From Henriciella sp. AS95 (GTDB lineage: Bacteria; Pseudomonadota; Alphaproteobacteria; Caulobacterales; Hyphomonadaceae): DNA of 64,000 bases. The stretch's first letter is position 1; each line of letters opens with the position of its first letter. The DNA is taken from assembly GCF_038900055.1 (NCBI RefSeq), contig NZ_JBBMQM010000001.1, forward strand, positions 3,038,001-3,102,000, written 5' to 3'. The notes beneath the pieces are model-generated. The model saw nothing but the letters and a program-made list of their open reading frames with translations. It searched no databases and had not been told where the DNA came from. The position numbers and the translations under genes are program-made. Of this stretch, positions 1-64,000 are shown in pieces.

Positions 1-1027
1 GGTTCGGGTCGCCGGCGACGCGCTCCATCTCGGCGATCTCATCATCCTCGAAACGGAAGGTCTTGAGATTGGCGAGCGCGTACCAGGCATCGCCTTGCAG
101 GGGGTCTGCCGCAATGGCCGCGCGATAGGACGCGATGGCCTCATCGGTTTCCCCAAAGGTCTTCAGCGCATGCCCGCGTGACGTCAGGGTCGAGGCATCA
201 TCCGGCAGCTTTTCGAGCACCTTGTCGAAGGTGTCGATCGCCGCGCCATAGTCACCGGCCTGCATGCTCTCAATAGCAAAAAGCGATTGGAAAACAGGGC
301 TGTCCGGGTCACGCTTCATAAGCACGTTCGCCTGCTCCAGCGCCGCTTCATACTTCTGCCGTTTACGGAGCACCTGGATGTAATCAATCCGCAGCTGGAG
401 ATTGTCCGGCTCCAGCTCGATCGCTGTTTCCAGCAGAAAGTCGGCATCCTCATGCACACCGAGCCGCGAGCCAATGTCCGCGAGCAGACGCATGCCTTCG
501 ACATGTTTCGGATGCTTCTGCATGAAGGCGCGCGCGATCTTCTCTGCGTGCAGCACCTCGCCTTCATGAACATAGTTCGTCACCGCCAGCAGCTCACGCG
601 GCAAAGCCTCGAGCCGCGCCGCCTGCGCCCGCGCATCCGCCGCCGCCCGGTCCTGGCCAAGCGCGGTATACAGCTCCGCCTGGCGTTGCCAGCTTGCGAC
701 CAGCGCCGGATTGTATTGCGTTGCCAGCCGATAAGCCGCCAGCGCGCCCGCCTGATCGCCCGTATTGCGCAGCAGGTGCCCCTCTTCCTGAAAGGCCCGG
801 CCGAAATCCGGCGCGACCCGTTTCAGCCGCGACAGGTAATCGCGGGCCGCGTCAGTCTGTTTCAGATAGCGCGCAGAGGCCGCCGCCATGTACAGCAGCT
901 CGCGATGCTCCGGCGCGAGGTCCAGCAAATGTTTCGCGCGTGACAGGGCCGCTTCGAAATTGCCCACCTGCATCGCAGCGCGGACCTCTCGCAATATGTC
1001 CTTCTTCACGTAACCTGTCTCGCTCAT
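1..1027 (-). CDS. Tetratricopeptide-repeat protein, N-terminal part, possibly a TPR-sulfotransferase (cut by window edge)
   Basis: Reading the minus strand from ATG at 1025-1027 gives an uninterrupted frame of about 342 codons that runs off the left edge. The protein begins MSETGYVKKDILREV and has no signal peptide. It consists of successive 34-residue helical repeats with TPR spacing, for example AASARYLKQTDAARDYL, TGDQAGALAAYRLATQYNP and FGETDEAIASYRAAIAADP. TPRs are protein-interaction scaffolds. It starts 75 bases after the stop of a TonB-dependent receptor on the same strand, so the two are probably co-transcribed, with a hairpin between them. In related marine alphaproteobacteria, TPR proteins placed after such receptors often carry a C-terminal sulfotransferase domain. 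That part would lie outside the window, so this is only an inference. Confidence 0.8.
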   Translation of the reverse strand, partial: MSETGYVKKDILREVRAAMQVGNFEAALSRAKHLLDLAPEHRELLYMAAASARYLKQTDAARDYLSRLKRVAPDFGRAFQEEGHLLRNTGDQAGALAAYRLATQYNPALVASWQRQAELYTALGQDRAAADARAQAARLEALPRELLAVTNYVHEGEVLHAEKIARAFMQKHPKHVEGMRLLADIGSRLGVHEDADFLLETAIELEPDNLQLRIDYIQVLRKRQKYEAALEQANVLMKRDPDSPVFQSLFAIESMQAGDYGAAIDTFDKVLEKLPDDASTLTSRGHALKTFGETDEAIASYRAAIAADPLQGDAWYALANLKTFRFEDDEIAEMERVAGDPN

Positions 1028-1049
1028 CGGATCTCCGGTCGATATGAAT

Positions 1050-1077
1050 GCAGCGCCCCGGTCACCCGGGACGCTGC
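1050..1077 (-). promoter_or_regulatory. Intercistronic hairpin between receptor and TPR genes
   Basis: Arms at 1050-1061 and 1066-1077 enclose a four-base loop. In RNA from the minus strand the arms pair over 12 positions with a single G-U wobble. No T tract follows, so it looks like a processing or attenuation hairpin, not a full terminator. It could lower expression of the TPR gene relative to the receptor. Confidence 0.5.
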
Positions 1078-1102
1078 GAAGGTTAGCGGATATCGCGCTG
1101 GA

Positions 1103-3700
1103 CTAGTAGTCGTAGCTCAGGCGAAGACCGATCGTGCGCGGACGCATCGGCGTGACGCGCTCACGGTCGAAGACGAAGTCGTTCGACAGCGCCGCATACT
1201 CATTGGTGAGGTTCGTCACGAACAGCTCTGCCGCCCATTTGTCAGCGGTCACACCGGCCGTTACGCCCAGCGTCGCATAGCTATCGAGTTCAGCCTTGTT
1301 GATCTCGATAATGTCGCTGAACGAACCGTCAGAGAAGACGAGCTGCGGCATGACATGCGCGGTGAGATACTGGCCGGCAATCTCCTGCTCGAGATCCCAC
1401 TCATAACGCACCCGCAGATTACCCTGATAGGATGGCGCGTAAGCCAGTTCGCTGCCGACGATCACATCATTGGTTGGCGTCAGGACTTCGGTGATTTCCG
1501 AATCCAGCAGCGAGAACGCACCTGCCACCGTCAGTCCCGGCATGGAATCCGGTCCCCAGGTGAAGTCACCCTCAAGGCCTTTCAGCTCTGCATTCGCCGC
1601 ATTATCGGAGAAGAACAGGTTCACGATGTTCGGATCGAAAATCGTGGTCTGAAGCCCTTCAATCTCGACGAAGAAGGCCGCACCGTTGAAGCGGAGCGAA
1701 TTGTCGAACAGCTCGGTTTTCCAACCCAGCTCATAGTTCGTCACTTCATCGGTATCGACAGCAAACGGCACAGTGTACGAGCCTGGGCCCGATGCGCCGC
1801 CTGGACGGTTCAGCAGGCCTGGGCGGAAGCCTTCCGAATAGGTCGCATAGAACATCATGTCCTCAGTCGGCGTCCATTCACCGGTCGCTTTCACGATCAC
1901 GCCATCGGTCGCGGCCTTGTCCGGATTACCAGCAGCATTACCCGGCGCATATTGAGCCGAGATATTGGTCCCGGCGCGTTGAGCATCATCTGCCTGACCA
2001 AGGTTATAGAAGGAGGAGTTTGCACTGCCTTCCAGGTCGACTTCGACATCATACCAGCGTGCACCGAGCGTCACGGCAAACTGGTCGGTCAGGTCAAACG
2101 TCGTCTCCCCGAACACACCGAGTTGCTCGTCAGTGCGCAACACGTCATTGCGGAAGATGACGCCAGCAGGGAACGGTCCGGCTTCGCTGTAATAGCCAGG
2201 CGACGCCAGGCCGACCTCGCCGGTGACATCGGTGTTGGTCAGCGGATAGTTCGGCGCAAAGCCGGTCTCACCGTTAAAGCCGAGCACCTGCGTGGAGCCA
2301 GGATAGACAAAATCGTTCAGCTCAGCGAGCTCAAGGTCAGAGTAGAACGCACCGAAAGTCGCACGCCAGCGATTTTCGCTCGGCGTGTTGAAGCGCAGCT
2401 CGTGCGTCTGAACCTTCGTCTCCGAAGAAGACCTGACATAGAGGTTCGGCGCGTAACAGGTGCCCGTCGGCGCACCCGTACTCGGATACGACACCGAACC
2501 ATCACAGATATAATATGGCAGGTACTGGCCCACGAAGAGATAGTCGGAATAATCGACAACCTGGTCGGTGTTCCGCTCGGTATAGGCACCGGTATAAAGC
2601 GCTTCGAGCATGCCGAGGCGGCCTTCCAGCGTCCATGAGGTGGAGTGGAAGTCATCCTCGATCTCTTCCGGCGTGAAGCGGACAATGTCGTAATCGTCCA
2701 GGTCAGGGTCGGAGAAGAACACGCCATCGGCCTCGATGGCCTGTTGGGAGTGCTGGATCAGCAGGTCCCAGTCGGCATTGAACTCATAATAGCCGCTCAG
2801 ACGGAAGCCCTGATAATTGGTGTCGTTGATATCATCCTCAACGATCGCGCCATTATCGGCCTGAATGAAATTGATCCCCGAAAAATCGACGATATCGACC
2901 GCAATGGAATTGTCGCCATCGGCCTGTTTACCGGCCCGCGCCTGTGAGACGACGGTGCCATTGTCACGGACCGTCCCGGCTGGGCGGAAGCGAGCCGAGT
3001 CGCGCGCCGTCAGCGTGCCACCGACATTGTCGATATAGCCACCCTGGCTGTCATTATAGACAACGCCGCGCAGCGCGAATTTGTCCGTCACCGGCACATT
3101 GATCATCGCCTCGACGCTGTTCGACATCTCGCCGCCATCGGTGAAGGAGGTCGACGCCTTGAAGCCGGCATCAAATCCGGACAGCGATGGCTTGTTGGTG
3201 ATCAGGCGAACCGTACCGGCCTGCGAGCTTGCGCCGAACAGCGTGCCCTGCGGCCCGGAGAGCACCTCGAGGCGCTCAAGGTCAGCGGCATAGACGTCCA
3301 GGTTGCGGCCCGGCTGGGACAGCGGCTGTTCGTCGAGATAGAAAGCGACGTTCGGCGCGAGACCAGCCACACCGGCGACCGTCAGGTTTGGCGTCGTCGA
3401 CGCGAGACCGCGAATATAGATCGTGTTCTGACCGGGGCCGGACCCGCCCGCCGTCACGCCCGGAAGCTGGACGAGATAGTCGCTGAAATTCTTGACGCCG
3501 AGTTGCTCAAGCTCCTGCTCGCCGAGCGCGTTGACGGTCACGGGAATGTCCTGCGCCGATTCAGAGCGCTTGGTTGCTGTCACGGTGACGGTGTTGAGGC
3601 GACGCTTTTGTGCGCCGGTCTCGTCCTGCGCCATGGCCGGCGCTGCGAATGTGAGTGCGCTGATGGCGAGCAGAGATGCTCCGCCTAGAAGTCTGTTCAT
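1103..3700 (-). CDS. TonB-dependent outer-membrane receptor
   Basis: 865 residues. A Sec signal peptide ends at APAMAQ near residue 25. A TonB-box-like stretch NTVTVTATKR follows near residues 36-45. The plug domain comes next, with landmarks VTVNALGEQEL, LPGVTAG, IYIRGLAS, VAFYLDEQPL and LEVLSGPQGTLFGASSQAGT. The rest is a long beta-barrel rich in Tyr/Asp/Asn, and the chain ends LRLSYDY with the terminal aromatic residue expected of BAM substrates. Such receptors import siderophores, vitamins or oligosaccharides with energy from TonB-ExbBD. Nothing here identifies the ligand, and the locus lacks both an anti-sigma partner and degradative enzymes. A palindrome lies about 110 bases upstream of the start, and a TPR gene follows in the same direction. 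Confidence 0.95.
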   Translation of the reverse strand: MNRLLGGASLLAISALTFAAPAMAQDETGAQKRRLNTVTVTATKRSESAQDIPVTVNALGEQELEQLGVKNFSDYLVQLPGVTAGGSGPGQNTIYIRGLASTTPNLTVAGVAGLAPNVAFYLDEQPLSQPGRNLDVYAADLERLEVLSGPQGTLFGASSQAGTVRLITNKPSLSGFDAGFKASTSFTDGGEMSNSVEAMINVPVTDKFALRGVVYNDSQGGYIDNVGGTLTARDSARFRPAGTVRDNGTVVSQARAGKQADGDNSIAVDIVDFSGINFIQADNGAIVEDDINDTNYQGFRLSGYYEFNADWDLLIQHSQQAIEADGVFFSDPDLDDYDIVRFTPEEIEDDFHSTSWTLEGRLGMLEALYTGAYTERNTDQVVDYSDYLFVGQYLPYYICDGSVSYPSTGAPTGTCYAPNLYVRSSSETKVQTHELRFNTPSENRWRATFGAFYSDLELAELNDFVYPGSTQVLGFNGETGFAPNYPLTNTDVTGEVGLASPGYYSEAGPFPAGVIFRNDVLRTDEQLGVFGETTFDLTDQFAVTLGARWYDVEVDLEGSANSSFYNLGQADDAQRAGTNISAQYAPGNAAGNPDKAATDGVIVKATGEWTPTEDMMFYATYSEGFRPGLLNRPGGASGPGSYTVPFAVDTDEVTNYELGWKTELFDNSLRFNGAAFFVEIEGLQTTIFDPNIVNLFFSDNAANAELKGLEGDFTWGPDSMPGLTVAGAFSLLDSEITEVLTPTNDVIVGSELAYAPSYQGNLRVRYEWDLEQEIAGQYLTAHVMPQLVFSDGSFSDIIEINKAELDSYATLGVTAGVTADKWAAELFVTNLTNEYAALSNDFVFDRERVTPMRPRTIGLRLSYDY

Positions 3701-3810
3701 GAAATGAATCCCTCGATTGCTACTTTTGTCAAAACGGCGCCAGATCAGGCCGCGCCAGGGGACGCGCCAAGCCAGGCAGACGAAATTTGAATGACGCGGT
3801 GATGAATAGA

Positions 3811-3832
3811 ATTTTATTTTGCAAAGTAAAAT
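3811..3832. promoter_or_regulatory. 22-bp AT-rich palindrome upstream of the TonB receptor, candidate operator
   Basis: The two 11-base halves are reverse complements at 10 of 11 positions, centred on TTTGCAAA. The site is 111 bases upstream of the receptor start, in the gap shared with the divergent BCCT gene. The core TACTTTGCAA (minus strand) recurs at 23357-23366 upstream of the second TonB receptor. The regulator is unknown. Confidence 0.45.
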
Positions 3833-3937
3833 ATCGGCCCACTGCTGCTATTGGCCTGATTTTGCTGCAGGCGCGAAAACACAACATTAATCCATGTTAA
3901 TTCAAGGGGTTGTGGAAATGTTGCCCCAAAGTCACAC

Positions 3938-3970
3938 GTAGATTCCAATCTCAGGCATGTTGGAATCTAC
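3938..3970. promoter_or_regulatory. Perfect 11-bp inverted repeat upstream of the BCCT transporter
   Basis: Arms GTAGATTCCAA (3938-3948) and TTGGAATCTAC (3960-3970) are exact reverse complements separated by 11 bases. The right arm ends 75 bases before the BCCT start codon. With the palindrome at 3811-3832 it occupies the 345-base divergent gap, which holds no gene. It may be an operator or an RNA hairpin in the leader. There is no T tract. Confidence 0.45.
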
Positions 3971-4045
3971 CTAAATATATGTTCTCAGCCCTGCATCAGA
4001 CTATTTCGTAAATCGAATCAAATATTTAGTTTTGAAAGATCTTGG

Positions 4046-5656
4046 ATGAGCGACGCCGATACGCCGACCGACACTGATAGCGATAACGACACAATCGAAT
4101 ACGAGACCGACTACGAAGTCGGACAGGACAATGTTGAGGTCTGGGGCCTCGACATTCACAACCCGGTCTTTTTCCTGAGCGCCGGTCTCGTTCTGCTGTT
4201 CGCAGCAGTCTCGCTGATCTTCCCGGAAGCCGCCGGTAGCGGCCTGGAGGCCTCTCGCTCCTGGACGCTCCACACCTTCGACTGGATGTTCGCGATGACG
4301 CCGGTCCTGTTGTTTATCTTCTGCGTTTTCCTGACGCTGTCGCCGCTCGGCAAGATCAGGCTGGGCGGGGCGGACGCAAAGCCGGAATTCGCGCTCACAT
4401 CCTGGGTCGCCATGCTGTTCGCCGCCGGCGTTGGCATCGGCTTCATGTTCTATGGCGCGGCCGAACCGCTCGCCTATTACACAGACTGGTTCGGCACGCC
4501 GCTCGATGCCGCAGCCGAAAGTGCAGAGGCCCGCCGCCTCGCCTTCAGCGCCACGCTGTTCCACTGGGGTCTGTCGCCCTGGGCGATCTACGCCATCGTC
4601 GGCCTCGCGCTCGGCTTCTTTGCCTATAATAAAGGCCTGCCCCTCACCATCCGCTCAGCCTTCTACCCGATCCTGGGCGAGCGTGTCTGGGGCGCATGGG
4701 GCCACTTCATCGATACGATGGCGGTCATCTCGACTGTGTTCGGCCTTGCCACAACCATCGGCATCGGCGCCATGCAGGCGAGCAGCGGCGTCAGCTACCT
4801 TCTCGGCTTCAAGCCAACCCTGCTCATGCAGGTCGGGCTGGTCCTCGCCATTACGGGGCTTGCCGTCATTTCGGTTCTGCGCGGCATGGATGGCGGCGTG
4901 AAACTGCTCTCCAATATCAACATGTCGATCGCGCTCCTGCTGATGATCTTCGTCTTCATCACCGGTCCGACCCTCGCCATCACGCTGGGCTTTGGCGAGA
5001 ACTTCATCGCCTATGTGAAAGACACTCCGGCCCTGACCAACTGGTTCGGCCGCACCGATCAGGCCTGGTTCCATGACTGGACCATCTTCTACTGGGCGTG
5101 GTGGATTTCCTGGTCGCCCTTCGTCGGCATGTTCATCGCGCGCATCTCGCGCGGCCGCACAGTGCGCGAATACCTCACCGTCGTGATCCTTTGCCCCTTC
5201 GTCATCTGCGTAGTCTGGTTCACCACCTTCGGCGAAACGGCCATCCAGCAATTCGAAGCGGGCCAAGGCGATCTCGCCGGCGGTATCGAGACCGCCGCCC
5301 TCTCCCTGTTCCAGCTGCTCGACAGCCTGCCCCTGGCCGCCATCACATCGACCGCCGCCATCTTCCTTCTGGTCGTCTTTATTGTGACCTCGGCGGACTC
5401 TGGCGCGCTTGTCATCGACAGCATCACCTCGGGCGGCAAGACAGATGCCCCGGTTCCGCAACGCGTCTTCTGGGCCTGTATGCTGGGCGTCACGGCCTCC
5501 ATGCTGCTCTATGGCGGCGGCAGGTCAACGCTGCAGTCATTGCAGGCGGGCACGATCACCGCAGCCCTGCCCTTCACGCTGATCCTTCTGGTCTGCTGCA
5601 TCAGCCTCTATCTCGGCCTTCGCAGCGAAGTCCGTGCAAAGGCTGACGACAGCTGA
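4046..5656 (+). CDS. BCCT-family betaine/choline/carnitine transporter
   Basis: 536 residues with an acidic, unstructured N-terminus (about 40 residues rich in Asp and Thr) followed by 12 predicted membrane segments. Family hallmarks are GMDGGVKLLSNINM and the tryptophan-rich segment WAWWISWSPFVGMF near residues 349-360, which forms the substrate box in BetP-like carriers. RISRGRTVREY follows. These proteins are inner-membrane symporters that import quaternary ammonium osmolytes with Na+ or H+, which suits a marine, osmotically stressed bacterium. The charged C-terminal sensor tail of BetP is nearly absent, so osmosensing may differ. The exact substrate cannot be read from the sequence. The gene is divergent from the receptor and followed by a strong hairpin. 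Confidence 0.93.
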   Translation: MSDADTPTDTDSDNDTIEYETDYEVGQDNVEVWGLDIHNPVFFLSAGLVLLFAAVSLIFPEAAGSGLEASRSWTLHTFDWMFAMTPVLLFIFCVFLTLSPLGKIRLGGADAKPEFALTSWVAMLFAAGVGIGFMFYGAAEPLAYYTDWFGTPLDAAAESAEARRLAFSATLFHWGLSPWAIYAIVGLALGFFAYNKGLPLTIRSAFYPILGERVWGAWGHFIDTMAVISTVFGLATTIGIGAMQASSGVSYLLGFKPTLLMQVGLVLAITGLAVISVLRGMDGGVKLLSNINMSIALLLMIFVFITGPTLAITLGFGENFIAYVKDTPALTNWFGRTDQAWFHDWTIFYWAWWISWSPFVGMFIARISRGRTVREYLTVVILCPFVICVVWFTTFGETAIQQFEAGQGDLAGGIETAALSLFQLLDSLPLAAITSTAAIFLLVVFIVTSADSGALVIDSITSGGKTDAPVPQRVFWACMLGVTASMLLYGGGRSTLQSLQAGTITAALPFTLILLVCCISLYLGLRSEVRAKADDS

Positions 5657-5720
5657 CGGCCAACCAGCGCGCCCACGGGCCCCCGCTAAAAGCCGAGCGT
5701 ATGAGCGGCACACATGCAAC

Positions 5721-5750
5721 CGCCCCGCACGTCCAAAACCGTGCGGGGCG
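5721..5750 (+). terminator. Strong GC hairpin after the BCCT gene
   Basis: Perfect 11-bp arms CGCCCCGCACG (5721-5731) and CGTGCGGGGCG (5740-5750) with an 8-base loop lie 65 bases after the transporter stop. No run of T follows, so it is a terminator-like or 3'-protecting hairpin, not a canonical intrinsic terminator. Confidence 0.55.
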
Positions 5751-5888
5751 AGATGGCTTGCAGGGCCCGTCGCGTGTCGGGATCAAATTTTCTTGAAACC
5801 GATAAGCCATGTGAGCGTTTACACTTCTACGGTCGCATTCGGGGATAGTTCATGAGTGCCACCGTGCAAACGAAAGTGGTATGTAGAC

Positions 5889-6278
5889 GTGTCTGATAAA
5901 ACCTGGATCATGATCGTAGAAGACGAGCTGATGATCGGTCTCCACCTGAAAGTGGACCTCGAAGCCATGGGCTATGGGGTTGTCGGGCCGATCAGTTCGG
6001 TAGAAGGCGCTCTGGCGGCTTTGGAGCAGGAGACGATCCACGCTGCAGTTCTCGACATCACCCTCTATGACGAACTCTCTCTCCCGGTCGCGCAGACGAT
6101 GTCTGACCGGAATCTCCCCTTCATGTTTCTTACAGGCTCACGCATTGGGCGGATGGCGGACAAGTTCGATGGCGTGACCATCCTCAGCAAGCCGGTGATC
6201 TTCAACGAGCTGGAAACCTATGTCCGTGCCATGCTTGATCAGACGTCGGAGCCACAAACCGCCAGAAAGCGGGCCTGA
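5889..6278 (+). CDS. Single-domain response regulator receiver protein
   Basis: About 129 residues from GTG 5889, all one CheY-like receiver domain. Key residues are the acidic pocket VEDE (E11, D12, E13), the phosphoacceptor D56 in AVLDITL, T82 in FLTG and K101 in SKPV. There is no output domain, so it probably works by protein-protein interaction in a phosphorelay, and no histidine kinase gene is adjacent. The frame is also open from GTG 5856. I prefer 5889 because the domain starts immediately after it, whereas the 5856 start adds eleven residues of unlikely sequence. A 14-codon ORF with a GGGGA ribosome site starts at ATG 5852 and overlaps the beginning in another frame. Confidence 0.88.
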   Translation: MSDKTWIMIVEDELMIGLHLKVDLEAMGYGVVGPISSVEGALAALEQETIHAAVLDITLYDELSLPVAQTMSDRNLPFMFLTGSRIGRMADKFDGVTILSKPVIFNELETYVRAMLDQTSEPQTARKRA

Positions 6279-6374
6279 CCGTCCCCTGCCAGCTTTGGCC
6301 CCCTTATCGATCCTGGGTATTGCCCGCCACGCGCTAAGGTGACAAAAATATTCGCGCGTCAGGGGAACATTGCC

Positions 6375-6719
6375 ATGAGCGAGAATATCCAGCCCATCGT
6401 CGAAGCCTTCAACCAGCGCTACCAATCGGCTTGGGGGTCAGACGACATCCTCGACCTCTACTGCGATGACGGCGTCATGATCGCCGAAGTCACCGCCATC
6501 GGAAAACCCGCCATACGCGACCTCCTGAAAGCGATTTTCGCGCAAGGCTGGAAGCTCTCCAATGTGCGCACCCTGTTTCAGCAAAAGCGCGGCGACGTCA
6601 TCATCGTAACGGTCGAATATCTCGCTCAATCGGGCGAAGACACCAGCAAGGCCACCGCATCCCAGGTCCTCGTCAATGAGAACGGCACCTGGAAAACTGC
6701 CATGCACACCAATGCCTGA
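6375..6719 (+). CDS. NTF2-like (SnoaL/nuclear transport factor 2 fold) protein
   Basis: 114 residues from ATG 6375, chosen because AGGGGAAC precedes it at a proper distance. A GTG at 6339 in the same frame lacks such a site. The pattern is typical of the small cone-shaped NTF2-like fold: an N-terminal helix (IVEAFNQRYQSAWGSDD), then ILDLYCDDGVMIAE, a short helix AIRDLLKAIFAQGW, then beta strands ending WKTAMHTNA. Members include isomerases, hydratases and proteins of unknown role often linked to stress ketosteroid-type chemistry. No substrate can be assigned. It stands alone between the receiver gene and a convergent peptidase gene. Confidence 0.75.
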   Translation: MSENIQPIVEAFNQRYQSAWGSDDILDLYCDDGVMIAEVTAIGKPAIRDLLKAIFAQGWKLSNVRTLFQQKRGDVIIVTVEYLAQSGEDTSKATASQVLVNENGTWKTAMHTNA

Positions 6720-6784
6720 CTGAAGCGCCCCGCGTGCCTGGATCGGCGCGAGAAACACCGCCGCCGCCCCGACCGTGATCGCGA

Positions 6785-8245
6785 TCACCCGACAATGGAC
6801 CGCACGCAAGCTGCCTCGTCGGCGTCGGAGCGAACCGCAAACCTCGCCTCCTCGCCAGTCCCTTGCGTGATCAGGCAGGACGGGAGCGCCAGCTCATCCG
6901 GCCAGATCACCGCTCCATTCACAATATGGCGTTGGTATCGCTCGTCGAACCGATCTCCGAGCGCCGCGCGCAGCGCCCCCTGGATTTCATCATCATCCAG
7001 CGTTTCATCGCCAGCATCGATCAGTCCGGACAGGACATCCGACAGGTCCCCGCTGTTTGAAGCTGCAAGCTCACTGTTCCAGTTCAACGCAAGCAGCTGG
7101 CCCTGCTGATAGGGCAGTCGCTGCAACGCATCGCTGTCCCAGATCCCTGCTGCGAGCGCGCTCTGGCTCGTCTCACGCACGGGCGAGGTCAGATAGGCCT
7201 CCACCATGTCATTCAGGTTCGAGACAAACCCGTCGAGATCAATCAAACCGGACTTCAACAGCACGATCTGGGTGTAGTATTCGGTAAATCCCTCGGTAAA
7301 CCACATTCGCTCAGGGTCGGTGGCCTCATCCGTAGCGCCCATGCGCCGGGTGATCCACTCATGCAGAATCTCATGCACGATCGTGTGGGTCAGGTTTTCT
7401 GCCTCGGCATTCTGGGTCGCGAGCAGCAGGAATGAGCGGGTCAGACCTGTTCCGATGACGGCGGACCCGTCTGGCAGGTCCGGCAGCGGAAGCAGCGCGA
7501 CGAAGTAATCCTTGAACACATCGTCTTCGAACAGCGCGGCCGCTTCGGACAGCACGGCCTGCGCCGTCAAGCCGATCTGCTCGTCGGACAGCGTCCAGTC
7601 CCCCCGCACACCGAGCCTGACCTCACGCCCCGATCCGCTGACCACAGATGTCCGGTAGTCGCCAATCAGAATCACCGAGCCCCTGATATCGCTCAGCGCC
7701 ACTGGGTCGCTCACCCCATCCTCGAGCTTGAGGCTCGACACCAACGCGCCCTCAAAGCCAGTCACCGAAAGCCGGAACGGACCCGTAACATCAACGTCCG
7801 GCACGAACGTATACCCGATCAGGCTGGCATGATCGGGCAACACAATTGGCCGCATGCCGGGAAGCCCCGCCTCCCCCCATTGCGGTTCGCCATCATAATC
7901 CTGTTTCAGCGTGAAACTCAGCACGAAGGGCTCAGCAGCGCCATGCTCTACCCGAACAGTCCCGCCTTCTCGCTCGAGCGTCGCGCCAGCGCCGGCAGTA
8001 GAAACCTGGAAGTCGGACAAAAGTCCCGTGAGGCCTGTTTCAGGTCCCCACTGATCGGGAAAGAGAAACTCTACAACGCCGTCATCGTCTGAAGCGATCT
8101 CCATCGTCACGCGAATGGCGCCGTCCTGTCCCGCCGCTGCAGGCTCCAGGCTGATCATGTTCCCCGGCAGGCGAGGCGCATCAGGGGCCGATGCGCACCC
8201 CGCAAGCGAGGTTACAGCGGCGACGAATATCCAGCTCAGCTTCAA
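6785..8245 (-). CDS. Zinc metallopeptidase-like lipoprotein (HExxH, M1/M61-like)
   Basis: 486 residues. The N-terminus MKLSWIFVAAVTSLAGC has a lipobox with C17 as the lipidated residue. The N-terminal half is beta-rich. The C-terminal half contains HTIVHEILHEW with H291-E292-xx-H295, followed by WFTEGFTEYY, where E318 supplies the third zinc ligand at the 23-residue spacing seen in gluzincins of the M1 and M61 families. This points to an outer-membrane-anchored, periplasmic aminopeptidase-like enzyme, but the M61 PDZ domain is not evident. The gene is monocistronic, convergent with the NTF2-like gene and divergent from the exported protein at 8469. Substrate unknown. Confidence 0.8.
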   Translation of the reverse strand: MKLSWIFVAAVTSLAGCASAPDAPRLPGNMISLEPAAAGQDGAIRVTMEIASDDDGVVEFLFPDQWGPETGLTGLLSDFQVSTAGAGATLEREGGTVRVEHGAAEPFVLSFTLKQDYDGEPQWGEAGLPGMRPIVLPDHASLIGYTFVPDVDVTGPFRLSVTGFEGALVSSLKLEDGVSDPVALSDIRGSVILIGDYRTSVVSGSGREVRLGVRGDWTLSDEQIGLTAQAVLSEAAALFEDDVFKDYFVALLPLPDLPDGSAVIGTGLTRSFLLLATQNAEAENLTHTIVHEILHEWITRRMGATDEATDPERMWFTEGFTEYYTQIVLLKSGLIDLDGFVSNLNDMVEAYLTSPVRETSQSALAAGIWDSDALQRLPYQQGQLLALNWNSELAASNSGDLSDVLSGLIDAGDETLDDDEIQGALRAALGDRFDERYQRHIVNGAVIWPDELALPSCLITQGTGEEARFAVRSDADEAACVRSIVG

Positions 8246-8468
8246 GTCTCTTCTCCAGCGTGGCTCTTTATCTGTTTAACGGACGTGTCGTCGGTCAGGT
8301 CAAGTTAGCCCGCTGGTGCTGTCAGGATCCGACTTTGTCACACCCCAGAAATCACCATGCCGAATACGCCTCATCCTGCAGTGAATATTTCAGTTTCGTG
8401 GGTTATTGATCCGTCAAAAAATGCGGGTTACTACGATTACCAGAGTTTGCTTGGAAAAGGATGTCAGC

Positions 8469-9302
8469 ATGAAACTACACAGGTCTATCGCACCAGCACT
8501 CGCGGTGCTCGCCTGCCTGTCAACCGCAGTCCCCAGCGCTGTGGCCCAGTCGTCGGGGGGCTGCCCACCCGAGATCTCGACAACGCCGCGCGCCGGAGTG
8601 CCGGCGAAACTGACCGTTCAGGACCTGCATGTGGGCATGACGCTGGCAGAAGCCGAAGCAACACTTGCTTGCAAGTTTCCAGGCTTTGAAACGGTTTTTC
8701 CGGACGGCGGGTACATTGTCAAAACCTATGAAACGCCTGTGGCTCTCAAGCAATTCCTGACGGTTTCGAACTTTCCACCGGCAAACAGGCTCGCCATGCC
8801 CGGCAACGAACGCGTCGATCTGCAGGCGATCGGCCTGCCGGGGAAAGAAGTCGTACACGCCATCGCTCATCGCAAGATGTACGAGACAGCGTCCCGGCCA
8901 ACGAAGGACGCACTCCACTCAGCACTTCTGAAAAAATACGGCGAACCGTCAGAAATCAACGACCTCTACGCATTCGGCAAAAGATATACCTGGTTTTATG
9001 ACGTAAACGGAAACCAAGTTACGAGCAGCCAGTATCATAAACCGGGCTGCATGAAAGCAACGGCGACCAAACCCACGGGTGTTACAAGTGGATTCGCCGC
9101 GACAGGGTGCGGCGTCGTTCTCGACATCCTGGTGAAGCCCGCCCGGGACAATCCTCAACTGGCCGACGCTCTGACCGTCAATATTGTCGACTCGCACGGT
9201 CTCGCAAGCGGGGTAGAAGCGCTTCAAGGGCACTTCGACAAGATTGAGAACGCCCGGCGCAACGCCGAAGCGGCAGAGGCATCGTCAGACATAGATCTAT
9301 AA
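8469..9302 (+). CDS. Exported protein of unknown function
   Basis: 277 residues from ATG 8469. The frame extends upstream to 8406, but 8469 follows an AAAAGG ribosome site and gives a good signal peptide, MKLHRSIAPALAVLACLSTA, cleaved near AVAQ. The mature part has the phrase LHVGMTLAEAEATLACKFPGF, a pattern reminiscent of small exported proteins with an SmpA/OmlA-like GMTxxEV motif. There are four cysteines in the mature part, consistent with disulfides in the periplasm. The C-terminus is charged and alanine-rich. I do not recognise a family and assign no function. It is followed by a hairpin shared with the convergent VOC gene. Confidence 0.7.
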   Translation: MKLHRSIAPALAVLACLSTAVPSAVAQSSGGCPPEISTTPRAGVPAKLTVQDLHVGMTLAEAEATLACKFPGFETVFPDGGYIVKTYETPVALKQFLTVSNFPPANRLAMPGNERVDLQAIGLPGKEVVHAIAHRKMYETASRPTKDALHSALLKKYGEPSEINDLYAFGKRYTWFYDVNGNQVTSSQYHKPGCMKATATKPTGVTSGFAATGCGVVLDILVKPARDNPQLADALTVNIVDSHGLASGVEALQGHFDKIENARRNAEAAEASSDIDL

Positions 9303-9306
9303 GAAC

Positions 9307-9342
9307 TCGCCCGTTCTTTCCTGTCAGGGAACGGACGGGCGA
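9307..9342. terminator. Hairpin in convergent intergenic region
   Basis: TCGCCCGT (9307-9314) and ACGGGCGA (9335-9342) are exact reverse complements, five bases after the stop at 9302 and just before the stop of the convergent VOC gene at 9349. It probably serves both strands. It has only a short T-containing loop and no clear T tract. Confidence 0.5.
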
Positions 9343-9348
9343 CCACCC

Positions 9349-9906
9349 TCAGGCCGTCTCGTCGGCGATCTTCTCGTGCAGCCAGGCGGCATGCCTTGGC
9401 GCTTTCTTGGTGCGGCTCCACTCATCCAGCATGTCTTCGGCGACCGATTTCAGCTCGCTCATCTGCTCGGGCGTGCCGATATTGCAGGCAAGCTCGAGCC
9501 GGTGACCATTCGGGTCGAAGAAATAGATCGACTTGAAGATGCCGTGATGGGTCGGCCCGACGACCTCCAGCCCGCGGCTTTCGGCCCGCGCCTTGGCGTT
9601 CATCAGATCGTCCATCGTCGCGACCTTGAAGGCGATATGCTGCACCCATTCGGGCGTGTTGCGGTCCCGGTCCATATCCGGCCTGGTCGGCAGCTCGAAA
9701 AAGGCGAGCACATTGCCATTCCCGGCATCGAGAAAGACATGCATGTACGGGTCCGCCGCGCCGGTGGACGGCACCTTGTCCTCTGCAATGGCGAGCTGGA
9801 AATCCATGCCCAGCACGTCCTTGTAGAAATCCACCGTCTCCTTCGCATCCTTGCAGCGATAGGCGACGTGGTGAACGCCTTGAAGATTGGGGGCAGTCTC
9901 GGTCAT
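9349..9906 (-). CDS. VOC-superfamily protein (glyoxalase/extradiol dioxygenase-like)
   Basis: 185 residues. It starts with GVHHVAYRCKDAKETVDFYKDVLGM, the classic first beta-alpha-beta module of the vicinal oxygen chelate fold. The second module is WVQHIAFKVATMDDL, and FDPNGHRLELAC carries the C-terminal glutamate. Candidate metal ligands are the His of GVHHVAY, the His of VQHIAF and the Glu of HRLELA. Members are metal-dependent dioxygenases, isomerases or lyases. It is the last gene of the hpd operon, overlapping its upstream neighbour by four bases (ATGA), so a role in aromatic amino-acid catabolism is plausible but inferred. The about 30-residue charged C-terminal extension is longer than in minimal VOC proteins. 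Confidence 0.85.
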   Translation of the reverse strand: MTETAPNLQGVHHVAYRCKDAKETVDFYKDVLGMDFQLAIAEDKVPSTGAADPYMHVFLDAGNGNVLAFFELPTRPDMDRDRNTPEWVQHIAFKVATMDDLMNAKARAESRGLEVVGPTHHGIFKSIYFFDPNGHRLELACNIGTPEQMSELKSVAEDMLDEWSRTKKAPRHAAWLHEKIADETA

Positions 9907-10133
9907 TCTGAATCCTCCGTTCTGTCACGTTTCTTCGGAAAAAATCTGTATCCGACGGACCAGCCGACAAGTCCGCCAATGCCGCCAAACAGCGCTGCGC
10001 GCCATGGATCGCCAAACGGCATGAAGCCGAACTGGATATCGGCCACGAGCAGGCCTGCGCAGATCACAAAGGCAATCGAGGCGGCGAGAAGGTTCGGCTT
10101 CAGGCCCATCTGCATTCTTCGGCGTTCAGTCAT
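9903..10133 (-). CDS. Small membrane protein in hpd operon
   Basis: 76 residues from ATG at 10133, preceded by an excellent GGAGGAG ribosome site, so I use it instead of the upstream in-frame start at 10178. Two membrane segments are visible: LLAASIAFVICAGLLVADI near residues 13-31, and a glycine-rich one AALFGGIGGLVGWSVGY near 44-60. Both ends are charged. Its stop overlaps the VOC start by four bases, implying coupled translation. The family is not recognised. It may anchor or partner the adjacent methyltransferase, but that is speculation. Confidence 0.7.
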   Translation of the reverse strand: MTERRRMQMGLKPNLLAASIAFVICAGLLVADIQFGFMPFGDPWRAALFGGIGGLVGWSVGYRFFPKKRDRTEDSE

Positions 10134-10150
10134 GGCATCTCCTCCCGGTG

Positions 10151-10597
10151 CTACACCCAGCGCCGTACGCGTTTGCAATACGCATCATATTCAGCGCCGA
10201 AGCGCTCACGCAGGGCCGCTTCCTCGGGTTTGATCTGGTTTGCATCAATATACCAGATCGCGACCGGCAGGAGCAGCAATCCCGCACTCCAGCCCTGTCC
10301 AAGACAAATCCCGAGCGCGAACAGCGCCATGCCCACATACATCGGGTTGCGACTGAAGCTGTAGATCCCGCCGCTCACCAGCGCGGTGGCTTCCGACGGA
10401 TCAAACGGGTTGACTGTCGTCTTCTTCAGGCGGAACCCGGTGACCGCGAGGATCAGGAGAACCGCCGCGCAAATCAGGGCGATCAAGCCCACAAAGGGCT
10501 GGAATGGAAACGTGAAGACGCTAGCCGGCACAAGGTGTTCAACGGCCCACCCGATCAGAATGGGCACGGCGAACACCAGGGGCGGCGGTATCTTCAC
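10151..10597 (-). CDS. Isoprenylcysteine carboxyl methyltransferase (ICMT/PEMT)-family membrane protein
   Basis: 148 residues with four hydrophobic segments. The diagnostic C-terminal half has [15 protein letters not shown] (the SAM-binding RNPxYxG signature), then [23 protein letters not shown], the conserved glutamate-rich end of bacterial ICMT-like proteins. These are inner-membrane, SAM-dependent methyltransferases, and most bacterial members have unknown acceptors. The start overlaps the stop of hppD by four bases (ATGA), so it is translated with the dioxygenase. Methylation of a quinone- or tocopherol-like product derived from homogentisate is a tempting but untested idea. Confidence 0.88.
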
Positions 10598-11700
10598 GCG
10601 TCGGCCTTCTCTTCGACCGCCAGCGCGCCGCGCTTGATCTGGTCGCGTTCCATACTCTCGAACAGCGCCTTGAAGTTACCCTCACCGAAGCCTTGTTCAT
10701 AGTCGCCAACGCGCTGGATGAACTCGAAGAAGACCGGTCCGATCTGCGTCTCCGCGAAGATCTGCAGCAGCAGGCGCGGCTCGCCGCCTTCCGTCGTGCC
10801 ATCGAGCAGGATGCCGCGCTTCTTCAGCTCTTCGACATCGCGGCCATGGCCCGGCAGGCGCTCGGCCAGCATCTCGTAATACGTATCCGGCGGCGGCGTC
10901 ATGAAGGGCACACCAAGCGCTTTCAGCTTGTCCCATGAGGCGATGAGATCGTCAGAGATCAGCGCGATGTGCTGGATGCCTTCGCCGTTGAATTCGCGCA
11001 GGAATTCCTCGATCTGGCCCTTGCCGCCCTCGCCTTCCTCATTCAGCGGAATGCGGATCTTGCCGTCCGGCGCGGTCAGCGCCTGCGAGGTCAGGCCCGT
11101 ATACTCGCCCTTGATGTCGAAATAGCGGATTTCACGGAAATTGAAGAGCTGCTCATAGAAGTCAGCCCAATACTTCATCCGGCCCTTGTAGACATTGTGA
11201 GTAAGGTGATCGATCAGCTTGAAACCGGCGCCTTCAGGATATTTCTCGACGCCCGGCAGATATTCGAAATCGATGTCATAGATCGACAGACCCTCGCCCT
11301 CATCGTCATAGCGGTCGATGAGATAGATCAGCGAGTGGCCGATGCCGCGAACGGCCGGGATATTCAGTTCCATCGGCCCGGTCGGCACCTCGCAAGGCTC
11401 TGCGCCCTGGGCGATCAGATGGTCATAGGCCTTCTTCGCATCGCGCACGCGGAAACCCATGCCGCAGGCGCTCGGGCCATGCTCACGCGAGAAGTAATAA
11501 GCCGGTGAGCCCTTCTCATAATTGGTAATCAGATTGATGCCGCCCTGGCGCCACAGCTCGACGTCCTTGGAGCGGTGACGCGCCACCCTGGTGAAGCCGA
11601 TCGTCTCGAAAACCTTTTCAAGATGGCCCTTTTCAGGCGCAGAAAACTCGATGAATTCAAAGCCGTTGAGGCCAGCTGGATTTTCAAACAGGTCTGCCAT
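10594..11700 (-). CDS. hppD: 4-hydroxyphenylpyruvate dioxygenase
   Basis: 368 residues, the normal bacterial length. The enzyme converts 4-hydroxyphenylpyruvate, CO2 being lost, to homogentisate in tyrosine catabolism, using Fe(II) and O2 in the cytosol. The iron ligands are visible and correctly spaced: H165 in IDHLTHNV, H244 in GIQHIAL and E326 in FFEFIQR. Other family landmarks are [40 protein letters not shown] and [14 protein letters not shown]. It is the first gene of a four-gene minus-strand operon and is divergent from a MarR regulator, with a palindrome between them. Homogentisate 1,2-dioxygenase and the rest of the pathway are absent from the window, which is unusual for an hpd operon. 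Confidence 0.97.
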
Positions 11701-11731
11701 GTGCTTAACCTCCTAAGATTGTTGTTACCAG

Positions 11732-11753
11732 AATAGTTGCATTTGAAACTATT
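11732..11753. promoter_or_regulatory. Palindromic operator candidate between hppD and marR
   Basis: AATAGTT (11732-11738) and AACTATT (11747-11753) are exact inverted repeats with an 8-base spacer, in the 78-base gap between divergent genes. The size and AT-rich symmetry suit a MarR-family dimer, so the divergent regulator may repress both promoters from here. Confidence 0.6.
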
Positions 11754-11778
11754 ATCAAGTTTGGAGACGTAAAAACGA

Positions 11779-12270
11779 ATGGATGACGCCAGCGGCAACT
11801 CAGGCCAGCCGACCGATACAACCCTCAGCCTCGACAGTTTCCTGCCCTACCGGCTCTCGGTTCTGTCGAATGCGGTCTCGCGCAAGATTGCGGACATGTA
11901 CGAGCGTGAGTTCGACATCTCCATCTGGCAGTGGCGCATCCTCGCCGTGCTGGGCGAGAGCGAAGGGCTGACATCCACCGAGGTCGCCGCCCGCACCCTG
12001 ATGGACAAGCCGGCCGTCAGCCGCGCCACGGCAGCCTTGCTGGACCGGGGCCTGATTTCCCGCACTTCCGACACAACCGACCGCCGCAAGGCTGCGCTGC
12101 GCATGACGCGCAAGGGCCGGGACGTCTATGATGCAATCATTCCGCGCGCGCTCGCCTATGAGCGGGACCTGATGTCTGCGCTCAGCGCTGAAGAAGCTGC
12201 AACGCTTCACGCCTTGCTAACCAGACTTTCCCATATTGCCTCGCCGGACCGCGATCTCTGGTCCGAATAG
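11779..12270 (+). CDS. MarR-family transcriptional regulator
   Basis: 163 residues. The winged helix-turn-helix is clear: ISIWQWRILAVLGESEGLTSTEVAARTLMDKPAVSRATAALLDRGLI, followed by the wing segment TTDRRKAALRMTRKGRDVYD, with the conserved D-R-R of the family. N- and C-terminal helices for dimerisation flank it. The MarR family usually represses nearby genes and is released by a phenolic ligand. Its position divergent from hppD, with an inverted repeat in the gap, suggests control of tyrosine catabolism by 4-hydroxyphenylpyruvate or homogentisate. The gene is 24 bases upstream of the DUF3137 genes and could be co-transcribed with them. Confidence 0.93.
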   Translation: MDDASGNSGQPTDTTLSLDSFLPYRLSVLSNAVSRKIADMYEREFDISIWQWRILAVLGESEGLTSTEVAARTLMDKPAVSRATAALLDRGLISRTSDTTDRRKAALRMTRKGRDVYDAIIPRALAYERDLMSALSAEEAATLHALLTRLSHIASPDRDLWSE

Positions 12271-12294
12271 ACGAATTTCGAGGGGGACATTCCA

Positions 12295-13377
12295 ATGAGC
12301 ATGCAAGCGGTTATGAGCGTTTACTTTGACAGGATCCGCAGCCAGCGGCCTGAATTCGAAGGCGCCGTGGCGATCTGGGCCGACAGACTGGCCCCTGAAC
12401 TCGAACGCATGGAAGTCGAGCGCAAGGCCGTCATCCACCGCGCGGTCAAACGCACCATCATCGTCGGTGCCATTATTGTGGCTGCCATCGCCCTACTGAC
12501 CTGGCAGGTCGGCTTTCAGGTCATGTTCCCGTTCGGCTTCTTCGCCGGTATCGTGCTGACCTTCATGCTCTCTGCCGCCGTCTGGATGCCGGTCTTCTCA
12601 ATGAAGTCGCAGACAAAGCAGCTCGTCGTCGGCGCGGCCTGCGAACCCTTCGGCTTCACATACGACACGCTGCACATGGACATGAAAGCGGTCTCGGACT
12701 TTCGAAGCCTCGGCTCCTGGATGAAGGCCAATTCCGGCTCGCTCACCAAGAGCGACGGTCCGCCCACCCCGGCCTTTGACCGGCTCAAGGAAGCGGGCCT
12801 CATGCCCTCCTATGACAACCGCAAATTCGAGGACCTCATCGAAGGCCAGCGCGCAGACGCCGGCTTCACCATGGTCGAATGCAAGCTCACCCAGACGCAG
12901 GGCTCGGGCAAGAACCGGCGCACCGTCACCAAATTCCAGGGTCTGCTGTTCAATGTCGAATACCCCGAACGCTTTATGGGCCGCACCGTCATCGCACGCG
13001 ACAAATGGTGGAAGCGCGGCAAGGGCTCGGGCGATTTGCAACGCGTCGATCTCGTCTCCAAGGAGCTTGAAGACGCCTTCACCGTCCACTCCACCGACCA
13101 GGTCGAGGCGCGCACCCTGCTGACGCCAGACCGCATGGAACGCCTGCTCGCGCTGGAGCGTCACTTCAAGGGCAGCAAGCTGCGCGGCATCTTTGAGGAT
13201 GGCCACATGACGCTCGCCCTCGAGGTCAAGGACCAGTTCGAGGCCGGCTCCATCTTCAAGCCGCTGGTCGACCCGAACCGCTTCATTGGCACGCTGATCG
13301 AAATCGGCCTCGTCTGCGACGTCATCGACGGCTTCCTCACGCGCGAATGGGCGCACAACCGGCTCGACGGCAGCTGA
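12295..13377 (+). CDS. DUF3137-family membrane protein, first of a tandem pair
   Basis: 360 residues with a strong GAGGGGGA ribosome site. An N-terminal cytosolic helix is followed by two close membrane segments near residues 60-76 and 79-100 (IIVGAIIVAAIALLTW and FGFFAGIVLTFMLSAA). A large soluble domain follows, with conserved phrases DNRKFEDLIEG, FQGLLFNVEYPERFMGRTVI, LLTPDRMERLLALERHFKG and IFEDGHMTLAL. This is the DUF3137 architecture, of unknown biochemical role. The second copy downstream shares the same order of motifs, so the two arose by duplication and may form a hetero-oligomer. Confidence 0.85.
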   Translation: MSMQAVMSVYFDRIRSQRPEFEGAVAIWADRLAPELERMEVERKAVIHRAVKRTIIVGAIIVAAIALLTWQVGFQVMFPFGFFAGIVLTFMLSAAVWMPVFSMKSQTKQLVVGAACEPFGFTYDTLHMDMKAVSDFRSLGSWMKANSGSLTKSDGPPTPAFDRLKEAGLMPSYDNRKFEDLIEGQRADAGFTMVECKLTQTQGSGKNRRTVTKFQGLLFNVEYPERFMGRTVIARDKWWKRGKGSGDLQRVDLVSKELEDAFTVHSTDQVEARTLLTPDRMERLLALERHFKGSKLRGIFEDGHMTLALEVKDQFEAGSIFKPLVDPNRFIGTLIEIGLVCDVIDGFLTREWAHNRLDGS

Positions 13378-13431
13378 CCTCATTCGGCCAGATTCCACGC
13401 CTTCATCCATAGGAGACCGGATGGGGGCGTC

Positions 13432-14493
13432 ATGCTCAGTTCAAAGCCTGACCTGCAGGAGATTGCGCGCTCGCGGCCTGAATTCGCCGAGGCGCCACGC
13501 GTCTGGCACACCTATCTGAAGCCGGAACTGGAAGCGCGGGAACAGGATCGCCGCGCCGCCATCCACAAGGCGACCCTGCTGACATGGACCATCTCCGCCG
13601 TGATCATCCTGCCGCTTGTCTTCGTGGCGATTGCGCTTACCCATAATGAATATGCGGCCATGGCCGCCGGCTATGTCGGCTTTCTGATTGCCAGATATGC
13701 GACCAGCTCCCTGCGGGCGCACGAGCAGCGATTACACACACAGATCAAGGAACTGATCGTTGGCACCGCCTGCCTGCCGCTCGGCTTTGACTATGACCCG
13801 ATGCGCGACACACTTGAGGATCTCGGCAACAAGAAAACCCTCCTTGCAAACTATGATGACGCCCTGCGCGTTGATTATATGACAGACCAGGACGATCCGA
13901 CCGGCGCCGTCTGGAGACTGCGCGACGCGGCTCTTCTCGACTATTTTGACTCCCGACGCTTTGAAGACCACGTCTCTGGAGAGCGCTCCGGTGTCCGCTT
14001 CGACGCCGTTGATGCAAGGCTGACCACCGGCAGCGGAAGTCACACCACGAACATCCTGTCCGGCCTGCTGGTGCACGCTGAATATCCGGTCCCATTTGAA
14101 GGCCGCACCATCCTCATGCGCCGCGGCACGGACCATATGCGCGACCAGCTGAAAGACTTGCAGAGGGTTCGGCTCGTCTCGCCGGAATGGGAGAGCAAGT
14201 TCTCCGTCTGGGGAACAGACCAGGTTGCCGCCCGCGCCCTGCTCACCCCCGACCGGATGGAGCGCATTCTGGCGCTGGAAGACCATTTCGAGGGCGGAAA
14301 GCTGAGAGTCCTGTTCGAAGACGGCCACCTGACCCTCGCCCTCAACACCGGCAATCTCTTCGAAGCCGGCGGCACCATGAAGCGTCTCGCAGACCCCAGC
14401 CGCTTTATTTACACGCTCCACCATCTCGGCCTCCTCTGCGACGTGATCGATGGCTTCACTGCGCGCGAATGGGCATCGCAGAAACTGCAATAA
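13432..14493 (+). CDS. DUF3137-family membrane protein, second of a tandem pair
   Basis: 353 residues, starting after GGATGGGGGCGTC. It is built like its upstream neighbour: a short N-terminal helical part with RSRPEFAEAPRVW, two membrane segments near residues 38-56 and 60-78, then the soluble domain with DSRRFEDHVSGERSG, GLLVHAEYPVPFEGRTIL, LLTPDRMERILALEDHFEG and LFEDGHLTLAL. The motifs match closely but the intervening sequence has diverged. No catalytic motif is recognisable in either copy. The 54-base gap between the genes suggests co-expression. Confidence 0.85.
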   Translation: MLSSKPDLQEIARSRPEFAEAPRVWHTYLKPELEAREQDRRAAIHKATLLTWTISAVIILPLVFVAIALTHNEYAAMAAGYVGFLIARYATSSLRAHEQRLHTQIKELIVGTACLPLGFDYDPMRDTLEDLGNKKTLLANYDDALRVDYMTDQDDPTGAVWRLRDAALLDYFDSRRFEDHVSGERSGVRFDAVDARLTTGSGSHTTNILSGLLVHAEYPVPFEGRTILMRRGTDHMRDQLKDLQRVRLVSPEWESKFSVWGTDQVAARALLTPDRMERILALEDHFEGGKLRVLFEDGHLTLALNTGNLFEAGGTMKRLADPSRFIYTLHHLGLLCDVIDGFTAREWASQKLQ

Positions 14494-14636
14494 AAAGAAC
14501 GCTCACGCGCTCTGCTTGAGCTTCTGGCGCGGGCCCTTCCTGTTCACAGATCGATCAAATTTCACAGATCCACGAAACCGGATATTGGTTTTGTTTTGAG
14601 ACAAGGAGACGCGCGCAAACAAGCAGGACCCGACGC

Positions 14637-16157
<1,521 letters not shown>

Positions 16158-17147
16158 ATGGCTGACACCGCAACACTCGCCCCGATCACAAGCGAAAAAC
16201 CTCCAATTGTCCGCACCGACGCTGGCGAAGCCATGCTGTCGAACGGCGTTACAGGCGAAACCCCGCTGACCATCTGCGTGCCTTGCTACCATGACAGCGC
16301 CGACCCGCTGGCCGCTCGCCTCTCTCGCCTCGACGGCGCGCACAGGACGACCCTGATTTTCTTCGATGACGGATCGGCAGATGACGCCATGTCGCAAGCG
16401 CTCGTGCGCCATGTCATGGCCCATCCCGGCCCCGCGCATCTCGTCACGTCGCCGCGAAATATCGGCCGCTCTGAAGCCAGAAACCGTCTTACCGCGCTCG
16501 CCAAGACCGACTGGCTGCTCTTTCTGGATGCCGACATGTGCCCGGACACTGACCGGTTCCTGACGCGTTACCTCAAGGCGCTCGACAGCGCCGAAGGGCC
16601 ATCCCTGATCGCCGGCGGTTTCAGCGTAAGGCAAGTCGGCCCCACCTCGGAAACCGGCCTCCACCACGCCCAGTCCAAACGCTCCGAATGCCTGCCCGCA
16701 GCGATCCGCAGCGAGGATCCCGGCCTTTACGTTTTCTCGTCGAACATCCTTGTCCATGCCGATATCCTGAACGCGATCGGCTTCGATGAAGGGTTCACCG
16801 GCTGGGGCTGGGAGGATGTCGACTGGGGCCTGCGCGTCGCAGAGGCCTACCCCGTCATCCACATCGACAACACCGCCACCCATCTCGGCCTCGACCCGAC
16901 GGCAGTCCTGATCGAGAAGTTCGGTGGCTCCGGCGCCAATTTCGCGCGTCTGGCAGAGCGCCATCCCGATGCGATGAAATCGATGAAGCTCTTCAAGATG
17001 GCCCGGCTCATGCGCTTCCTGCCCGCCCGGCCCATGTGGCGCGGGCTCACGAAATTCACGGCCCGGCAGTCCGTCCTGCCAATGTCGATGCGTCTCGCCG
17101 CGCTGAAGACATACCGCGCGCTCGAATACGCTGAGCATCTGTCATGA
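16158..17147 (+). CDS. Family 2 glycosyltransferase of the holdfast-type locus
   Basis: 329 residues. The GT-A nucleotide-sugar fold shows as LTICVPCYHDSADPL, LIFFDDGSADD, SPRNIGRSEARNRL and FLDADMCPDTDRF, where DAD is the metal-binding DxD-like motif. A later GWGWEDVDWGLRV matches the catalytic-base ED/DxxW element of inverting GT2 enzymes. The first 30 residues are a non-conserved extension. It would add a sugar to the lipid-linked repeat begun by HfsE, on the cytosolic face of the membrane. ATG follows the hfsE stop directly and the stop overlaps hfsH by four bases, so it is embedded in the operon. It may correspond to HfsG or HfsL of other Caulobacterales, but I cannot decide which. Confidence 0.88.
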   Translation: MADTATLAPITSEKPPIVRTDAGEAMLSNGVTGETPLTICVPCYHDSADPLAARLSRLDGAHRTTLIFFDDGSADDAMSQALVRHVMAHPGPAHLVTSPRNIGRSEARNRLTALAKTDWLLFLDADMCPDTDRFLTRYLKALDSAEGPSLIAGGFSVRQVGPTSETGLHHAQSKRSECLPAAIRSEDPGLYVFSSNILVHADILNAIGFDEGFTGWGWEDVDWGLRVAEAYPVIHIDNTATHLGLDPTAVLIEKFGGSGANFARLAERHPDAMKSMKLFKMARLMRFLPARPMWRGLTKFTARQSVLPMSMRLAALKTYRALEYAEHLS

Positions 17148-17929
17148 CCGCACTCGCCCTCGCAGACTATGTGCCGGACCGCTCGCTCGGCGCGAAGATC
17201 CGCCGCCGCCTGACACGTTGGAAGGTGGCCAAGCCGCTGCCCGTCCAGCCGCGCGAAACCTATATCTGCTTCACCTTCGACGACTTCCCTAAATCAGCCG
17301 CCGATACCGGCGCCGAGATCCTCGACGAAGTCGGCGCCAGGGGCGGCTATTATGCCTGCACAGGCATGGCGGGTACGAGCGGTACGATGGGCGAGCTTTT
17401 CGACGAGCGTGACCTCGCCCCGCTGGTCGCCGCCGGCCATGAAATCTGCGCGCACACGGAAAGCCATGTTGATTGCGCCCGCGCCTCGTTGAATGACGTT
17501 CTTGTCGACATCGACACCAATCTCTCGCACCTGAAAGAGATGGGCCACAGCCTGCCTGTCACCCAGTTCGCATGGCCCTATGGTGAAACCAGCGCATCGC
17601 TGAAACCGGCCATGACCACCAAATTCGATGCTGTGCGCGGCATCCTTCCCGGCGCCAACAATAAGGGCGCGGACCTGATGCAGCTGTCGGCCTATGAACT
17701 GGACGCCAGTGACGCCAGCACCGCACGTGCCGCCGCCGCCATCGAAGCCGCCGCAAAAAACCCGACCTGGCTATTTGTCTTCACACACGATGTACGGCAG
17801 AATGGAAGTCCTTGGGGGACCACACCTGAAGACCTGAGACGCCTCGTACGCCTTGCGCGCGACACCGGCGCGAATCTGGTAACGCCTTCACACGCGGTTC
17901 AGGAAATACTGGCTAAGGACGCGGCATGA
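17144..17929 (+). CDS. hfsH: Polysaccharide deacetylase, HfsH-type
   Basis: 261 residues with the NodB-homology fold. Motif 1 is CFTFDDFPKS near residue 43, with the catalytic and metal-binding aspartates. Motif 2 is HTESHVD near residue 104, with the two metal-binding histidines. FAWPYGE is motif 3 and FTHDV is motif 5, carrying the late histidine. Such enzymes remove N-acetyl groups from GlcNAc residues. In Caulobacter and Hirschia, HfsH partly deacetylates the holdfast and so makes it cohesive and surface-binding. There is no signal peptide, so action on the cytosolic side or on lipid-linked units is likely. It overlaps the neighbouring glycosyltransferase genes by four bases on both sides. 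Confidence 0.9.
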   Translation: MTALALADYVPDRSLGAKIRRRLTRWKVAKPLPVQPRETYICFTFDDFPKSAADTGAEILDEVGARGGYYACTGMAGTSGTMGELFDERDLAPLVAAGHEICAHTESHVDCARASLNDVLVDIDTNLSHLKEMGHSLPVTQFAWPYGETSASLKPAMTTKFDAVRGILPGANNKGADLMQLSAYELDASDASTARAAAAIEAAAKNPTWLFVFTHDVRQNGSPWGTTPEDLRRLVRLARDTGANLVTPSHAVQEILAKDAA

Positions 17930-18948
17930 GCCCGAATGACATCACAGTCGTCATCCCGACCTATAACAGGCCGGAAAGCCTGCACCGGGCTGTCGAGAGT
18001 CTGTTCTGGCAGTCGGTCCGCAAGGAAGGCTTCACCGTCCTGATCGCCGACAATTCCGCCGACGCATCCGCCCGCTTCACGTTTGACGCGCTCACCGGCA
18101 AAGCGCCTGAAGGCGTCACGCTGCACTATGTCCACGCGCCCGCCCCGGGCGTCGCCAATGCCCGCAACGCCGCAATGGACGCGCTCGACACCCAGCTCGT
18201 CGCCTTCCTCGATGATGACCAGTCGGCCCCGGTCCATTGGCTGGAAGAATTACTCGCGACCTATGAAGGCTATGGCGCCGCGGTCACCTTCGGCCCGATT
18301 GCAACGGAGCTGCCAGAAGCCGTCACCGCGCACCAGTCGTACTTTGAAGACTTCTTCGGCCGCGATCCGCGCCTGCGCGAAGGCTTCATCGACAAGCCTT
18401 ATGGCTGCGGCAACTCACTGCTCGATACGCACCAGATCCCCGGCGACAAACCGTGGTTCGACGTCAAGATGAACGAGGTCGGTGGAGAGGATGATCTCCT
18501 CTGGGTCCGCCTCAAGGATGCCGGACGCAAATTCGCCTGGGCCCCGAAAGCCACCAGTTACGAACACCCGCTGCCACAGCGCGTGACGCTGTCCTACACG
18601 CTGCGCCGGGCCCTCTCTTACGGCCAGGGGCCTTGCACACTGGCCCTCCGGGCAGACCCGCCGCGCTATGCCAGCCTCGTCATGTGGATGGCGATCGGCG
18701 CAGGCAAATTCGCCCTGCACGGCACCAAATGGCTCGCCATGTGGGCCCTGCGCCATCCAGACCGTGCCTATGAACTCGACAAGGCCGTTCGCGGCCTCGG
18801 CAAGATCCTGTTCTGGAAGAAAATGAAGTTCTACGGCGCGGCCACGGTCAGCCAGCGCTCAACGCCCGCCATACCCGCCGGATCAACGGATTCGGACGAT
18901 AGCCGGGCGAGCCGCCATCCGGGCCAGCCGCTCCCCGCGAACCGCTGA
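17926..18948 (+). CDS. Family 2 glycosyltransferase of the holdfast-type locus, HfsG-like
   Basis: 340 residues. GT-A landmarks are ITVVIPTYNRPESLHRAVESL, VLIADNS, APGVANARNAAMD and AFLDDDQSAP (the DxD site), then NEVGGEDDLLWVRLKDAG with the ED catalytic-base motif and TLRRALSYGQGP. It starts by an ATGA overlap with hfsH and is the last plus-strand gene of the group. The C-terminal about 30 residues (SQRSTPAIPAGSTDSDD onward) are low-complexity, and their DNA overlaps 66 bases of the convergent polymerase gene. Its adjacency to the deacetylase matches the hfsG-hfsH order of Caulobacter, but the name is not certain. Confidence 0.87.
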   Translation: MSPNDITVVIPTYNRPESLHRAVESLFWQSVRKEGFTVLIADNSADASARFTFDALTGKAPEGVTLHYVHAPAPGVANARNAAMDALDTQLVAFLDDDQSAPVHWLEELLATYEGYGAAVTFGPIATELPEAVTAHQSYFEDFFGRDPRLREGFIDKPYGCGNSLLDTHQIPGDKPWFDVKMNEVGGEDDLLWVRLKDAGRKFAWAPKATSYEHPLPQRVTLSYTLRRALSYGQGPCTLALRADPPRYASLVMWMAIGAGKFALHGTKWLAMWALRHPDRAYELDKAVRGLGKILFWKKMKFYGAATVSQRSTPAIPAGSTDSDDSRASRHPGQPLPANR

Positions 18949-20235
18949 GACCTGCTCCCGTTTCGGCTCGCGCGACGCCGCCCGCTGCGGGATCGCCACT
19001 TTCACGGCCACCGCGACAAACGTCACCCAGACAATCGCATTCTGCTGAAGCGCGATACTCTCCGACAGGCTGAACAGCAGGAATTGCAGCGCCACCCCGC
19101 AGGCAAACACGCCATTCCAGCTCCTGAATGCCAGCAGCACCGACCGCCACAACATCACCAGATAGCAGATCGCAAACCCGGCCAGGCCCACAAGCCCAAT
19201 GCTCAGCGCCGTCTCCAGCCAGCCATTATGCGCCGTCGGCACAAGCCATTCCGTCGCCAGCCGCACCATATAGGCTGGCTGCGATTCAGCGCCCCAGAAC
19301 GCCGCGTACCCATAGCCGAAGAGCGGCCGCTGCCCGATCGCATCGATCAGCACGGCCCAGATGTCCGTCCGCCCTGTCAGGGTCGCATCCCGGCCGAGCA
19401 GCTGGAACACCAGGCCCGGCTCGACCACCATCACCGTGGCAAAAGCCCCGACCAGGATCACCCCCAGCCAGATGGATGAAATCGTCGTCACCGGTCCGCG
19501 CCGCATCCACGCCGCCCCGGCCAGCACACCGAAGCCGAGCATCAGGCCGAGCAGCGCTGTCTTCGATGTCGAGAGGATCACCAGCGCCGCGCAGAGCAGC
19601 ACGCCGCCGCCCCAGACCATTCGCCACGGCTTGTCCATCAGGAACAGGAAGGCGCAGAGAAAAGCCGCGCGCGCCATATGCCCGCCCATCGCATTCTTCT
19701 CCCACCAGAGCCCGCGCCACGCGCCGACATGAACCTCATCCATGATGCCGAAACCCGGCGCTGCAAGGCCCGCCCCCAATGAGATGAAAGCGAGGAATAT
19801 CCACACCGCGCCAAGCAGTCTCAGCAGCGTGCGCCAGTCATAACGTACCGCCAGATAAAAGCCGGCCAGCGTCGTTGCCACGATGGCGACCGCCCGCCGC
19901 TCCGTCACTTCCGGATTGATCGACCAGGCGACACTCGCGCAGGCCAGCAGCAGGATAAACAACAGGAACGGCATGCGAAGCGCCGCGCGAAACATCTGCG
20001 GCAGCTTCCAGAGCGCCCCCATGCCGACCAGTCCGTAAACCGGCAGCCATAACAGCCTCAAAAATCCGCTCTCAGGGTTTTCCTCGCTGGCAAACAGGCG
20101 TGGCAACAGGCCTTCGGTAAACAGAACCAGGCAGGCAAAGGCGACCGCGATCTCGCAAATGAGCGCGAACCTCAGCAGCGGGTCCTTGCCCTGCGAGGCC
20201 GCGCTACCCTGCGAGACGGTCAGCGAAGCGGGCAT
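18883..20235 (-). CDS. hfsC: O-antigen polymerase/ligase-type membrane protein, HfsC/Wzy-like
   Basis: 450 residues with about 11-12 hydrophobic segments and a large loop between about residues 300 and 345 containing QPLFGYGYAAFWG and HNGWLETALSIGLVGL, features of the Wzy_C/O-antigen ligase superfamily. The loop with H-N-G-xxE is where these enzymes act on lipid-linked glycans in the periplasm. It begins with GGGAG before ATG 20235 and overlaps the end of hfsB by 32 bases. HfsC in Caulobacter polymerises holdfast repeat units together with HfsI. The C-terminal tail REPKREQVSAVRGERLARM is positively charged, and its last 21 codons overlap the opposing glycosyltransferase gene. Confidence 0.85.
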   Translation of the reverse strand: MPASLTVSQGSAASQGKDPLLRFALICEIAVAFACLVLFTEGLLPRLFASEENPESGFLRLLWLPVYGLVGMGALWKLPQMFRAALRMPFLLFILLLACASVAWSINPEVTERRAVAIVATTLAGFYLAVRYDWRTLLRLLGAVWIFLAFISLGAGLAAPGFGIMDEVHVGAWRGLWWEKNAMGGHMARAAFLCAFLFLMDKPWRMVWGGGVLLCAALVILSTSKTALLGLMLGFGVLAGAAWMRRGPVTTISSIWLGVILVGAFATVMVVEPGLVFQLLGRDATLTGRTDIWAVLIDAIGQRPLFGYGYAAFWGAESQPAYMVRLATEWLVPTAHNGWLETALSIGLVGLAGFAICYLVMLWRSVLLAFRSWNGVFACGVALQFLLFSLSESIALQQNAIVWVTFVAVAVKVAIPQRAASREPKREQVSAVRGERLARMAARPAIVRIR

Positions 20236-20905
20236 CGGCTCCCATCCTGTTCATCACAATGCCAACAACCGTGCCGCCATGCGTCTCGATTTCGCGGCGA
20301 AGGCCGATCAGCTCTTCAGCGCCGGTCGAGTCGGCCTCCATCACGATGATCACGCCGTCCATCTGCGCGGCCATGGCCAGGCCGGCCGGCGAGCGCGACA
20401 GCGCTGGCGCATCGACGACGACCCAGTCAGCGGCCCGGCGCACCGTGCGCCACCATTCCGGCTGGGTGCGAAGCTGGACGCGCTGCCCGGCTCTCATCTC
20501 TTCATTGCGAAAGCGCGAGACGAGCAGCCGCGTCTTCTTGATTTCATGGACGGTGAACAGCTTGTTGGCCGCATTCGGCGACCCTCGGTCCACCCCCGGC
20601 GGCGTCAGCGTATAGATCGGATCAGTCTTCAGCGACGCATCAAACGCCCGGCCCGGCTCGCCCGCGTCGCGCACAAAGCCATTCTCGAAGGCTGCGAACA
20701 TCGCATTGCGACGAAGATCGAGGTCGATCAGCCAGGTCGATTTCTGCGACTTGCGCGCCGCCATCAGCGCAAAGGAGGCGGCGACGCTGGACGTCCCTTC
20801 CCCTTCGCGCGCAGAGATGAACATCACGCACCGCCCGCCCGACTGCGGGGTCAGGCGCGACGCGGTCATCCACGTGCGGTCAAGTTTGTGTCGAAGGTCT
20901 CGCAT
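20204..20905 (-). CDS. hfsB: CpsD/Wzc kinase-like chain-length partner, HfsB-type
   Basis: 233 residues with a P-loop-like segment FISAREGEGTSSVAASFALMAA near residues 29-50, then STWLIDLDLRRNAMF (Walker A'-like), WVVVDAPALSRSPAGLAMAAQMDGVIIVMEADST and GIVMNRMG. The P-loop lacks the usual GKT/GKS lysine (GEGTSS instead), and there is no C-terminal tyrosine cluster, so ATPase or autokinase activity may be lost or altered. This is typical of CpsD-like partners in Caulobacterales hfs loci. It would associate with the HfsA co-polymerase at the inner membrane. It lies upstream of and overlaps hfsC. A TonB receptor separates it from hfsA. Confidence 0.85.
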   Translation of the reverse strand: MRDLRHKLDRTWMTASRLTPQSGGRCVMFISAREGEGTSSVAASFALMAARKSQKSTWLIDLDLRRNAMFAAFENGFVRDAGEPGRAFDASLKTDPIYTLTPPGVDRGSPNAANKLFTVHEIKKTRLLVSRFRNEEMRAGQRVQLRTQPEWWRTVRRAADWVVVDAPALSRSPAGLAMAAQMDGVIIVMEADSTGAEELIGLRREIETHGGTVVGIVMNRMGADARFADRLAG

Positions 20906-20947
20906 CAGGCCCGTCTATCCTAGGACTCACAGGGCTAACACGCGCTG

Positions 20948-20965
20948 GTTAATGCTTTTCTTAAC
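20948..20965. promoter_or_regulatory. GTTAA-N8-TTAAC inverted repeat upstream of hfsB
   Basis: GTTAA (20948-20952) and TTAAC (20961-20965) lie about 43-60 bases upstream of the hfsB start. They resemble a CtrA-type TTAA-N7-TTAA box but with 8 bases between the TTAA halves. CtrA is the cell-cycle regulator of Caulobacterales, so binding is plausible but unproven. Confidence 0.35.
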
Positions 20966-21028
20966 GATCCATCCTCTGCGAGGTTTCCGGGCACCGGCAC
21001 AGACGACACCCGGAATGGCCTCGTCAGC

Positions 21029-23314
21029 CTAGAAGGATTTGCGCAGGCGTGCCCCGTACAGGGTCGGTGTGCCTGAGATAAAGGTCGGGATCCCGAAGCC
21101 GTCGCCTGTATTGCCCGCATCGATGATATACTCTTCGCCAAACATGTTGTTGACATAGGCCTCGATGCCGAACCCGTTCTCCAGCTCCAGCTGAACGTTT
21201 AGATTGAACAGGCCATAGGCATCCTGGCTGATCAGGTCACGTTGGGAGTTGTCGAAGAAGACCTCCGACTGCCAGGTATAGCTCGGCACGATCGTGACGC
21301 TGCCAAAGCCCTCATCCAGCAACAGGACGCGGGCCGAAAGCGCAGCCTTGTGGTCTGGCGACAGCCGCAGCTTGTTGCCCCCGAATGACGCGCCCGGCTC
21401 GTCATCAAACCGCGCATGATTATAGCCATAGGACGCCACGACATTCAGCCAGTCGCTCGCAAACCAGTTTGCTTGGGCCTCGAAACCGTCTGCCGTCGCA
21501 TCGCCGGCATTGATTGGCTCGATCAGGCCATCATCGGTGATCTGCGTCGACTGGAAATTGCTGTAATCGTAATAGAAGACCGACGCGTCGAAATTGAGAT
21601 CGCCATTCAGGAACGCGCCTTTGACACCGGCCTCATAGGCATCGACGATTTCCGCATCCAGGATAGCAAACCCGGCCGCCGGGGCCGACGCCGAGGCGGT
21701 GATCACTTCCGGACGGCGCCCGCGCGCATAGTTGGCGAACAGATTGACCGTATCGGTCAGTTCGAACTTGGCCGCCGCGCGCCATGTGACGTCGTCGAAC
21801 GTCTCGCTGCGCTCAATCAGACCGCCCGATGGCTGAACAAACAGCCCGGCACCGGTCAGCGCGCTCGGCCCATTGAGCAGCTCGACCAGCAGGCCGCTGG
21901 TCTTGTCCTCTGTGGTGTAGCGCACGCCGCCCGTCAGATCGAGCCGGTCGGTGACGGACACGGTCGCATCGGCAAACAGGTCAATCGCCTGCGTGTCACC
22001 ATAATTGGTGAACTGCTCATTATGGATCGGCTTCAGCGGAACCACCAGCGTGCCGCCCGACTGCTGATAGGCCGTCAAATTGATCGCAGGAAAGTCGCTG
22101 GCATCCGGCGCATCTGGCGCCACAAGAAACCCGCCAAGCAAGGCCTGCACAGCGCGCTCGTCAAAGGTCAGAGGAACGTACTGGCTGCCTTCCTCATCGA
22201 GATAGCTCGCACCGACAAAGCCGCGCACCCGGCCGCCATCATCATAGTTGAGGCGGAACTCCTGGCTGAGCTGCTCGCCCGTGGCGTCCTCGCCGAAAAT
22301 CAGCAGGTCGAGCCCGAAGCCGTCGGGATCGAACACTTCCAGGCTGTCAAAGTCGCGCCAGCCGGAGATGGAGGTCAGCGACAGCGTGTCATTGATCGTC
22401 CAGTCGGTCAGCAGCGTCACGCTGCGAACCTCACGCTCGAGACCGAGCTTCTTGCCGCCGAGAAAATCGCCGAACGTATTGAGATTGGCAGGCTCCCACG
22501 GATCGGAAGACCGGCCCGGTAGCGGGTCGAAAGCCTTGGACTTGAAGCTGGTGCCGGACGGATTGTCTTTCTGATAGTTGGCGATCAGATCAAACCGCAG
22601 CTGGTCGCTGGCCTCAAAAGCCAGCGAGGCGCGCACCGCCTTCATGTCCTGGCTGTTGAAATCTTCTTCTGCCGGATTGAGGCTCTCGACATAGCCATCG
22701 CGCTCGCGCAGGCGACCGGCAACGCGGAAGGCCAGCTTGTCGGTGATCGGGCCGGTGACATATCCATCAAGATAGCGCTCGGACAGATTGCCGATCCCTG
22801 CCGTCACCTCACCGGAAAAGTCGAATTCCGGCTTTGCCTGAATGACGTTCACCCCGCCGATCAGAGCGCCGCGGCCAAACAGGGTTGGCTGCGGGCCCTT
22901 GGCGACTTCGACGCGCTCAATATCGAACAGCTCGACGATCGATCCGCGTGAACGGGAAATCGAGACCCCGTCCTGAAAGATCGCGATGCGCGGTTCGATA
23001 TTGGCTTCGCCGCTGTCGGAGGTGATGCCGCGGATCACGAAGCCCGGATTGTTCGGGCTCTGCTCCTGAACCTCAAAGCCAGGCACATAGCGGGCAAGGT
23101 CGGAAAATTCGTCCAGGCCGAGATCGTTCAACAGTTCGGAATCGACAACAGACACGGAGACCGGCACGTCGCGAAGATTTTCTTCACGCTTCTGGACCGT
23201 GACCGTTACGGTCGATTGGCGCAACTCAGCTTCGCTATCAGCCTGAGCAGATGCGGGCAGGCAATGTGCGCCGATCATGGCCAGCGACGTTGTCGAAAAC
23301 AGCAGGTATTTCAT
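21029..23314 (-). CDS. TonB-dependent outer-membrane receptor inside the holdfast-type locus
   Basis: 761 residues. A signal peptide MKYLLFSTTSLAMIGAHCLPASA precedes a TonB-box-like STVTVTVQKREENL. The plug carries VPVSVSVVDSELLNDLG, YVPGFEVQEQ, FVIRGITSD, IAIFQDGVSISRSRGSIVELFDIERVEVAKGPQPTLFGRGALIGGVNV, then the barrel, ending YGARLRKSF with a terminal Phe. The ligand is unknown. It resembles the iron-complex or general outer-membrane receptor type common in Sphingomonadales and Hyphomonadaceae. It sits between hfsB and hfsA, all on the minus strand, with gaps of 123 and 177 bases. An insertion into the hfsAB order is the simplest explanation. A TACTTTGCAA element upstream matches that of the first receptor. 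Confidence 0.94.
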   Translation of the reverse strand: MKYLLFSTTSLAMIGAHCLPASAQADSEAELRQSTVTVTVQKREENLRDVPVSVSVVDSELLNDLGLDEFSDLARYVPGFEVQEQSPNNPGFVIRGITSDSGEANIEPRIAIFQDGVSISRSRGSIVELFDIERVEVAKGPQPTLFGRGALIGGVNVIQAKPEFDFSGEVTAGIGNLSERYLDGYVTGPITDKLAFRVAGRLRERDGYVESLNPAEEDFNSQDMKAVRASLAFEASDQLRFDLIANYQKDNPSGTSFKSKAFDPLPGRSSDPWEPANLNTFGDFLGGKKLGLEREVRSVTLLTDWTINDTLSLTSISGWRDFDSLEVFDPDGFGLDLLIFGEDATGEQLSQEFRLNYDDGGRVRGFVGASYLDEEGSQYVPLTFDERAVQALLGGFLVAPDAPDASDFPAINLTAYQQSGGTLVVPLKPIHNEQFTNYGDTQAIDLFADATVSVTDRLDLTGGVRYTTEDKTSGLLVELLNGPSALTGAGLFVQPSGGLIERSETFDDVTWRAAAKFELTDTVNLFANYARGRRPEVITASASAPAAGFAILDAEIVDAYEAGVKGAFLNGDLNFDASVFYYDYSNFQSTQITDDGLIEPINAGDATADGFEAQANWFASDWLNVVASYGYNHARFDDEPGASFGGNKLRLSPDHKAALSARVLLLDEGFGSVTIVPSYTWQSEVFFDNSQRDLISQDAYGLFNLNVQLELENGFGIEAYVNNMFGEEYIIDAGNTGDGFGIPTFISGTPTLYGARLRKSF

Positions 23315-23356
23315 GGGAGGCTCCGCAGTTTGTTTGTTTGCGGAGGCCCTTAGTTG

Positions 23357-23366
23357 TACTTTGCAA
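23357..23366. promoter_or_regulatory. TACTTTGCAA element upstream of second TonB receptor
   Basis: The ten-base string matches exactly the core of the palindrome at 3811-3832 (its minus strand), which lies upstream of the other TonB receptor. Here it is 43 bases upstream of the start codon. Outside the core the symmetry is weak, so this may be a half-site for a shared regulator or a promoter element. Confidence 0.3.
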
Positions 23367-23491
23367 CAGTTAAGCGACGAATATGCGCACTGGCGAAGAA
23401 AACCTCCGCTGTGGCTGTTTGGTCACGTCAGAAAAGGGCAGCCGATCGACCGATGCTCCGTATACGGCATATGCCCGGGCGCGGATGGGCG

Positions 23492-25012
23492 TCAAACCGT
23501 TCCGACCGCACCGATCACAGGCAAGCCGGTGGTCCGCTCAACAGACGCCGCAGTCGGAAAGCCGCGCCGCGTCAGCGCATAGAGCAGGCCTGCCATCAGC
23601 GCGCTAAAGGCGGCAAAGAGAAAAGCGAGCGCCGCGACTGGCATCTTCATGCTCGAGCCTTTGACCGGCACGCGCGCTGGCTCCAGCACGCGCACGCTAT
23701 CGGCCGACTCGACCGAAATTTCCGCCAGCGCATTCTCCTGGATTTCGCGCACGGAGAAATTCTCGACATTGGCTTCCATCAGCGCCTTGCGCCGCTGCAG
23801 CTCCTGCCATTCCGGCGTCAGATCATTGAGCCGTGAGAGCCGCGATTCCACGCTCTCCAGCTGGCGCCGAAGCTCGGCCTCCTGCAGGGCGAGCGATTGC
23901 TGTTCAGCCTCAAGATTGGCGGCGGCCTGCTCGACCTGCTGATAGACCGGGTTCGGCCCGCGCCGCGTTGTGCCCGACAGGCCATCGCGAGAATTGAGAT
24001 AGTCTTCCAGCTGAGCAATGCGCGTATCGATGGCCTGCACGGCCCGCGAATCCGGTGTGTAGCGCGACAGCAGATCCTCGCGCTCGATCTTCAGCTGCAT
24101 CAGCTGGCTGGCCGAGCTGTCCTCGACATACATGTCCTGCTGGGGCTCGATCGTTGAGAGCTGCTGATTGTAGATATCCAGCTGGCCATTGACGGCGCTG
24201 GCCCGTGAGCGATTGGTCAGGAGCTCGCCTGAGATCGTCGCATAGAGTTGCTGCGCCGTCGCCCGCTCGCTTTCAAAGTCCCCAATATTGTTGGAGCGCA
24301 GGAAGGCGCGAATTTCGCTTTCAACATCAAGGAGTTGGCCCTCGAACTTCTTGCGCTGGTCCCGCAAACTGTCAGAGCCACTGCCCGCAAACACTTCCTG
24401 GCGATAATCGAGATAGGCGCCGATCATCGCATTCAGAAGCTCAGCCGACACCGCCGGGTCCTTGTGTTCCAGCTTCGCCGCAATGACCGGGGTCTTTGGC
24501 GCCGCGCCGGCAGAGAACTTCTTCTGCAGCGCGCCAATCGCCTTCTGGAAGGTTTCCTCCGCGATGGCGTCATGCAGGTCAGCCGGCTCCTTCGCCATGG
24601 CCTTGTCCATCGCTTCGACCAGCTCAGGGAAAATCCGCTCCAGCGGAAACATTTCCAGCGCGCGTTCGGCCACGACCGGGCTCTGCAGCACTTCAAGCTC
24701 GGCCATCAGGAGCTGTTCGGTATCCGGCGCGAGCGTCTGGCCTTCGCCCATCGTATTGCCAACCCGTGGGCGGAACACGCTCTCATCGCCAAGCCGCACA
24801 TAAAGCCTTGAGCGCGCTTCATATTCGGTCGGCATCTGGAAGGCCGTAAACAGGCCGAGCAGGAAGATGGGCAGGAAGACGAGGATCATGATCCACTTGG
24901 CCCGCCAAAGCCGGACAGCCAGGTCCAGCGGGCCAATCCGCGGGCGGTGGCGAACGCCAGTCTGATCGGCCCGGGGCGCGTGCCCCGTTCCCCAATCATC
25001 CGTGTTGCTCAT
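23492..25012 (-). CDS. hfsA: Wzz/Wzc-type polysaccharide co-polymerase, HfsA-like
   Basis: 506 residues. A cytosolic N-terminus leads to a first membrane segment at about residues 38-57 (KWIMILVFLPIFLLGLFTAF), then the Wzz motif YEARSRLYVRLGDESVFRP. A large periplasmic coiled-coil region follows (about residues 200-420, with RRQLESVESRLSRLNDLTPE), then a GNVR-like segment and a second membrane segment near 460-483, and a short C-terminal tail TTGLPVIGAVGTV. The cytosolic kinase domain of Wzc is missing, as usual when a separate HfsB exists. The protein controls chain length and, with the outer-membrane HfsD, forms the export path. It is divergent from hfsD across 89 bases. Confidence 0.9.
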   Translation of the reverse strand: MSNTDDWGTGHAPRADQTGVRHRPRIGPLDLAVRLWRAKWIMILVFLPIFLLGLFTAFQMPTEYEARSRLYVRLGDESVFRPRVGNTMGEGQTLAPDTEQLLMAELEVLQSPVVAERALEMFPLERIFPELVEAMDKAMAKEPADLHDAIAEETFQKAIGALQKKFSAGAAPKTPVIAAKLEHKDPAVSAELLNAMIGAYLDYRQEVFAGSGSDSLRDQRKKFEGQLLDVESEIRAFLRSNNIGDFESERATAQQLYATISGELLTNRSRASAVNGQLDIYNQQLSTIEPQQDMYVEDSSASQLMQLKIEREDLLSRYTPDSRAVQAIDTRIAQLEDYLNSRDGLSGTTRRGPNPVYQQVEQAAANLEAEQQSLALQEAELRRQLESVESRLSRLNDLTPEWQELQRRKALMEANVENFSVREIQENALAEISVESADSVRVLEPARVPVKGSSMKMPVAALAFLFAAFSALMAGLLYALTRRGFPTAASVERTTGLPVIGAVGTV

Positions 25013-25035
25013 ACCGTGCCCGACCCCGTCTCATC

Positions 25036-25043
25036 ATGGTTAA
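25036..25043 (-). promoter_or_regulatory. TTAACCAT half-site between hfsA and hfsD
   Basis: On the minus strand this reads TTAACCAT, the reported CtrA half-site. Two more TTAA elements follow at 25077-25080 and 25084-25087 in the same 89-base divergent promoter region. The spacing is not the canonical N7, so this is only a candidate. Confidence 0.35.
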
Positions 25044-25101
25044 GACCAGTGATGCGTCATGCGGCTTGATAATTCCTTAAACATTAACGAAGAGTCTCCC
25101 C

Positions 25102-25839
25102 GTGACTGCAACAGATTCCCGGTCACCAAACATGCACCGACTGTCCCTCATTCCAATTGCCCTTCTGCTCGGCGCCTGCCAGACGCCGGAGCCGAAGCCG
25201 TCGCCGCAATTTCCGGCGATGGACTGGCGCTATGAGGATGGCCGCGACTATGCCTATCTGATGGCTCCCGGTGATACGCTCCAGGTCATCTTCCATACCG
25301 CACCGGAGCTGAACCGCGACCTCGTCGTCGCCCCGGATGGTTCGATCAGCCTGCCCTATATCGGCCCCGTCCAGGCCTCTGCCCGCACATCGGGAGAGCT
25401 GCGCACCAGCCTCATCCAGGCCTATGCGTCAGAGCTGAAAGACCCCGATATCGACGTCATCCCGACCGGCTTTGCCAGCCAGCGCATCTTCGTCGGCGGT
25501 GAGGTGAATTCACCGGGCATGATGGAATTGCCAGGCCAGATCGACCCGCTCCAGGCGATCATCATGGCAGGCGGCATGAATGACCGCGCCAAGCCGTCCA
25601 ATGTCGCGCTGATGCGCCGGATGCCTGGCGGCCAGGTGATGACCGCGGTGATCGACATCAATAAAGGCCTGAACGACCCAGCCCTGGCCGACTGGACGCC
25701 GCTGCGCCGTTTCGATGTCGTCTATGTCCCGCGCTCGAAAATCGCGGCCGAAAACCTCTTCGTCCAGCAATGGATCCGCGCCGCCCTCCCCCTCGACTTC
25801 TCCTTCTACTACGACGTCGCCGGACAGCTGCGGGACTAA
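25102..25839 (+). CDS. hfsD: Outer-membrane polysaccharide export lipoprotein, HfsD/Wza-like
   Basis: 245 residues from GTG 25102, with GAAGAG upstream. An ATG at 25132 would give a shorter, more standard lipoprotein signal. LIPIALLLGACQ is a lipobox, with Cys as the lipidated residue. The mature part has the poly_export (PES) motif APGDTLQVIFHTAPELNRDLVVAPDGSISLPYIGPVQASARTSGEL, then a SLBB-like domain with RIFVGGEVNSPGMMELPGQIDPLQAIIMAGGM. The C-terminus near WIRAALPLDFSFYYDV may form an amphipathic membrane-spanning helix. OPX proteins form the outer-membrane pore for capsule or holdfast export. It is divergent from hfsA. No HfsF flippase gene is found in the window. Confidence 0.9.
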   Translation: MTATDSRSPNMHRLSLIPIALLLGACQTPEPKPSPQFPAMDWRYEDGRDYAYLMAPGDTLQVIFHTAPELNRDLVVAPDGSISLPYIGPVQASARTSGELRTSLIQAYASELKDPDIDVIPTGFASQRIFVGGEVNSPGMMELPGQIDPLQAIIMAGGMNDRAKPSNVALMRRMPGGQVMTAVIDINKGLNDPALADWTPLRRFDVVYVPRSKIAAENLFVQQWIRAALPLDFSFYYDVAGQLRD

Positions 25840-25853
25840 GTCGTGCCCCGCCC

Positions 25854-26045
25854 TCGTGGTTCGACTTCGCTCACCATGAAGGCTATTGAGAGGGATGCTG
25901 GAAATGCCTTCGTCTACATTCTGAAATGTACCGACAGGAAATATTATATCGGCAGTCATCGCGGCGACGATGTCGCCTTGCGGGTCGCCCAACAAAATCT
26001 GCAACGTCCCAATAAGCCTTCATGGTGAGCGAAGTCGAACCACGA
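25854..26045. repeat. 192-bp element with perfect 31-bp inverted repeats around a GIY-YIG remnant
   Basis: Arms at 25854-25884 and 26015-26045 are exact reverse complements over 31 bases (starting TCGTGGTTCGACTTCGCTCA and ending GAAGTCGAACCACGA). They enclose 130 bases encoding a fragment of a GIY-YIG protein. Related repeat sequence occurs at 32893-32959 and 32983-33003. Small GIY-YIG genes with terminal inverted repeats are dispersed in many alphaproteobacteria, which suggests a minimal mobile or mobilised element. Confidence 0.75.
25876..26028 (+). pseudogene. Truncated GIY-YIG nuclease-like gene
   Basis: An ATG inside the left repeat arm opens a frame reading FVYILKCTDRKYYIGSHRGDD, the two beta strands and GIY-YIG-type core of a small nuclease-like protein, then ALRVAQQN. 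It then runs into the right repeat arm and stops. Full-length relatives have about 85-100 residues, with an Arg and a Glu catalytic residue and a C-terminal helical part. Here only the first third remains, so it is very probably decayed. Confidence 0.65.
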
Positions 26046-26075
26046 AGGCGGCAGGCGCGAAGGAAAAAATCGAAA

Positions 26076-26351
26076 TCAGTTCGCCAGCTGCAACCAGGCG
26101 CGCGCCGATTTCAGTGCTTCCTTGATCTCTTCAGACGACAGCATGTCGGCCATTTGCGAGCGGTATTCCTTCGCCGCCTCAGAACCCTTGAGCACAGCCA
26201 GGTTGAACCATTTGTGCGCCTGGACCATGTCGGCATCGACGCCGAGTCCTTCTGAATAAGCCAGACCGACCTTACACAGATCATCCCCGCTCGAGCTCGA
26301 AGAAATGCCCGTTTCAGGGGCGATTTCAGTAACCAGATCCGAATATGCCAT
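26076..26351 (-). CDS. Sel1-repeat protein
   Basis: 91 residues from ATG 26351, preceded by GAAAGGAACAAGG. The frame is open upstream to 26567 but that part is not protein-like. The core DLCKVGLAYSEGLGVDADMVQAHKWFNLAVLKGSEAAKEYRSQMADMLS is one and a half Sel1-like repeats (SLR), a TPR-related fold with the characteristic AHKWFxLA phrase. An N-terminal serine-rich segment precedes it and the C-terminus SARAWLQLAN closes the helix. Similar short Sel1 proteins are common in Caulobacterales, with no assigned role. It lies between the GIY-YIG element and a divergent small membrane protein, with several GTTAAC sites upstream. Confidence 0.8.
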   Translation of the reverse strand: MAYSDLVTEIAPETGISSSSSGDDLCKVGLAYSEGLGVDADMVQAHKWFNLAVLKGSEAAKEYRSQMADMLSSEEIKEALKSARAWLQLAN

Positions 26352-26465
26352 TGCCTTGTTCCTTTCACCCACCCGGCTGGCTTTTGCGCCTTGTATCCGA
26401 GCCTGTTTTCCATCACGCCACCGCCTCGGTGACTTGAACTCAGGTTGACCTCGGACCTTTGCCGT

Positions 26466-26528
26466 ATGGTTAACAGGAAAAGGCCAAAACACTCTGTGTG
26501 TTAACAATCTGGGCACGGATGTTAACCA
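26466..26528. promoter_or_regulatory. Cluster of TTAAC/TTAACC sites in divergent promoter region
   Basis: TTAACCAT on the minus strand (26466-26473), GTTAAC at about 26500 and GTTAACCA at 26521-26528 lie between the Sel1 gene and the small membrane protein gene. They match half-sites for CtrA-like regulators of Caulobacterales. Binding is inferred only. Confidence 0.3.
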
Positions 26529-26652
26529 AGGGGCCGATTTCAGACGGAACCCCCGCAAATCGCGCAAAGCCCGTCAAAGATTTGCAGCCCGCCTGGCTTC
26601 GCCCTACCTCTAGGACCGGCGCTCAACACAGCCAAGAAAGGCGGTCCCATCC

Positions 26653-26856
26653 ATGGCTTTCGCATTCCTGCTCTATATCGTCCTGCTCGGCACCTTCGTC
26701 TTCGCCATGTGGCAGATCTGGGAGAAGGCCGGATATAACGGCGCCTGGTCGCTGCTGATGTTCATCCCCATCGTGAACCTCGCCTCCTTCTTCTATCTGG
26801 CCTTTTCCGACTGGCCGGTTCACCGCATGCTCGGCGGGCCGGATGATTTTGACTGA
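26653..26856 (+). CDS. Small two-helix membrane protein
   Basis: 67 residues preceded by AAAGGCGG. Two hydrophobic segments are visible, MAFAFLLYIVLLGTFVFAMW (1-20) and NGAWSLLMFIPIVNLASFFYLAF (about 29-51), followed by SDWPVHRML and an acidic tail. The phrase KAGYNGAWSLLMFIPIVNL is typical of small inner-membrane proteins of unknown function found in many alphaproteobacteria. It is divergent from the Sel1 gene and 74 bases before the oxygenase gene. No function can be assigned. Confidence 0.75.
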   Translation: MAFAFLLYIVLLGTFVFAMWQIWEKAGYNGAWSLLMFIPIVNLASFFYLAFSDWPVHRMLGGPDDFD

Positions 26857-26930
26857 CACGATAGGCCGCAGCCGCGCCTGAAACTGCAGACTTGGGCTTC
26901 CGCCCCGCTCAGCGTATATTCACGCCCGTC

Positions 26931-27872
26931 ATGACAGATCTCTTCGAACCCATCCCCTTCAGCCTCTGGAAAGAGGACAAGGCCGCCTTCGCCGACAAGC
27001 TCGGCCGATCCTTCCGCGAGACCGGCTTTGCGGTCATCACCGGCCACCCGGTCGACCAGGCCATCATCGCCCGCGCCAATGACGCGGCAAAGGACTTCTT
27101 CAAGCTGCCTGAAGACGTGAAGGAAAAATATCACGACGCCGCCAATGGCCGTCAGCGCGGCTACACGCCCTTCGGCACCGAGAACGCCAAGGGCCAGACA
27201 GCCGCAGACCTCAAAGAGTTCTGGCATACCGGCCGCAAGCTTCCGCCGGACTCCAAATACCGCGCCACCATGAAGGACACGCCAGTCGTCGACGAAGTGC
27301 CGGAGTTCGACCCGGCCACCCGCGCTTTCTTTGAAGAGCTGGACGAATTTGGCCGCACCCTGCTGCGCGCCGTCGCCCTCCACCTCAACCTCCCCGAGGA
27401 CTGGTTCGACGACAAGGTCGAGATGGGCAACTCCATCCTCCGCCTGCTGCACTATCCGCCGCAGAAGAACCCGCCGCCCGCCGGCACGGTCCGCGCCGCC
27501 GCGCATGAAGACATCAACGTCATCACGCTTCTTCTGGGCGCCGAGGAGGCTGGCCTGGAAGTGTTGCACCGCTCGGGCCAATGGCTCGGGGTGAACCCGC
27601 CGCCCGACGCGCTCGTCATCAATTGCGGCGACATGCTGCAGCGCCTGACCGGCGGCGTCCTGCCCTCGACGACCCACCGCGTCGTCAATCCTGAGCCTGA
27701 ACGCGCCAAATTCCCGCGCTATTCCACGCCCTTCTTCCTGCACTTCAATCAGGACTTCCTGATCGAGCAGCTCCCGCAATGCATGGAAGAAGGCGGCAAG
27801 GCCCAGCCCCCCATCACCGCCCAGGACTACCTCATGGAACGCCTCCGCGAGATCGGGCTGGTCAGGGCTTGA
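26931..27872 (+). CDS. Isopenicillin N synthase-like 2-oxoglutarate/Fe(II)-dependent oxygenase
   Basis: 313 residues from ATG 26931. The N-terminal DIOX_N part has FRETGFAVITGHPVDQAIIARANDAAKDFF. The C-terminal jelly-roll holds the iron site: AAHEDINVITLLLG (His-x-Asp) and LPSTTHRVVNP (second His, then Arg for 2-oxoglutarate). These enzymes hydroxylate or desaturate small substrates in the cytosol. YLMERLREIGLVRA is the usual C-terminus of a proteobacterial subgroup. The start at 26931 gives MTDLFEPIPFSLWKED, which matches the normal family start better than upstream codons. It overlaps the methyltransferase gene by four bases, suggesting shared function. Confidence 0.9.
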   Translation: MTDLFEPIPFSLWKEDKAAFADKLGRSFRETGFAVITGHPVDQAIIARANDAAKDFFKLPEDVKEKYHDAANGRQRGYTPFGTENAKGQTAADLKEFWHTGRKLPPDSKYRATMKDTPVVDEVPEFDPATRAFFEELDEFGRTLLRAVALHLNLPEDWFDDKVEMGNSILRLLHYPPQKNPPPAGTVRAAAHEDINVITLLLGAEEAGLEVLHRSGQWLGVNPPPDALVINCGDMLQRLTGGVLPSTTHRVVNPEPERAKFPRYSTPFFLHFNQDFLIEQLPQCMEEGGKAQPPITAQDYLMERLREIGLVRA

Positions 27873-28615
27873 GCCAGACGCCGGACCGCTTCTTCAATGA
27901 GGCGGCCTTCGCCCGGCTCTATGATGCGATCTGCGAGACAGCGGGCCGCGAGGATTACGACTTCTATCTGCCGCACATCTTAGCCGCCGGCAGCGTCCTC
28001 GACATCGGCTGCGGCACCGGCACGATTCTCGAAGAGGCCCGCGCCGCCGGCCACACAGGCCGCCTCACCGGCATCGACCCGGCCGACGGCATGATGGAGA
28101 TCGCGCGCCAGAAACTCGATATCGACTGGGTCTGCGGCTTCCTTGAAACCCAGAACTGGGAGGACCAGTTCGACCTCGCCGTCATGACCGGCCACGCCTT
28201 CCAGGTGCTGATTGGGAACGAGCAGATCGCGAGCTTCCTCGCGGCCGTCCACGCAGCCCTGAAACCCGGCGGCCGCTTCGCCTTCGAAACCCGCAATCCC
28301 GGCGCCCGCGCATGGGACAACTGGACGGGCAACAAGGCCAAACAAATCACTGTGGATAATACACAGTATACGGATCGACGAGAGGTCATCCGCCCCTTCG
28401 ACGGCCAGACCGTCACCTTCACCCACACTTTCAATTCCCCCGACTGGCCGGAGCCACAGGTGAGCACCAGCACGCTGCGATTTCTCTCGGCGGATGCGCT
28501 AAATGCAGCGCTGACCAATGCCGGCTTCAGCATTCAGTCCCAATATGGCGACTGGGATGGCTCGCCCGTCACCGACACCAGCCCCGAAATCATCACGATT
28601 GCAGCGAAAGCCTGA
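27869..28615 (+). CDS. Class I SAM-dependent methyltransferase
   Basis: 248 residues if started at TTG 27869, which overlaps the preceding stop as TTGA and places SQTPDRFFNEAAFARLYD at the N-terminus. Upstream in-frame codons are inside the oxygenase gene and not protein-like. The SAM-binding motif I is LDIGCGTGTILEEARAAG, motif II is GIDPADGMMEIAR, and FDLAVMTGHAFQVL and LKPGGRFAFETRNP are motifs IV-V. The substrate is unknown. The rare TTG start suggests translational coupling to the oxygenase. It ends just before the repeat-rich gap. Confidence 0.88.
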   Translation: MSQTPDRFFNEAAFARLYDAICETAGREDYDFYLPHILAAGSVLDIGCGTGTILEEARAAGHTGRLTGIDPADGMMEIARQKLDIDWVCGFLETQNWEDQFDLAVMTGHAFQVLIGNEQIASFLAAVHAALKPGGRFAFETRNPGARAWDNWTGNKAKQITVDNTQYTDRREVIRPFDGQTVTFTHTFNSPDWPEPQVSTSTLRFLSADALNAALTNAGFSIQSQYGDWDGSPVTDTSPEIITIAAKA

Positions 28616-28940
28616 AACCTCCGTTCATCCCCGCGCAGGCCGGCGGGAGGGTATAGCGATGTCTCAGAGAAAAAATGATCTGAGCATGCTGATCGTTCTC
28701 CCTGCTCACGAAGACAGTTAGTTCTGGATTTCGTGCCTTGAGCACCCACGCGCCAGGTATCGCTTCAGTTCGACCATTCGGCGCACTATTGAGCCGCCAC
28801 AAACAGCAACGACTTGTCTTGGTCTGTCGTGAACAACCGCAATGGAAGCCTACACCGCTGGCGAACTCACCCTCAATTAGGGGCAAATCGAAACTCCAAG
28901 CGAAATACTTTTTCAACTTTGAGGGTGTAATGGCGGATTT
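28616..28940. repeat. Gene-free 325-bp region with a REP-like element and small inverted repeats
   Basis: No convincing ORF was found. CCCGCGCAGGC (28630-28640) is an exact 11-mer shared with 32719-32729 and 47453-47463. CTCAGA (28663-28668) and TCTGAG (28679-28684) form a small hairpin. TCACCCTCAA at about 28868 and TTGAGGGTG near 28919 form a longer-range inverted repeat just before the TelA cassette. The region probably holds the promoter of that cassette. Confidence 0.5.
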
Positions 28941-29738
28941 ATGGTTAAGTCTGTCGAATTGCAAGATCTTGAAGAGCGCCGGCGTGGTTTTCTTACGCTG
29001 GCAATCGTAAGTTTCATTGCGCTGGCCGCCACGCTCCTGTTTGCCATCCAGTATTTTCATACAAACAATGCTCCTGAATTTTCCGGCATCCATGTCCCCG
29101 ACCGGGCAGCAGCGGCGATCCCCGGCTTGAGACAATATGACCAAACGCTGGACCTCTCGCTTCTCGACCGCGCCAAGCTCGCCAGCTCCGCGGTTTTGAA
29201 GATCACCTACCTGCTATTGCTTCCGGCCCTGCTCTTCGCTCTCTACAAGCGACGCTGGCTCCTCTGCCTTATTCTGGTTGGCATCTTCACCGCCATTCTT
29301 CTGGTCAGTGACCTCAGCACAGCGGCGCTCGCCCAGCCAAAGACTTTTGTCGGCGATGATGTTGCGCGAGAAGTGTCAGGATTGCTTGAAGAAGACGGGC
29401 GCTTTCCCACAGAGCAGGCCTATATCGATCTGCAACTCGCCCGCAATGCAACCATTCCAGAAACGGTGGTCGGGTCCATCGCCAGCCGGGAGATCGACGC
29501 GCTCCAGTCGCGCGTCCTGTATGACCGCACCGGCTTCAGCGACCTGCCGGCGGGCTGTTCCACCAATGGCTGCTGGACCTTCAGACAGTCGCAGAATGGT
29601 GCCATGGCCTCCGCAATTATTGTGCTCGGCTTCCTTATCTCAGCGCTTGTGAGCTGCCTCATGATTTTCGTCCTCGCTCGCCACATTGTCCAGATTGAAA
29701 CGCTCGGCACGCCGCAATCTCCAAGTATGGGATCGTAA
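28941..29738 (+). CDS. Four-helix membrane protein A of the TelA cassette
   Basis: 265 residues. Membrane segments are predicted by eye at about 17-37, 83-101, 106-124 and 221-246. RRR at 13-15 and KRR at 103-105 place both ends in the cytosol. The loop between helices 1 and 2 (about 45 residues) and the large loop 125-220 would then be periplasmic. The latter contains C206 and C211, which could form a disulfide. I recognise no family. Its stop TAA shares a base with the next start (TAATG), so the genes are translated together. The overall helix-loop pattern repeats in the next protein, suggesting a heteromeric membrane complex. Confidence 0.75.
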   Translation: MVKSVELQDLEERRRGFLTLAIVSFIALAATLLFAIQYFHTNNAPEFSGIHVPDRAAAAIPGLRQYDQTLDLSLLDRAKLASSAVLKITYLLLLPALLFALYKRRWLLCLILVGIFTAILLVSDLSTAALAQPKTFVGDDVAREVSGLLEEDGRFPTEQAYIDLQLARNATIPETVVGSIASREIDALQSRVLYDRTGFSDLPAGCSTNGCWTFRQSQNGAMASAIIVLGFLISALVSCLMIFVLARHIVQIETLGTPQSPSMGS

Positions 29739-30832
29739 TGAGAACGCCGTCATCAGTGCCATCCTTCGGTCAACGAAGCGAACTCGCCTCCGATCGACGC
29801 CAAAGCCTACGGCAAAGGGTGGCGCAGGGGATTGAACGCCTGGTAAAGGCACGAAGCCTCTCAGGCAGGCTCGCCTGGTGGTCGCTGACACTTGCCGTCG
29901 TCGGTCTCGCGGTCACAGCTGCCTTATCGAACCAGTTGAGTGTCGATGGACGCGGTGAACCGCTGATCATTGGCTTTACCCAGCTCAATGATGTCATGCC
30001 GGTCACTGAGTATAATTCAATCCGGCTCAATCTCGATGTTTCGGGTCTGTGGTCAACATACTATTGGAGCCTCGCCTGCTACACCGTGATGATATGGGCA
30101 GGTATGACGCTTGCCCTTTGGTGGACGCGCCATCACAAGATATCATTCGTTGGTGCATTTCTGGCTGTGGCAGGTCTTGGTGCCCTGATCCTAGGGCCGG
30201 CCGAGAAGACCAATTACGGATATGAAGGCGGCACAGAACGCTTCGCGACCAACACCGGCATTCTCAAGAATTTCGCCGAGTACGACCCGAATAATCCAGG
30301 GCTCAACAACGCGTTGGAGAGCTTCGTATTCACGCGGGCGCTGAATGGCGAGAAAGAGCAGCTCAATTCTCCGGACCTCGCTGAGCGCGCCGAAGCGGAG
30401 TCGAAGCGGGCGGGCATGACCGTCACGACCGAGCGGCTGCGCCAGCATTACGAGACGCGGATCGCGATGCTTCAATTCCTTTCCGCCCAGTATTTTACGG
30501 CCAATGGTCAACCCGCCCGGGCAAAACTCTTTCTTCCGATCGATATTTCTGACCTGGGCTTCCATCCGGAGTCCCAGGTCGTTCTCGCGCATCGAATCGT
30601 CTGGCTGTATGACGAACTCGGCGTTCCAGTGCTGACAAACCCAGCCTTTGAGAAGCCGCTTCGCGAGCGCGCTCAAACGTGGCGCCGCTTGCTCGGCTGG
30701 GGCCGGATGGCAAAGACGGTCACGGTCTGGTCGGCCGGCCTCTTTCTGCTCTCATTCCTGATCTATTTGGTGCTGAGTTTCCAGGTCCGCCGGATCGAAC
30801 ATGTCGGCGCAGCCAAGATCGCGCATGGCTGA
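29738..30832 (+). CDS. Four-helix membrane protein B of the TelA cassette
   Basis: 364 residues. An arginine-rich cytosolic N-terminus of about 44 residues precedes membrane segments at about 45-64, 108-129, 136-153 and near 330-353. As in protein A, a first periplasmic loop of about 45 residues and a long one between helices 3 and 4 (about 175 residues, mostly alpha-helical) are predicted, with RHHK between helices 2 and 3 on the cytosolic side. The order of elements matches protein A, although sequence identity is not obvious. No catalytic motif was seen. It overlaps the coiled-coil gene by up to 32 bases. Function unknown. With TelA it may form an envelope stress or defence module. Confidence 0.75.
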   Translation: MRTPSSVPSFGQRSELASDRRQSLRQRVAQGIERLVKARSLSGRLAWWSLTLAVVGLAVTAALSNQLSVDGRGEPLIIGFTQLNDVMPVTEYNSIRLNLDVSGLWSTYYWSLACYTVMIWAGMTLALWWTRHHKISFVGAFLAVAGLGALILGPAEKTNYGYEGGTERFATNTGILKNFAEYDPNNPGLNNALESFVFTRALNGEKEQLNSPDLAERAEAESKRAGMTVTTERLRQHYETRIAMLQFLSAQYFTANGQPARAKLFLPIDISDLGFHPESQVVLAHRIVWLYDELGVPVLTNPAFEKPLRERAQTWRRLLGWGRMAKTVTVWSAGLFLLSFLIYLVLSFQVRRIEHVGAAKIAHG

Positions 30833-31565
30833 CCCATCCAACATACCGTGCGCAGACGATATTCGATCAGTCATTGACGAGTTTGATCGCCGGCTCGACG
30901 CGATAGACACCCAATTCGACGTCCGCCTCGACAATCCGTCGCGCGCCTTGCGCGAAGTACTGGACCAGGTGACCGGCGAGATCAGGTCCGCGGACATCTC
31001 CCTTCTGGAGCGCGACGCGGGATGGTGGGCAAGGTTCAGCGGCTCGCGCCTCAAGGATGAAGTCAAACTGCAGGCGGACATTAACCGGATCGATGCCCAG
31101 ATCGCGAATGCCCGGCAGATCGCAGCGGAGCTGAAGCGCCGCCGACTCGACTTCCTGAGCCAGGCTGAGACACTCGATAAGGCGATCTTCGCCCTGCAGG
31201 AATTAACCGACTGGGCGCAATCAGTACACGGCTCCGCGCGCCGACCAAAGTCCGGGGCCGATGAGGCCTGGTCTCTGACACGGCTCGAAACCAAGCTAGC
31301 CAATCTCAAAACGGCTTTGGTCTCCCACCGCATTCATGCCGAGCAGTTGAAGGTGACGCTGAGGACTGTCGAATTTCAACTAGATGTTCACACCGAATTA
31401 GACAAGAAATTCTATCCGGTGTGGAAGCAGTATCTCTCGCAGCTTGCTCAGTCGGAGGCCACCCCGGGCACCTTCCCCGTCACTGGCGCAGAGATCAAGC
31501 AGATGAACGGCAAGGTCAGAGCCCTCCTGAAGGGGGACGGCCACAGAAAGGCGCAACCGCAATGA
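30801..31565 (+). CDS. Coiled-coil protein of the TelA cassette
   Basis: 254 residues from ATG 30801. ATG 30825 (MADPSNIPCADD) is an alternative that leaves only an 8-base overlap. The protein is nearly all alpha-helical, with heptad-like stretches at about 75-125 (EVKLQADINRIDAQIANARQ, then ELKRRRLDFLSQAETLDKAI) and 150-200. It has no signal peptide or membrane segment. The phrase WWARFSGSRLKDEVKLQADI resembles in layout the RFTTLEKQIDQVLASID region of the adjacent TelA protein, so it could be a distant short relative or a partner. It overlaps the TelA gene by four bases. The exact family is not recognised. Confidence 0.7.
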   Translation: MSAQPRSRMADPSNIPCADDIRSVIDEFDRRLDAIDTQFDVRLDNPSRALREVLDQVTGEIRSADISLLERDAGWWARFSGSRLKDEVKLQADINRIDAQIANARQIAAELKRRRLDFLSQAETLDKAIFALQELTDWAQSVHGSARRPKSGADEAWSLTRLETKLANLKTALVSHRIHAEQLKVTLRTVEFQLDVHTELDKKFYPVWKQYLSQLAQSEATPGTFPVTGAEIKQMNGKVRALLKGDGHRKAQPQ

Positions 31566-32614
31566 CTAAGATGACCGCAACTCACTCACAGGCCATAACC
31601 GAAGCCGATGACATCGAAGCGCGCCGCCTGGCTGATGCCATTGACGTCAACTCGACCACGTCAATCGCTGCGTTCGGTCGCCAGTTTGATGCGCTCAATG
31701 CGACTTATGCCGATGAGATGATCAAGTCGCTCAGCGACCAGAATTCCGAGGAGCTTAGAGAGCGGCTTGCCAGCGTCGTACGGGCTGCAAAGTCCTTCGA
31801 AGTCAGCCCGGCACCGTCCCGCCTCAGCCAGGTTCCAGTCATCGGCCGCCTGGCGTCGGGACTTCGCTCCGGCCGCGACCGGCTATTTGCCCGCTTCACC
31901 ACGCTCGAAAAGCAGATCGACCAGGTTCTCGCCAGCATTGACGGCGCGTTCGACCGTCTCGCCCATCAGTGTAACTCGCTGGAAGAGATGTATGATGGTG
32001 TGCGCGACGAGCAGAGGATGCTCGGCATTTATAAACGCGCCTGCGAAATCCGGCTTGAAGCGATTCACGCGGAGGACTCGACTGCACCAAGCACTGTTGA
32101 AGAAGAGCGCGACCGAGAGCTGATACGCAATGCCCTTGAAAAGCGCGTCGCCGATCTCGCTGTCCTGAAACAGAGCGCCGTGCAGACTCTTCCGATGATC
32201 CGCCTTATGAGCGCCAACACGTCAGCCCTGATCGATAAGTTTCACAACATTAAAACTCTGACTGTGCCGTCGTGGAAACGTTCTTTTGCCATGGCTTTGT
32301 CTCTCCGCGAACAACAGAGCGCGGTTGAGCTTGCTGAAACGATCGACGACGCGACCAACCACTTCCTGAAGAAGAACGCCGAACTCTTGCGCGACAATAC
32401 GATAGCGACCGTCAAGTCGAACCAACGTCTGGCCATCGATATCGAGACGCTCGAACACGTGCACGAAACAATCGTCTCCACTTTTGAGGACGCCCAAGCG
32501 TGCTTCGCAGAAAGCCGGAAATCACGGCTTCAAGTCTTGGAAAAGCTGAACAGCATGAATGATGACATGTCTCATCAGACGACCCTGTCAGTCGGGACCA
32601 GTTCCAACTCGTAG
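31562..32614 (+). CDS. TelA/KlaA-family (toxic anion resistance) protein
   Basis: 350 residues from ATG 31562, chosen because of the ATGA overlap with the upstream gene. Characteristic TelA (PF05816) phrases are FGRQFDALNATYADEMI, VPVIGRLASGLRSGRDRLFARF, EKQIDQVLASIDGAFDRLAHQCNSLEEMY, LEKRVADLAVLKQSAVQTLPMIRLMSANTSALI, VPSWKRSFAMALSLREQQ near residue 235 and IDIETLEHVHETIVSTFEDA. Family members are cytosolic helical proteins associated with tellurite resistance, TerD-type loci and stress or phage-defence settings, and their biochemical role is unclear. XpaC, the usual partner, is absent. Here TelA follows two membrane proteins and a coiled-coil protein. Confidence 0.85.
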   Translation: MTKMTATHSQAITEADDIEARRLADAIDVNSTTSIAAFGRQFDALNATYADEMIKSLSDQNSEELRERLASVVRAAKSFEVSPAPSRLSQVPVIGRLASGLRSGRDRLFARFTTLEKQIDQVLASIDGAFDRLAHQCNSLEEMYDGVRDEQRMLGIYKRACEIRLEAIHAEDSTAPSTVEEERDRELIRNALEKRVADLAVLKQSAVQTLPMIRLMSANTSALIDKFHNIKTLTVPSWKRSFAMALSLREQQSAVELAETIDDATNHFLKKNAELLRDNTIATVKSNQRLAIDIETLEHVHETIVSTFEDAQACFAESRKSRLQVLEKLNSMNDDMSHQTTLSVGTSSNS

Positions 32615-33061
32615 GCTATCTTCCGAATTCCACGTTCGAGCAACGCGGCGCTTCGCGAAGAGCTGAGTTAGAAAGCCAAATGGGCGAAATTGCTCCAGAT
32701 AAGGTTTTGCTTTTCCGTCCCGCGCAGGCGGGGACCTCTTGCAGCAAGCTCCGACCTAAATTGCCTGAGCCCCCGGCCAGCGCCAGGGAGATCGGATAAT
32801 TTCATATCTGGTGCCAATGGCCTTATGGTGCGACCTTCATCCAATGCCCGTCGAGGGACGCTCACCATAGCGATCTTACGACAGGTTAGAAGAAGCCTTC
32901 ATGGTGAGCGAAGCATGCCCCGGCGAAGGCCGGGGTCGAACCACGAAGGCGGCAGACGCTTACGTCTCGACGCCATCTCGTTCACCACGAAGGCGGCAGG
33001 CGCACCCCCGGCACCCACACAAAAACATCCCCCACCCGGCGCGCCCGCCTATACTCCCCGC
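32615..33061. repeat. Gene-free 447-bp region with several repeat elements
   Basis: A REP-like hairpin GTCCC...GGGAC at 32717-32735 contains the 11-mer CCCGCGCAGGC. At 32893-32959 there is a 67-base relative of the GIY-YIG element repeat: AAGCCTTCATGGTGAGCGAAG, then an inserted hairpin CCCCGGC-GAAG-GCCGGGG (32918-32935), then TCGAACCACGAAGGCGGCAG. CACCACGAAGGCGGCAGGCGC recurs at 32983-33003. No ORF with protein-like character starts before 33062. Confidence 0.65.
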
Positions 33062-33670
33062 ATGCTCGACCTTCACACCGCCGCCTGCCTTGAGAAGAAC
33101 TGGACGGTCCTCACCGGCCTGCTCGGCCTCATCCAGCGGCTGGTGAACGCGCCCGTCTTCACGCAAAAGCTGAAGCGGCGTGTCTGTGGTCTCCTGCGCA
33201 TCGCAGAGAGCTTTGCGCGGCGCCTTCTGGTCATCCGGGCGTCCGCGCTCGTCATGGCCGCGCCAGCGCCGCAGCGCGCAAGCGCAAACCCGCAAATTGC
33301 ACCCGCCCGCCCACGAACCACTGTGACATTGCCCCTCGTTGAAGCCCTGCCCCGCTTTCCGGATCCTGATGAGATGTCCGGGCCATGTGGCGCGCCACCT
33401 GCTCCCGTTGCCGATGACACGCCAGCCGACCCGGCGCGCGCAATCGCCCGTCTCGCAGCGCTCTGCCGCATCCTCGACAATGCCGATCACCACGCCCGCC
33501 GGATGGCCCGTTATCTGCGGCAGCTGAAAGCCCGGACAGGCCGCTACCACCCTTTCAGCCTGCGACGCCCACCCGGCACCTCCAGGCATCCGGCGGACGC
33601 CGCGCTCGACAGCCAGTTGAGGGATGCCGATTTCTTCGCTCGCCGCGTGCTCGATCCGGCGCCCGGCTAG
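33062..33670 (+). CDS. Hypothetical protein
   Basis: 202 residues from ATG 33062. The frame is open upstream through repeat sequence, which is not coding. The N-terminus MLDLHTAACLEKNWTVLTGL is followed by basic, Arg-rich helices (LKRRVCGLLRIAESFARRLLVIRASALVMA) and a Pro/Ala-rich linker (residues 70-130). A C-terminal helical part has ARAIARLAALCRILDNADHHARRMARYLRQLKARTGRYHP. It is cytosolic with no recognisable motif. No strong ribosome site precedes it. Base composition and codon use look genuine (third-position GC). Comparable small Arg-rich proteins occur in Hyphomonadaceae without assigned role. Confidence 0.6.
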   Translation: MLDLHTAACLEKNWTVLTGLLGLIQRLVNAPVFTQKLKRRVCGLLRIAESFARRLLVIRASALVMAAPAPQRASANPQIAPARPRTTVTLPLVEALPRFPDPDEMSGPCGAPPAPVADDTPADPARAIARLAALCRILDNADHHARRMARYLRQLKARTGRYHPFSLRRPPGTSRHPADAALDSQLRDADFFARRVLDPAPG

Positions 33671-33779
33671 CCTCCCGCACCCAGTTCAGCCAAACAGACC
33701 GCCTCCCCGGCGAACGCACCCGCTTGCCCGGCCCTCGCGGCACCCCTTGCAACCGTGCTCCATTCGCTTTTCCCTAGGA

Positions 33780-33794
33780 CTGACGGTCCGTCAG
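33780..33794. promoter_or_regulatory. TetR-type palindrome upstream of amidohydrolase
   Basis: CTGACGG (33780-33786), one T, and CCGTCAG (33788-33794) form a perfect 7-1-7 palindrome only 23 bases before the start codon. The sequence resembles operators bound by TetR/AcrR-family repressors. No TetR gene is in the window. Confidence 0.55.
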
Positions 33795-33817
33795 AGACCC
33801 CACCAAGGAGGCGCGTA

Positions 33818-34831
33818 ATGTTCGATAATGATGAGTGGCTGAACCAGCACCGCGAGGAGGTCATCGACCCCGATCGAGAAATCATCGATCCCCATCACCA
33901 TCTCTGGCGCCCTGAAAACCCGGCCGGCATCGTCTATGACCTGCCCGAGCTCTGGTCCGATACAGAAGACGGCCACAAGGTCACCCAGACCATCTTCATG
34001 GAATGCGGCTCATCCTACCGCCCCGACGGCCCGGATCATCTGAAGCCGATTGGTGAGACGGAATACATCACGGAGGCCGCGATCCGCGCCAGCCAGGATC
34101 CACGCAAGGCCCAGATCGCCGCCTTTATCGGCCACGCCGATCTCCGCCTGCCCGTCGAGACGCTCGATGAAGTCCTCGACGCGCATATCGTCGCTTCAGA
34201 GGGCCTCTTCCGCGGCATCCGCCATGCCGGCCCTTTCGATGAGGCCGGCGCCGGTTTCCGCATCCGGCCGCACGCGCCGAAAGGCCTCTACAAGGACGAA
34301 GATTTCAGGCGCGGCGTCCACCGCCTCGGCGAGCGCGGCATGACCTATGACACCTGGAACTATCACACCCAGATTCTCGACTTCGCAGACCTCGCCGCCG
34401 CCGTCCCCGGCACGACCATGATCCTCGACCATTTCGGAACACCCCTCGGCGTCGGCCCCTATGCCGGAACCCACAAGGCGAACTTCCCCAAATGGAAGGA
34501 CGACATCGCCGCCGTCGCGGAAAACCCTAACGTCTATGCCAAGCTCGGCGGACTCGCCATGCCGGACAATGGCTTTGGCTGGGATAAGCGCGACACACCG
34601 CCATCATCAGACGAGGTGGTCGAGGCCCACGCGCCCTACTACCACCACATGATCAAATGCTTCGGCGCCGAGCGCTGCATGTTCGAGAGCAACTTCCCCG
34701 TCGACCGGCTGTCGCTGAGCTACCGCGTCTACTGGAACGCCGCCAAGAAGATCGCCGCCGACTATACAGAGCTTGAGCAGCAAGCCATGTTCAGCCGCGT
34801 CGCCCGCCAGGTCTACCGGATAGAGCCCTGA
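33818..34831 (+). CDS. Amidohydrolase-2-type metal-dependent hydrolase
   Basis: 337 residues from ATG 33818, with AAGGAG eight bases before it. REIIDPHHHLWRP near residues 20-32 carries the N-terminal HxH metal site of the TIM-barrel amidohydrolases. LFRGIRHAGPF, MILDHFGTPLG (metal and catalytic His) and FESNFPVD (the C-terminal Asp) complete the pattern. The closest types are lactone hydrolases or decarboxylases such as 2-pyrone-4,6-dicarboxylate hydrolase. The substrate is not evident. A TetR-like palindrome over its promoter implies induction by a small molecule. Its stop overlaps the convergent GNAT gene by 19 bases. Confidence 0.9.
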   Translation: MFDNDEWLNQHREEVIDPDREIIDPHHHLWRPENPAGIVYDLPELWSDTEDGHKVTQTIFMECGSSYRPDGPDHLKPIGETEYITEAAIRASQDPRKAQIAAFIGHADLRLPVETLDEVLDAHIVASEGLFRGIRHAGPFDEAGAGFRIRPHAPKGLYKDEDFRRGVHRLGERGMTYDTWNYHTQILDFADLAAAVPGTTMILDHFGTPLGVGPYAGTHKANFPKWKDDIAAVAENPNVYAKLGGLAMPDNGFGWDKRDTPPSSDEVVEAHAPYYHHMIKCFGAERCMFESNFPVDRLSLSYRVYWNAAKKIAADYTELEQQAMFSRVARQVYRIEP

Positions 34832-35448
34832 TCGCGGCCCTGCCCGGCCATCCAGGCCTCACGGGAAATCTCCCACACCTGCGACGCCCGTGTCGTCCCA
34901 TCCGGCCGCACACTTTCAATGTCGCCCTTATAGTCAAAGCCGGTCTTCTCAAAGAGCTTCTGGATACGGACATTATCAAGCGCGGTCGTGTTGCAGATCA
35001 GGTCGAGGTCCAGCGCATCGAACATCCAGGTGAACGTCTTCGCCATCCCCTTCGCGCCCTGCCCGGCGCTCTGCAGGTCAGGCCGCATCGCCCCGGCCAG
35101 CTCACCAGCAGCCCATTCCGGCCAGATCTGCGCTTCGGAATAGCCGGCAAGCTTGCCCGCCTCATCGAAGTTCAGCGACAGCAGCCCTTCGCCCGCCTGT
35201 TGCGCCGCAAGGCTCTTCTCGATGTACGCGCCCACGCTCTCCCGCGTCAGCGGTCTTGGTAGCGAATAGATCCAGCGATTGACCTCAGGCTGCTCGAATA
35301 GCTCAAGCAGGATATCTTCATCCCCCGGTCTCGCCAGCCGGCTATGATCGGCAGTCGATGGCATCTCTTCGACGCCGCGAACCAGCGCGCGGATTGCCTC
35401 TTCGCGTGGCGGAATGGTCCGGTTTCGTGTCCAGGGAAGCTCGCCCAT
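34813..35448 (-). CDS. GNAT-family acetyltransferase (RimJ-like)
   Basis: 211 residues. The GNAT elements are SRLARPGDEDILLELFEQPEVNRWI (first strand and helix), LAGYSEAQIWPEW (strand 4), PDLQSAGQGAKGMAKTFTWMFDALDLDLICNTTALDNVRIQKLFEKTGF (acetyl-CoA site and RimJ-like NVRIQKLFEK-GF). The usual Q/RxxGxG/A pattern appears as QGAKGMA, so acetyl-CoA binding is retained. N-acetylation of a protein N-terminus or small amine is possible. It is last in the operon after the nucleoside hydrolase and ribokinase, three bases from the latter. A role in nucleoside salvage is not suggested by its sequence. Confidence 0.85.
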   Translation of the reverse strand: MGELPWTRNRTIPPREEAIRALVRGVEEMPSTADHSRLARPGDEDILLELFEQPEVNRWIYSLPRPLTRESVGAYIEKSLAAQQAGEGLLSLNFDEAGKLAGYSEAQIWPEWAAGELAGAMRPDLQSAGQGAKGMAKTFTWMFDALDLDLICNTTALDNVRIQKLFEKTGFDYKGDIESVRPDGTTRASQVWEISREAWMAGQGRDQGSIR

Positions 35449-35451
35449 CTT

Positions 35452-36315
35452 TCACGCCTTGTCTGAAAGGAAGGCCTCCACATCCTTCCGCGTCGGGATC
35501 GCAGGTTGCGCCCCCTCTTTCGTCACCGCAAGCGCTGCCGCAGCGGAAGCAAACCGCAAGGCCGCGCCCTCTTCCATGCCCTCGGCGAGGCCGACCACCA
35601 GCGCGCCGCAGAACGTATCGCCCGCCCCGGTCGTATCTATGACTGGCACAGCATAGACCGGCATCCGCGCGACTTCCTTGCCGGACCGGTAGAGGACCGA
35701 GCCTTGTCTGCCCAACGTCAGCGCGACCAGCCCCTCGCCCCGGTGCAGCGCATCGTCATAGAACTCGGCCTCGACTTCATTGACGATCAGCAGGTCGGCG
35801 CGCTCCAGCAGCCCCGCCGGGACAGGCATGGCGGGCGCAAGATTGATCGCGAAGAGCGGCGTCTCGATCTTCGCCGCTTCCATCACCGCCGGCACGGGCA
35901 CTTCCAGCTGGCACAGCACAGCGTCCGCCGCGCCCGCCCGCGCCACATCGGACGCGCTCAGCACGCCGTTCGCCCCGCTTGCGACGATGATCTGGTTCTC
36001 ACCCGCCTTGTCGACACCGATCAGCGCGACGCCGGTCGGCTCCTCCTCGTCTTCCACGACGCCTGACAGGTCGACGCCATCCGCCTTGAGCAGCGCCAGC
36101 GCCGCCTCCGCATTCGCATCGCGCCCGACCCGGCCGACCATCGCAACCTCAGCGCCAAGCCGGCGCGCCGCCAGCGCCTGGTTCGCGCCTTTGCCGCCGG
36201 GGTATTGCGCATAGCTCGCGCCCGTCACCGTCTCACCGGGCGCCGGCAGCTTCTCGGCGCTCGCCACCAGATCGAGATTGATCGAGCCAACAATATTTAT
36301 CCTCGGGGCGCTCAT
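35452..36315 (-). CDS. rbsK: Ribokinase (PfkB family)
   Basis: 287 residues. The PfkB signatures are NIVGSINLDLVASAEKLP at the N-terminus, GGKGANQALAARRLGAEV (sugar-binding glycine motif) and DTTGAGDTFCGALV near the C-terminus, with the catalytic Asp in GAGD. It phosphorylates D-ribose to ribose-5-phosphate with ATP in the cytosol. The immediate upstream gene encodes a nucleoside hydrolase, which releases ribose, and the two overlap by four bases, so the operon takes nucleosides into the pentose phosphate pathway. The length agrees with the family (about 300). Confidence 0.93.
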   Translation of the reverse strand: MSAPRINIVGSINLDLVASAEKLPAPGETVTGASYAQYPGGKGANQALAARRLGAEVAMVGRVGRDANAEAALALLKADGVDLSGVVEDEEEPTGVALIGVDKAGENQIIVASGANGVLSASDVARAGAADAVLCQLEVPVPAVMEAAKIETPLFAINLAPAMPVPAGLLERADLLIVNEVEAEFYDDALHRGEGLVALTLGRQGSVLYRSGKEVARMPVYAVPVIDTTGAGDTFCGALVVGLAEGMEEGAALRFASAAAALAVTKEGAQPAIPTRKDVEAFLSDKA

Positions 36316-37247
36316 AGCGGGTATCTTCCCAGCTGCCCCAGCATCTCAGAGAACACCGCCTCCGCATCCGCCTTGTCATACCAGAGCACATTTCCGTCTT
36401 CGCGATACTCAGGAACCGTCTTGCCAAAGCGCTCGCCCGGTTCGGTTACAACGCTGACCCTTGCCTGGCGTCCTTCGAACAGGTCAGGGCGCAGAATGGC
36501 GAGAATGGTGGACGGGTCATGCAACGGGGCCTTGCGGCCTTTCTCATTCTCTTCGAGCCGGTTGGACGCCGCCAGAAGGTCTGCCGCCGCCATCGCTTCC
36601 TTCGACCCGAGCGCGCGCACCCGTTCAACATCATCGTCGCTGGCGCGGATCTGATGCGTGACATCGAGGTTCAGCACGCGGATCGGCACGTCCATGCCAA
36701 ACACGACAGCCGCCGCATGCGGGTCGGCGAAGACGTTGAACTCGGCGTGCGGCGTGATGTTTCCGCCTTCCGTGTCGGCGCCGCCCATGATGACGATCTC
36801 TTTCAGGCCATCGACCAGATCTGGCGCCATCAGATAGGCGAGCGCGACATTGGTCATCGGCCCGGTCACAACCAGCGTCGCCGGAAAGCCCTTCGTCGCC
36901 CGCAGCGTCTTGACCAGGAAGTTCACCGCATGCTGGCGCGAGGCGCGCAGTTTCGGCTTGGGAAAGTCGATATTGCCGAGCCCGGTCGAGCCGTGGAAAT
37001 CCTCTGCCGTCACAGGATCGCGCAGGATCGGGATGCTCGCACCGCCGCAGATGGGAAGCTCCCGCCCGACGCCTGCAAGTTCGCGAATGATCCGCGCATT
37101 GCGAAGCGTCAGCTTGGCCGGAACGTTGCCGGCCACGGTCGTAATGCCGATCAGCTCCAGCCTGTCAGAGGCGGCAACGGCGATAAGGATGGCCACGGCA
37201 TCATCAAGACCGGGGTCGCAATCAAGTATGATCTGTCTTTTTCTCAT
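36312..37247 (-). CDS. Nucleoside hydrolase (IunH/CU-NH family)
   Basis: 311 residues. It begins MRKRQIILDCDPGLDDAVAIL, with the DxDxGxDD calcium-binding motif of nucleoside hydrolases. ITTVAGNVP, TGPMTNVALAY, IVIMGGADTEGGNITPHAEFNVFADPHAA (catalytic Asn/His region) and LNLDVTHQI follow. The enzyme hydrolyses the N-glycosidic bond of nucleosides to ribose and free base. First gene of an operon with ribokinase and a GNAT protein, and divergent from the dienelactone hydrolase gene. The preferred base cannot be told. Confidence 0.93.
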   Translation of the reverse strand: MRKRQIILDCDPGLDDAVAILIAVAASDRLELIGITTVAGNVPAKLTLRNARIIRELAGVGRELPICGGASIPILRDPVTAEDFHGSTGLGNIDFPKPKLRASRQHAVNFLVKTLRATKGFPATLVVTGPMTNVALAYLMAPDLVDGLKEIVIMGGADTEGGNITPHAEFNVFADPHAAAVVFGMDVPIRVLNLDVTHQIRASDDDVERVRALGSKEAMAAADLLAASNRLEENEKGRKAPLHDPSTILAILRPDLFEGRQARVSVVTEPGERFGKTVPEYREDGNVLWYDKADAEAVFSEMLGQLGRYPL

Positions 37248-37351
37248 TATTTCAGAACAGAAACCCAGTCCGAACGTTCCGGCAAGGGGTAGTCGTCACG
37301 CAAGTGCGCCCCTAAGTGTTCTGGCAGATAGCAAGCAAGGAAAGAAACAAC

Positions 37352-38059
37352 ATGTCCATCACCACGAAATCCCTTGAATATGAAGCTGGCGGCCAGGCCT
37401 ATGAAGGCTATCTCGCCATGCCGGAAGGAACACCTAAAGCGGTCGTGGTGATCGCCCATGCCTGGGACGGCCAAGGTGAATTCGACCACAAGAAAGCCGA
37501 CATGCTGGCCGAGTGGGGCTATGCCGGTTTCGCCATGGATGTCTATGGCGTCGGCAAGCGCGGCGAGACGACCGAGGAATGCCAGGCCCTGATGGAGCCG
37601 CTCGCCTCGAACCGCTCAGAGCTGCAAAACCGCCTGAAGCTCGGCCTCGAAACCGCGAAGAAAGAGTCCGGTTGCGACAAGGCCGCGGCCATCGGCTTCT
37701 GCTTCGGCGGTCTCAGTGTCCTGGACATGGCCCGCGCTGGCATGAGTGTCGACGGTGTCGCCTCTTTCCACGGCCTGCTCGGCGCGCCGGGCAATACGGA
37801 CGGCCACAAGACAAAATCCAAGATCCTTGTCCTCCATGGCTGGGACGACCCAATGGCCACGCCTGAAGACGTGATGGCCTTCACCAAGGAAATGACGGAC
37901 GAAGGTGCCGACTGGCAGCTACACGCCTATGGCGACACGATGCACGCCTTCACCAATCCGGGCGCGAACGATCCAAGCTTCGGCACGGTTTACAATCCGG
38001 TCGCCGAACGCCGGTCCATCGCGTCGCTGAAGGATTTCCTCGGCGAACTCTTCGGCTAA
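37352..38059 (+). CDS. Dienelactone hydrolase-family alpha/beta hydrolase
   Basis: 235 residues from ATG 37352, with AAGG/AAAG upstream. The alpha/beta hydrolase core has VVVIAHAWDGQ, then the nucleophile cysteine in GFCFGGLSVLDMARAG, the acid in LHGWDDPMATPEDV and the His in GDTMHAFTNPGAND. The Cys-Asp-His triad is that of dienelactone hydrolases, which open 5-membered unsaturated lactones in chloro-aromatic catabolism, but many family members act on other esters. It stands alone and is divergent from the nucleoside hydrolase operon. It overlaps the convergent membrane glycosyltransferase gene by four bases. Confidence 0.92.
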   Translation: MSITTKSLEYEAGGQAYEGYLAMPEGTPKAVVVIAHAWDGQGEFDHKKADMLAEWGYAGFAMDVYGVGKRGETTEECQALMEPLASNRSELQNRLKLGLETAKKESGCDKAAAIGFCFGGLSVLDMARAGMSVDGVASFHGLLGAPGNTDGHKTKSKILVLHGWDDPMATPEDVMAFTKEMTDEGADWQLHAYGDTMHAFTNPGANDPSFGTVYNPVAERRSIASLKDFLGELFG

Positions 38060-39537
38060 GGCTGCCCGGACGCAGGGGCTTCCGCCCCCGTGACGAACAC
38101 GATCGAGCGGCCTTCCCCGAAGCGCCGTTCGGTCCACTCGTCCAGCGGCAATCCATTCGCGCGCATCTCTTCGCGCATCTCGCGCTGGCGCCGCCCATTG
38201 CCACGCGGCAGGACCAGCGCAATCGCGCGGACCGGACAGGACGACGACGACCAGCCAGCTTCCGCCTCAGCAATGGCCGGTTCTGTCATCGGCTTCAGGT
38301 TCAGCCCCTCACCGTCAAACGCCCGGCGCGTCACCCGTCTGGCATAGAAAGACGAGTAGTCCGCACCCTGCCCGCTGGGTCTCTCATACATCAGGATCGG
38401 CGCGCCTTCGCAGGCCTCATAGCCTGAGATGAACGCGGTCACGCGGTTATATTCCTCGCGGTCCTTGAAGTACTCGGTTGAGAAAAGCGGCAGCGCGATG
38501 ATCGCCATGAGCGGGATCCATCCGGCAATCCGCCGGGCCTTTGTCTGCCCCGGCTGGAGCGCCACAATACCGCTCGCGAGCAGGTAGAGTATGCCCGGAA
38601 TGATGACGATGAAGGCGCGTTCCTTGATCAGCGCCACAACGCTCAGATGAATGGCGAACGCAATCGCCACAGACAGCAGGACCGCCGCCAGCAGCGTCTT
38701 CTCGAACCGCGCCGCGCCAGACTTGAACAGAACACCGAGGCCAAGAATGCCTGCGATCCAGGAGGGCCAGTTCGCGATGAACGCCTTCAGGATACCGCGC
38801 AGGAACTGCTCCAGCCCGTCATTGAGATTGTCGAGCACAGGCGGAAGCACATCGGGCGCACCCGAATTCTGGTCCGGCCGGACCAGCAGGATCCAGAGCA
38901 AGGCCGGCAGCAGCGCAACCAGAGTCGCAATTCCGGCCGCGACAAAGCCAACGACTTGCCCGCGCAGCAGGAAGGAGAGCCCAAGGCAAAGCCCGAACGC
39001 TCCCGTCCATAGCGTCCCGAAGAAATGCATCGAGGCGGTCGCCATACCGATCGCACAGAAGGCAGCCAGCCATCCTATCCTCACGCCGGCATCGCCCTGC
39101 GCATTGCGGGCCGCCAGCACACTCAACATGCAGGTGAGGAACAGCGCCGCCATCATGCGGATCTCGGCGGCAAAGAAGATCAGCCAGAACGAGGTGACAC
39201 ACAGAAAGAGATAAAGCGCCGTCTGCCTCGCCTTTTCCCCTCTCCAGGCCCAGCCAGCGGCGAACGCGCCCGCCATCAGGACCAGGTTGAAGAAGCGGGC
39301 GAACAGCTCATTGTCCAGAAGCTGAAGCCAGTAATGCATGACGATGAAGTAGAAAGGCGGATGGACATCGGCGCTCATGCGCTCATCCACCGCCGTGGTC
39401 AGCCCCATATCGGGCGCGGAGAAGTAGAGCGCCCAATACTCGTCCCGCCATGGCGGCCGGAAGATGATCTGAGCCACGATGACGCCAAGCGCACCAATGA
39501 TGGCGATCCACGCCATCCGCCTGTTGAATAATTCCAT
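38056..39537 (-). CDS. GT-C-type membrane glycosyltransferase (ArnT/PMT-like)
   Basis: 493 residues with about 10-11 hydrophobic segments. IFRPPWRDEYWALYFSAPD near residues 27-45 holds the acidic catalytic pair (RDE) expected in the first periplasmic loop of GT-C enzymes. SADVHPPFYFIVMHYWLQLL is the second conserved loop of the GT39/PMT group. The C-terminal about 110 residues form a soluble periplasmic part with YSSFYARRVTRRAF. It should use a lipid-linked sugar to glycosylate an envelope molecule. It is divergent from a GT2/GtrA pair that could provide that donor. Substrate unknown. Confidence 0.8.
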   Translation of the reverse strand: MELFNRRMAWIAIIGALGVIVAQIIFRPPWRDEYWALYFSAPDMGLTTAVDERMSADVHPPFYFIVMHYWLQLLDNELFARFFNLVLMAGAFAAGWAWRGEKARQTALYLFLCVTSFWLIFFAAEIRMMAALFLTCMLSVLAARNAQGDAGVRIGWLAAFCAIGMATASMHFFGTLWTGAFGLCLGLSFLLRGQVVGFVAAGIATLVALLPALLWILLVRPDQNSGAPDVLPPVLDNLNDGLEQFLRGILKAFIANWPSWIAGILGLGVLFKSGAARFEKTLLAAVLLSVAIAFAIHLSVVALIKERAFIVIIPGILYLLASGIVALQPGQTKARRIAGWIPLMAIIALPLFSTEYFKDREEYNRVTAFISGYEACEGAPILMYERPSGQGADYSSFYARRVTRRAFDGEGLNLKPMTEPAIAEAEAGWSSSSCPVRAIALVLPRGNGRRQREMREEMRANGLPLDEWTERRFGEGRSIVFVTGAEAPASGQP

Positions 39538-39633
39538 CCCGGATCATCCTCCCCGGCCTGCGGGATTGACTCGGTTTGAGATGCGGGTCAAGCCTCCGCC
39601 CGAACAGATCAGACCTTGCGAAACTGAGCCGGA

Positions 39634-40560
39634 ATGACAGACACCGCCAGCAAATCGATTGCCGTCCTTCTCCCCTGTTACAATGAGGCGGAAGCGATCG
39701 CCCAGACCGTCGAAGGCTTCCGCCGCGCTCTGCCCACCGCCACCATCTACGTCTACGACAATGGTTCGACAGACAATACGGTCGAGGTCGCCAGACAGGC
39801 GGGCGCCGAGGTCTATAGCGAACCCCTGAAGGGCAAGGGCAATGTCGTGCGCCGCATGTTCGCCGATGTGGAGGCCGACGTGTACGTCATGGCAGATGGC
39901 GACGCGACCTATGACCCGGACGCCGCGCCGAAGATGATCGACCTGCTGCACTCGACCCGGTCCGATATGATCGTCGGCACACGCCAGTCGAGCGAAGACG
40001 CCGCCTACCGGCGCGGACACCGCTCCGGCAACCGCCTCCTGACCGGTCTCGTCACCCATATTTTCGGACGTCGCTTCACCGATATCCTCAGCGGCTACCG
40101 CGTCTTCTCACACCGCTTCGTGAAGTCCTTCCCTGCCCTCTCCAAAGGCTTCGAGATCGAAACGGAGCTGACCATTCACGCCCTTGAGCTTCGCGCCCCG
40201 GTGAGCGAACTGGCCACGACCTATGCCTCACGCCCCGAGGGCAGCGCCAGCAAGCTGCGAACCTTCTCCGACGGGTTCCGGATCCTTCGTGTCATCATCC
40301 AGATGACCAAGGAGGAACGCCCGCTCGCCTTCTTTTCCCTGATCGCCCTGTTCTTCCTGATCATCTGCCTGGCCATCGGCGTGCCGGTCCTGCTGGAATA
40401 TTTCGACACCGGCCTCGTCCCGCGCCAGCCGCGCTGGATCGCCTCCGTCGCCTTCGCGATCGCCGCGCTGCAGAGCTTCAGCGTCGGCCTTGTCCTCGAC
40501 ACGGTCACCAAGGGACGACAGGAAACCAAGCGCCTGCTTTACCTGTCCCTGCCGAGATAG
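39634..40560 (+). CDS. Family 2 glycosyltransferase with C-terminal membrane segments (dolichol-phosphate mannosyltransferase-like)
   Basis: 308 residues. The GT2 core has IAVLLPCYNEAEAIAQTVEGF, IYVYDNGSTDNTVEVAR, GKGNVVRRMFADVEAD, YVMADGDATYDPDAAPKMID (DGD, the metal site) and DILSGYRVFSHRFVKSFP. Two C-terminal membrane helices (about 233-255 and 271-290) anchor it in the inner membrane, as in DPM1/GtrB-like enzymes that load undecaprenyl phosphate with a sugar. It is followed after four bases by a GtrA gene and is divergent from a GT-C gene, a set that fits lipid-linked sugar synthesis, flipping and transfer. Confidence 0.9.
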   Translation: MTDTASKSIAVLLPCYNEAEAIAQTVEGFRRALPTATIYVYDNGSTDNTVEVARQAGAEVYSEPLKGKGNVVRRMFADVEADVYVMADGDATYDPDAAPKMIDLLHSTRSDMIVGTRQSSEDAAYRRGHRSGNRLLTGLVTHIFGRRFTDILSGYRVFSHRFVKSFPALSKGFEIETELTIHALELRAPVSELATTYASRPEGSASKLRTFSDGFRILRVIIQMTKEERPLAFFSLIALFFLIICLAIGVPVLLEYFDTGLVPRQPRWIASVAFAIAALQSFSVGLVLDTVTKGRQETKRLLYLSLPR

Positions 40561-40564
40561 GACC

Positions 40565-40987
40565 TTGAAGCGTTTTATCGGATTTCTGAGCGTTGGTGTT
40601 GTCGGCTTCCTGGTCGATGCCGGGGTGCTGCTGATCGCCCTGCAATATCTTGGCCCGTATAGTGCGCGTGCCATATCATTCGCAGCCGCCGTCGCGACAA
40701 CTTACACACTCAACCGCCTCTTCGTTTTCCGGGCGGGGCGCGACCAGCCTGGATGGGCAACAGGCTTTGGCCTGTTCGTCGCCGCGAACTCCGTCGGCGG
40801 CGCGATCAATCTCGGCGTCTATTCCCTGCTTGTTGCGTCCGGCCTTGCCTGGATCAGCCTGCCGCTCATCGCAACAGGCATCGGATCTGTTGCCGGCGCG
40901 GTCGCGAACTTCACTCTGACCGCCCGCTTCGTCTTCCCCGTCGCAAAGGCCTTCGGCGAAGAACCGCCTGTCGACCCCAACGCCTAG
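40565..40987 (+). CDS. GtrA-family membrane protein
   Basis: 140 residues from TTG 40565, preceded by GATAGGA, which is a better match than the upstream frame (that would overlap the glycosyltransferase gene). Four membrane segments form the GtrA domain. FIGFLSVGVVGFLVDAGVLLIAL, ARAISFAAAVATTYTLNRLFVF and NFTLTARFVFP include the RLFVF and N-xxxRFVF phrases of the family. GtrA-like proteins are proposed flippases for lipid-linked sugars. Stop codons of this gene and the convergent dipeptidase share the palindrome CTAG at 40984-40987. The rare start codon and tight coupling imply low, co-ordinated expression. Confidence 0.85.
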   Translation: MKRFIGFLSVGVVGFLVDAGVLLIALQYLGPYSARAISFAAAVATTYTLNRLFVFRAGRDQPGWATGFGLFVAANSVGGAINLGVYSLLVASGLAWISLPLIATGIGSVAGAVANFTLTARFVFPVAKAFGEEPPVDPNA

Positions 40988-42306
40988 TTCAGGATTGTCG
41001 GAGACGTCAGCGTCGATGTCCGCGCCGCTTCTGCCTCGCGCAGCAGGCGTAGCATATTGCCCGACCAGAACTTCTGGATGTCTTCTTCAGAATAGCCAGC
41101 CTCCAGCAGCGCTGCCGTCACCTTTGGCAGGAAGGTAATGTCGATCATCCCCTTAACGCCGCCGCCGCCATCCCAGTCAGCGCCCATGCCGACATGGTCC
41201 GGACCGACCAGCTCCAACGAATAGAGGACCTGCTCCATGAACTTTTCAAATGTTGATTGCGGCGCCGGGAACTGGGCGTCGACGCTCTTGCGCGCCTCGC
41301 GATAGGCATCCATCGTCTCGGTATCCATATCTGAAAAGGCGCCATACTCCGCTGTCAGGGCGTCGAGCGCCTCACTGCGTTCAGGCGATGGCTCCAGCAG
41401 TTCGAGATAAGCGCCGAGCGCGTTCATCTGGATCACGCCGCCATCTTCGGCCACCGCGACCAGCAACTCGTCGGGCACATTGCGGAAGTGCTCGTACATC
41501 CCGTCGACACCCGTATGCGAGAAGATCAACGGCGTCGTGGACGCTTCGATCATGTCATACACGGTCTCGTCAGCGGCGTGCGACGCATCCAGGATCATGC
41601 CGAGCTCATTGGCCTTCGCGACCAGCTCCTCGCCAAGCGGAGAGAGCCCGCCAAAGGCTTCAGACGATACATCCGTCGCGCTATCTGCGAACTGGTTGTC
41701 GCGGCCATGCACCGGCCCGACCATGCGAACCCCGCCAATGTAGAACGTCTCCAGAAGCGACACATCCGTGCCGAGCGGATAGGAGTTCTCGATGCTCTGA
41801 AAGACGACCTTCTTGCCCTCACCCGCTATGCGTTCGGCATCATCAGCCGTGAAGGCAAGCTCGACCTTGTCGGAATACTTCGCGGCAAACTCGCGGATCG
41901 CCATCTGGCGCAGCAGCGCGCTGTTACGGGCCGCATCATAGGACGCTTCATCGAGCGGCCCCTGCGGCGTGTAGATGACCCAGAAGCCGCCATCCAGACC
42001 GCCTTCATTCATCCGCGGCAGGTCCACCTGCGTGCCGTCCTTCCCGAAGCTGCCACGATCACTGAATGTGTAATCGTCGGTGTGGAAGAAGGCCGGCGTG
42101 TCAAGATGGGTATCCATCACCAGCATCGATTGATGAAGGTCGATGACATCGGCCGCCACGCCAAGCGCAGGCGCCGTCTGCGAATGCGTTGGGCCAGCCT
42201 CGTTGGGGAGGATCACGCTGCCGGTTTCGGCGGCTTCGGGTGTGCAGGCCGCAGCAGAAACAGTGATAGCCCCTGCCAGCAGGGACTTCTTGAACGTCGA
42301 GATCAT
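40984..42306 (-). CDS. Membrane dipeptidase (M19) lipoprotein
   Basis: 440 residues from ATG 42306, preceded by GGAG. An earlier in-frame start would add 21 unlikely residues. MISTFKKSLLAGAITVSAAAC is a lipoprotein signal. The TIM-barrel metallopeptidase core has MDTHLDTPAFF (first His-x-Asp), FQSIENSYPL (bridging Glu), VGPVHGRDNQFAD (third His), MILDASHAADETV and MGADWDGGGG (final Asp). M19 enzymes cleave dipeptides, including D-configured C-terminal residues, in a two-zinc site. Here it is at the outer membrane's periplasmic face. Similar proteins are numerous in Hyphomonadaceae and Sphingomonadales. It is 74 bases downstream of rarA on the same strand. Confidence 0.92.
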   Translation of the reverse strand: MISTFKKSLLAGAITVSAAACTPEAAETGSVILPNEAGPTHSQTAPALGVAADVIDLHQSMLVMDTHLDTPAFFHTDDYTFSDRGSFGKDGTQVDLPRMNEGGLDGGFWVIYTPQGPLDEASYDAARNSALLRQMAIREFAAKYSDKVELAFTADDAERIAGEGKKVVFQSIENSYPLGTDVSLLETFYIGGVRMVGPVHGRDNQFADSATDVSSEAFGGLSPLGEELVAKANELGMILDASHAADETVYDMIEASTTPLIFSHTGVDGMYEHFRNVPDELLVAVAEDGGVIQMNALGAYLELLEPSPERSEALDALTAEYGAFSDMDTETMDAYREARKSVDAQFPAPQSTFEKFMEQVLYSLELVGPDHVGMGADWDGGGGVKGMIDITFLPKVTAALLEAGYSEEDIQKFWSGNMLRLLREAEAARTSTLTSPTILN

Positions 42307-42380
42307 CAAAAATACTCCGGGAGAATTATCAGCCATCGCCATAGGACCAGACTCCGCTGCCGCTCGCAAGATTGGCGGTG

Positions 42381-43688
42381 CTAACCACCCTTCTTCTTGC
42401 GCAGCTCTGCCCAGCGTTTCAGCCGCTCGGCGATCGGGCCTTCGCGGCCTTCGCCCTTCGGGTCGTAGAACTGTTCCCGCGCCATTCCGTCCGGGAAGTA
42501 GTTCTGACCAGAAAATCCATCCTCGGCGTTGTGATCATAGTTATAATCCTTCCCGTAGCCCTCATCCTTCATGAACGAGGTCGGCGCGTTGAGGATATGT
42601 TTGGGCGGCATCAGGGAGCCGGTTTCCTTGGCTGAGCGCTGCGCCGCTTTCCACGCGACGTACACCGCGTTCGATTTCGGTGCGGTCGCCATGTGGACGA
42701 CGGCGTGGGCGAGTGCAAGTTCGCCTTCCGGGCTGCCGAGCCGCTCATAGGTGCGGGCCGCCTCATTGGCGATCATGAGCGAGGTCGGGTCTGCAAGGCC
42801 GATGTCCTCAGACGCCATGCGCACGAGCCGCCGGGCGAGATAGAGCGGATCTTCGCCCCCGGTGATCATCCGGGCGAACCAGTAGAGCGCCGCGTCCGGG
42901 TCAGACCCGCGCACGGACTTATGCAGCGCCGAGATGAGGTTGTAATGCTCTTCGCGGTCCTTGTCGTAAGCGGGTGCGCGTTTCTGGAGCGCGTTGGAGA
43001 GTTGCTCGGCCGTCAGCTCTTTGCCTTCGTCAGCGAGCGTGAACGCCTGCTCGGCAAGGTTCAGCATGTAGCGGCCATCGCCATCAGCCATGTCCACCAG
43101 CGCCTCGCGGGCACGAGTTTCAAGCGGCAGTTTGCGGCCTTCCAGCTCTTCAGCCCGCTGCAGCAACTCCTCCAGCGCCTCCGGCGTCAGACGTTTCAGG
43201 GTCAGGACCGCGCAGCGAGACAGGAGAGCGCCATTGATCTCGAAACTGGGGTTCTCCGTCGTCGCGCCGACAAGCGTCACGACGCCCGCCTCGACGAAGG
43301 GCAGGAAGCCATCCTGCTGGGCGCGGTTGAAGCGGTGGATCTCGTCCACGAAGAGCAGCGTGCCCTTGCCCATGCCGCGCCGGTTCTCGGCCCGGTCGAA
43401 GGCAGCGCGCAGATCCTTCACACCGGAGAAGACCGCGCTGATCGCCTCGAATTCGAGATCGGTTTCCTTGGCCAGCAGCCGCGCAATCGTCGTCTTGCCG
43501 ACACCGGGCGGGCCCCAGAAGATGATCGAGCCAAGCCGCCCCGTCTTCAGCATCCGCCCCAGCGCGCCATGGGGGCCGAGCAGATGATCCTGCCCGACCA
43601 CTTCGGACAGCGTTTGCGGACGAAGCCGGTCAGCCAGAGGCCGCGGCGCCTCATCGGCCATACCAGATGCAGAAAAGAGATCGCTCAT
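42381..43688 (-). CDS. rarA: Replication-associated recombination protein A
   Basis: 435 residues, close to MgsA/RarA. The N-terminal AAA+ domain has LRPQTLSEVVGQDHLLGPHG, WGPPGVGKTTIARLLA (Walker A, about residues 58-72) and LLFVDEIHRFNRAQQDGFLP (Walker B), TTENPSFEINGALLSRC (sensor 1). The C-terminal oligomerisation domain has SVRGSDPDAALYWFARMITGGEDPLYLARRLVRMASEDIGLADP. RarA is a tetrameric ATPase at stalled replication forks. It is a conserved housekeeping gene, here between a membrane protein and a dipeptidase gene. Confidence 0.96.
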   Translation of the reverse strand: MSDLFSASGMADEAPRPLADRLRPQTLSEVVGQDHLLGPHGALGRMLKTGRLGSIIFWGPPGVGKTTIARLLAKETDLEFEAISAVFSGVKDLRAAFDRAENRRGMGKGTLLFVDEIHRFNRAQQDGFLPFVEAGVVTLVGATTENPSFEINGALLSRCAVLTLKRLTPEALEELLQRAEELEGRKLPLETRAREALVDMADGDGRYMLNLAEQAFTLADEGKELTAEQLSNALQKRAPAYDKDREEHYNLISALHKSVRGSDPDAALYWFARMITGGEDPLYLARRLVRMASEDIGLADPTSLMIANEAARTYERLGSPEGELALAHAVVHMATAPKSNAVYVAWKAAQRSAKETGSLMPPKHILNAPTSFMKDEGYGKDYNYDHNAEDGFSGQNYFPDGMAREQFYDPKGEGREGPIAERLKRWAELRKKKGG

Positions 43689-43697
43689 GCGGTTGGG

Positions 43698-44279
43698 TTA
43701 GAGCTTCAAGAGACGGCTGAAAAGGTCCTGCTTCGGTTGGTCGGGGAGATGGGATTTTAAATGCGCTTCGAGATGCGCGTGCCCCCAATGATATCCCGTC
43801 CAATAGATACGCCTTCCACCAATATCCTCGACGAAAGTGAACCACACGGATTTCCCTATGCGCTTTATCTCACTTGTGGCGATTGTGGTTCGGCTGCCCA
43901 TCAAACCAAACGGTCGAATGTCGGACGGTCCGCTGATCTCATTCTCGTTCCAATACACTGTGTGAAAGTCAGATCTGAACGTCCTGAAGAAATACGGAAC
44001 TAGCAATCCGAGAATGACGAGAATCGCACTGCCAACCAGGATATCGAGCCAGCTTCCATCGAACGCTCTTATGATTGTCGTGTAAGCAGCCAATGGAAAC
44101 ATTATGCTTCCGATGACCACGATAGCGAGGCTTACGGACTTGCTGAACCAGACGACATGGCGCCCATCACCCGTCGGCTTCGGTCCAAGCAATTTGGCCA
44201 AGGCATCTGACCAGATCACAGCCGCAATGATGAGAAAACCACCTACGACGCCCCCCACGATGAAAGACCAATTTGGCAT
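43698..44279 (-). CDS. Membrane protein of unknown function
   Basis: 193 residues. Three membrane segments are visible at about 6-26 (IVGGVVGGFLIIAAVIW), 48-68 (VSLAIVVIGSIMFPLAAYTT) and 79-96 (ILVGSAILVILGLLVPYFF). A soluble C-terminal domain follows with HTVYWNENEISGPSD, ATSEIKRIGKSVWFTFVEDIGGRRIYWTGYHWGHAHLEAHLKSHLPD. The pattern resembles small PH-like domains (beta strands then a final helix) of bacterial membrane proteins of unknown role. The base composition is less GC-rich than in rarA (many A/T third positions), which hints at recent gain. It ends ten bases before the rarA start. Confidence 0.65.
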   Translation of the reverse strand: MPNWSFIVGGVVGGFLIIAAVIWSDALAKLLGPKPTGDGRHVVWFSKSVSLAIVVIGSIMFPLAAYTTIIRAFDGSWLDILVGSAILVILGLLVPYFFRTFRSDFHTVYWNENEISGPSDIRPFGLMGSRTTIATSEIKRIGKSVWFTFVEDIGGRRIYWTGYHWGHAHLEAHLKSHLPDQPKQDLFSRLLKL

Positions 44280-44373
44280 TTATTATTCCCAGAAGCGAGC
44301 AATCCCATCTTGCCCCTTAATCCCTAGCCCACACCGCGCCCCGTGATAAGATCATCGCTGGAGGAAACGCATC

Positions 44374-45219
44374 ATGACACTGACCATAGAACAAAGCGGT
44401 CAGGCCTGCGGCGCAACGGTCACCGGCCTTAACCTGAACCTGCAACTCAACGACGAAACCATTGCCGAGATCCGGCGGGCCTGGCTCACGCACCACGTCC
44501 TCGCCTTTCCCGATCAGAGCCTCAGCGATGATGACCTTGAACGCTTCACCCAGTATTTCGGACCATTCGGAGACGATCCGTACATCGCGCCTATTGAAGG
44601 CCGCGAGCACATCATCGCGGTGAAACGCAAGGCCGACGAGACCGGCCCTGTCTTCGCCGAGACATGGCATTCCGACTGGAGCTTCCAGAAAAGCCCGCCC
44701 GCCGGGACCTGCCTCTATGGCATCACCATCCCGCCGGTCGGCGGCGACACGCTGTTCACCAACCAGCACAAGGCGCTCGACGACATGCCGGACGATCTAC
44801 GCAAACAGCTCGAGGGCAAGATGGCGGTGCATTCGGCGCGCAACGGCTATGGCAAGACCGGTCTCTATGGGCAGGCCGACACGGGCCGCAGCATGGACAT
44901 CAAACCCTCCGACGATGCTCTCGCAACCCAGCTCCACCCGATTATCCGCAAGCACCCGGAAACCGGCCGCGAGGGCCTGTTCGGCTGCGCTGGGTATATT
45001 ATCGGCATTCAGGGCATGGACGAGGAGGAAGGCTTCGCGCTGCTCACCGACCTCTATCGCTGGCAGACGCGGCCGGAGTTCCAGTATCGCCACAAATGGC
45101 AACCGGACATGCTCGTCATGTGGGACAATCGCTCCTGCCTGCACATGGCCACCGGCGGCTATCAGGGCCACGACCGCCTGCTCCACCGCACGACCATCGG
45201 GGCGCGCGCCGCCGCCTAG
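44374..45219 (+). CDS. TauD/TfdA-family alpha-ketoglutarate-dependent dioxygenase
   Basis: 281 residues. The Fe(II) site is H99-x-D101 in ETWHSDWSFQKSPP, with the second His near residue 271 in LLHRTTIGARAAA, whose Arg binds 2-oxoglutarate. GDTLFTNQHKALDDMP and MWDNRSCLHMATGGYQGHDRLLHR are typical for the family. Members release sulfite from taurine or sulfonates, or cleave ether bonds of phenoxyacetates. The substrate cannot be assigned and no sulfonate transporter is near. It is convergent with the PiuC-type gene, four bases between stops. Confidence 0.92.
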   Translation: MTLTIEQSGQACGATVTGLNLNLQLNDETIAEIRRAWLTHHVLAFPDQSLSDDDLERFTQYFGPFGDDPYIAPIEGREHIIAVKRKADETGPVFAETWHSDWSFQKSPPAGTCLYGITIPPVGGDTLFTNQHKALDDMPDDLRKQLEGKMAVHSARNGYGKTGLYGQADTGRSMDIKPSDDALATQLHPIIRKHPETGREGLFGCAGYIIGIQGMDEEEGFALLTDLYRWQTRPEFQYRHKWQPDMLVMWDNRSCLHMATGGYQGHDRLLHRTTIGARAAA

Positions 45220-45223
45220 GACC

Positions 45224-45901
45224 TCAGTTTTCGGCCCAGAGGCGGCGCAGATTCGCGACGATCTTTGAGAGCGCGAGATGCTCCGGCGCGTCGCCCGGCA
45301 GAGAGCCGCGCATGGACGCTTTGAGATTGGCGAGGTCGAAGAGGATATCGCGCTGCTCACTGGTGCGGACCTGGCTCTGCACCCAGCCGACGCAGACAAT
45401 GCGCTGGCCGGATGTGACCGCCTCCACCCGGTGAAGGCTGGTCGACGGATAGAGAAGAAGGGATCCGGCCTCGAGCTTCATCGAATGGACCATACCGGCC
45501 CAGTCGATGGTCAGCTCTCCGCCCTCATAATCCTTCGGGTCGCTGAGAAACAGCGTGAAGGAGAGATCGGTACGGATACGGTTCGCGCCTGCGCCCATCA
45601 GCGCATTGTCGACATGCGTGCCATAGCCCTGCCCTTCGCCGCTCCGGCTGACGAGCAGGCGGGACAGACGAGCCGGCTGCGCTGCGGCCTGAAAGACGGC
45701 GTTCTTCGTGATCGCGTCCTTCAGCCTGGTATGGAGCGTGGTACCGGAGCGTGACTTGAGATCGGCCTGCTCATTGCGCTTCACCCTGGCCGCCTCAGGA
45801 CCGGCTGTCTTGCGCCCATCGGCCCAGGCAGTTTTCGCCAGAAGATCACGCACTTCACTCAGTGCGGCGGCGTCCAATATGTCAGGAATTGTAATCAGCA
45901 T
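45224..45901 (-). CDS. piuC: Fe(II)/2-oxoglutarate-dependent PKHD-type hydroxylase (PiuC/YbiX)
   Basis: 225 residues. The jelly-roll core has GYGTHVDNALMG (His-x-Asp iron ligands), LSFTLFLSDPKDYEGGELTID, LEAGSLLLYPSTSLHRVEAVTSGQRIVCVGWVQS (second His, then Arg for 2-oxoglutarate) and SEQRDILFDLANLK. PiuC-type proteins are regularly found beside siderophore receptors and are induced by iron shortage. A Fur-type box lies nine bases upstream of its ATG at 45910-45924, shared with the divergent lipoprotein gene. Function in iron uptake is inferred; the real substrate is unknown. Confidence 0.88.
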   Translation of the reverse strand: MLITIPDILDAAALSEVRDLLAKTAWADGRKTAGPEAARVKRNEQADLKSRSGTTLHTRLKDAITKNAVFQAAAQPARLSRLLVSRSGEGQGYGTHVDNALMGAGANRIRTDLSFTLFLSDPKDYEGGELTIDWAGMVHSMKLEAGSLLLYPSTSLHRVEAVTSGQRIVCVGWVQSQVRTSEQRDILFDLANLKASMRGSLPGDAPEHLALSKIVANLRRLWAEN

Positions 45902-45909
45902 CTTGCGTT

Positions 45910-45924
45910 TGAGAATTATTTGCA
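45910..45924. promoter_or_regulatory. Fur-type box between piuC and lipoprotein gene
   Basis: TGAGAAT-T-ATTTGCA matches the 7-1-7 Fur consensus TGATAAT-N-ATTATCA at 11 of 14 positions. It lies directly upstream of the piuC start and about 50 bases upstream of the divergent lipoprotein gene, so one Fur dimer could repress both under iron-replete conditions. Confidence 0.65.
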
Positions 45925-45974
45925 GTTATGGCTAACCGTTCTTGCAGAACGCGCAACCAGGAAAGTGCATTCAA

Positions 45975-46883
45975 ATGGCATCAAAATACAAATCTCTCGC
46001 TGCGCTTGGTCTGTCGACCACCCTTCTCGGCGGCGCTGTCGCCTGCAGCAACGATACCCCTGAGCCGGCCCCCGCCCCGAGCGAGACGGCCGCGCCTGAA
46101 ACGCCTGAAGCCGGCACCAGCACCACGGCCGACGCCAGCGCCACCGCTGACACACCCTATGTCATGTCTGGCGGCGAAGGCGAAGGAGAAGGTGGCGAAG
46201 GCGAAGGCGGCGAGGGTGAAGGCGGCGAAGGCGGCGTCGATATCGCGGCTGCGGCCGAAGACCCGGCCGTCTATCGCAGCGCCCTTGCCCTGACCGAAGC
46301 CCATATCCGCGCCGGTATCGATGCGCTGGATGCAGGTGAGCGCGAGGCCGCCGCCGAGATGTTCGTCCACCCGGTCAGCGAAATCCTGTTCGAGCTTGAA
46401 CCGGTCCTCGTCCAGCAGGGCGTCGAGCCCTTCGACCAGAAACTGCTCGATGCCTCGGCAGCGATGTTCGCAGACGAGTCGGATGAAGATCTCCACGCCC
46501 GCGCTGAGGATATCATCGCGACGCTCCGCGCCGCTGCCGAGAAGGCCCCTGAAGGAGACGACAGCACCGCGATCGTGGAAGCGAAAGTCATTGCTGACCA
46601 GATCAACCGCGCCGCCGCTCAGTACGATTCGGCCTCGCGCACCGACGCCTATGAGCCCTATCTCGACGGCTATGGCTTCTACAGCACCGCATCGGCCATG
46701 CTGAGCGATGACCGCGCTGCCATCGAAGCCGCAGCGCCAGACTTCACCGCGCAGGCCGACACGGTTCTCTCCCTGCTGGCGTCCGCCTATCCTGGCGCGG
46801 CCCGTCCTGATGAACTCGACGCAGACCAGTCCGCTCTGGCGGTCGCCAATTCCGAGCTGCAATTGCAGGCAAGCGGCCTCTAG
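45975..46883 (+). CDS. Gly/Glu-repeat lipoprotein, probably iron-regulated
   Basis: 302 residues from ATG 45975, after AGGAAAG. LAALGLSTTLLGGAVACSN is a lipobox signal with Cys near residue 24. The next section is Pro/Ala/Thr-rich, then GEGEGGEGEGGEGEGGEGG at about residues 68-86, a simple acidic repeat. The C-terminal about 210 residues are alpha-helical, with ALALTEAHIRAGIDALDAGEREAAAEMFVHPVSEI and AYEPYLDGYGFYSTASAML. The acidic repeat could bind cations. The Fur box at 45910 and the divergent piuC gene suggest a role in iron metabolism. The helical domain looks loosely like imelysin-type proteins but I cannot confirm that. It ends at a clear terminator. Confidence 0.75.
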   Translation: MASKYKSLAALGLSTTLLGGAVACSNDTPEPAPAPSETAAPETPEAGTSTTADASATADTPYVMSGGEGEGEGGEGEGGEGEGGEGGVDIAAAAEDPAVYRSALALTEAHIRAGIDALDAGEREAAAEMFVHPVSEILFELEPVLVQQGVEPFDQKLLDASAAMFADESDEDLHARAEDIIATLRAAAEKAPEGDDSTAIVEAKVIADQINRAAAQYDSASRTDAYEPYLDGYGFYSTASAMLSDDRAAIEAAAPDFTAQADTVLSLLASAYPGAARPDELDADQSALAVANSELQLQASGL

Positions 46884-46910
46884 GCGCACCTGCCCCTCTA
46901 AATGCTGAAG

Positions 46911-46946
46911 GGCCGGCCTCCACCAGATGGAGCGCCGGCCTTTTTT
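46911..46946 (+). terminator. Intrinsic terminator after the Gly/Glu lipoprotein gene
   Basis: GGCCGGC-CTCCA (46911-46922), a five-base loop and TGGAG-C-GCCGGCC (46928-46940) form a nearly perfect hairpin followed by six T at 46941-46946. This is a canonical Rho-independent terminator, 28 bases after the stop. Confidence 0.92.
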
Positions 46947-47015
46947 CTGTCGGGGGGAACAGGTGACCACCCGGCAGCATTTCTTTCCTGTCCGTACAGA
47001 AAGGAAAGACACCCC

Positions 47016-47432
47016 ATGAGCCAGCTCAGCCTCGAGGACATCTCCAAGAAGATGAAGAAGATCGACATCACCATGATGTCGACCCACACCAGCGGCGACG
47101 AAATCGCCTCGCGTCCGATGAGCAACAATCGCGACGTCGACTATGATGGCACGTCCTACTACTTCGCCATGGACGATACGCGCACCGTCTCAGACATCGG
47201 CAAGAACAGGAATGTCGGCCTCACCTATCAGGGCGATGGCGGCTTCCAGATCGCGCTCGAAGGCGACGCCGAACTGGTTCGCGACAAGAGCGAGTTCGAA
47301 AGCCACTGGAATCCTGACCTCGACAAATGGTTCGAGGACGGCGTCGATACGGACGGCCTCGTCATGATCAAGGTCGACGCGACCCGCATCCATTACTGGA
47401 ACGGACGGGACGAAGGCGAGATCAAGGTCTGA
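47016..47432 (+). CDS. Pyridoxamine 5'-phosphate oxidase-related protein (general stress protein 26-like)
   Basis: 138 residues from ATG 47016, with AAGGAAAG upstream. The split-barrel FMN-binding fold is suggested by ISKKMKKIDITMMSTHTSGDEIASRPMSNN, WFTxMDD-type SYYFAMDDTRTVSDIGKNRNVGLTYQGDGGF and IKVDATRIHYWNGRDEGEIKV. The family includes PNPOx and stress-linked flavin/heme-binding proteins, and GsiE-like members protect against oxidative stress. No real PNP oxidase residues can be assigned, so an enzymatic role in B6 synthesis is unlikely. It lies downstream of the terminator with its own promoter region and is convergent with the S9 peptidase gene. Confidence 0.85.
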   Translation: MSQLSLEDISKKMKKIDITMMSTHTSGDEIASRPMSNNRDVDYDGTSYYFAMDDTRTVSDIGKNRNVGLTYQGDGGFQIALEGDAELVRDKSEFESHWNPDLDKWFEDGVDTDGLVMIKVDATRIHYWNGRDEGEIKV

Positions 47433-47444
47433 CCCCAGATCCGA

Positions 47445-47474
47445 CGAGGATGCCCGCGCAGGCAGGCATCCTCG
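47445..47474. terminator. Hairpin with REP-like core between convergent genes
   Basis: CGAGGATGCC (47445-47454) and GGCATCCTCG (47465-47474) pair perfectly with a 10-base loop. The central CCCGCGCAGGC (47453-47463) equals the 11-mer of two other intergenic repeats. It could end transcription in both directions. Confidence 0.55.
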
Positions 47475-47488
47475 GACCCGGTTGGCGG

Positions 47489-49501
47489 CTACTCCGCCGC
47501 GCCCTCTGACGCAGATGCTTCCTGGATCGCATCCGTTTTCATCTCGCCCTTGAGATAGGTGTCGAGGAAGGTCACGAAGGCTTCTGACGCGGTGATGCGG
47601 TTCTCCCGCTTCTGGAAGCCGTGGCCTTCATCCGGGAACAGGACGTACTCCACTGTCGCCCCATTTTCGCGGGCAGCGGCGACCAGCTCATCACTCTCGA
47701 CCTGCAGCACGCGCGGATCATTCGCGCCCTGAATGACCAGCATCGGCTTCACGATATTGTCGGCATGGAAGAGCGGCGAAATACGGCGCAGTCTTTCTTC
47801 GTCGGTCGCCGGATCGCCCATCTCGTCATAGAGCGCATCGCGGAAGCTGCCCCACCATGGCGGAATGCTCTCGAGCGTGCGCAACCAGTTGGTCACGCCG
47901 AAGATATTGATACCGACATCGAAGGCTTCAGGCTCGAAGGCGAGCGCCGCAGCGGTCATGAAGCCACCATAGGATCCGCCAATGATGCCGATCTTGTCCG
48001 GATCGATCCCTTCAACACCCTCCAGATAGGTCCGCGCCCAGACGATATCCTGCAGGTCTTTCTCGCCGTGATTGCGGTCATCCATGTGGAAGAAGGTCTT
48101 GCCATAGCCGGACGAGCCACGATTGTTCGCGGCCAGCACAGCGTAGCCATGGTTCACCAGGTGCTGGATCGTTGCCGAATAGCCCTTGGTCGACTGACCA
48201 CCCGGACCGCCATGCACCCAGACGAGCGCCGGCACCGGATTATCGGCTGAGGCCTGTTGCGGCATGTAGAAGATGCCGGGGATCTCCAGACCGTCGAAAC
48301 TCGGATAACGAACCACCGTCGCAGTGACGAGATCGTCCTCGTCGATGGCATCCGGCAAGGCGTTTGTCAGACGCGTGGCTTCCCCGGTTTCAAGGTCGGC
48401 GAGATAGAGATTGAACGGCGAGGTATCCGTGTTCACGCCGAAGGCAATCATGCTTTCATCGCCGTTGAACCGGATCTGGCCAAGCTCTCCATCCGGAATA
48501 CCCGACAGGGAAACATCCTCCCCCGTCTCATTGTCATGTATGGTGAGGTCTGTGACGGCGTCTTCATTGATCGCGGACACCAGATACCGCCCGGTCGGGC
48601 TGTCAAAGACAAAGGAGACATCCCAGTCCGCCTCGATCAGCGCGCTGCGCTCTCCGGAGACAAGATTATAGGTCCAGGCCTGATTGAACTCACCAAACTC
48701 ATTGGTGGCGTAGATCAGCGTCTCACTGTCAGCGGTGAAGTCGTAAACGCCATAGGCGATGTCATCGACATGCTCGGTGATCAGTTTTGGCTCGGGGGTC
48801 TCTTCATAGAGATCAACGAGATAGATGTCGGAATCGGCGCTCGTGCGTTCCTTGGTGAGGGCCACCCAGCGGCCATCCGGCGACACATCCGCGAGCGACA
48901 TGCCCGAATTTTCGAACAGCATGTCGCGCGAATAGTCCTCTGCGCTGTAGGCATAAAGGTCATCTGTCGTCGCATTCCGTTCATTGGTCGCGACATAGAA
49001 AACCTGGCCATCATCGCGCCAGCCGACAAAGCTCGCCCGGGTTTCCTCGCCCGGTGTCAGATCGGTCAGCGTGCCGTCGGCCTCGCGGACATAGACATGA
49101 GAGATTTCATTGCCGCCCGTATCGGACGAGACCAGCACACGCGTATCATTTGGGAAAAAGCTTCGTGCGTAAATCGCATTTGTATCCGATGTCGTGAGCG
49201 GCGTGACGCTGCCTTCGGCATCAAGCGTAATCGCGTTGAAGATGCCCGAAGCGTCCGTGGAGGCAAGGATCGTGTCGCCTTCAGGCGAAAACACAAAGCC
49301 CGAAGAAGAGCCAAGGCTGTAGCTCGTCGTCTCGTGAAACAGGGCCGCAGGATACTCGGTGACGCTGACGGTTTCGACCTCAGCTTCGGTCACGGCTGGC
49401 GGCGCGACGCTCGTGCTGGAGTCGGTTGTTTCAGTGGTGGGGGTCTGCGTACACGCGGCGCTCAGCCCTGCGGCAAGCGCGATCGTCCATTTGAAATCCA
49501 A
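47489..49501 (-). CDS. S9-family prolyl oligopeptidase-type peptidase, lipoprotein
   Basis: 670 residues. MDFKWTIALAAGLSAACTQ is a lipoprotein signal (Cys near 17). The N-terminal about 400 residues form a beta-propeller of repeated DxxxxxxxF-type blades (SSGFVFSPEGDTILASTDASG, LADVSPDGRWVALTKERT). The C-terminal alpha/beta hydrolase has GIIGGSYGGFMTAAAL near residue 510 (nucleophile Ser in GxSxGG), GANDPRVLQVESDELV (Asp) and LFPDEGHGFQKREN (His). These are serine peptidases that cut short peptides next to proline or act as acylaminoacyl peptidases. Many are exported in Hyphomonadaceae and used to digest proteinaceous matter. It is downstream of the DegP gene on the same strand. Confidence 0.93.
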   Translation of the reverse strand: MDFKWTIALAAGLSAACTQTPTTETTDSSTSVAPPAVTEAEVETVSVTEYPAALFHETTSYSLGSSSGFVFSPEGDTILASTDASGIFNAITLDAEGSVTPLTTSDTNAIYARSFFPNDTRVLVSSDTGGNEISHVYVREADGTLTDLTPGEETRASFVGWRDDGQVFYVATNERNATTDDLYAYSAEDYSRDMLFENSGMSLADVSPDGRWVALTKERTSADSDIYLVDLYEETPEPKLITEHVDDIAYGVYDFTADSETLIYATNEFGEFNQAWTYNLVSGERSALIEADWDVSFVFDSPTGRYLVSAINEDAVTDLTIHDNETGEDVSLSGIPDGELGQIRFNGDESMIAFGVNTDTSPFNLYLADLETGEATRLTNALPDAIDEDDLVTATVVRYPSFDGLEIPGIFYMPQQASADNPVPALVWVHGGPGGQSTKGYSATIQHLVNHGYAVLAANNRGSSGYGKTFFHMDDRNHGEKDLQDIVWARTYLEGVEGIDPDKIGIIGGSYGGFMTAAALAFEPEAFDVGINIFGVTNWLRTLESIPPWWGSFRDALYDEMGDPATDEERLRRISPLFHADNIVKPMLVIQGANDPRVLQVESDELVAAARENGATVEYVLFPDEGHGFQKRENRITASEAFVTFLDTYLKGEMKTDAIQEASASEGAAE

Positions 49502-49576
49502 GATAGTCTCCCTGACAGTTGTGCCATGAGACTAGCACTCGCTTTTCACGATAGCGAGACAGGGCCGCTCGATTTT

Positions 49577-51043
49577 CTAGAGGCGAACCGTCCCGCTAAT
49601 GCGGCGTCCATTGCGGTCGAGCTCAATCGCCCAGCTGGACTCGTCTTCTGCAAGCGCATCGTCGAGCTGCTCCAGCGTCTTCACGCTCTCTCCATTGATC
49701 GAGACGATGAGATCACCAGGGCGAACGATGCGCCAGGCATAAGCCCCGCGCAGGATGCGCGTGACCAGTACGCCGGTCGCGAACGGGTCGCGGCCCATCT
49801 CTTCGGCGAGGCGCGGAGACAGTTCAGCGACTTCCGCGCCAGAGAAAGGATGGCGGCCATCGAGGAGCTCGAGCTCGGCCTCGGTGGCACCCGGCGGCGG
49901 CGCGAGCGTCACACGGACGGTCTCATACTTTCCGCCGCGCAGGAGGGTCAGCTCAGACTTTTCACCCGGCGAACGCGTCGCAGCGAGGAATTTGAGGCCC
50001 TTCTCATCATAGACTTCGCGGCCATCGATCTTGGTGATGAGATCGCCGCGGCTGAGACCGGCTTCATCGGCCGGGCCTTCGTCGAAGACTTCCGTCACCA
50101 TGACACCGACCGGACGTGTCATGCCTTGCGACTTGGCGATGTCATAGGTCACAGACTGTGCCTTGAGGCCGAGCCATGGGCGAACGATCATGCCTTCATT
50201 GACGGCCGCATCAACAACGCGCTTCACCATCTCTGCCGGGATCGCAAAGCCGATCCCGTTAGACCCGCCAGACCGCGAGAAGATCGCCGTGTTCACGCCG
50301 ACCAGCTCAGCCTTGGTATTGATGAGAGCGCCGCCCGAATTGCCGGGGTTCACCGCAGCATCGGTCTGCAGGAAAAAGGCATAGTCAGACACGCCAACAT
50401 CGGTCCGCGCAGTCGCGGAGATGATGCCTGTCGTCACCGTCTGACCAACACCGAACGGGTTACCAATGGCCAGCACGATGTCACCAACCTCGGTATCGCG
50501 CGTATCGGCATAGTCGATGGTCGGGAGCGGATCGCCCTCGGTATCGATGCGCAGCACGGCGAGGTCGGTGCGCTCATCTGCGAGGATCAGTTCGGCTTCA
50601 TATTCGCGCCGGTCCGAGAGGACCACACGGAACTCGTCAGCATTGTTGATCACATGATTGTTGGTCACGATGACACCGTCTTCAGAGACGATCACGCCGG
50701 AACCCAGCGAGTTCTGGACCTGCTCACGCGGGCCGCCGCCAAAGAACTCCCGGAAGATCGGATCATTGGCGAAGGGCGATGCATTCTGGCGGACGACCTT
50801 GCGGCTGTAGACACTGACCACCGCCGGGGAGACCTGTTTCACGAGCGGTGCATAGCTCAGCTCGACCTCAGCCTGGCTTTGCGGCACGCGCTTGTCGCTG
50901 CCGAACAGGCTGCCCTGCGCCCCCGCCGCCTGCCCGTAGGAGAAGAGAGGGCTGATAACGACGGCGAGGAGAGCGAGGACGGCAACTGCACTCAGAAGAA
51001 GCAGTTTCGAAACATGTCGGGTCATGGTTTTGATATGCATCAT
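49577..51043 (-). CDS. DegP/HtrA-type periplasmic serine protease
   Basis: 488 residues from ATG 51043; an ATG at 51025 is also possible and no ribosome site is decisive. A signal/anchor segment is SKLLLLSAVAVLALLAVVIS. The trypsin-like domain has H130 in TNNHVIN, D160 in RTDLAVLRID and S236 in NPGNSGGAL. Two PDZ domains follow, with LGLKAQSVTYDIAKSQG, VTEVFDEGPADEAGLSRGDLITKID and VTRILRGAYAWRIVRPGDLIVSINGESV. It degrades or folds damaged envelope proteins. The long form with two PDZ domains is the DegP/DegS/MucD type; MucD-like is my preference. It is followed after 75 bases by the S9 peptidase gene. Confidence 0.94.
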   Translation of the reverse strand: MMHIKTMTRHVSKLLLLSAVAVLALLAVVISPLFSYGQAAGAQGSLFGSDKRVPQSQAEVELSYAPLVKQVSPAVVSVYSRKVVRQNASPFANDPIFREFFGGGPREQVQNSLGSGVIVSEDGVIVTNNHVINNADEFRVVLSDRREYEAELILADERTDLAVLRIDTEGDPLPTIDYADTRDTEVGDIVLAIGNPFGVGQTVTTGIISATARTDVGVSDYAFFLQTDAAVNPGNSGGALINTKAELVGVNTAIFSRSGGSNGIGFAIPAEMVKRVVDAAVNEGMIVRPWLGLKAQSVTYDIAKSQGMTRPVGVMVTEVFDEGPADEAGLSRGDLITKIDGREVYDEKGLKFLAATRSPGEKSELTLLRGGKYETVRVTLAPPPGATEAELELLDGRHPFSGAEVAELSPRLAEEMGRDPFATGVLVTRILRGAYAWRIVRPGDLIVSINGESVKTLEQLDDALAEDESSWAIELDRNGRRISGTVRL

Positions 51044-51143
51044 GAAAATGGCTCTATTGCGGCGCCGCGATGAGGGCAATCGGGCAGATCATGACAAATG
51101 AGAAAGGCAACACGACCTGCGATTGCAAGGGCTCAGCGCAGCA

Positions 51144-52577
51144 CTACTGGCTGCCCGGTCCGGACTCCTGCGCCCCTTCCAGCGCGCGAAGGCGCGAGAG
51201 GTTTTCATCGTGGGTCTCCCGGCTGATGCGGTAGAACGAGATGCAGATCAGCATCAGCGTCCACGAGGTCAGCACGCCCAGCGCGTAACCAAGGCCAAGT
51301 GACCGCGTCGAGGTTTCGGACACAAGCTCTGGCGACGTGCCTGCGACGATCCCGGCAATCGAGAGAATGACAGACGCGGTCAGGACGCCGGCGCCCTGCG
51401 AAAGCTTGCGGATGAAGCTGATCCCCGCAAAGAAGATGCCCTCGGACCGCCGCCCCGTCTGGATCTCGCTATCCTCGACAATGTCTGCAACCATTGAAGC
51501 GGCCAGCATCTGATAGGCGATGATCAGCGCCACATCGAAAACGGTGACGCAAAGAACGAAGTAATAAAGCGCTTCGGTCCCGTTCGGCGGCAGCACACCC
51601 AGCAGGCGCAGCAAGACCGGCAGCGGCGCAATCGTGAAAGCGAAAATGCCGGTATAGATCGCCCCGCGTTTCTTCCCGAAGGTCCGCCCGATGACCGGTG
51701 CCAGGACAAGGGCCAGCACGGCCGACAGATACACCGCCACGGTCAGCCCGGCGATCTGCTGCGGATCGAACCCCCAGAAGATCGAGTTGATGTACTGGTT
51801 CAGCGTGGCCGAGATCCCCGTCGCGATGAACCCGCACAGCGTCGCCAGAAAAAGCGCCCTGAAGGACCGATTGGAGATCGTCTCGATGATCTCGCGAAAC
51901 ACCGTCCCAAGCGTGAGCTTTCGCGTATCAGGTGGAGGCTTCAGATGCGGGATGTGGCGATGCGTGCCCAGGGCGCAGATCAGGACCGCTGCGAAAATGC
52001 AGATCGAAGCGACCAGCCCATAAGTATGCCAGCCCGCCAGATTGGTGAAATCGTTCTGCAGCAAAACCCAAAGCAGCAGGATCTGGATCGACAGCCCGCC
52101 GAACCAGGCGAAGAAATAGCGGAACGACATCAGCGACGTGCGCGCGTCGTAGTCCTGCGTCAGCTCAGCTGCCAGCGCAGTGCTGGGCACTTCAAACATG
52201 GTAAAGGCCAGACGCACCAGAATGGTCATCGCCAGCAACCAGGCAAACAGTTCGTTCCCTGCCAGACCCGAAGGCGGATTCCACGTCAGAAAGTATACGA
52301 GCGCAACGGGGATCAGCGCGCCATACATGAAGGGATGACGGCGGCCAAACCTGGTGCGGATATTATCGGACCAGTAGCCCACGACCGGGTCGGAAACCGC
52401 ATCGACGACAAGCGCGAGGATGAGCGCCAGCCCGACCATCGCCGCCGGCACGCCCAGTATCTGGCTGTAGAAAAACAGCAGGAAATAATCGAAGCCGTTA
52501 TTCTTTATGCCTTCGGCAGCCCCGCCGACGCCAAAAGCGAGACGGGTGGCCAAACCGGGTTTTCTGAGCTCTGTCAT
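51144..52577 (-). CDS. MFS sugar:cation symporter-like transporter (GPH family)
   Basis: 477 residues with 12 predicted membrane segments. The N-terminal signature LVVDAVSDPVVGYWSDNIRTRFGRRHPFMYGALIPVALVYFL is the DPxxGxxSDxxxxxxGRRxP pattern of glycoside-pentoside-hexuronide (MelB-like) symporters. MFEVPSTALAAELTQDYDARTSLMSFRYFFAW is the second conserved stretch. Substrate could be a sugar or a related hydrophilic compound; no catabolic genes are next to it. It may be first in a group with the small monooxygenase gene, or a stand-alone gene; 66-100 bases separate it from its neighbours. Confidence 0.9.
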   Translation of the reverse strand: MTELRKPGLATRLAFGVGGAAEGIKNNGFDYFLLFFYSQILGVPAAMVGLALILALVVDAVSDPVVGYWSDNIRTRFGRRHPFMYGALIPVALVYFLTWNPPSGLAGNELFAWLLAMTILVRLAFTMFEVPSTALAAELTQDYDARTSLMSFRYFFAWFGGLSIQILLLWVLLQNDFTNLAGWHTYGLVASICIFAAVLICALGTHRHIPHLKPPPDTRKLTLGTVFREIIETISNRSFRALFLATLCGFIATGISATLNQYINSIFWGFDPQQIAGLTVAVYLSAVLALVLAPVIGRTFGKKRGAIYTGIFAFTIAPLPVLLRLLGVLPPNGTEALYYFVLCVTVFDVALIIAYQMLAASMVADIVEDSEIQTGRRSEGIFFAGISFIRKLSQGAGVLTASVILSIAGIVAGTSPELVSETSTRSLGLGYALGVLTSWTLMLICISFYRISRETHDENLSRLRALEGAQESGPGSQ

Positions 52578-52599
52578 CGCTTGCCCGACGGGTCAGGAC

Positions 52600-52890
52600 T
52601 TACTCGACGATATCGTAGCGCTCAATCTGCGGACGGCCGGCAAGACAGGGGCCGAGCTTCGCGCCGAGCGCCTTGAAATACTCCGTCGCACTGTGCGCAT
52701 TCATGGCGTCTTCATTGGAATATTCTTCCATGAAGATATAGGTCTGCGGATCGTCCTTGGAGCGATAGAGCTGATAGGTCAGCGTACCCTCTTCATTGGC
52801 TTTGACCTTGGACATCAGCTCCTTGCCGACTTCCTCGAACTCAGCATTTTTTCCTTCAGCGACAGTAAGTTTCGCAACGACTCCAATCAT
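52600..52890 (-). CDS. Antibiotic biosynthesis monooxygenase (ABM)-domain protein
   Basis: 96 residues from ATG 52890, preceded by GGGAGGATCC. A dimeric alpha+beta barrel: VVAKLTVAEGKNAEFEEVGKELMSKVKANEEGTLTYQLYRSKDDPQTYIFMEEYSNEDAMNAHSATEYFKALG is the usual ABM/LsrG-like pattern with the conserved E(G)xxxYxL and HxxxxYF features. Small ABM proteins are cofactor-free quinol monooxygenases, or have unidentified substrates. It is 77 bases from the RidA gene and 22 from the symporter gene; possibly in one transcript. Confidence 0.9.
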   Translation of the reverse strand: MIGVVAKLTVAEGKNAEFEEVGKELMSKVKANEEGTLTYQLYRSKDDPQTYIFMEEYSNEDAMNAHSATEYFKALGAKLGPCLAGRPQIERYDIVE

Positions 52891-52966
52891 ATGGATCCTC
52901 CCTGATTTTGCGTGACAATAGCCGACTCTATCGAACCTACAAGCCATCGCAGCGCCCGACGCAACG

Positions 52967-53353
52967 TCAGCCCCTGAACGCCGTCACTTCAATTTCGATT
53001 TTCATTTCAGGCTCGATCAGCCCTGCAATCACCATGGTCGCGGCAGGCCGGATTTCGCCGAGCGCGGCTTCAAGTTCAGGCCGGATGTCCGGGACAAGGT
53101 CCCTTCTGACCACCGTATACTGAACGCGGGCAACGTCGCTCATGACGAACCCGGCCTCAGCCAGGACAGACCGGATCGTCGCAAAGCAGTTGCGCGCCTG
53201 TACACCTGCATCCTCCGGCATGGTCATCGTGGTATAGTCATAGCCGGTCACGCCCGAGACAAAGCACCAGTCGCCTTGCACGACGGCCCGCGAATATCCC
53301 ATGGTCTTTTCGAAGGGTGAGCCCGTTGAGATCAGCCGGCGGGGTGATGGCAT
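52967..53353 (-). CDS. RidA-family (YjgF/YER057c/UK114) protein
   Basis: 128 residues. GSPFEKTMGYSRAVVQGDWCFVSGVTGYD is the N-terminal beta-sheet pattern, QARNCFATIRSVLAEAGFVMSDVARVQYTVV the amphipathic helix, and IRPAATMVIAGLIEPEMKIEIEVTAFRG the C-terminal signature (RPAAT then EIExTA). Archetypal RidA hydrolyses reactive enamine/imine intermediates and needs the Arg in the RPA motif, which is present here. It is directly downstream of the enoyl-CoA hydratase gene (three-base gap). The exact subfamily cannot be determined. Confidence 0.92.
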   Translation of the reverse strand: MPSPRRLISTGSPFEKTMGYSRAVVQGDWCFVSGVTGYDYTTMTMPEDAGVQARNCFATIRSVLAEAGFVMSDVARVQYTVVRRDLVPDIRPELEAALGEIRPAATMVIAGLIEPEMKIEIEVTAFRG

Positions 53354-53356
53354 GGC

Positions 53357-54154
53357 CTATTTGCCTTCAAATTTCGGCGTGCGCTTTTCAAGGATGGCGT
53401 GGACACCTTCCATATGGTCTTCAGTCTCATGCATCAGCGCCTGGGCGGCCGCCGACATCTCCATGATCGTGTCATAGGAGGCAGTCGCACCGTGACGCAG
53501 AAGCGTCTTGGCGAGACGGAGCGATTGCGGCGGCTGCATGGCCATCCGGTCAGCCAGCGCATAAGCCGAATCCATCAGCGCTTCGGCTGTGTGGACCTCG
53601 GAGACGAGGCCCCAGTCGAGCGCGGTTTGAGCGTCGATCACATCGCCGGTGAACAGGAGCTGGGCCGCCCGCGCCTGGCCGATGATACGCGGCAGCAGCC
53701 ACGCCCCGCCATCGCCCGGGATCAGGCCAAGCTTCAGGAAGGTCACGCCAAACTTTGCCTTGTCGGATGCGATGCGGACATCGGCCATGCAGGCGACATC
53801 GCACCCCAGGCCAATCGCCGCGCCATTCACGGCTGAAATGAGTGGCACTTCAAGGTTGTAAAGCGACTTCACAATCATGTGGATGTTGCGGCGATAGCCC
53901 TGGCGCACGTCATAGGGGCTGCCGCCGAAGGCGCCGGTCTTGTCGCGCATGGCCTTGACGTCGCCCCCTGCCGAGAAGGCCCGGCCTTCGCCAGTGAGAA
54001 CGGCAACGCGAATGGCTGGATCAGCTTCGATTTCGGCGCAGGCTGCGGCGACGTCAGGGCCATCGCCCTCCTGGCCGAGCGCATTCATCATATCAGGACG
54101 CGTCAGCGTCAGCGTCGCGATTGAACCATTCTTCTCGAGTTTGATGACTGACAT
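53357..54154 (-). CDS. Enoyl-CoA hydratase/isomerase-family (crotonase) protein
   Basis: 265 residues. The crotonase fold shows as LTLTRPDMMNALGQEG, GRAFSAGGDVKAM (oxyanion-hole region), SAVNGAAIGLGCDVACMADVRIASDKAKFGVTFLKLGLIPGDGGAWLLPRIIGQARAAQLLFTGDVIDAQTALDWGLVSEVH. The IPGDGGAWLLPR segment replaces the usual IPGxGGTQRLPR, so the second catalytic glutamate position may differ from the standard hydratase. It is a cytosolic enzyme of fatty-acid or aromatic acyl-CoA degradation. It is the first gene of a short operon with RidA. Confidence 0.93.
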   Translation of the reverse strand: MSVIKLEKNGSIATLTLTRPDMMNALGQEGDGPDVAAACAEIEADPAIRVAVLTGEGRAFSAGGDVKAMRDKTGAFGGSPYDVRQGYRRNIHMIVKSLYNLEVPLISAVNGAAIGLGCDVACMADVRIASDKAKFGVTFLKLGLIPGDGGAWLLPRIIGQARAAQLLFTGDVIDAQTALDWGLVSEVHTAEALMDSAYALADRMAMQPPQSLRLAKTLLRHGATASYDTIMEMSAAAQALMHETEDHMEGVHAILEKRTPKFEGK

Positions 54155-54316
54155 TTGGCTATCTTCCCTTGAGATGACTTAAGTTTGCGAGTTTCAGTGG
54201 CACCCCGGCCTGCATCTGTCGAGGGCCGCCAACGCAAAATATTTTAGCGACAGCTGCATCCAATCGCGCGGCTCGCTGCATCATGGAAGACATGAATTTC
54301 TAACGCCGGAGCATCC

Positions 54317-55141
54317 ATGCGACTAACCGCCTTTATCGCCGCCGCCCTGATCCTGCTGTTGCCTGTCAGCGCGCAAGACGAGAAACCAAAGCCCGAACCG
54401 ATCCAGGTCCTGCTGCTTGGTACGTATCACATGGCCAATCCGGGCCAGGATCTGGTCAATGCCGAAGCGGAGGACGTCACCACACCCAGGCGCCAGGCCG
54501 AACTGGAAGCGCTGGCGGCGCGGCTGGCGGAATTTGCACCGACGGTCATCGCCGTCGAGCGTGAGCCGACGGAGCCGAGCCTGATCGATCCGGCCTATGA
54601 AACCTTCACGCGCGAGGACCTCAAGACCAGCCGCAATGAGCGCGCGCAGATCGGATATCGGCTCGCCTCCGATCTTGGCCTCGAACATGTTTACGCCGTC
54701 GATGTCGGCGAAGGCGAGATTTCCTTTTTCCCCTTCGACGAGGTTCAGGCTTACGAAGAAAAGTATGGGCCGGAGGGCAAGACTGAAGAGCTTGTTGGCT
54801 GGATCTCGACCGTGATGGAAGACTTCTCTGAGATGCAGGAGACCGCGACCATTTCAGAGCTGCTCGCCTGGCAGAACGATGCCGATCGCACCACAGAGCA
54901 GCAGCAGGTCTTCTATTACGGCCTGATGGACATGGCGAATAGCGAGGACAAGCCCGGCGCGCGCCTCAATTATGGCTGGTATGCCCGCAATGCGCTGATC
55001 TTCGCCAATGTCACGCGCGTGGCCAAACCGGGCGACCGGGTGCTGCTCATCTATGGTGCAGGCCACAATTACTGGCTCCGCCACTTCGCGCAGAACACGC
55101 CCGGATTCGAATACGTCGATCCGATGCCCTATTTGCGGTAA
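54317..55141 (+). CDS. Exported DUF5694-type protein
   Basis: 274 residues with a signal peptide MRLTAFIAAALILLLPVSAQ. The mature protein has IQVLLLGTYHMANPGQDLVNAEAEDVTTPRRQAELEAL, VIAVEREPT, YGWYARNALIFANVTRVAKPGDRVLLIYGAGHNYWLRHFAQNTPGFEYVDPMPYL, which is the DUF5694 pattern. The family is weakly related to the TraB/ChaN-like proteins with a conserved Gly-x-x-His and GAGH motif, which in TraB homologues binds metal. No enzyme activity is known. The gene overlaps the convergent DUF1579-like gene by 13 bases. Confidence 0.85.
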   Translation: MRLTAFIAAALILLLPVSAQDEKPKPEPIQVLLLGTYHMANPGQDLVNAEAEDVTTPRRQAELEALAARLAEFAPTVIAVEREPTEPSLIDPAYETFTREDLKTSRNERAQIGYRLASDLGLEHVYAVDVGEGEISFFPFDEVQAYEEKYGPEGKTEELVGWISTVMEDFSEMQETATISELLAWQNDADRTTEQQQVFYYGLMDMANSEDKPGARLNYGWYARNALIFANVTRVAKPGDRVLLIYGAGHNYWLRHFAQNTPGFEYVDPMPYLR

Positions 55142-55650
55142 ATGCCGACGAACCAGTCATCCCACTCATTGGTGTCTGGATTATACTGCTCGAAATGCTG
55201 GCGCACGGAGCCGTCATCATTGGGCGTCCACTCGCCGCGAAAGGGGAACTTGTCACCGTTGCGATAGGAAATCTCGCCTTCGAGCACCATCTGGCCGCGC
55301 TGGTTGATGCCGCCCTCATAGTCGATCATCGCGCCTGGACTGACCCAGACCTGACGCCACATGCCGCTGACCGGATTGAAGTAATTGTAGCTTTGCCCGG
55401 TTGATCCTTCTGCGCCGGTCCAGCGCTCGACAATGAGACAGCCATTTTCCTCGCTGGTGATGACGTTTGTGCCAGCGAGGACATCGACAGGGTCTTTCAC
55501 CGTCCACTCACCGAGCCAGAAATCAAAAGCCCTGTAGGGCTCTGAACTGCAAGGGGAAGGCTTGGACGCCTCCGTTGCATCGTCTTCCTGCGCATACGCA
55601 CCGCCCGCACACATCAACAGGCTGGCGATCAGGGCTTGTTTCAGTCTCAT
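55129..55650 (-). CDS. Exported DUF1579-like protein
   Basis: 173 residues with a signal peptide MRLKQALIASLLMCAGGAYAQ. The mature protein starts with a cysteine-containing acidic stretch and then AFDFWLGEWTVKDPVDVLAGTNVITSEENGCLIVERWTGAEGSTGQSYNYFNPVSGMWRQVWVSP, followed by beta-rich repeats ending WDDWFVGIYRK. FWLGEWTV and ENGCLI are typical of the DUF1579 beta-barrel family (calycin-like). Role unknown; the fold could carry a lipophilic ligand. It lies between two terminators, thus monocistronic. Confidence 0.8.
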   Translation of the reverse strand: MRLKQALIASLLMCAGGAYAQEDDATEASKPSPCSSEPYRAFDFWLGEWTVKDPVDVLAGTNVITSEENGCLIVERWTGAEGSTGQSYNYFNPVSGMWRQVWVSPGAMIDYEGGINQRGQMVLEGEISYRNGDKFPFRGEWTPNDDGSVRQHFEQYNPDTNEWDDWFVGIYRK

Positions 55651-55661
55651 CTGGTCTCCTC

Positions 55662-55704
55662 CAAAACAAAGCCCCCGCCTCGCCAGTGTGGCAGGACGGG
55701 GGCT
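55662..55704 (-). terminator. Intrinsic terminator of the acyl-CoA dehydrogenase operon
   Basis: Read on the minus strand, AGCCCCCG (55704-55697) pairs with CGGGGGCT (55677-55670), with further inner pairing. It is followed by TTGTTTTGG. It is 30 bases after the stop at 55734 and before the separate DUF1579-like gene. Confidence 0.8.
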
Positions 55705-55733
55705 AACGTCAATGTTTCGAAGGAATTGACGGA

Positions 55734-56891
55734 CTATTCAGCGGCCACTTTCAGCTCGCCTGAGCTGAGCGATGTGTAACGGCGCAGATGGAAGTCGACA
55801 TTTCCATATTCGCTGTCGATCATCGTCATGCGCTTGAAATAGTGGCCGACGGCAAGCTCATCGGTCATGCCCATGCCGCCATGGATTTGGATCGCTTCCT
55901 GTCCGACGAAACGGCCACCCTGCCCGATGCGGACCTTGGCTGCCGACACGGCTTTCTTGCGGGTTGTCTCGTCTTCGTCGAGTTTCAGCGTCGCCATGTA
56001 GGTCATGGAGATCGACTGCTCGTGCTCCATGAACATGTCGACCATACGGTGCTGCAGGACCTGGAACTTGCCGATCGCAACGCCGAACTGCTTGCGTTGC
56101 TTGGAATATTCAACCGTCATCTGGTGAGCGACGCCCATGGCGCCCATGGCTTCGGCACAGACGGCAACGGTTGCCTCGTCGACGACTTGCTCGATCAGCG
56201 GCAGCGCATTGCCCTCTTCGCCGATGAGATTGGCGGCCGGAACCGACACGTTCTCGAAGTAGATCTCCGACGCACGGCGGCCATCGACGGTTGGGTAATC
56301 GCGGGTCGTGATACCGTCAGCGTCCTTCTCGACGATGAATACCGAGATGCCGTCCTTGTCGCGGCGGTCGCCAGACGTACGCGCGGTCACGATGAGGTGG
56401 CTCGCCCATGGCGCGCCGATGACGACGGCCTTGTGGCCGTTGAGCGTATAGCTGTCGCCGTCTTTCTTGGCGGTGGTCTCAAGGTCTGCGAGGTTATAGC
56501 GGCCGCGTGGCTCAGCATAGGCGAAGGCGAACACCCGTTCGCCGCCAATGATGGCCTCAAGATGCTCTGACTTCTGCTCAGCCGTTCCGGCATGCTTGAG
56601 GAACCCGCCCGCACAAATGATTGTCGGGACATAAGGCTCGATGACGAGCGCCTTGCCGAATTCTTCCATGATGACCATTGAGTCGATCGCGCTGCCACCA
56701 AGGCCGCCATCGTCCTCAGAGAAAGGCGCCGCGAGCAGGCCGAGCTCTGCAAACTGCTGCCACATCTCCGGGCGCCAGCCAGTGTCGCTTTCAACGACCT
56801 TGCGGCGCGTGTCGAAGTCATACTGATCGCGAAGCAGCCGTGCGAGGCTATCGCGGATCATGGTCTGCTCTTCTGAAAAATTGAAATCCAT
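55734..56891 (-). CDS. Acyl-CoA dehydrogenase, second of operon
   Basis: 385 residues. It starts MDFNFSEEQTMIRDSLARLL and has the FAD and substrate-binding phrases AFAYAEPRGRYNL, HKAVVIGAPWASHLIVTA, VDEATVAVCAEAMGAMGVAHQMTVEYSKQRKQFGVAIGKFQVLQHRMVDM and IQIHGGMGMTDELAVGHYFKRM. The usual catalytic-glutamate region near the C-terminus (GxNEI) is not evident, which fits the non-catalytic or partner subunit of heterotetrameric acyl-CoA dehydrogenases. A different acyl-CoA dehydrogenase gene starts the same operon. It is probably an alpha2beta2-type pair, for sterol, bile-acid or branched acyl-CoA; substrate unproven. Confidence 0.93.
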   Translation of the reverse strand: MDFNFSEEQTMIRDSLARLLRDQYDFDTRRKVVESDTGWRPEMWQQFAELGLLAAPFSEDDGGLGGSAIDSMVIMEEFGKALVIEPYVPTIICAGGFLKHAGTAEQKSEHLEAIIGGERVFAFAYAEPRGRYNLADLETTAKKDGDSYTLNGHKAVVIGAPWASHLIVTARTSGDRRDKDGISVFIVEKDADGITTRDYPTVDGRRASEIYFENVSVPAANLIGEEGNALPLIEQVVDEATVAVCAEAMGAMGVAHQMTVEYSKQRKQFGVAIGKFQVLQHRMVDMFMEHEQSISMTYMATLKLDEDETTRKKAVSAAKVRIGQGGRFVGQEAIQIHGGMGMTDELAVGHYFKRMTMIDSEYGNVDFHLRRYTSLSSGELKVAAE

Positions 56892-56931
56892 ACTCTAGTT
56901 TCTCCCGTAAATTCGCAGCGTTTCCGCCGAG

Positions 56932-57573
56932 TTATTCAATCAGGCTGGCGCAGGTGCCCAGCTCTTTCGCTTCAAGATCTTCTGGTGTTGGCCCAGCCGC
57001 ATTTGAGTTGACCGCCATGAGCCGATCCTCGCCTTCGGCTTCGGCCCAGATAAAATTCGCGATCATCGGATAGTCCGGCAGGACTGTGGAGACTTCGATC
57101 GCTCCGTCATACTCCACATCGACCGTCCAGGCCTTGCGGTTTTCGCCCATGAAGAAGAATTCGGTTTCCTCCTTCACGGTCACTTTTCCCGGACGCTCCC
57201 CGGCTACAGCCGCCGTATCACCAGGCTTGAGCGGCCACATCGCTGCCAGAGCGGCTCGGTCTTCGGCGGAAGGCATGGTTTCGTCGCAGAACCGCACGAA
57301 CAGGCCGGAAAACTCAGCAAAGGAAGACGCAGCAGATTGATCTTCTTCTTCCTCAGTCCAGACTTCCCCGCCAGCCGGCTCGAAGAGGACAAAGTCCTCG
57401 CCGACGGCGATGACCCTGGCGCGATAGCTGGATTGAGCCCCCTCATAGCTGCTTGACCAATAGGTCATCGACCCCGGCTTGAGCGGCTTTACCTCTGCGC
57501 TGGCCGAAGCGGCAAATATAAAACCTGCCCCTATAAACGCCAGCTTCGCGCAAAGACTGGTTCTGCCCCTCAT
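56932..57573 (-). CDS. Exported protein, downstream member of a divergent tandem pair
   Basis: 213 residues from ATG 57573 (ATGA overlap with the upstream gene). A signal peptide MRGRTSLCAKLAFIGAGFIF ends at ASASA. The mature protein begins EVKPLKPGSMTYWSSSYEGA, then GEDFVLFEPAGG, EFSGLFVRFCDETMPSAEDRAALAAMWPLKPGDT and a final LEAKELGTCASLIE. The two cysteines (FCDE and GTCAS) are conserved in the upstream protein as QTCADP and GYCSE, so both are diverged copies of one gene. Periplasmic, unknown function. The position between two acyl-CoA dehydrogenase genes is unusual. Confidence 0.75.
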   Translation of the reverse strand: MRGRTSLCAKLAFIGAGFIFAASASAEVKPLKPGSMTYWSSSYEGAQSSYRARVIAVGEDFVLFEPAGGEVWTEEEEDQSAASSFAEFSGLFVRFCDETMPSAEDRAALAAMWPLKPGDTAAVAGERPGKVTVKEETEFFFMGENRKAWTVDVEYDGAIEVSTVLPDYPMIANFIWAEAEGEDRLMAVNSNAAGPTPEDLEAKELGTCASLIE

Positions 57574-58190
57574 TGTTTCACAAGCTCCGAGCAATAGCCG
57601 AGATTATTGAGCTCCATGTCCGTACCCGCTCCGCCTTCCGGTTCGACCAGGTCGATGACGCGCCCATTTTCGCCGCCCGGCCAATCCATTCCGATCGGAA
57701 TGCTGTAATCCTCCGACACCAGAAATTGCAGATCGGCAGAGCCAAGCTTACCTCGAACGCGGAACACCGATTGCTGCCCTGGCCGGGACACGAGAAAGTC
57801 GACATTCTCTTTCGCCTGAACCATATAGCGTGAAGGCGTCGGCCCGGTGCGGACCGATGCTGACGACCCCGATAACAACGGCCAGATCGCCATCAGCGCC
57901 GAGCGGTCATCCTCATCCGGCAACGGATCGGCGCAGGTCTGTGCATGCACGCCTGCAAACTCCACGACATATTGCTCAGGCGTGTCAGCGGCATAGCGAA
58001 TGTCAGGCTGGTAGATCACAAAGTCATCTCCGCTTGCCACGATCTCGCTAAGGCGCGTGAAGCTTTCATTCTCGAACTGATAACTCCAGGTGATCAGCGT
58101 TCCTGCGGATGGCGGATTATAGGCCGATTGGGCGAAGCTCACCGTCGCTGTCATCGCGCATGCAACTGTCATGATGACGCTTCGCCGCAT
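57570..58190 (-). CDS. Exported protein, upstream member of a divergent tandem pair
   Basis: 206 residues. A signal peptide MRRSVIMTVACAMTATVSFAQ precedes a mature part starting SAYNPPSAGTLITWSYQFENES. GDDFVIYQPD, EFAGVHAQTCADPLPDEDDRSALMAIWPLLSGSSASVR and MELNNLGYCSELVKQ match, motif by motif, the protein encoded just downstream. Beta-rich, with a conserved WPL element after DRxAL and two cysteines that may form a disulfide. No family or enzyme motif recognised. Ten bases separate it from the acyl-CoA dehydrogenase gene upstream. Confidence 0.75.
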   Translation of the reverse strand: MRRSVIMTVACAMTATVSFAQSAYNPPSAGTLITWSYQFENESFTRLSEIVASGDDFVIYQPDIRYAADTPEQYVVEFAGVHAQTCADPLPDEDDRSALMAIWPLLSGSSASVRTGPTPSRYMVQAKENVDFLVSRPGQQSVFRVRGKLGSADLQFLVSEDYSIPIGMDWPGGENGRVIDLVEPEGGAGTDMELNNLGYCSELVKQ

Positions 58191-58200
58191 TGGTCTGTCC

Positions 58201-59397
58201 TTAGAGCCCCAGGATCATCTTGGTGATGATGTTGCGCTGAATCTCGTTTGAGCCGCCATAGATCGACGTCTTCCGCATGTTGAAATAGGTCGGCGCCGCA
58301 TGGTGCGCGTAATCTGGACCAATCGGGAATTCGTTCGAACCGTCCTGCGGGAAACCGCGGTAATACGGATGACCGTAATGGCCTACCGCTTCCAGGGTGA
58401 GTTCCGTCAGACGCTGCTGGATTTCGGTGCCCTTCACCTTGAGGATGGAGCTCTCCGGACCAGGGCCCTTGCCGGCCGCTTCGCTCGCGAGCGTGCGCAG
58501 CTCGGTGAACTCAAGCGCCGTGAGGTCGATTTCGAGCTGGCTGATCTTGCTCAGGAACTCGTCATTCTCGATGAGCGGCTTGCCGTCGAGCAGCTCCGTC
58601 GACGCGATCTGGCGAAGCTTTTCAACGCCGCGCTTGGAGCGGGCAACGCCGGCAATGCCGGAGCGTTCATGGGCGAGCAGGAATTTCGCGTAGGTCCAGC
58701 CCTTATTCTCTTCGCCGACACGGTTCTCGACAGGAACGCGCACGTCCGTCAGCCATGTCTCGTTGACTTCGTAACCGCCATCGATGGTCTTGATCGGCTT
58801 TACCTCGATACCCGGCGTGTTCATGTCAGCCAGGATGAAGCTGATCCCTTCTTGAGGCTTGGCGGCGTCCGGGTCCGTGCGGCACAGGAAGAAGCCCCAG
58901 TCGGCGTGCTGTGCGAGCGTGGTCCAGGTTTTCTGGCCGTTGATCACGTATTCGTCGCCATCGCGGACCGCCGTGGTCTTGACGGAGGCGAGGTCAGAAC
59001 CGGCACCCGGCTCGGAATAGCCCTGACACCACCAGACTTTGCCTTCGCGAATGCCCGGCAGGTGCTTGGCTTTCATTTCTTCCGAACCAAACGTGTAGAT
59101 GACGGGTCCCACCATCGAGGCGCCGAAAGGCAGCGGCATGATCGTGTCCATGCGGGCGTTTTCTTCCGACCAGATATAGCGCTGGGTGGAGGTCCAGCCG
59201 GTGCCACCATATTTTTCAGGCCAGGCCGGAACGGACCATCCCTTTTCACCCAGGATCTGGTGCCAGGCGAGCATGTCTTCCTTGCTCAGATCCTCGCGCG
59301 CGCCAACGCCGCGCAAATGTTCAGGATGGTTCTCTTCAATAAAAGCACGGACTTCCTTGCGGAAGGCCACTTCCTCCGGGGTGAATTCGAGATTCAT
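58201..59397 (-). CDS. Acyl-CoA dehydrogenase, first of operon
   Basis: 398 residues, MNLEFTPEEVAFRKEVRAFIEENHP at the start. WCQGYSEPGAGSDLASVKTTAVRDGDEYVINGQKTWTTLAQHADW is the FAD-binding and active-site stretch. FLLAHERSGIAGVARSKRGVEKL and TYFNMRKTSIYGGSNEIQRNIITKMILGL complete it, with the conserved GGSNEIQRN C-terminal signature. It oxidises acyl-CoA to enoyl-CoA. First gene of a minus-strand operon with two exported proteins and another acyl-CoA dehydrogenase. The two enzymes are only partly similar, consistent with heteromeric partners. A TTTAC-type inverted repeat lies upstream at 59466-59487. Confidence 0.95.
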   Translation of the reverse strand: MNLEFTPEEVAFRKEVRAFIEENHPEHLRGVGAREDLSKEDMLAWHQILGEKGWSVPAWPEKYGGTGWTSTQRYIWSEENARMDTIMPLPFGASMVGPVIYTFGSEEMKAKHLPGIREGKVWWCQGYSEPGAGSDLASVKTTAVRDGDEYVINGQKTWTTLAQHADWGFFLCRTDPDAAKPQEGISFILADMNTPGIEVKPIKTIDGGYEVNETWLTDVRVPVENRVGEENKGWTYAKFLLAHERSGIAGVARSKRGVEKLRQIASTELLDGKPLIENDEFLSKISQLEIDLTALEFTELRTLASEAAGKGPGPESSILKVKGTEIQQRLTELTLEAVGHYGHPYYRGFPQDGSNEFPIGPDYAHHAAPTYFNMRKTSIYGGSNEIQRNIITKMILGL

Positions 59398-59465
59398 TTG
59401 CGGCTCCTCAGATTATTTTATGTTGCCTTGCGCGTCTTGTGCATTCGGCTCGCTCTGAAAGCAAG

Positions 59466-59487
59466 TTTACCTAAACGTCAACGTAAA
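59466..59487. promoter_or_regulatory. TTTAC...GTAAA imperfect palindrome upstream of acyl-CoA dehydrogenase operon
   Basis: TTTAC (59466-59470) and GTAAA (59483-59487) are exact arms around AACGTCAACG. The layout recalls operators of acyl-CoA-pathway regulators such as the LiuR/MerR type (TTTACGT-like). No such regulator gene is in the window. It lies 69-90 bases upstream of the start. Confidence 0.4.
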
Positions 59488-59521
59488 GCTTGTCGCACCC
59501 AAACGGTGCGATTCAGGCCTC

Positions 59522-60541
59522 TCAGGACTGCGGTCGACCGAGAAACGGCGCGCAGGCAGTTTTTAGCATGCCAATCGCTGCGGCCGATCCCATTCCGCCA
59601 CCCGTATTGAATTCAAGCGGCAAAAGTGGCGCCATGTCCAGCCTGTCGAGTGCCGCCTGATGCGCTGGCCGCTTGGTGACGTGTCCCGACATGACGTGGC
59701 TGACGGCTGCAGGGTTCATGGCGTGTACGATGCCCGCTGCAATGGTTGTTGCGAAACCGTCCAGAACAACCGGGACGGACTGGATGCGCGCCGCCAGGAT
59801 AGCCCCTACGCACGCTGCCAGTTCGCGGCCGCCCACGCAGCGCAAAGCTTCGAGCGGATCGTCCAGATGCCCGCGATGGCGAGCAAGAGCGGTATTCACC
59901 ACATCCGTGCGCGACCCGCTGACACCCTTCGGCGCCAATGGCCCCGGGCGCACCCAATAGTCGGCCGTGCCGCCATAAAGCGCACAAGCCACAGCAGCCG
60001 CAGCCGTGCCAATCCCTGCCCCGATGACGCCGAGCCCGAGCAGGTCCGGCTGTCCTTCAAGCGCTTCAAAACCATAGGCAATTGTTGCGGCACATTCCTT
60101 TTCGCTCATGGCTGCGCCGTCCGTGAAGTCAGCTGTCGGCTGTTCGATCGCAAGTTCGAAGACCCGGATATTCGCACCAACTTGCGCAGCAATCGCTGAC
60201 AGGGGCGCTTTACCGTCCCGCAAGGCATCCACTTTGGATTTTGTGCTCTGGTCGCTCGACAGGGACACATCAGTGCCACCTGAAATCCCGTGGGCGCCCG
60301 CAAATATGGCGAGCGTGGCATTCTCCACGCGCGGCGGATAGCGGCGCTGCCAACGGGCCAGCCATTCGCTGGCTTCACCAAGACGGCCGAAGTCCCCTTC
60401 CCGGCCCATGCCGAGCAAGGCTTCCCTGACCTGGTCTGCAGGCCCGCCATCAGGCGAGACTTCGCGCATTGCCAGATCGCGAACATCGTCGAAAGGTGTT
60501 GCAGATTCAGCAGCTTGGTCCAAAGCGGGTCCCTCTTTCAT
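59522..60541 (-). CDS. cobT: Nicotinate-nucleotide-dimethylbenzimidazole phosphoribosyltransferase
   Basis: 339 residues, the normal CobT length. Landmarks are LAIFAGAHGISGGTDVSLSS (near residues 77-96), LLGLGVIGAGIGTAAAAVACALYGG, GGRELAACVGAILAARIQSVPVVLDGFATT and the C-terminal LLPLEFNTGGGMGSAAAIGML, holding the catalytic glutamate in LEFNT. The enzyme makes alpha-ribazole phosphate for the lower ligand of cobalamin. Other cobalamin genes are not in the window, and I saw no cobalamin riboswitch before the gene. The 109-base gap upstream separates it from the divergent DUF1289 gene. Confidence 0.93.
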   Translation of the reverse strand: MKEGPALDQAAESATPFDDVRDLAMREVSPDGGPADQVREALLGMGREGDFGRLGEASEWLARWQRRYPPRVENATLAIFAGAHGISGGTDVSLSSDQSTKSKVDALRDGKAPLSAIAAQVGANIRVFELAIEQPTADFTDGAAMSEKECAATIAYGFEALEGQPDLLGLGVIGAGIGTAAAAVACALYGGTADYWVRPGPLAPKGVSGSRTDVVNTALARHRGHLDDPLEALRCVGGRELAACVGAILAARIQSVPVVLDGFATTIAAGIVHAMNPAAVSHVMSGHVTKRPAHQAALDRLDMAPLLPLEFNTGGGMGSAAAIGMLKTACAPFLGRPQS

Positions 60542-60650
60542 TCCCTCGCCGCAAAGCGCCTGAATCCACAGTTGAAGTCAATGAATGATTCGTGATTTTT
60601 TCAATGTTGGTTAAACAAGATATCACGAAGCGGAATTATAAGCGCGCCCC

Positions 60651-60851
60651 ATGGCTCCAATTCTTTCTCCCTGCCAAAACGTCTGTGCCGTCGACGCGCA
60701 GACCGGGCTGTGCCTTGGATGCGGGCGCACGCTGAAGGAGATCGGCACGTGGACGCGGATGACACCTGACGAACGCCGCAGTGTCATGAAGGACCTGGCA
60801 AGCCGCATGGATCGGCTGAAAGATATGGGCAAGCTGGGGTCAGATGCATGA
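60651..60851 (+). CDS. DUF1289-family small cysteine protein
   Basis: 66 residues. SPCQNVCAVDAQTGLCLGCGRTLKEIGTWTRMTPDERRSVMKDL has the DUF1289 spacing C8-x3-C12-x8-C21-x2-C24, a likely metal or Fe-S binding site, and the typical GCGRTxxEIxxW. Such proteins are widespread in alpha- and gammaproteobacteria, function unknown. Its stop overlaps the following protease gene by four bases (ATGA), so the two are coupled. Confidence 0.92.
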   Translation: MAPILSPCQNVCAVDAQTGLCLGCGRTLKEIGTWTRMTPDERRSVMKDLASRMDRLKDMGKLGSDA

Positions 60852-61378
60852 GCAGTCGGGTCTTCGCCTTCCTTGCATCCGCCGGTTTGATCGCCGCCAC
60901 CGTCGTCCTGTTCATCATTCCGAAGCTGGATGAAAACGCGACTGAAAGCCCACAAAAGCCGGTCGAAACGGTCAACAGCGTTCAGGCCGAGGAAGAGGAC
61001 GGTTATCGCCGTTCGGCCGTCCTCAGCATTCGCAATGACGGGCACTATTGGGCGCGCACCGTGGTCAATCGCAAGGCCAGCGTCGACTTCATGGTCGACA
61101 CCGGGGCGAGCACGGTCGCCATCACGCAGGACGACGCCCGCAAGATGGGCCTGCGCCCCGATGACCTGACCTATGATGCCCGCATCAGGACCGCCGGCGG
61201 AGAGACCTATGGCGCTGATGTCGTGATCGACTCCATCAAGATCGGCACGGTCGAAGTAAAAGAGGTCCACGGCGTCGTCATGAAAGAGGAACTGACCCAG
61301 TCGCTCCTGGGCATGAGCTTCCTGCGCGAATTATACTCTTACGAATTTCGCGGTGACCGAATGATCATCCGACAATGA
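60848..61378 (+). CDS. Retropepsin-like aspartic protease of TIGR02281 type
   Basis: 176 residues. A single membrane anchor near residues 4-24 (VFAFLASAGLIAATVVLFII) precedes a charged linker, then the retropepsin core VDFMVDTGASTVAITQDDARKMGL, with the catalytic DTGAS, ADVVIDSIKIGTVEVKEVHGVV and SLLGMSFLRELYSYEFRGDRMIIRQ. It is a clan AA family found in alphaproteobacteria, active as a dimer and facing the periplasm. Coupled to the DUF1289 gene. It overlaps the convergent TauE gene by 14 bases. Physiological target unknown. Confidence 0.9.
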   Translation: MSSRVFAFLASAGLIAATVVLFIIPKLDENATESPQKPVETVNSVQAEEEDGYRRSAVLSIRNDGHYWARTVVNRKASVDFMVDTGASTVAITQDDARKMGLRPDDLTYDARIRTAGGETYGADVVIDSIKIGTVEVKEVHGVVMKEELTQSLLGMSFLRELYSYEFRGDRMIIRQ

Positions 61379-62189
61379 TATTATAAATCATCCGGATCGA
61401 GACCAGCACCAGCAAGACACCAAACAGCTTGCGCAGCAATGCAGGGTTAAGCTTGTGCGCCAAAGCGGCCCCTACCGGGGCCATCGTCACGGTGCAGGCC
61501 GAGATGAGCACGAAGGCTGGCAGGTTCACATGGCCGATAGAGAACGGCGGCAGGCCCTCCTTGCCGATACCGTTCAACATCGCGACCACTGCGCCCGGCA
61601 GACCGATCGCAACACCGAAGCCTGCTGCCGTCGCCACGGCCTGGTGGATCGGGCGGCCACAGACCGTCATCAGGCTAACACCAAAAGTGCCGCCACCAAT
61701 GCCCATCACGGCCGAGAAGGCTCCGAGCAGGCCGCCAAGTCCGGCGCGCGGCGCACCGTCTGGCAAGTCATCTGCGAGCTTCCAGGTCGGCCTGCCGAAA
61801 TAGAGCTGCATGGCCAGGATGACGAGCATCGAGCCGAAGAAAAGCGTCAGGCCCTCTTTTGAGACATAGCCCGCGACGAGCTGGCCGATGATCGCGCCTA
61901 TCATGATCCAGGGCGCCCATCCTTTGATGACATCCCAATCGACAGCCCCGCGCTTGTTGTGGGCCATGACGGAGCGGATCGAGGTCAGGATGATGGTCGC
62001 CAGCGAGGTGGCCACGGCAACGTGCATCGCCGTGCTCTCATAACCGAGCGCTGTCAGCAGAAAATAGAGCACCGGAACGATGACGGCGCCGCCGCCGATT
62101 CCGAACAGGCCAGCTGCAATGCCCGCCGTCACGCCAGCTGCGAGCAGCGAAACAATGAGCACGCCATATTGAGCGAAAAAGTCAGACAT
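61365..62189 (-). CDS. TauE/SafE-family sulfite/sulfonate permease-like protein
   Basis: 274 residues with 8 predicted membrane segments. VTAGIAAGLFGIGGGAVIVPVL and GLLGAFSAVMGIGGGTFGVSLMTVCGRPIHQAVATAAGFGVAIGLPGAV are the two inverted repeats with the GxGGG signature of the family. These carry sulfite, sulfonate or related anions across the inner membrane. No sulfur metabolism genes lie next to it. It starts right at the stop of dusA (TGATG), so it is translationally coupled to it. Confidence 0.92.
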   Translation of the reverse strand: MSDFFAQYGVLIVSLLAAGVTAGIAAGLFGIGGGAVIVPVLYFLLTALGYESTAMHVAVATSLATIILTSIRSVMAHNKRGAVDWDVIKGWAPWIMIGAIIGQLVAGYVSKEGLTLFFGSMLVILAMQLYFGRPTWKLADDLPDGAPRAGLGGLLGAFSAVMGIGGGTFGVSLMTVCGRPIHQAVATAAGFGVAIGLPGAVVAMLNGIGKEGLPPFSIGHVNLPAFVLISACTVTMAPVGAALAHKLNPALLRKLFGVLLVLVSIRMIYNIIVG

Positions 62190-63190
62190 CAGGCAGGGAC
62201 CACAGCTTCGGTCACATGACGCAGCGCTTCGTCGAGCACCGAAAGATCAGCGCCAGGCTTCACCGCCTTTTCGGACAAAGTCCGGCGCCAACCGCGCGCG
62301 CCGGGCTGGCCCGCAAACAGCCCCATCATATGGCGCGTCATCGATGACAGCTTCCAGCCCGCCGCAAGCTGTTCGGCCATATAGGGGCGATAGGTTTCGA
62401 GCGCGGCCAGGCAAGCGTCCATGTCCAGCGTATCGTCGCCCTCTCCCGTCTCAATCAGCCGGTCTGCGGCGGCGAGAAGATATGGCGTCTGATACGCAGC
62501 GCGGCCCAGCATGACGCCATCGAAGGTCTTCAAATGCTCGGCGCTGTCCGCCAGCGTCTTGATGCCACCATTGAGAATGATGGTGAGGTCTGGTCGTTCA
62601 GCCTTCAGATCCGCCACAAGATCATAGTCCAGAGGTGGGATATCGCGGTTCTCCTTGGGGCTGAGGCCCGAGAGCCACGCCTTCCTTGCATGGACCGTGA
62701 AGACCTCGCAGCCCGCCGCGGCCACCTTGTCGACAAATCCGAAAAGCGTCTCGCGCGGCGGGTCCTCATCGACGGCGACACGGCACTTCACTGTGACGGG
62801 GATCGACACCGCATCCCGCATCGCGGCGACGCAGTCTGCCACCACATCCGGTTCCTGCATCAGGCAGGCCCCGAACCGGCCCGATTGAACCCGGTCCGAA
62901 GGACAGCCGCAATTGATATTGACCTCGTCATACCCGAACCCCTCCGCGATACGGCTGGCCTCGGCGAGCTTTGCCGGCTCCGATCCGCCCAGCTGCAAAA
63001 CGACCGGATGTTCAGCCTCATTGAACCCGATCAGCCTGCTGCGGTCTCCATGGATGACCGCATCCGCCGTCACCATCTCCGTCCACAACAAGGCCCGTTT
63101 CGACAGCGACCGGTGAAACATCCGGCAGTGCCGGTCCGTCCAGTCCATCATGGGGGCAACAGAGAATCTGTAGGTCTGGTTTGTTTTCAT
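62189..63190 (-). CDS. dusA: tRNA-dihydrouridine synthase A
   Basis: 333 residues from ATG 63190; an earlier in-frame GTG at 63232 is less likely. YRFSVAPMMDWTDRHCRMFHR is the N-terminal FMN-site signature of DusA. Landmarks are VVLQLGGSEPAKLAEASRIAEGFGYDEVNINCGCPSDRVQSGRFGACLM (catalytic Cys in NCGCPS), VKCRVAVDED and TIILNGGIKTLADSAEHLKTFDGVMLGRAAYQTPYLL. The enzyme reduces uridines in the tRNA D-loop with FMN and NADPH. The downstream TauE gene overlaps its stop. Confidence 0.95.
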   Translation of the reverse strand: MKTNQTYRFSVAPMMDWTDRHCRMFHRSLSKRALLWTEMVTADAVIHGDRSRLIGFNEAEHPVVLQLGGSEPAKLAEASRIAEGFGYDEVNINCGCPSDRVQSGRFGACLMQEPDVVADCVAAMRDAVSIPVTVKCRVAVDEDPPRETLFGFVDKVAAAGCEVFTVHARKAWLSGLSPKENRDIPPLDYDLVADLKAERPDLTIILNGGIKTLADSAEHLKTFDGVMLGRAAYQTPYLLAAADRLIETGEGDDTLDMDACLAALETYRPYMAEQLAAGWKLSSMTRHMMGLFAGQPGARGWRRTLSEKAVKPGADLSVLDEALRHVTEAVVPA

Positions 63191-63473
63191 TTTCTGAGTG
63201 GCTTCTTGGGTCTCAACCAGGACCGCGTGCACATTCCTGCATGAAATTGCAAATGATTGTAACGATATTGATCAGTCGCGGCACGTCAGGCAAACGATAT
63301 GGAGCGCCACATCAATCGCGGCGAACGCGTCTCCAAATCCCGTCCCAAGCATCTCAATACCCTTGTCAATCTCATCGCCAGCAAAGCATCTAAGCCTGAG
63401 CGTCAAAGTGCATTGTTGGTCTGCCCCACTGAGGTGGTCCACAAGCAGCGGAGCGCAAGCGCGACAAGGCCCC
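63191..63473. other. Gene-free interval
   Basis: This 283-base stretch between dusA and the EAL gene (both on the minus strand) carries short open frames with unconvincing protein sequence, no strong hairpin and no recognised regulatory element. I see nothing else in it. Confidence 0.5.
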
Positions 63474-64000
63474 CTATGCCGCTTGCCTCAGAAACTTCGC
63501 TGAAAATGCGGTCGCTGGCATCGGTTTACCGAACAGATAGCCCTGCACTCCAGTGCATCCATTATTCGTGAGAAAGTCGAGTTGCGCTTTGGTCTCTACG
63601 CCTTCTGCAATCACATCGAGGCCAAAGCTCTTGCCAAGATACAAGATGGCCTTCACGACTGCGGCGTCCTCGGGATCGCTGTTCACGTCCCGAACGAAGG
63701 TCCGATCGATCTTGAGGCGGCTCACAGGGTAGCGTTTGAGAAGACTGAGCGAGGCGAAGCCGGTTCCGTAGTCGTCAAATGCGAGACCGACACCGAGTTC
63801 GCGCAGATCGTGAAGCAACCTCATCGTCTTCCGGTCTTCGCTGAGAAGAACAGTCTCGACGATCTCAAGTTCAAGCGCGTCCGCAGGCAGGCCAGTCTCA
63901 AGAAGCGCGTCCTGCACCGCCCCCATAAGATCGCCGGAATGAAACTGCGCTTCGAACAGATTGACGCCGACCCTGAAGCCGGGGATTTGATCGCGCCATT
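63474..64000 (-). CDS. EAL-domain cyclic-di-GMP phosphodiesterase-like protein, C-terminal part (cut by window edge)
   Basis: The minus strand is open from the right edge to the stop at 63474, giving at least 175 residues. It reads GFRVGVNLFEAQFHSGDLM, ELEIVETVLLSEDRKTMRLLHDLRELGVGLAFDDYGTGFASLSLLKRYPVSRLKIDRTFVRDV, then VVKAILYLGKSFGLDVIAEGVETKAQLDFLTNNGCTGVQGYLFGKPM. DDYGTGFASL and EGVE are EAL active-site motifs: the DD pair, the conserved K of LKID and E of AEGVE. The EAL sequence and upstream domains (often GGDEF and PAS) lie outside. It would cleave c-di-GMP, and so could affect holdfast formation or motility. Confidence 0.9.
   Translation of the reverse strand, partial: WRDQIPGFRVGVNLFEAQFHSGDLMGAVQDALLETGLPADALELEIVETVLLSEDRKTMRLLHDLRELGVGLAFDDYGTGFASLSLLKRYPVSRLKIDRTFVRDVNSDPEDAAVVKAILYLGKSFGLDVIAEGVETKAQLDFLTNNGCTGVQGYLFGKPMPATAFSAKFLRQAA

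Follow-up and report, generated by a model that had tools for sequence, protein, structure and literature searches.

The four-gene cassette at positions 28941-32614 of the window (the whole 64,000-nucleotide stretch of Henriciella sp. AS95 DNA analysed here) is related to kilA-telA-telB (klaABC), a plasmid operon of tellurite resistance and mating interference; here the genes are chromosomal and their order is rearranged. All four genes lie on the + strand and each overlaps the next.

28941..29738, + strand: gene 1, 265 aa, four helices, KlaC/TelB-like inner-membrane protein
29738..30832, + strand: gene 2, 364 aa, probable second KlaC-like membrane protein
30801..31565, + strand: gene 3, 254 aa, KlaA homologue; alternative ATG at 30825
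31562..32614, + strand: gene 4, 350 aa, KlaB/TelA

The ORF coordinates agree with the junctions given in a preliminary description of this DNA, namely TAATG between genes 1 and 2, 32 or 8 bases between genes 2 and 3, and ATGA between genes 3 and 4. It is very likely that the cassette is a kla-type operon (KlaA + KlaB + KlaC) with a permuted order, C, C', A, B, and its membrane subunit is probably doubled. The broad gene set is complete: a TelA-family KlaB, KlaA directly upstream of it with a 4-base overlap, and a KlaC/TelB-type membrane protein (gene 1). The cassette does not fit the strict IncP-type klaABC, which is plasmid-borne, has the order A-B-C and contains one membrane gene; as the contig that carries C-C'-A-B is 3.1 Mb or longer and chromosomal, the cassette is a variant outside that strict type. 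The preliminary description had proposed a module in which TelA and its partner act at the membrane on a heteromeric channel or sensor. A two-part membrane component fits, as alphaproteobacterial relatives fuse or multiply this unit, while the channel or sensor is a putative role. That description did not recognise klaABC, which at least three genes match, and the cassette largely corresponds to this known operon. Because the gene set matches klaABC and comes from a lineage in which the membrane subunit is multiplied, it is a variant of a known system and not a new one.

Gene 4 was rightly assigned to the TelA family, as it matches PF05816 with 198 bits against a cut-off of 30 (E 2.3e-58); it is 35% identical to IncHI2 KlaB, 36% to RP4-type KlaB, and 40.6% to TelA of Azospira pAZI09. 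The upstream partner, described earlier as a coiled-coil protein, is a KlaA homologue: gene 3 matches IncHI2 KlaA with 44 bits (E 6e-10, BLASTP) and a profile of 12 KlaA proteins with P 7.4e-13 (hhalign). KlaA is itself related to TelA. No solved structure matched the TelA and KlaA profiles at E < 0.04.

The KlaC profile was built from plasmids, where KlaA-TelA-KlaC is a common TelA setting, found in 12 of 15 stretches examined. These twelve were used in the profiles; L013 (a near duplicate, truncated by the start of its record) was excluded, as were L019 and L023, which lack the KlaA-KlaC pattern. Gene 1 matched the 12 plasmid KlaC proteins with P 7.7e-6 over 188 columns (hhalign), a score reached by none of 200 TM-preserving shuffles. 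With larger KlaC profiles its scores exceeded those of 150 shuffles in one comparison and 100 in another, and those of 18 control membrane ORFs, the matches there spanning only about 55-60 N-terminal columns. When gene 1 was aligned with 28 KlaC proteins, R13, Y161, and A170 were invariant, and L10, P53, G86, L166, Q168, G205, F206, and R251 were nearly so. Its AlphaFold2 model is all-helical (pLDDT 65.9) and had no match in the PDB (best E 2.0). BLASTP of gene 1 against IncHI2 KlaC, tblastn of genes 1 and 2 against PLSDB, and a search of viral contigs with gene 1 gave no match; in Pfam, NCBIfam, PADLOC, and PHROGs, genes 1-3 had no match over cut-off (best E 0.0071, far below the family's cut-off).

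Both membrane proteins had been described as sharing one layout, with a cytosolic N-terminus, helix 1, a periplasmic loop of about 45 residues, a tight helix 2-3 pair, a long periplasmic loop, and helix 4. The plasmid KlaC proteins have this layout in 11 of 12 cases, the twelfth having an extra helix. Hydropathy bears out the helix pattern for gene 1, with helices at 18-36, 83-101, 107-125, and 226-244; only three are called in gene 2 (45-63, 135-153, and 328-346), the expected helix 2 falling below the thresholds. The AlphaFold2 model of gene 2 (pLDDT 46.5, with a low-confidence helix at 101-132) was uninformative and was discarded.

Gene 2 is probably a second KlaC-like membrane protein. Its C-terminal part matches the 12-member KlaC profile with a score of 28.2 (P 0.0038), which none of 300 shuffles reached, and it carries FLSAQ, LGFHPE, and RRIE in the KlaC order. 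A C-terminal motif pattern, written after gene 2 had been inspected, was matched by 3 of 5000 shuffles of gene 2; it is satisfied by 22 of 38 KlaC proteins and by none of 17 single units of doubled proteins, and gene 1 fails its strict form. In trial alignments GFxP fell in register every time and YxxAQ only in some (L030 alone; L030 and L042 with L057). That gene 2 is instead an unrelated membrane protein merely located in the operon seems rather unlikely. Gene 2 has no pairwise similarity to IncHI2 KlaC. The rival reading agrees with its scores against the 38- and 55-member KlaC profiles, which lie inside the shuffle range, with the lack of pairwise similarity to gene 1, and with the absence of relatives in PLSDB and in the 384 further genomes sampled from the class; the layout, position, motif order, and 12-member profile score argue against it, as does the presence of more than one membrane unit in relatives from the same TelA clade. 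Neither gene 1 nor gene 2 matched the Anderseniella pair in pairwise comparison (P 0.04-0.49), and the fused Rhizobium-type profile matched gene 1 weakly (P 8.5e-4) and gene 2 not at all (P 0.065).

To place the cassette among kla loci elsewhere, genome contigs were searched with a KlaB alignment, which found 201 relatives, the best 80 of which were compared; the same search with the window TelA alone found no match. Among these best 80 of 201, membrane and coiled-coil genes are anything but rare next to TelA: a KlaA-profile match lies upstream of TelA in 79 loci (78 by a stricter rule), and a multi-helix ORF adjoins it in 72. The 72 include one or more ORFs that do not resemble KlaC (L082, with 1152 residues), and among the eight loci without an adjacent membrane ORF by the rule, L096 has a KlaC-profile match. 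KlaB matches were also found in five loci on viral contigs, and TelA matches in 147 phage records.

The window TelA groups with alphaproteobacterial kla loci (support 98/98, and 99/98 in a second tree), and its placement with the IncP/IncHI2 clade, a group chosen after the first tree, is disfavoured (p-AU 0.0065). Owing to its long branch (2.11-2.28), this position is less sure than the supports say. These alphaproteobacterial loci comprise the Rhizobium-type L027-L029, L032, L036, L043, L051, and L097, L034 of Anderseniella, and L026 of Novosphingobium. Eight of the ten were included in the tree, where they fall in the same TelA clade (98/98), and all ten (an RK2-like locus excluded) have, like the cassette, two or more KlaC-like units or membrane ORFs. 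The multiplied part is fused in most Rhizobium and separate in Anderseniella and Novosphingobium. The fused Rhizobium proteins (six sequences) have matches to KlaC in two regions (P 7.8e-7 and 1.4e-6), and when the first and the second units of the doubled proteins are each made into a profile, the two match each other (P 9.4e-10). Unlike in the cassette, the membrane genes of these loci lie downstream, six of the loci having a single fused protein. The open-access papers searched included none that describes such an arrangement.

The IncP-1alpha klaABC of RP4/RK2 (kilA-telA-telB; fiwB) resembles the cassette in its adjacent KlaA and TelA and in a four-helix KlaC-type partner of the same layout; the cassette differs in its order, its two membrane genes, and its chromosomal location, and no KorA, ParA, or ParB was found among the neighbours scanned. 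IncHI2A kla (CP035634.1, L002) likewise has KlaA (25% identity over 208 columns), KlaB (35%), and a membrane protein in its gene string, but its KlaC is single and downstream. In the kla locus of a Steroidobacter MAG (L057) the membrane gene is upstream of KlaA-KlaB as in the cassette; it is single, and its TelA is on another branch. In a published survey, 52 plasmids had KlaC matches and only 7 of them carried KlaA and KlaB (PMC5696584), which counts against the explanation favoured below.

RP4-type KlaC contains, in its helix 2-3 hairpin, a homologue of TrbC, the pilin of RP4 (37% over 90 residues, E 5e-15). With the NCBIfam model of TrbC, KlaC scores 56.8 bits, short of the curated cut-off of 179. 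A pilin profile matched helix 2-3 of RP4-type KlaC with P 3.3e-10, and no pilin similarity was detectable in gene 1 (P 0.097) or gene 2 (P 0.39). That KlaC proteins in general derive from a pilin is unsupported, as a set of 13 others gave P 0.032, 21 Acinetobacter KlaC proteins P 0.29, and the first- and second-unit profiles of doubled proteins P 0.45 each. When other KlaC proteins were compared singly, L071 was borderline (P 4.8e-4), and a faint pilin signal may therefore extend beyond the RP4 type.

Within the genus, the cassette has been gained or lost: TelA is absent from 28 other genomes, and in one congener the site is empty. There, window positions 27881-28609 and 33011-33525 correspond to 2055-2785 and 3037-3557 of the congener locus (L124).

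28610..33010, no strand: stretch present here; congener G022 has about 250 bp in its place (empty site)
28630..28643, + strand: REP-like element (label of this analysis), 14-mer, left of the cassette
32719..32732, + strand: REP-like element, 14-mer, right of the cassette

The gaps, earlier called repeat-rich, are partly so, with the REP-like 14-mer on both sides (pattern CCCGCGMAGGCSGG, 12 sites in the genome) and, at 32940/32984, a direct repeat of 20 bp. Rfam found nothing in 26000-35000.

As a whole, the cassette is explained best, with somewhat better than even confidence, as a kla-type operon encoding an envelope-guarding, conjugation-interfering complex. In the mechanism we infer, the products of genes 1 and 2 would assemble into an inner-membrane hetero-oligomer whose periplasmic segments are helical, and KlaA and KlaB would dock on its cytosolic face. 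Such an assembly would guard the envelope and interfere with foreign membrane machines, e.g. conjugative type IV secretion, and tellurite tolerance would be its by-product. The emphasis could well be the reverse, a possibility we place a little short of even, with envelope or toxic-anion stress tolerance as the true function and conjugation interference as a side effect of plasmid copies. The use of kilA-telA-telB as a tellurite-resistance marker (PMC12540391, PMC5734746) favours this, as do Acinetobacter copies on records titled chromosome (L067, L078, and L091), Rhizobium L043 on a 4.3-Mb contig, and the words TelA or XpaC in excerpts of papers on bacteriocins and cell-wall antimicrobials. 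Against it, IncP-1alpha kla is a fertility-inhibition locus (FiwB), RP4 kla blocking conjugation of IncW (R388) with all three proteins needed (PMC5696584), and RP4-type KlaC has the pilin-like hairpin.

The accessory status of the cassette in the genus and its GC of 0.55-0.59, below most of the flanks, would suit an anti-phage defence module; this appears very unlikely, as the four proteins reach no better than E 0.031 in PADLOC and the ten neighbours scanned against Pfam include no recognised defence gene. Those ten include no conjugation genes either, a point against the conjugation-interfering complex proposed above. The TelA-family protein of gene 4 would also fit a TelA stress locus of the TerD/XpaC type whose customary partners have been lost, but this is hardly credible: in the tree, the window TelA falls among the kla loci and is separated from 12 further TelA proteins of the same order and class (100/100), and KlaA is present. 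As the preliminary description had it, TelA stands without an XpaC partner or Ter gene, and this holds for the whole genome, with no match to TerD (PF02342) or to PF10112, which we take to be the XpaC family. A TerD/XpaC context is thus disfavoured by both tree and genome.

For the kla-type operon, the TrbC-like hairpin of RP4-type KlaC may be a lead to how kla blocks mating. A bolder scheme, speculative and unlikely as it stands, is that the membrane subunits of the KlaC family mimic pilins and would poison or seal type IV secretion assemblies; the heteromeric alphaproteobacterial version, with two or more subunits and including that of the window, would serve as a chromosomal conjugation barrier with the related KlaA and KlaB as its cytosolic actuator. 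The label 'toxic anion resistance' is widespread in annotations of TelA proteins, yet it comes with no mechanism. The conserved set of KlaA, KlaB, and one or more KlaC proteins, the multiplied alphaproteobacterial membrane part, and the pilin-like hairpin of the RP4 type make an old question directly testable, namely by what means kilA-telA-telB confers resistance to tellurite and prevents the mating of plasmids.

The four genes of the cassette lie at the positions, and meet at the junctions, that the preliminary description had given, as a re-reading of the sequence confirmed:

28941-29738, plus strand, gene 1, membrane protein
29738-30832, plus strand, gene 2, membrane protein
30801-31565, plus strand, gene 3, matching KlaA
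31562-32614, plus strand, gene 4, TelA (KlaB)

Gene 4 is a TelA gene (PF05816, 198 bits), while genes 1-3 have no Pfam or NCBIfam match above cut-off and nothing better than E 0.031 against PADLOC. When gene 3 was compared by tblastn with a set of 72,556 plasmid records, weak matches appeared in 316 records (best E 7e-3, 24% identity), under features labelled KlaA or 'toxic anion resistance protein'. One of these matches comes from an IncHI2A locus with overlapping genes for KlaA, TelA, and a membrane protein (KlaC); its KlaA matches gene 3 (44 bits, E 6e-10) and its KlaB matches gene 4 (202 bits, 35% identity), and BLASTP found no match of its KlaC to genes 1 and 2. Profiles were built from the proteins of 12 plasmid loci; that of KlaA matches gene 3 (P 7.4e-13) and that of KlaB matches gene 4 (P 1.3e-60). 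There is a match between these two profiles as well (P 2.9e-8), which agrees with the homology of the two proteins stated in a passage of PMC5696584.

Fifteen plasmid stretches were read, of which L019 and L023 lack the KlaA-TelA-KlaC set and L013 is cut. In 11 of 12 plasmid KlaC proteins the layout is helix 1, a loop, a close helix 2-3 pair, a long loop, and helix 4, the exception being that of L011 with a fifth helix. Gene 1 matches the 12-locus KlaC profile over 188 columns (P 7.7e-6), scoring above all of 200 shuffles that preserve the membrane pattern. Against larger KlaC profiles it scores above 150 and 100 shuffles, as well as above 18 control membrane ORFs, over about 55-60 N-terminal columns. 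Gene 2 matches the 12-locus profile weakly (P 0.0038, 81 columns) with a score reached by none of 300 shuffles, and is not distinct from shuffles against the 38- and 55-member profiles. In trial alignments its LGFHP is in register with the KlaC GFxP motif, and the YxxAQ motif is in register in only some of them. No mutual similarity was found between genes 1 and 2, and the putative KlaC type of gene 2 is less sure than that of gene 1.

A genome scan with the KlaB alignment gave 201 relatives, and the best 80 were kept, a biased set since they are nearest to the window. Among these 80 loci, a KlaA-profile match lies upstream of TelA in 79 (78 under a stricter rule), and an ORF with at least three helices adjoins in 72. 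Eleven carry alphaproteobacterial names, including L030, which is RK2-like; with L030 set aside, the membrane units or ORFs number two or more in all ten. Six Rhizobium-type loci have a single membrane ORF of 671-730 residues with 9-12 helices, L034 and L043 have two membrane ORFs each, and L026 (Novosphingobium) has three. No adjacent ORF with at least eight helices and fewer than 800 residues was found in the 70 other loci, a count that covered single ORFs and not separate second membrane genes. Two separate parts of the fused-protein profile match KlaC, and first-unit and second-unit profiles of the doubled proteins match each other (P 9.4e-10); both include separate genes of L034 and L043, and the first also one of L026.

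Within L026, KlaA-KlaB-KlaC are followed by two paralogous two-helix proteins (L026:8021-8806 and 8803-9531; P 8e-32 against each other). They resemble KlaC units that lack the hairpin; only the first matches KlaC-type profiles, and weakly (P 4.8e-4 to 0.003). In Rhizobium phaseoli (L028:7010-9114) the fused double-KlaC gene is split into two overlapping frames and is therefore broken or mis-sequenced; its relatives in L029 and L032 have a single open frame. In the Rhizobium loci L027-L029 and L032, a long ORF, SMC-like by eye, lies beside the kla genes in convergent orientation, which suggests that their chromosomal position is stable.

In a tree of 48 rows, the TelA of the window joins L026, L034, and six Rhizobium-type loci with support 98/98, and a group of 12 other TelA proteins from the same order and class has support 100/100. 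A 28-row tree, which left out those 12 proteins and the two longest plasmid rows, supports the grouping of the window TelA at 99/98 and disfavours its joining the IncP/IncHI2 clade (p-AU 0.0065, for a group picked after the first tree). As its branch is long, the placement calls for caution.

TelA occurs in one of 29 genomes of the genus, that of the window. Across the order, the KlaA profile matches 4 of 299 genomes, namely the window's own and three weakly; in a phylum sample it matches 13 of 398, namely the same genome, G583, and 11 weak matches, which are TelA-family proteins since the KlaB profile matches them too. In one congener (G022) the flanks lie about 250 bp apart, compared with about 4.4 kb in the window, and another (G012) has 3.4 kb of other genes at the same junction. 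By eye, this cargo (L121:2927-5418) comprises a small PepSY-like protein, a response regulator, and a histidine kinase. Five further congeners have 0.2-2.3 kb between the flanking oxygenase and amidohydrolase, with no blastn match to the cassette in that interval. The cassette is bordered on both sides by a REP-like element, and its GC is below most of the flanks. Elsewhere, at 25844-26058, there is a short element with inverted repeats at a small ORF, which by eye is GIY-YIG-like. The element has several matches in congener locus L124 and a single one in L121, and is possibly of a REP-type repeat family.

Residues 64-153 of RP4-type KlaC (R702, L014:5053-6003), a stretch spanning the helix 2-3 hairpin, align with the RP4 conjugative pilin TrbC (33 of 90 identical, 37%, E 5e-15); judged from sequence, the hairpin is homologous to the pilin. 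This KlaC scores 33.4 against PF04956, above the cut-off of 27.9, and matches the NCBIfam TrbC model at E 2.2e-15, below the model's own cut-off. The NCBIfam family match covers TrbC 38-114, presumably about the mature pilin. In an alignment that joins genes 1 and 2 to 18 KlaC-type proteins, six unspecified members out of 20 match PF04956 at E up to 1. The pilin match is clear in three RP4-like KlaC (P 1.3e-10), and is not clear in 13 other KlaC taken as a set, in 21 Acinetobacter KlaC, in the units of the doubled proteins, or in genes 1 and 2. No report of a TrbC-like hairpin in KlaC was found among the papers listed by searches of an open-access library. About 1.2 Mb from the cassette, the genome of the window contains a single match to TrbC/VirB2 pilins (G000:C1:1862761-1863051), and hence probably a type IV secretion system.

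According to excerpts of PMC5696584, the kla genes of IncP-1alpha plasmids are the fertility-inhibition locus FiwB, which blocks IncW transfer and needs KlaA, KlaB, and KlaC, and only 7 of the 52 plasmids on which KlaC was matched also have KlaA and KlaB. As a guess, the latter figure might reflect pilin-like matches to KlaC. Portions of other papers describe RP4 klaABC as induced in new recipients (PMC7314908), kilA-telA-telB as a tellurite-resistance marker (PMC12540391, PMC5734746), and a Novosphingobium telA as compared with kilA/telA/telB (PMC4059872). The function of the cassette in its host is inferred. Overall, it is a kla-type operon located on the chromosome, belonging to a distinct lineage and having a membrane subunit that is probably doubled, and so a variant of the known klaABC.
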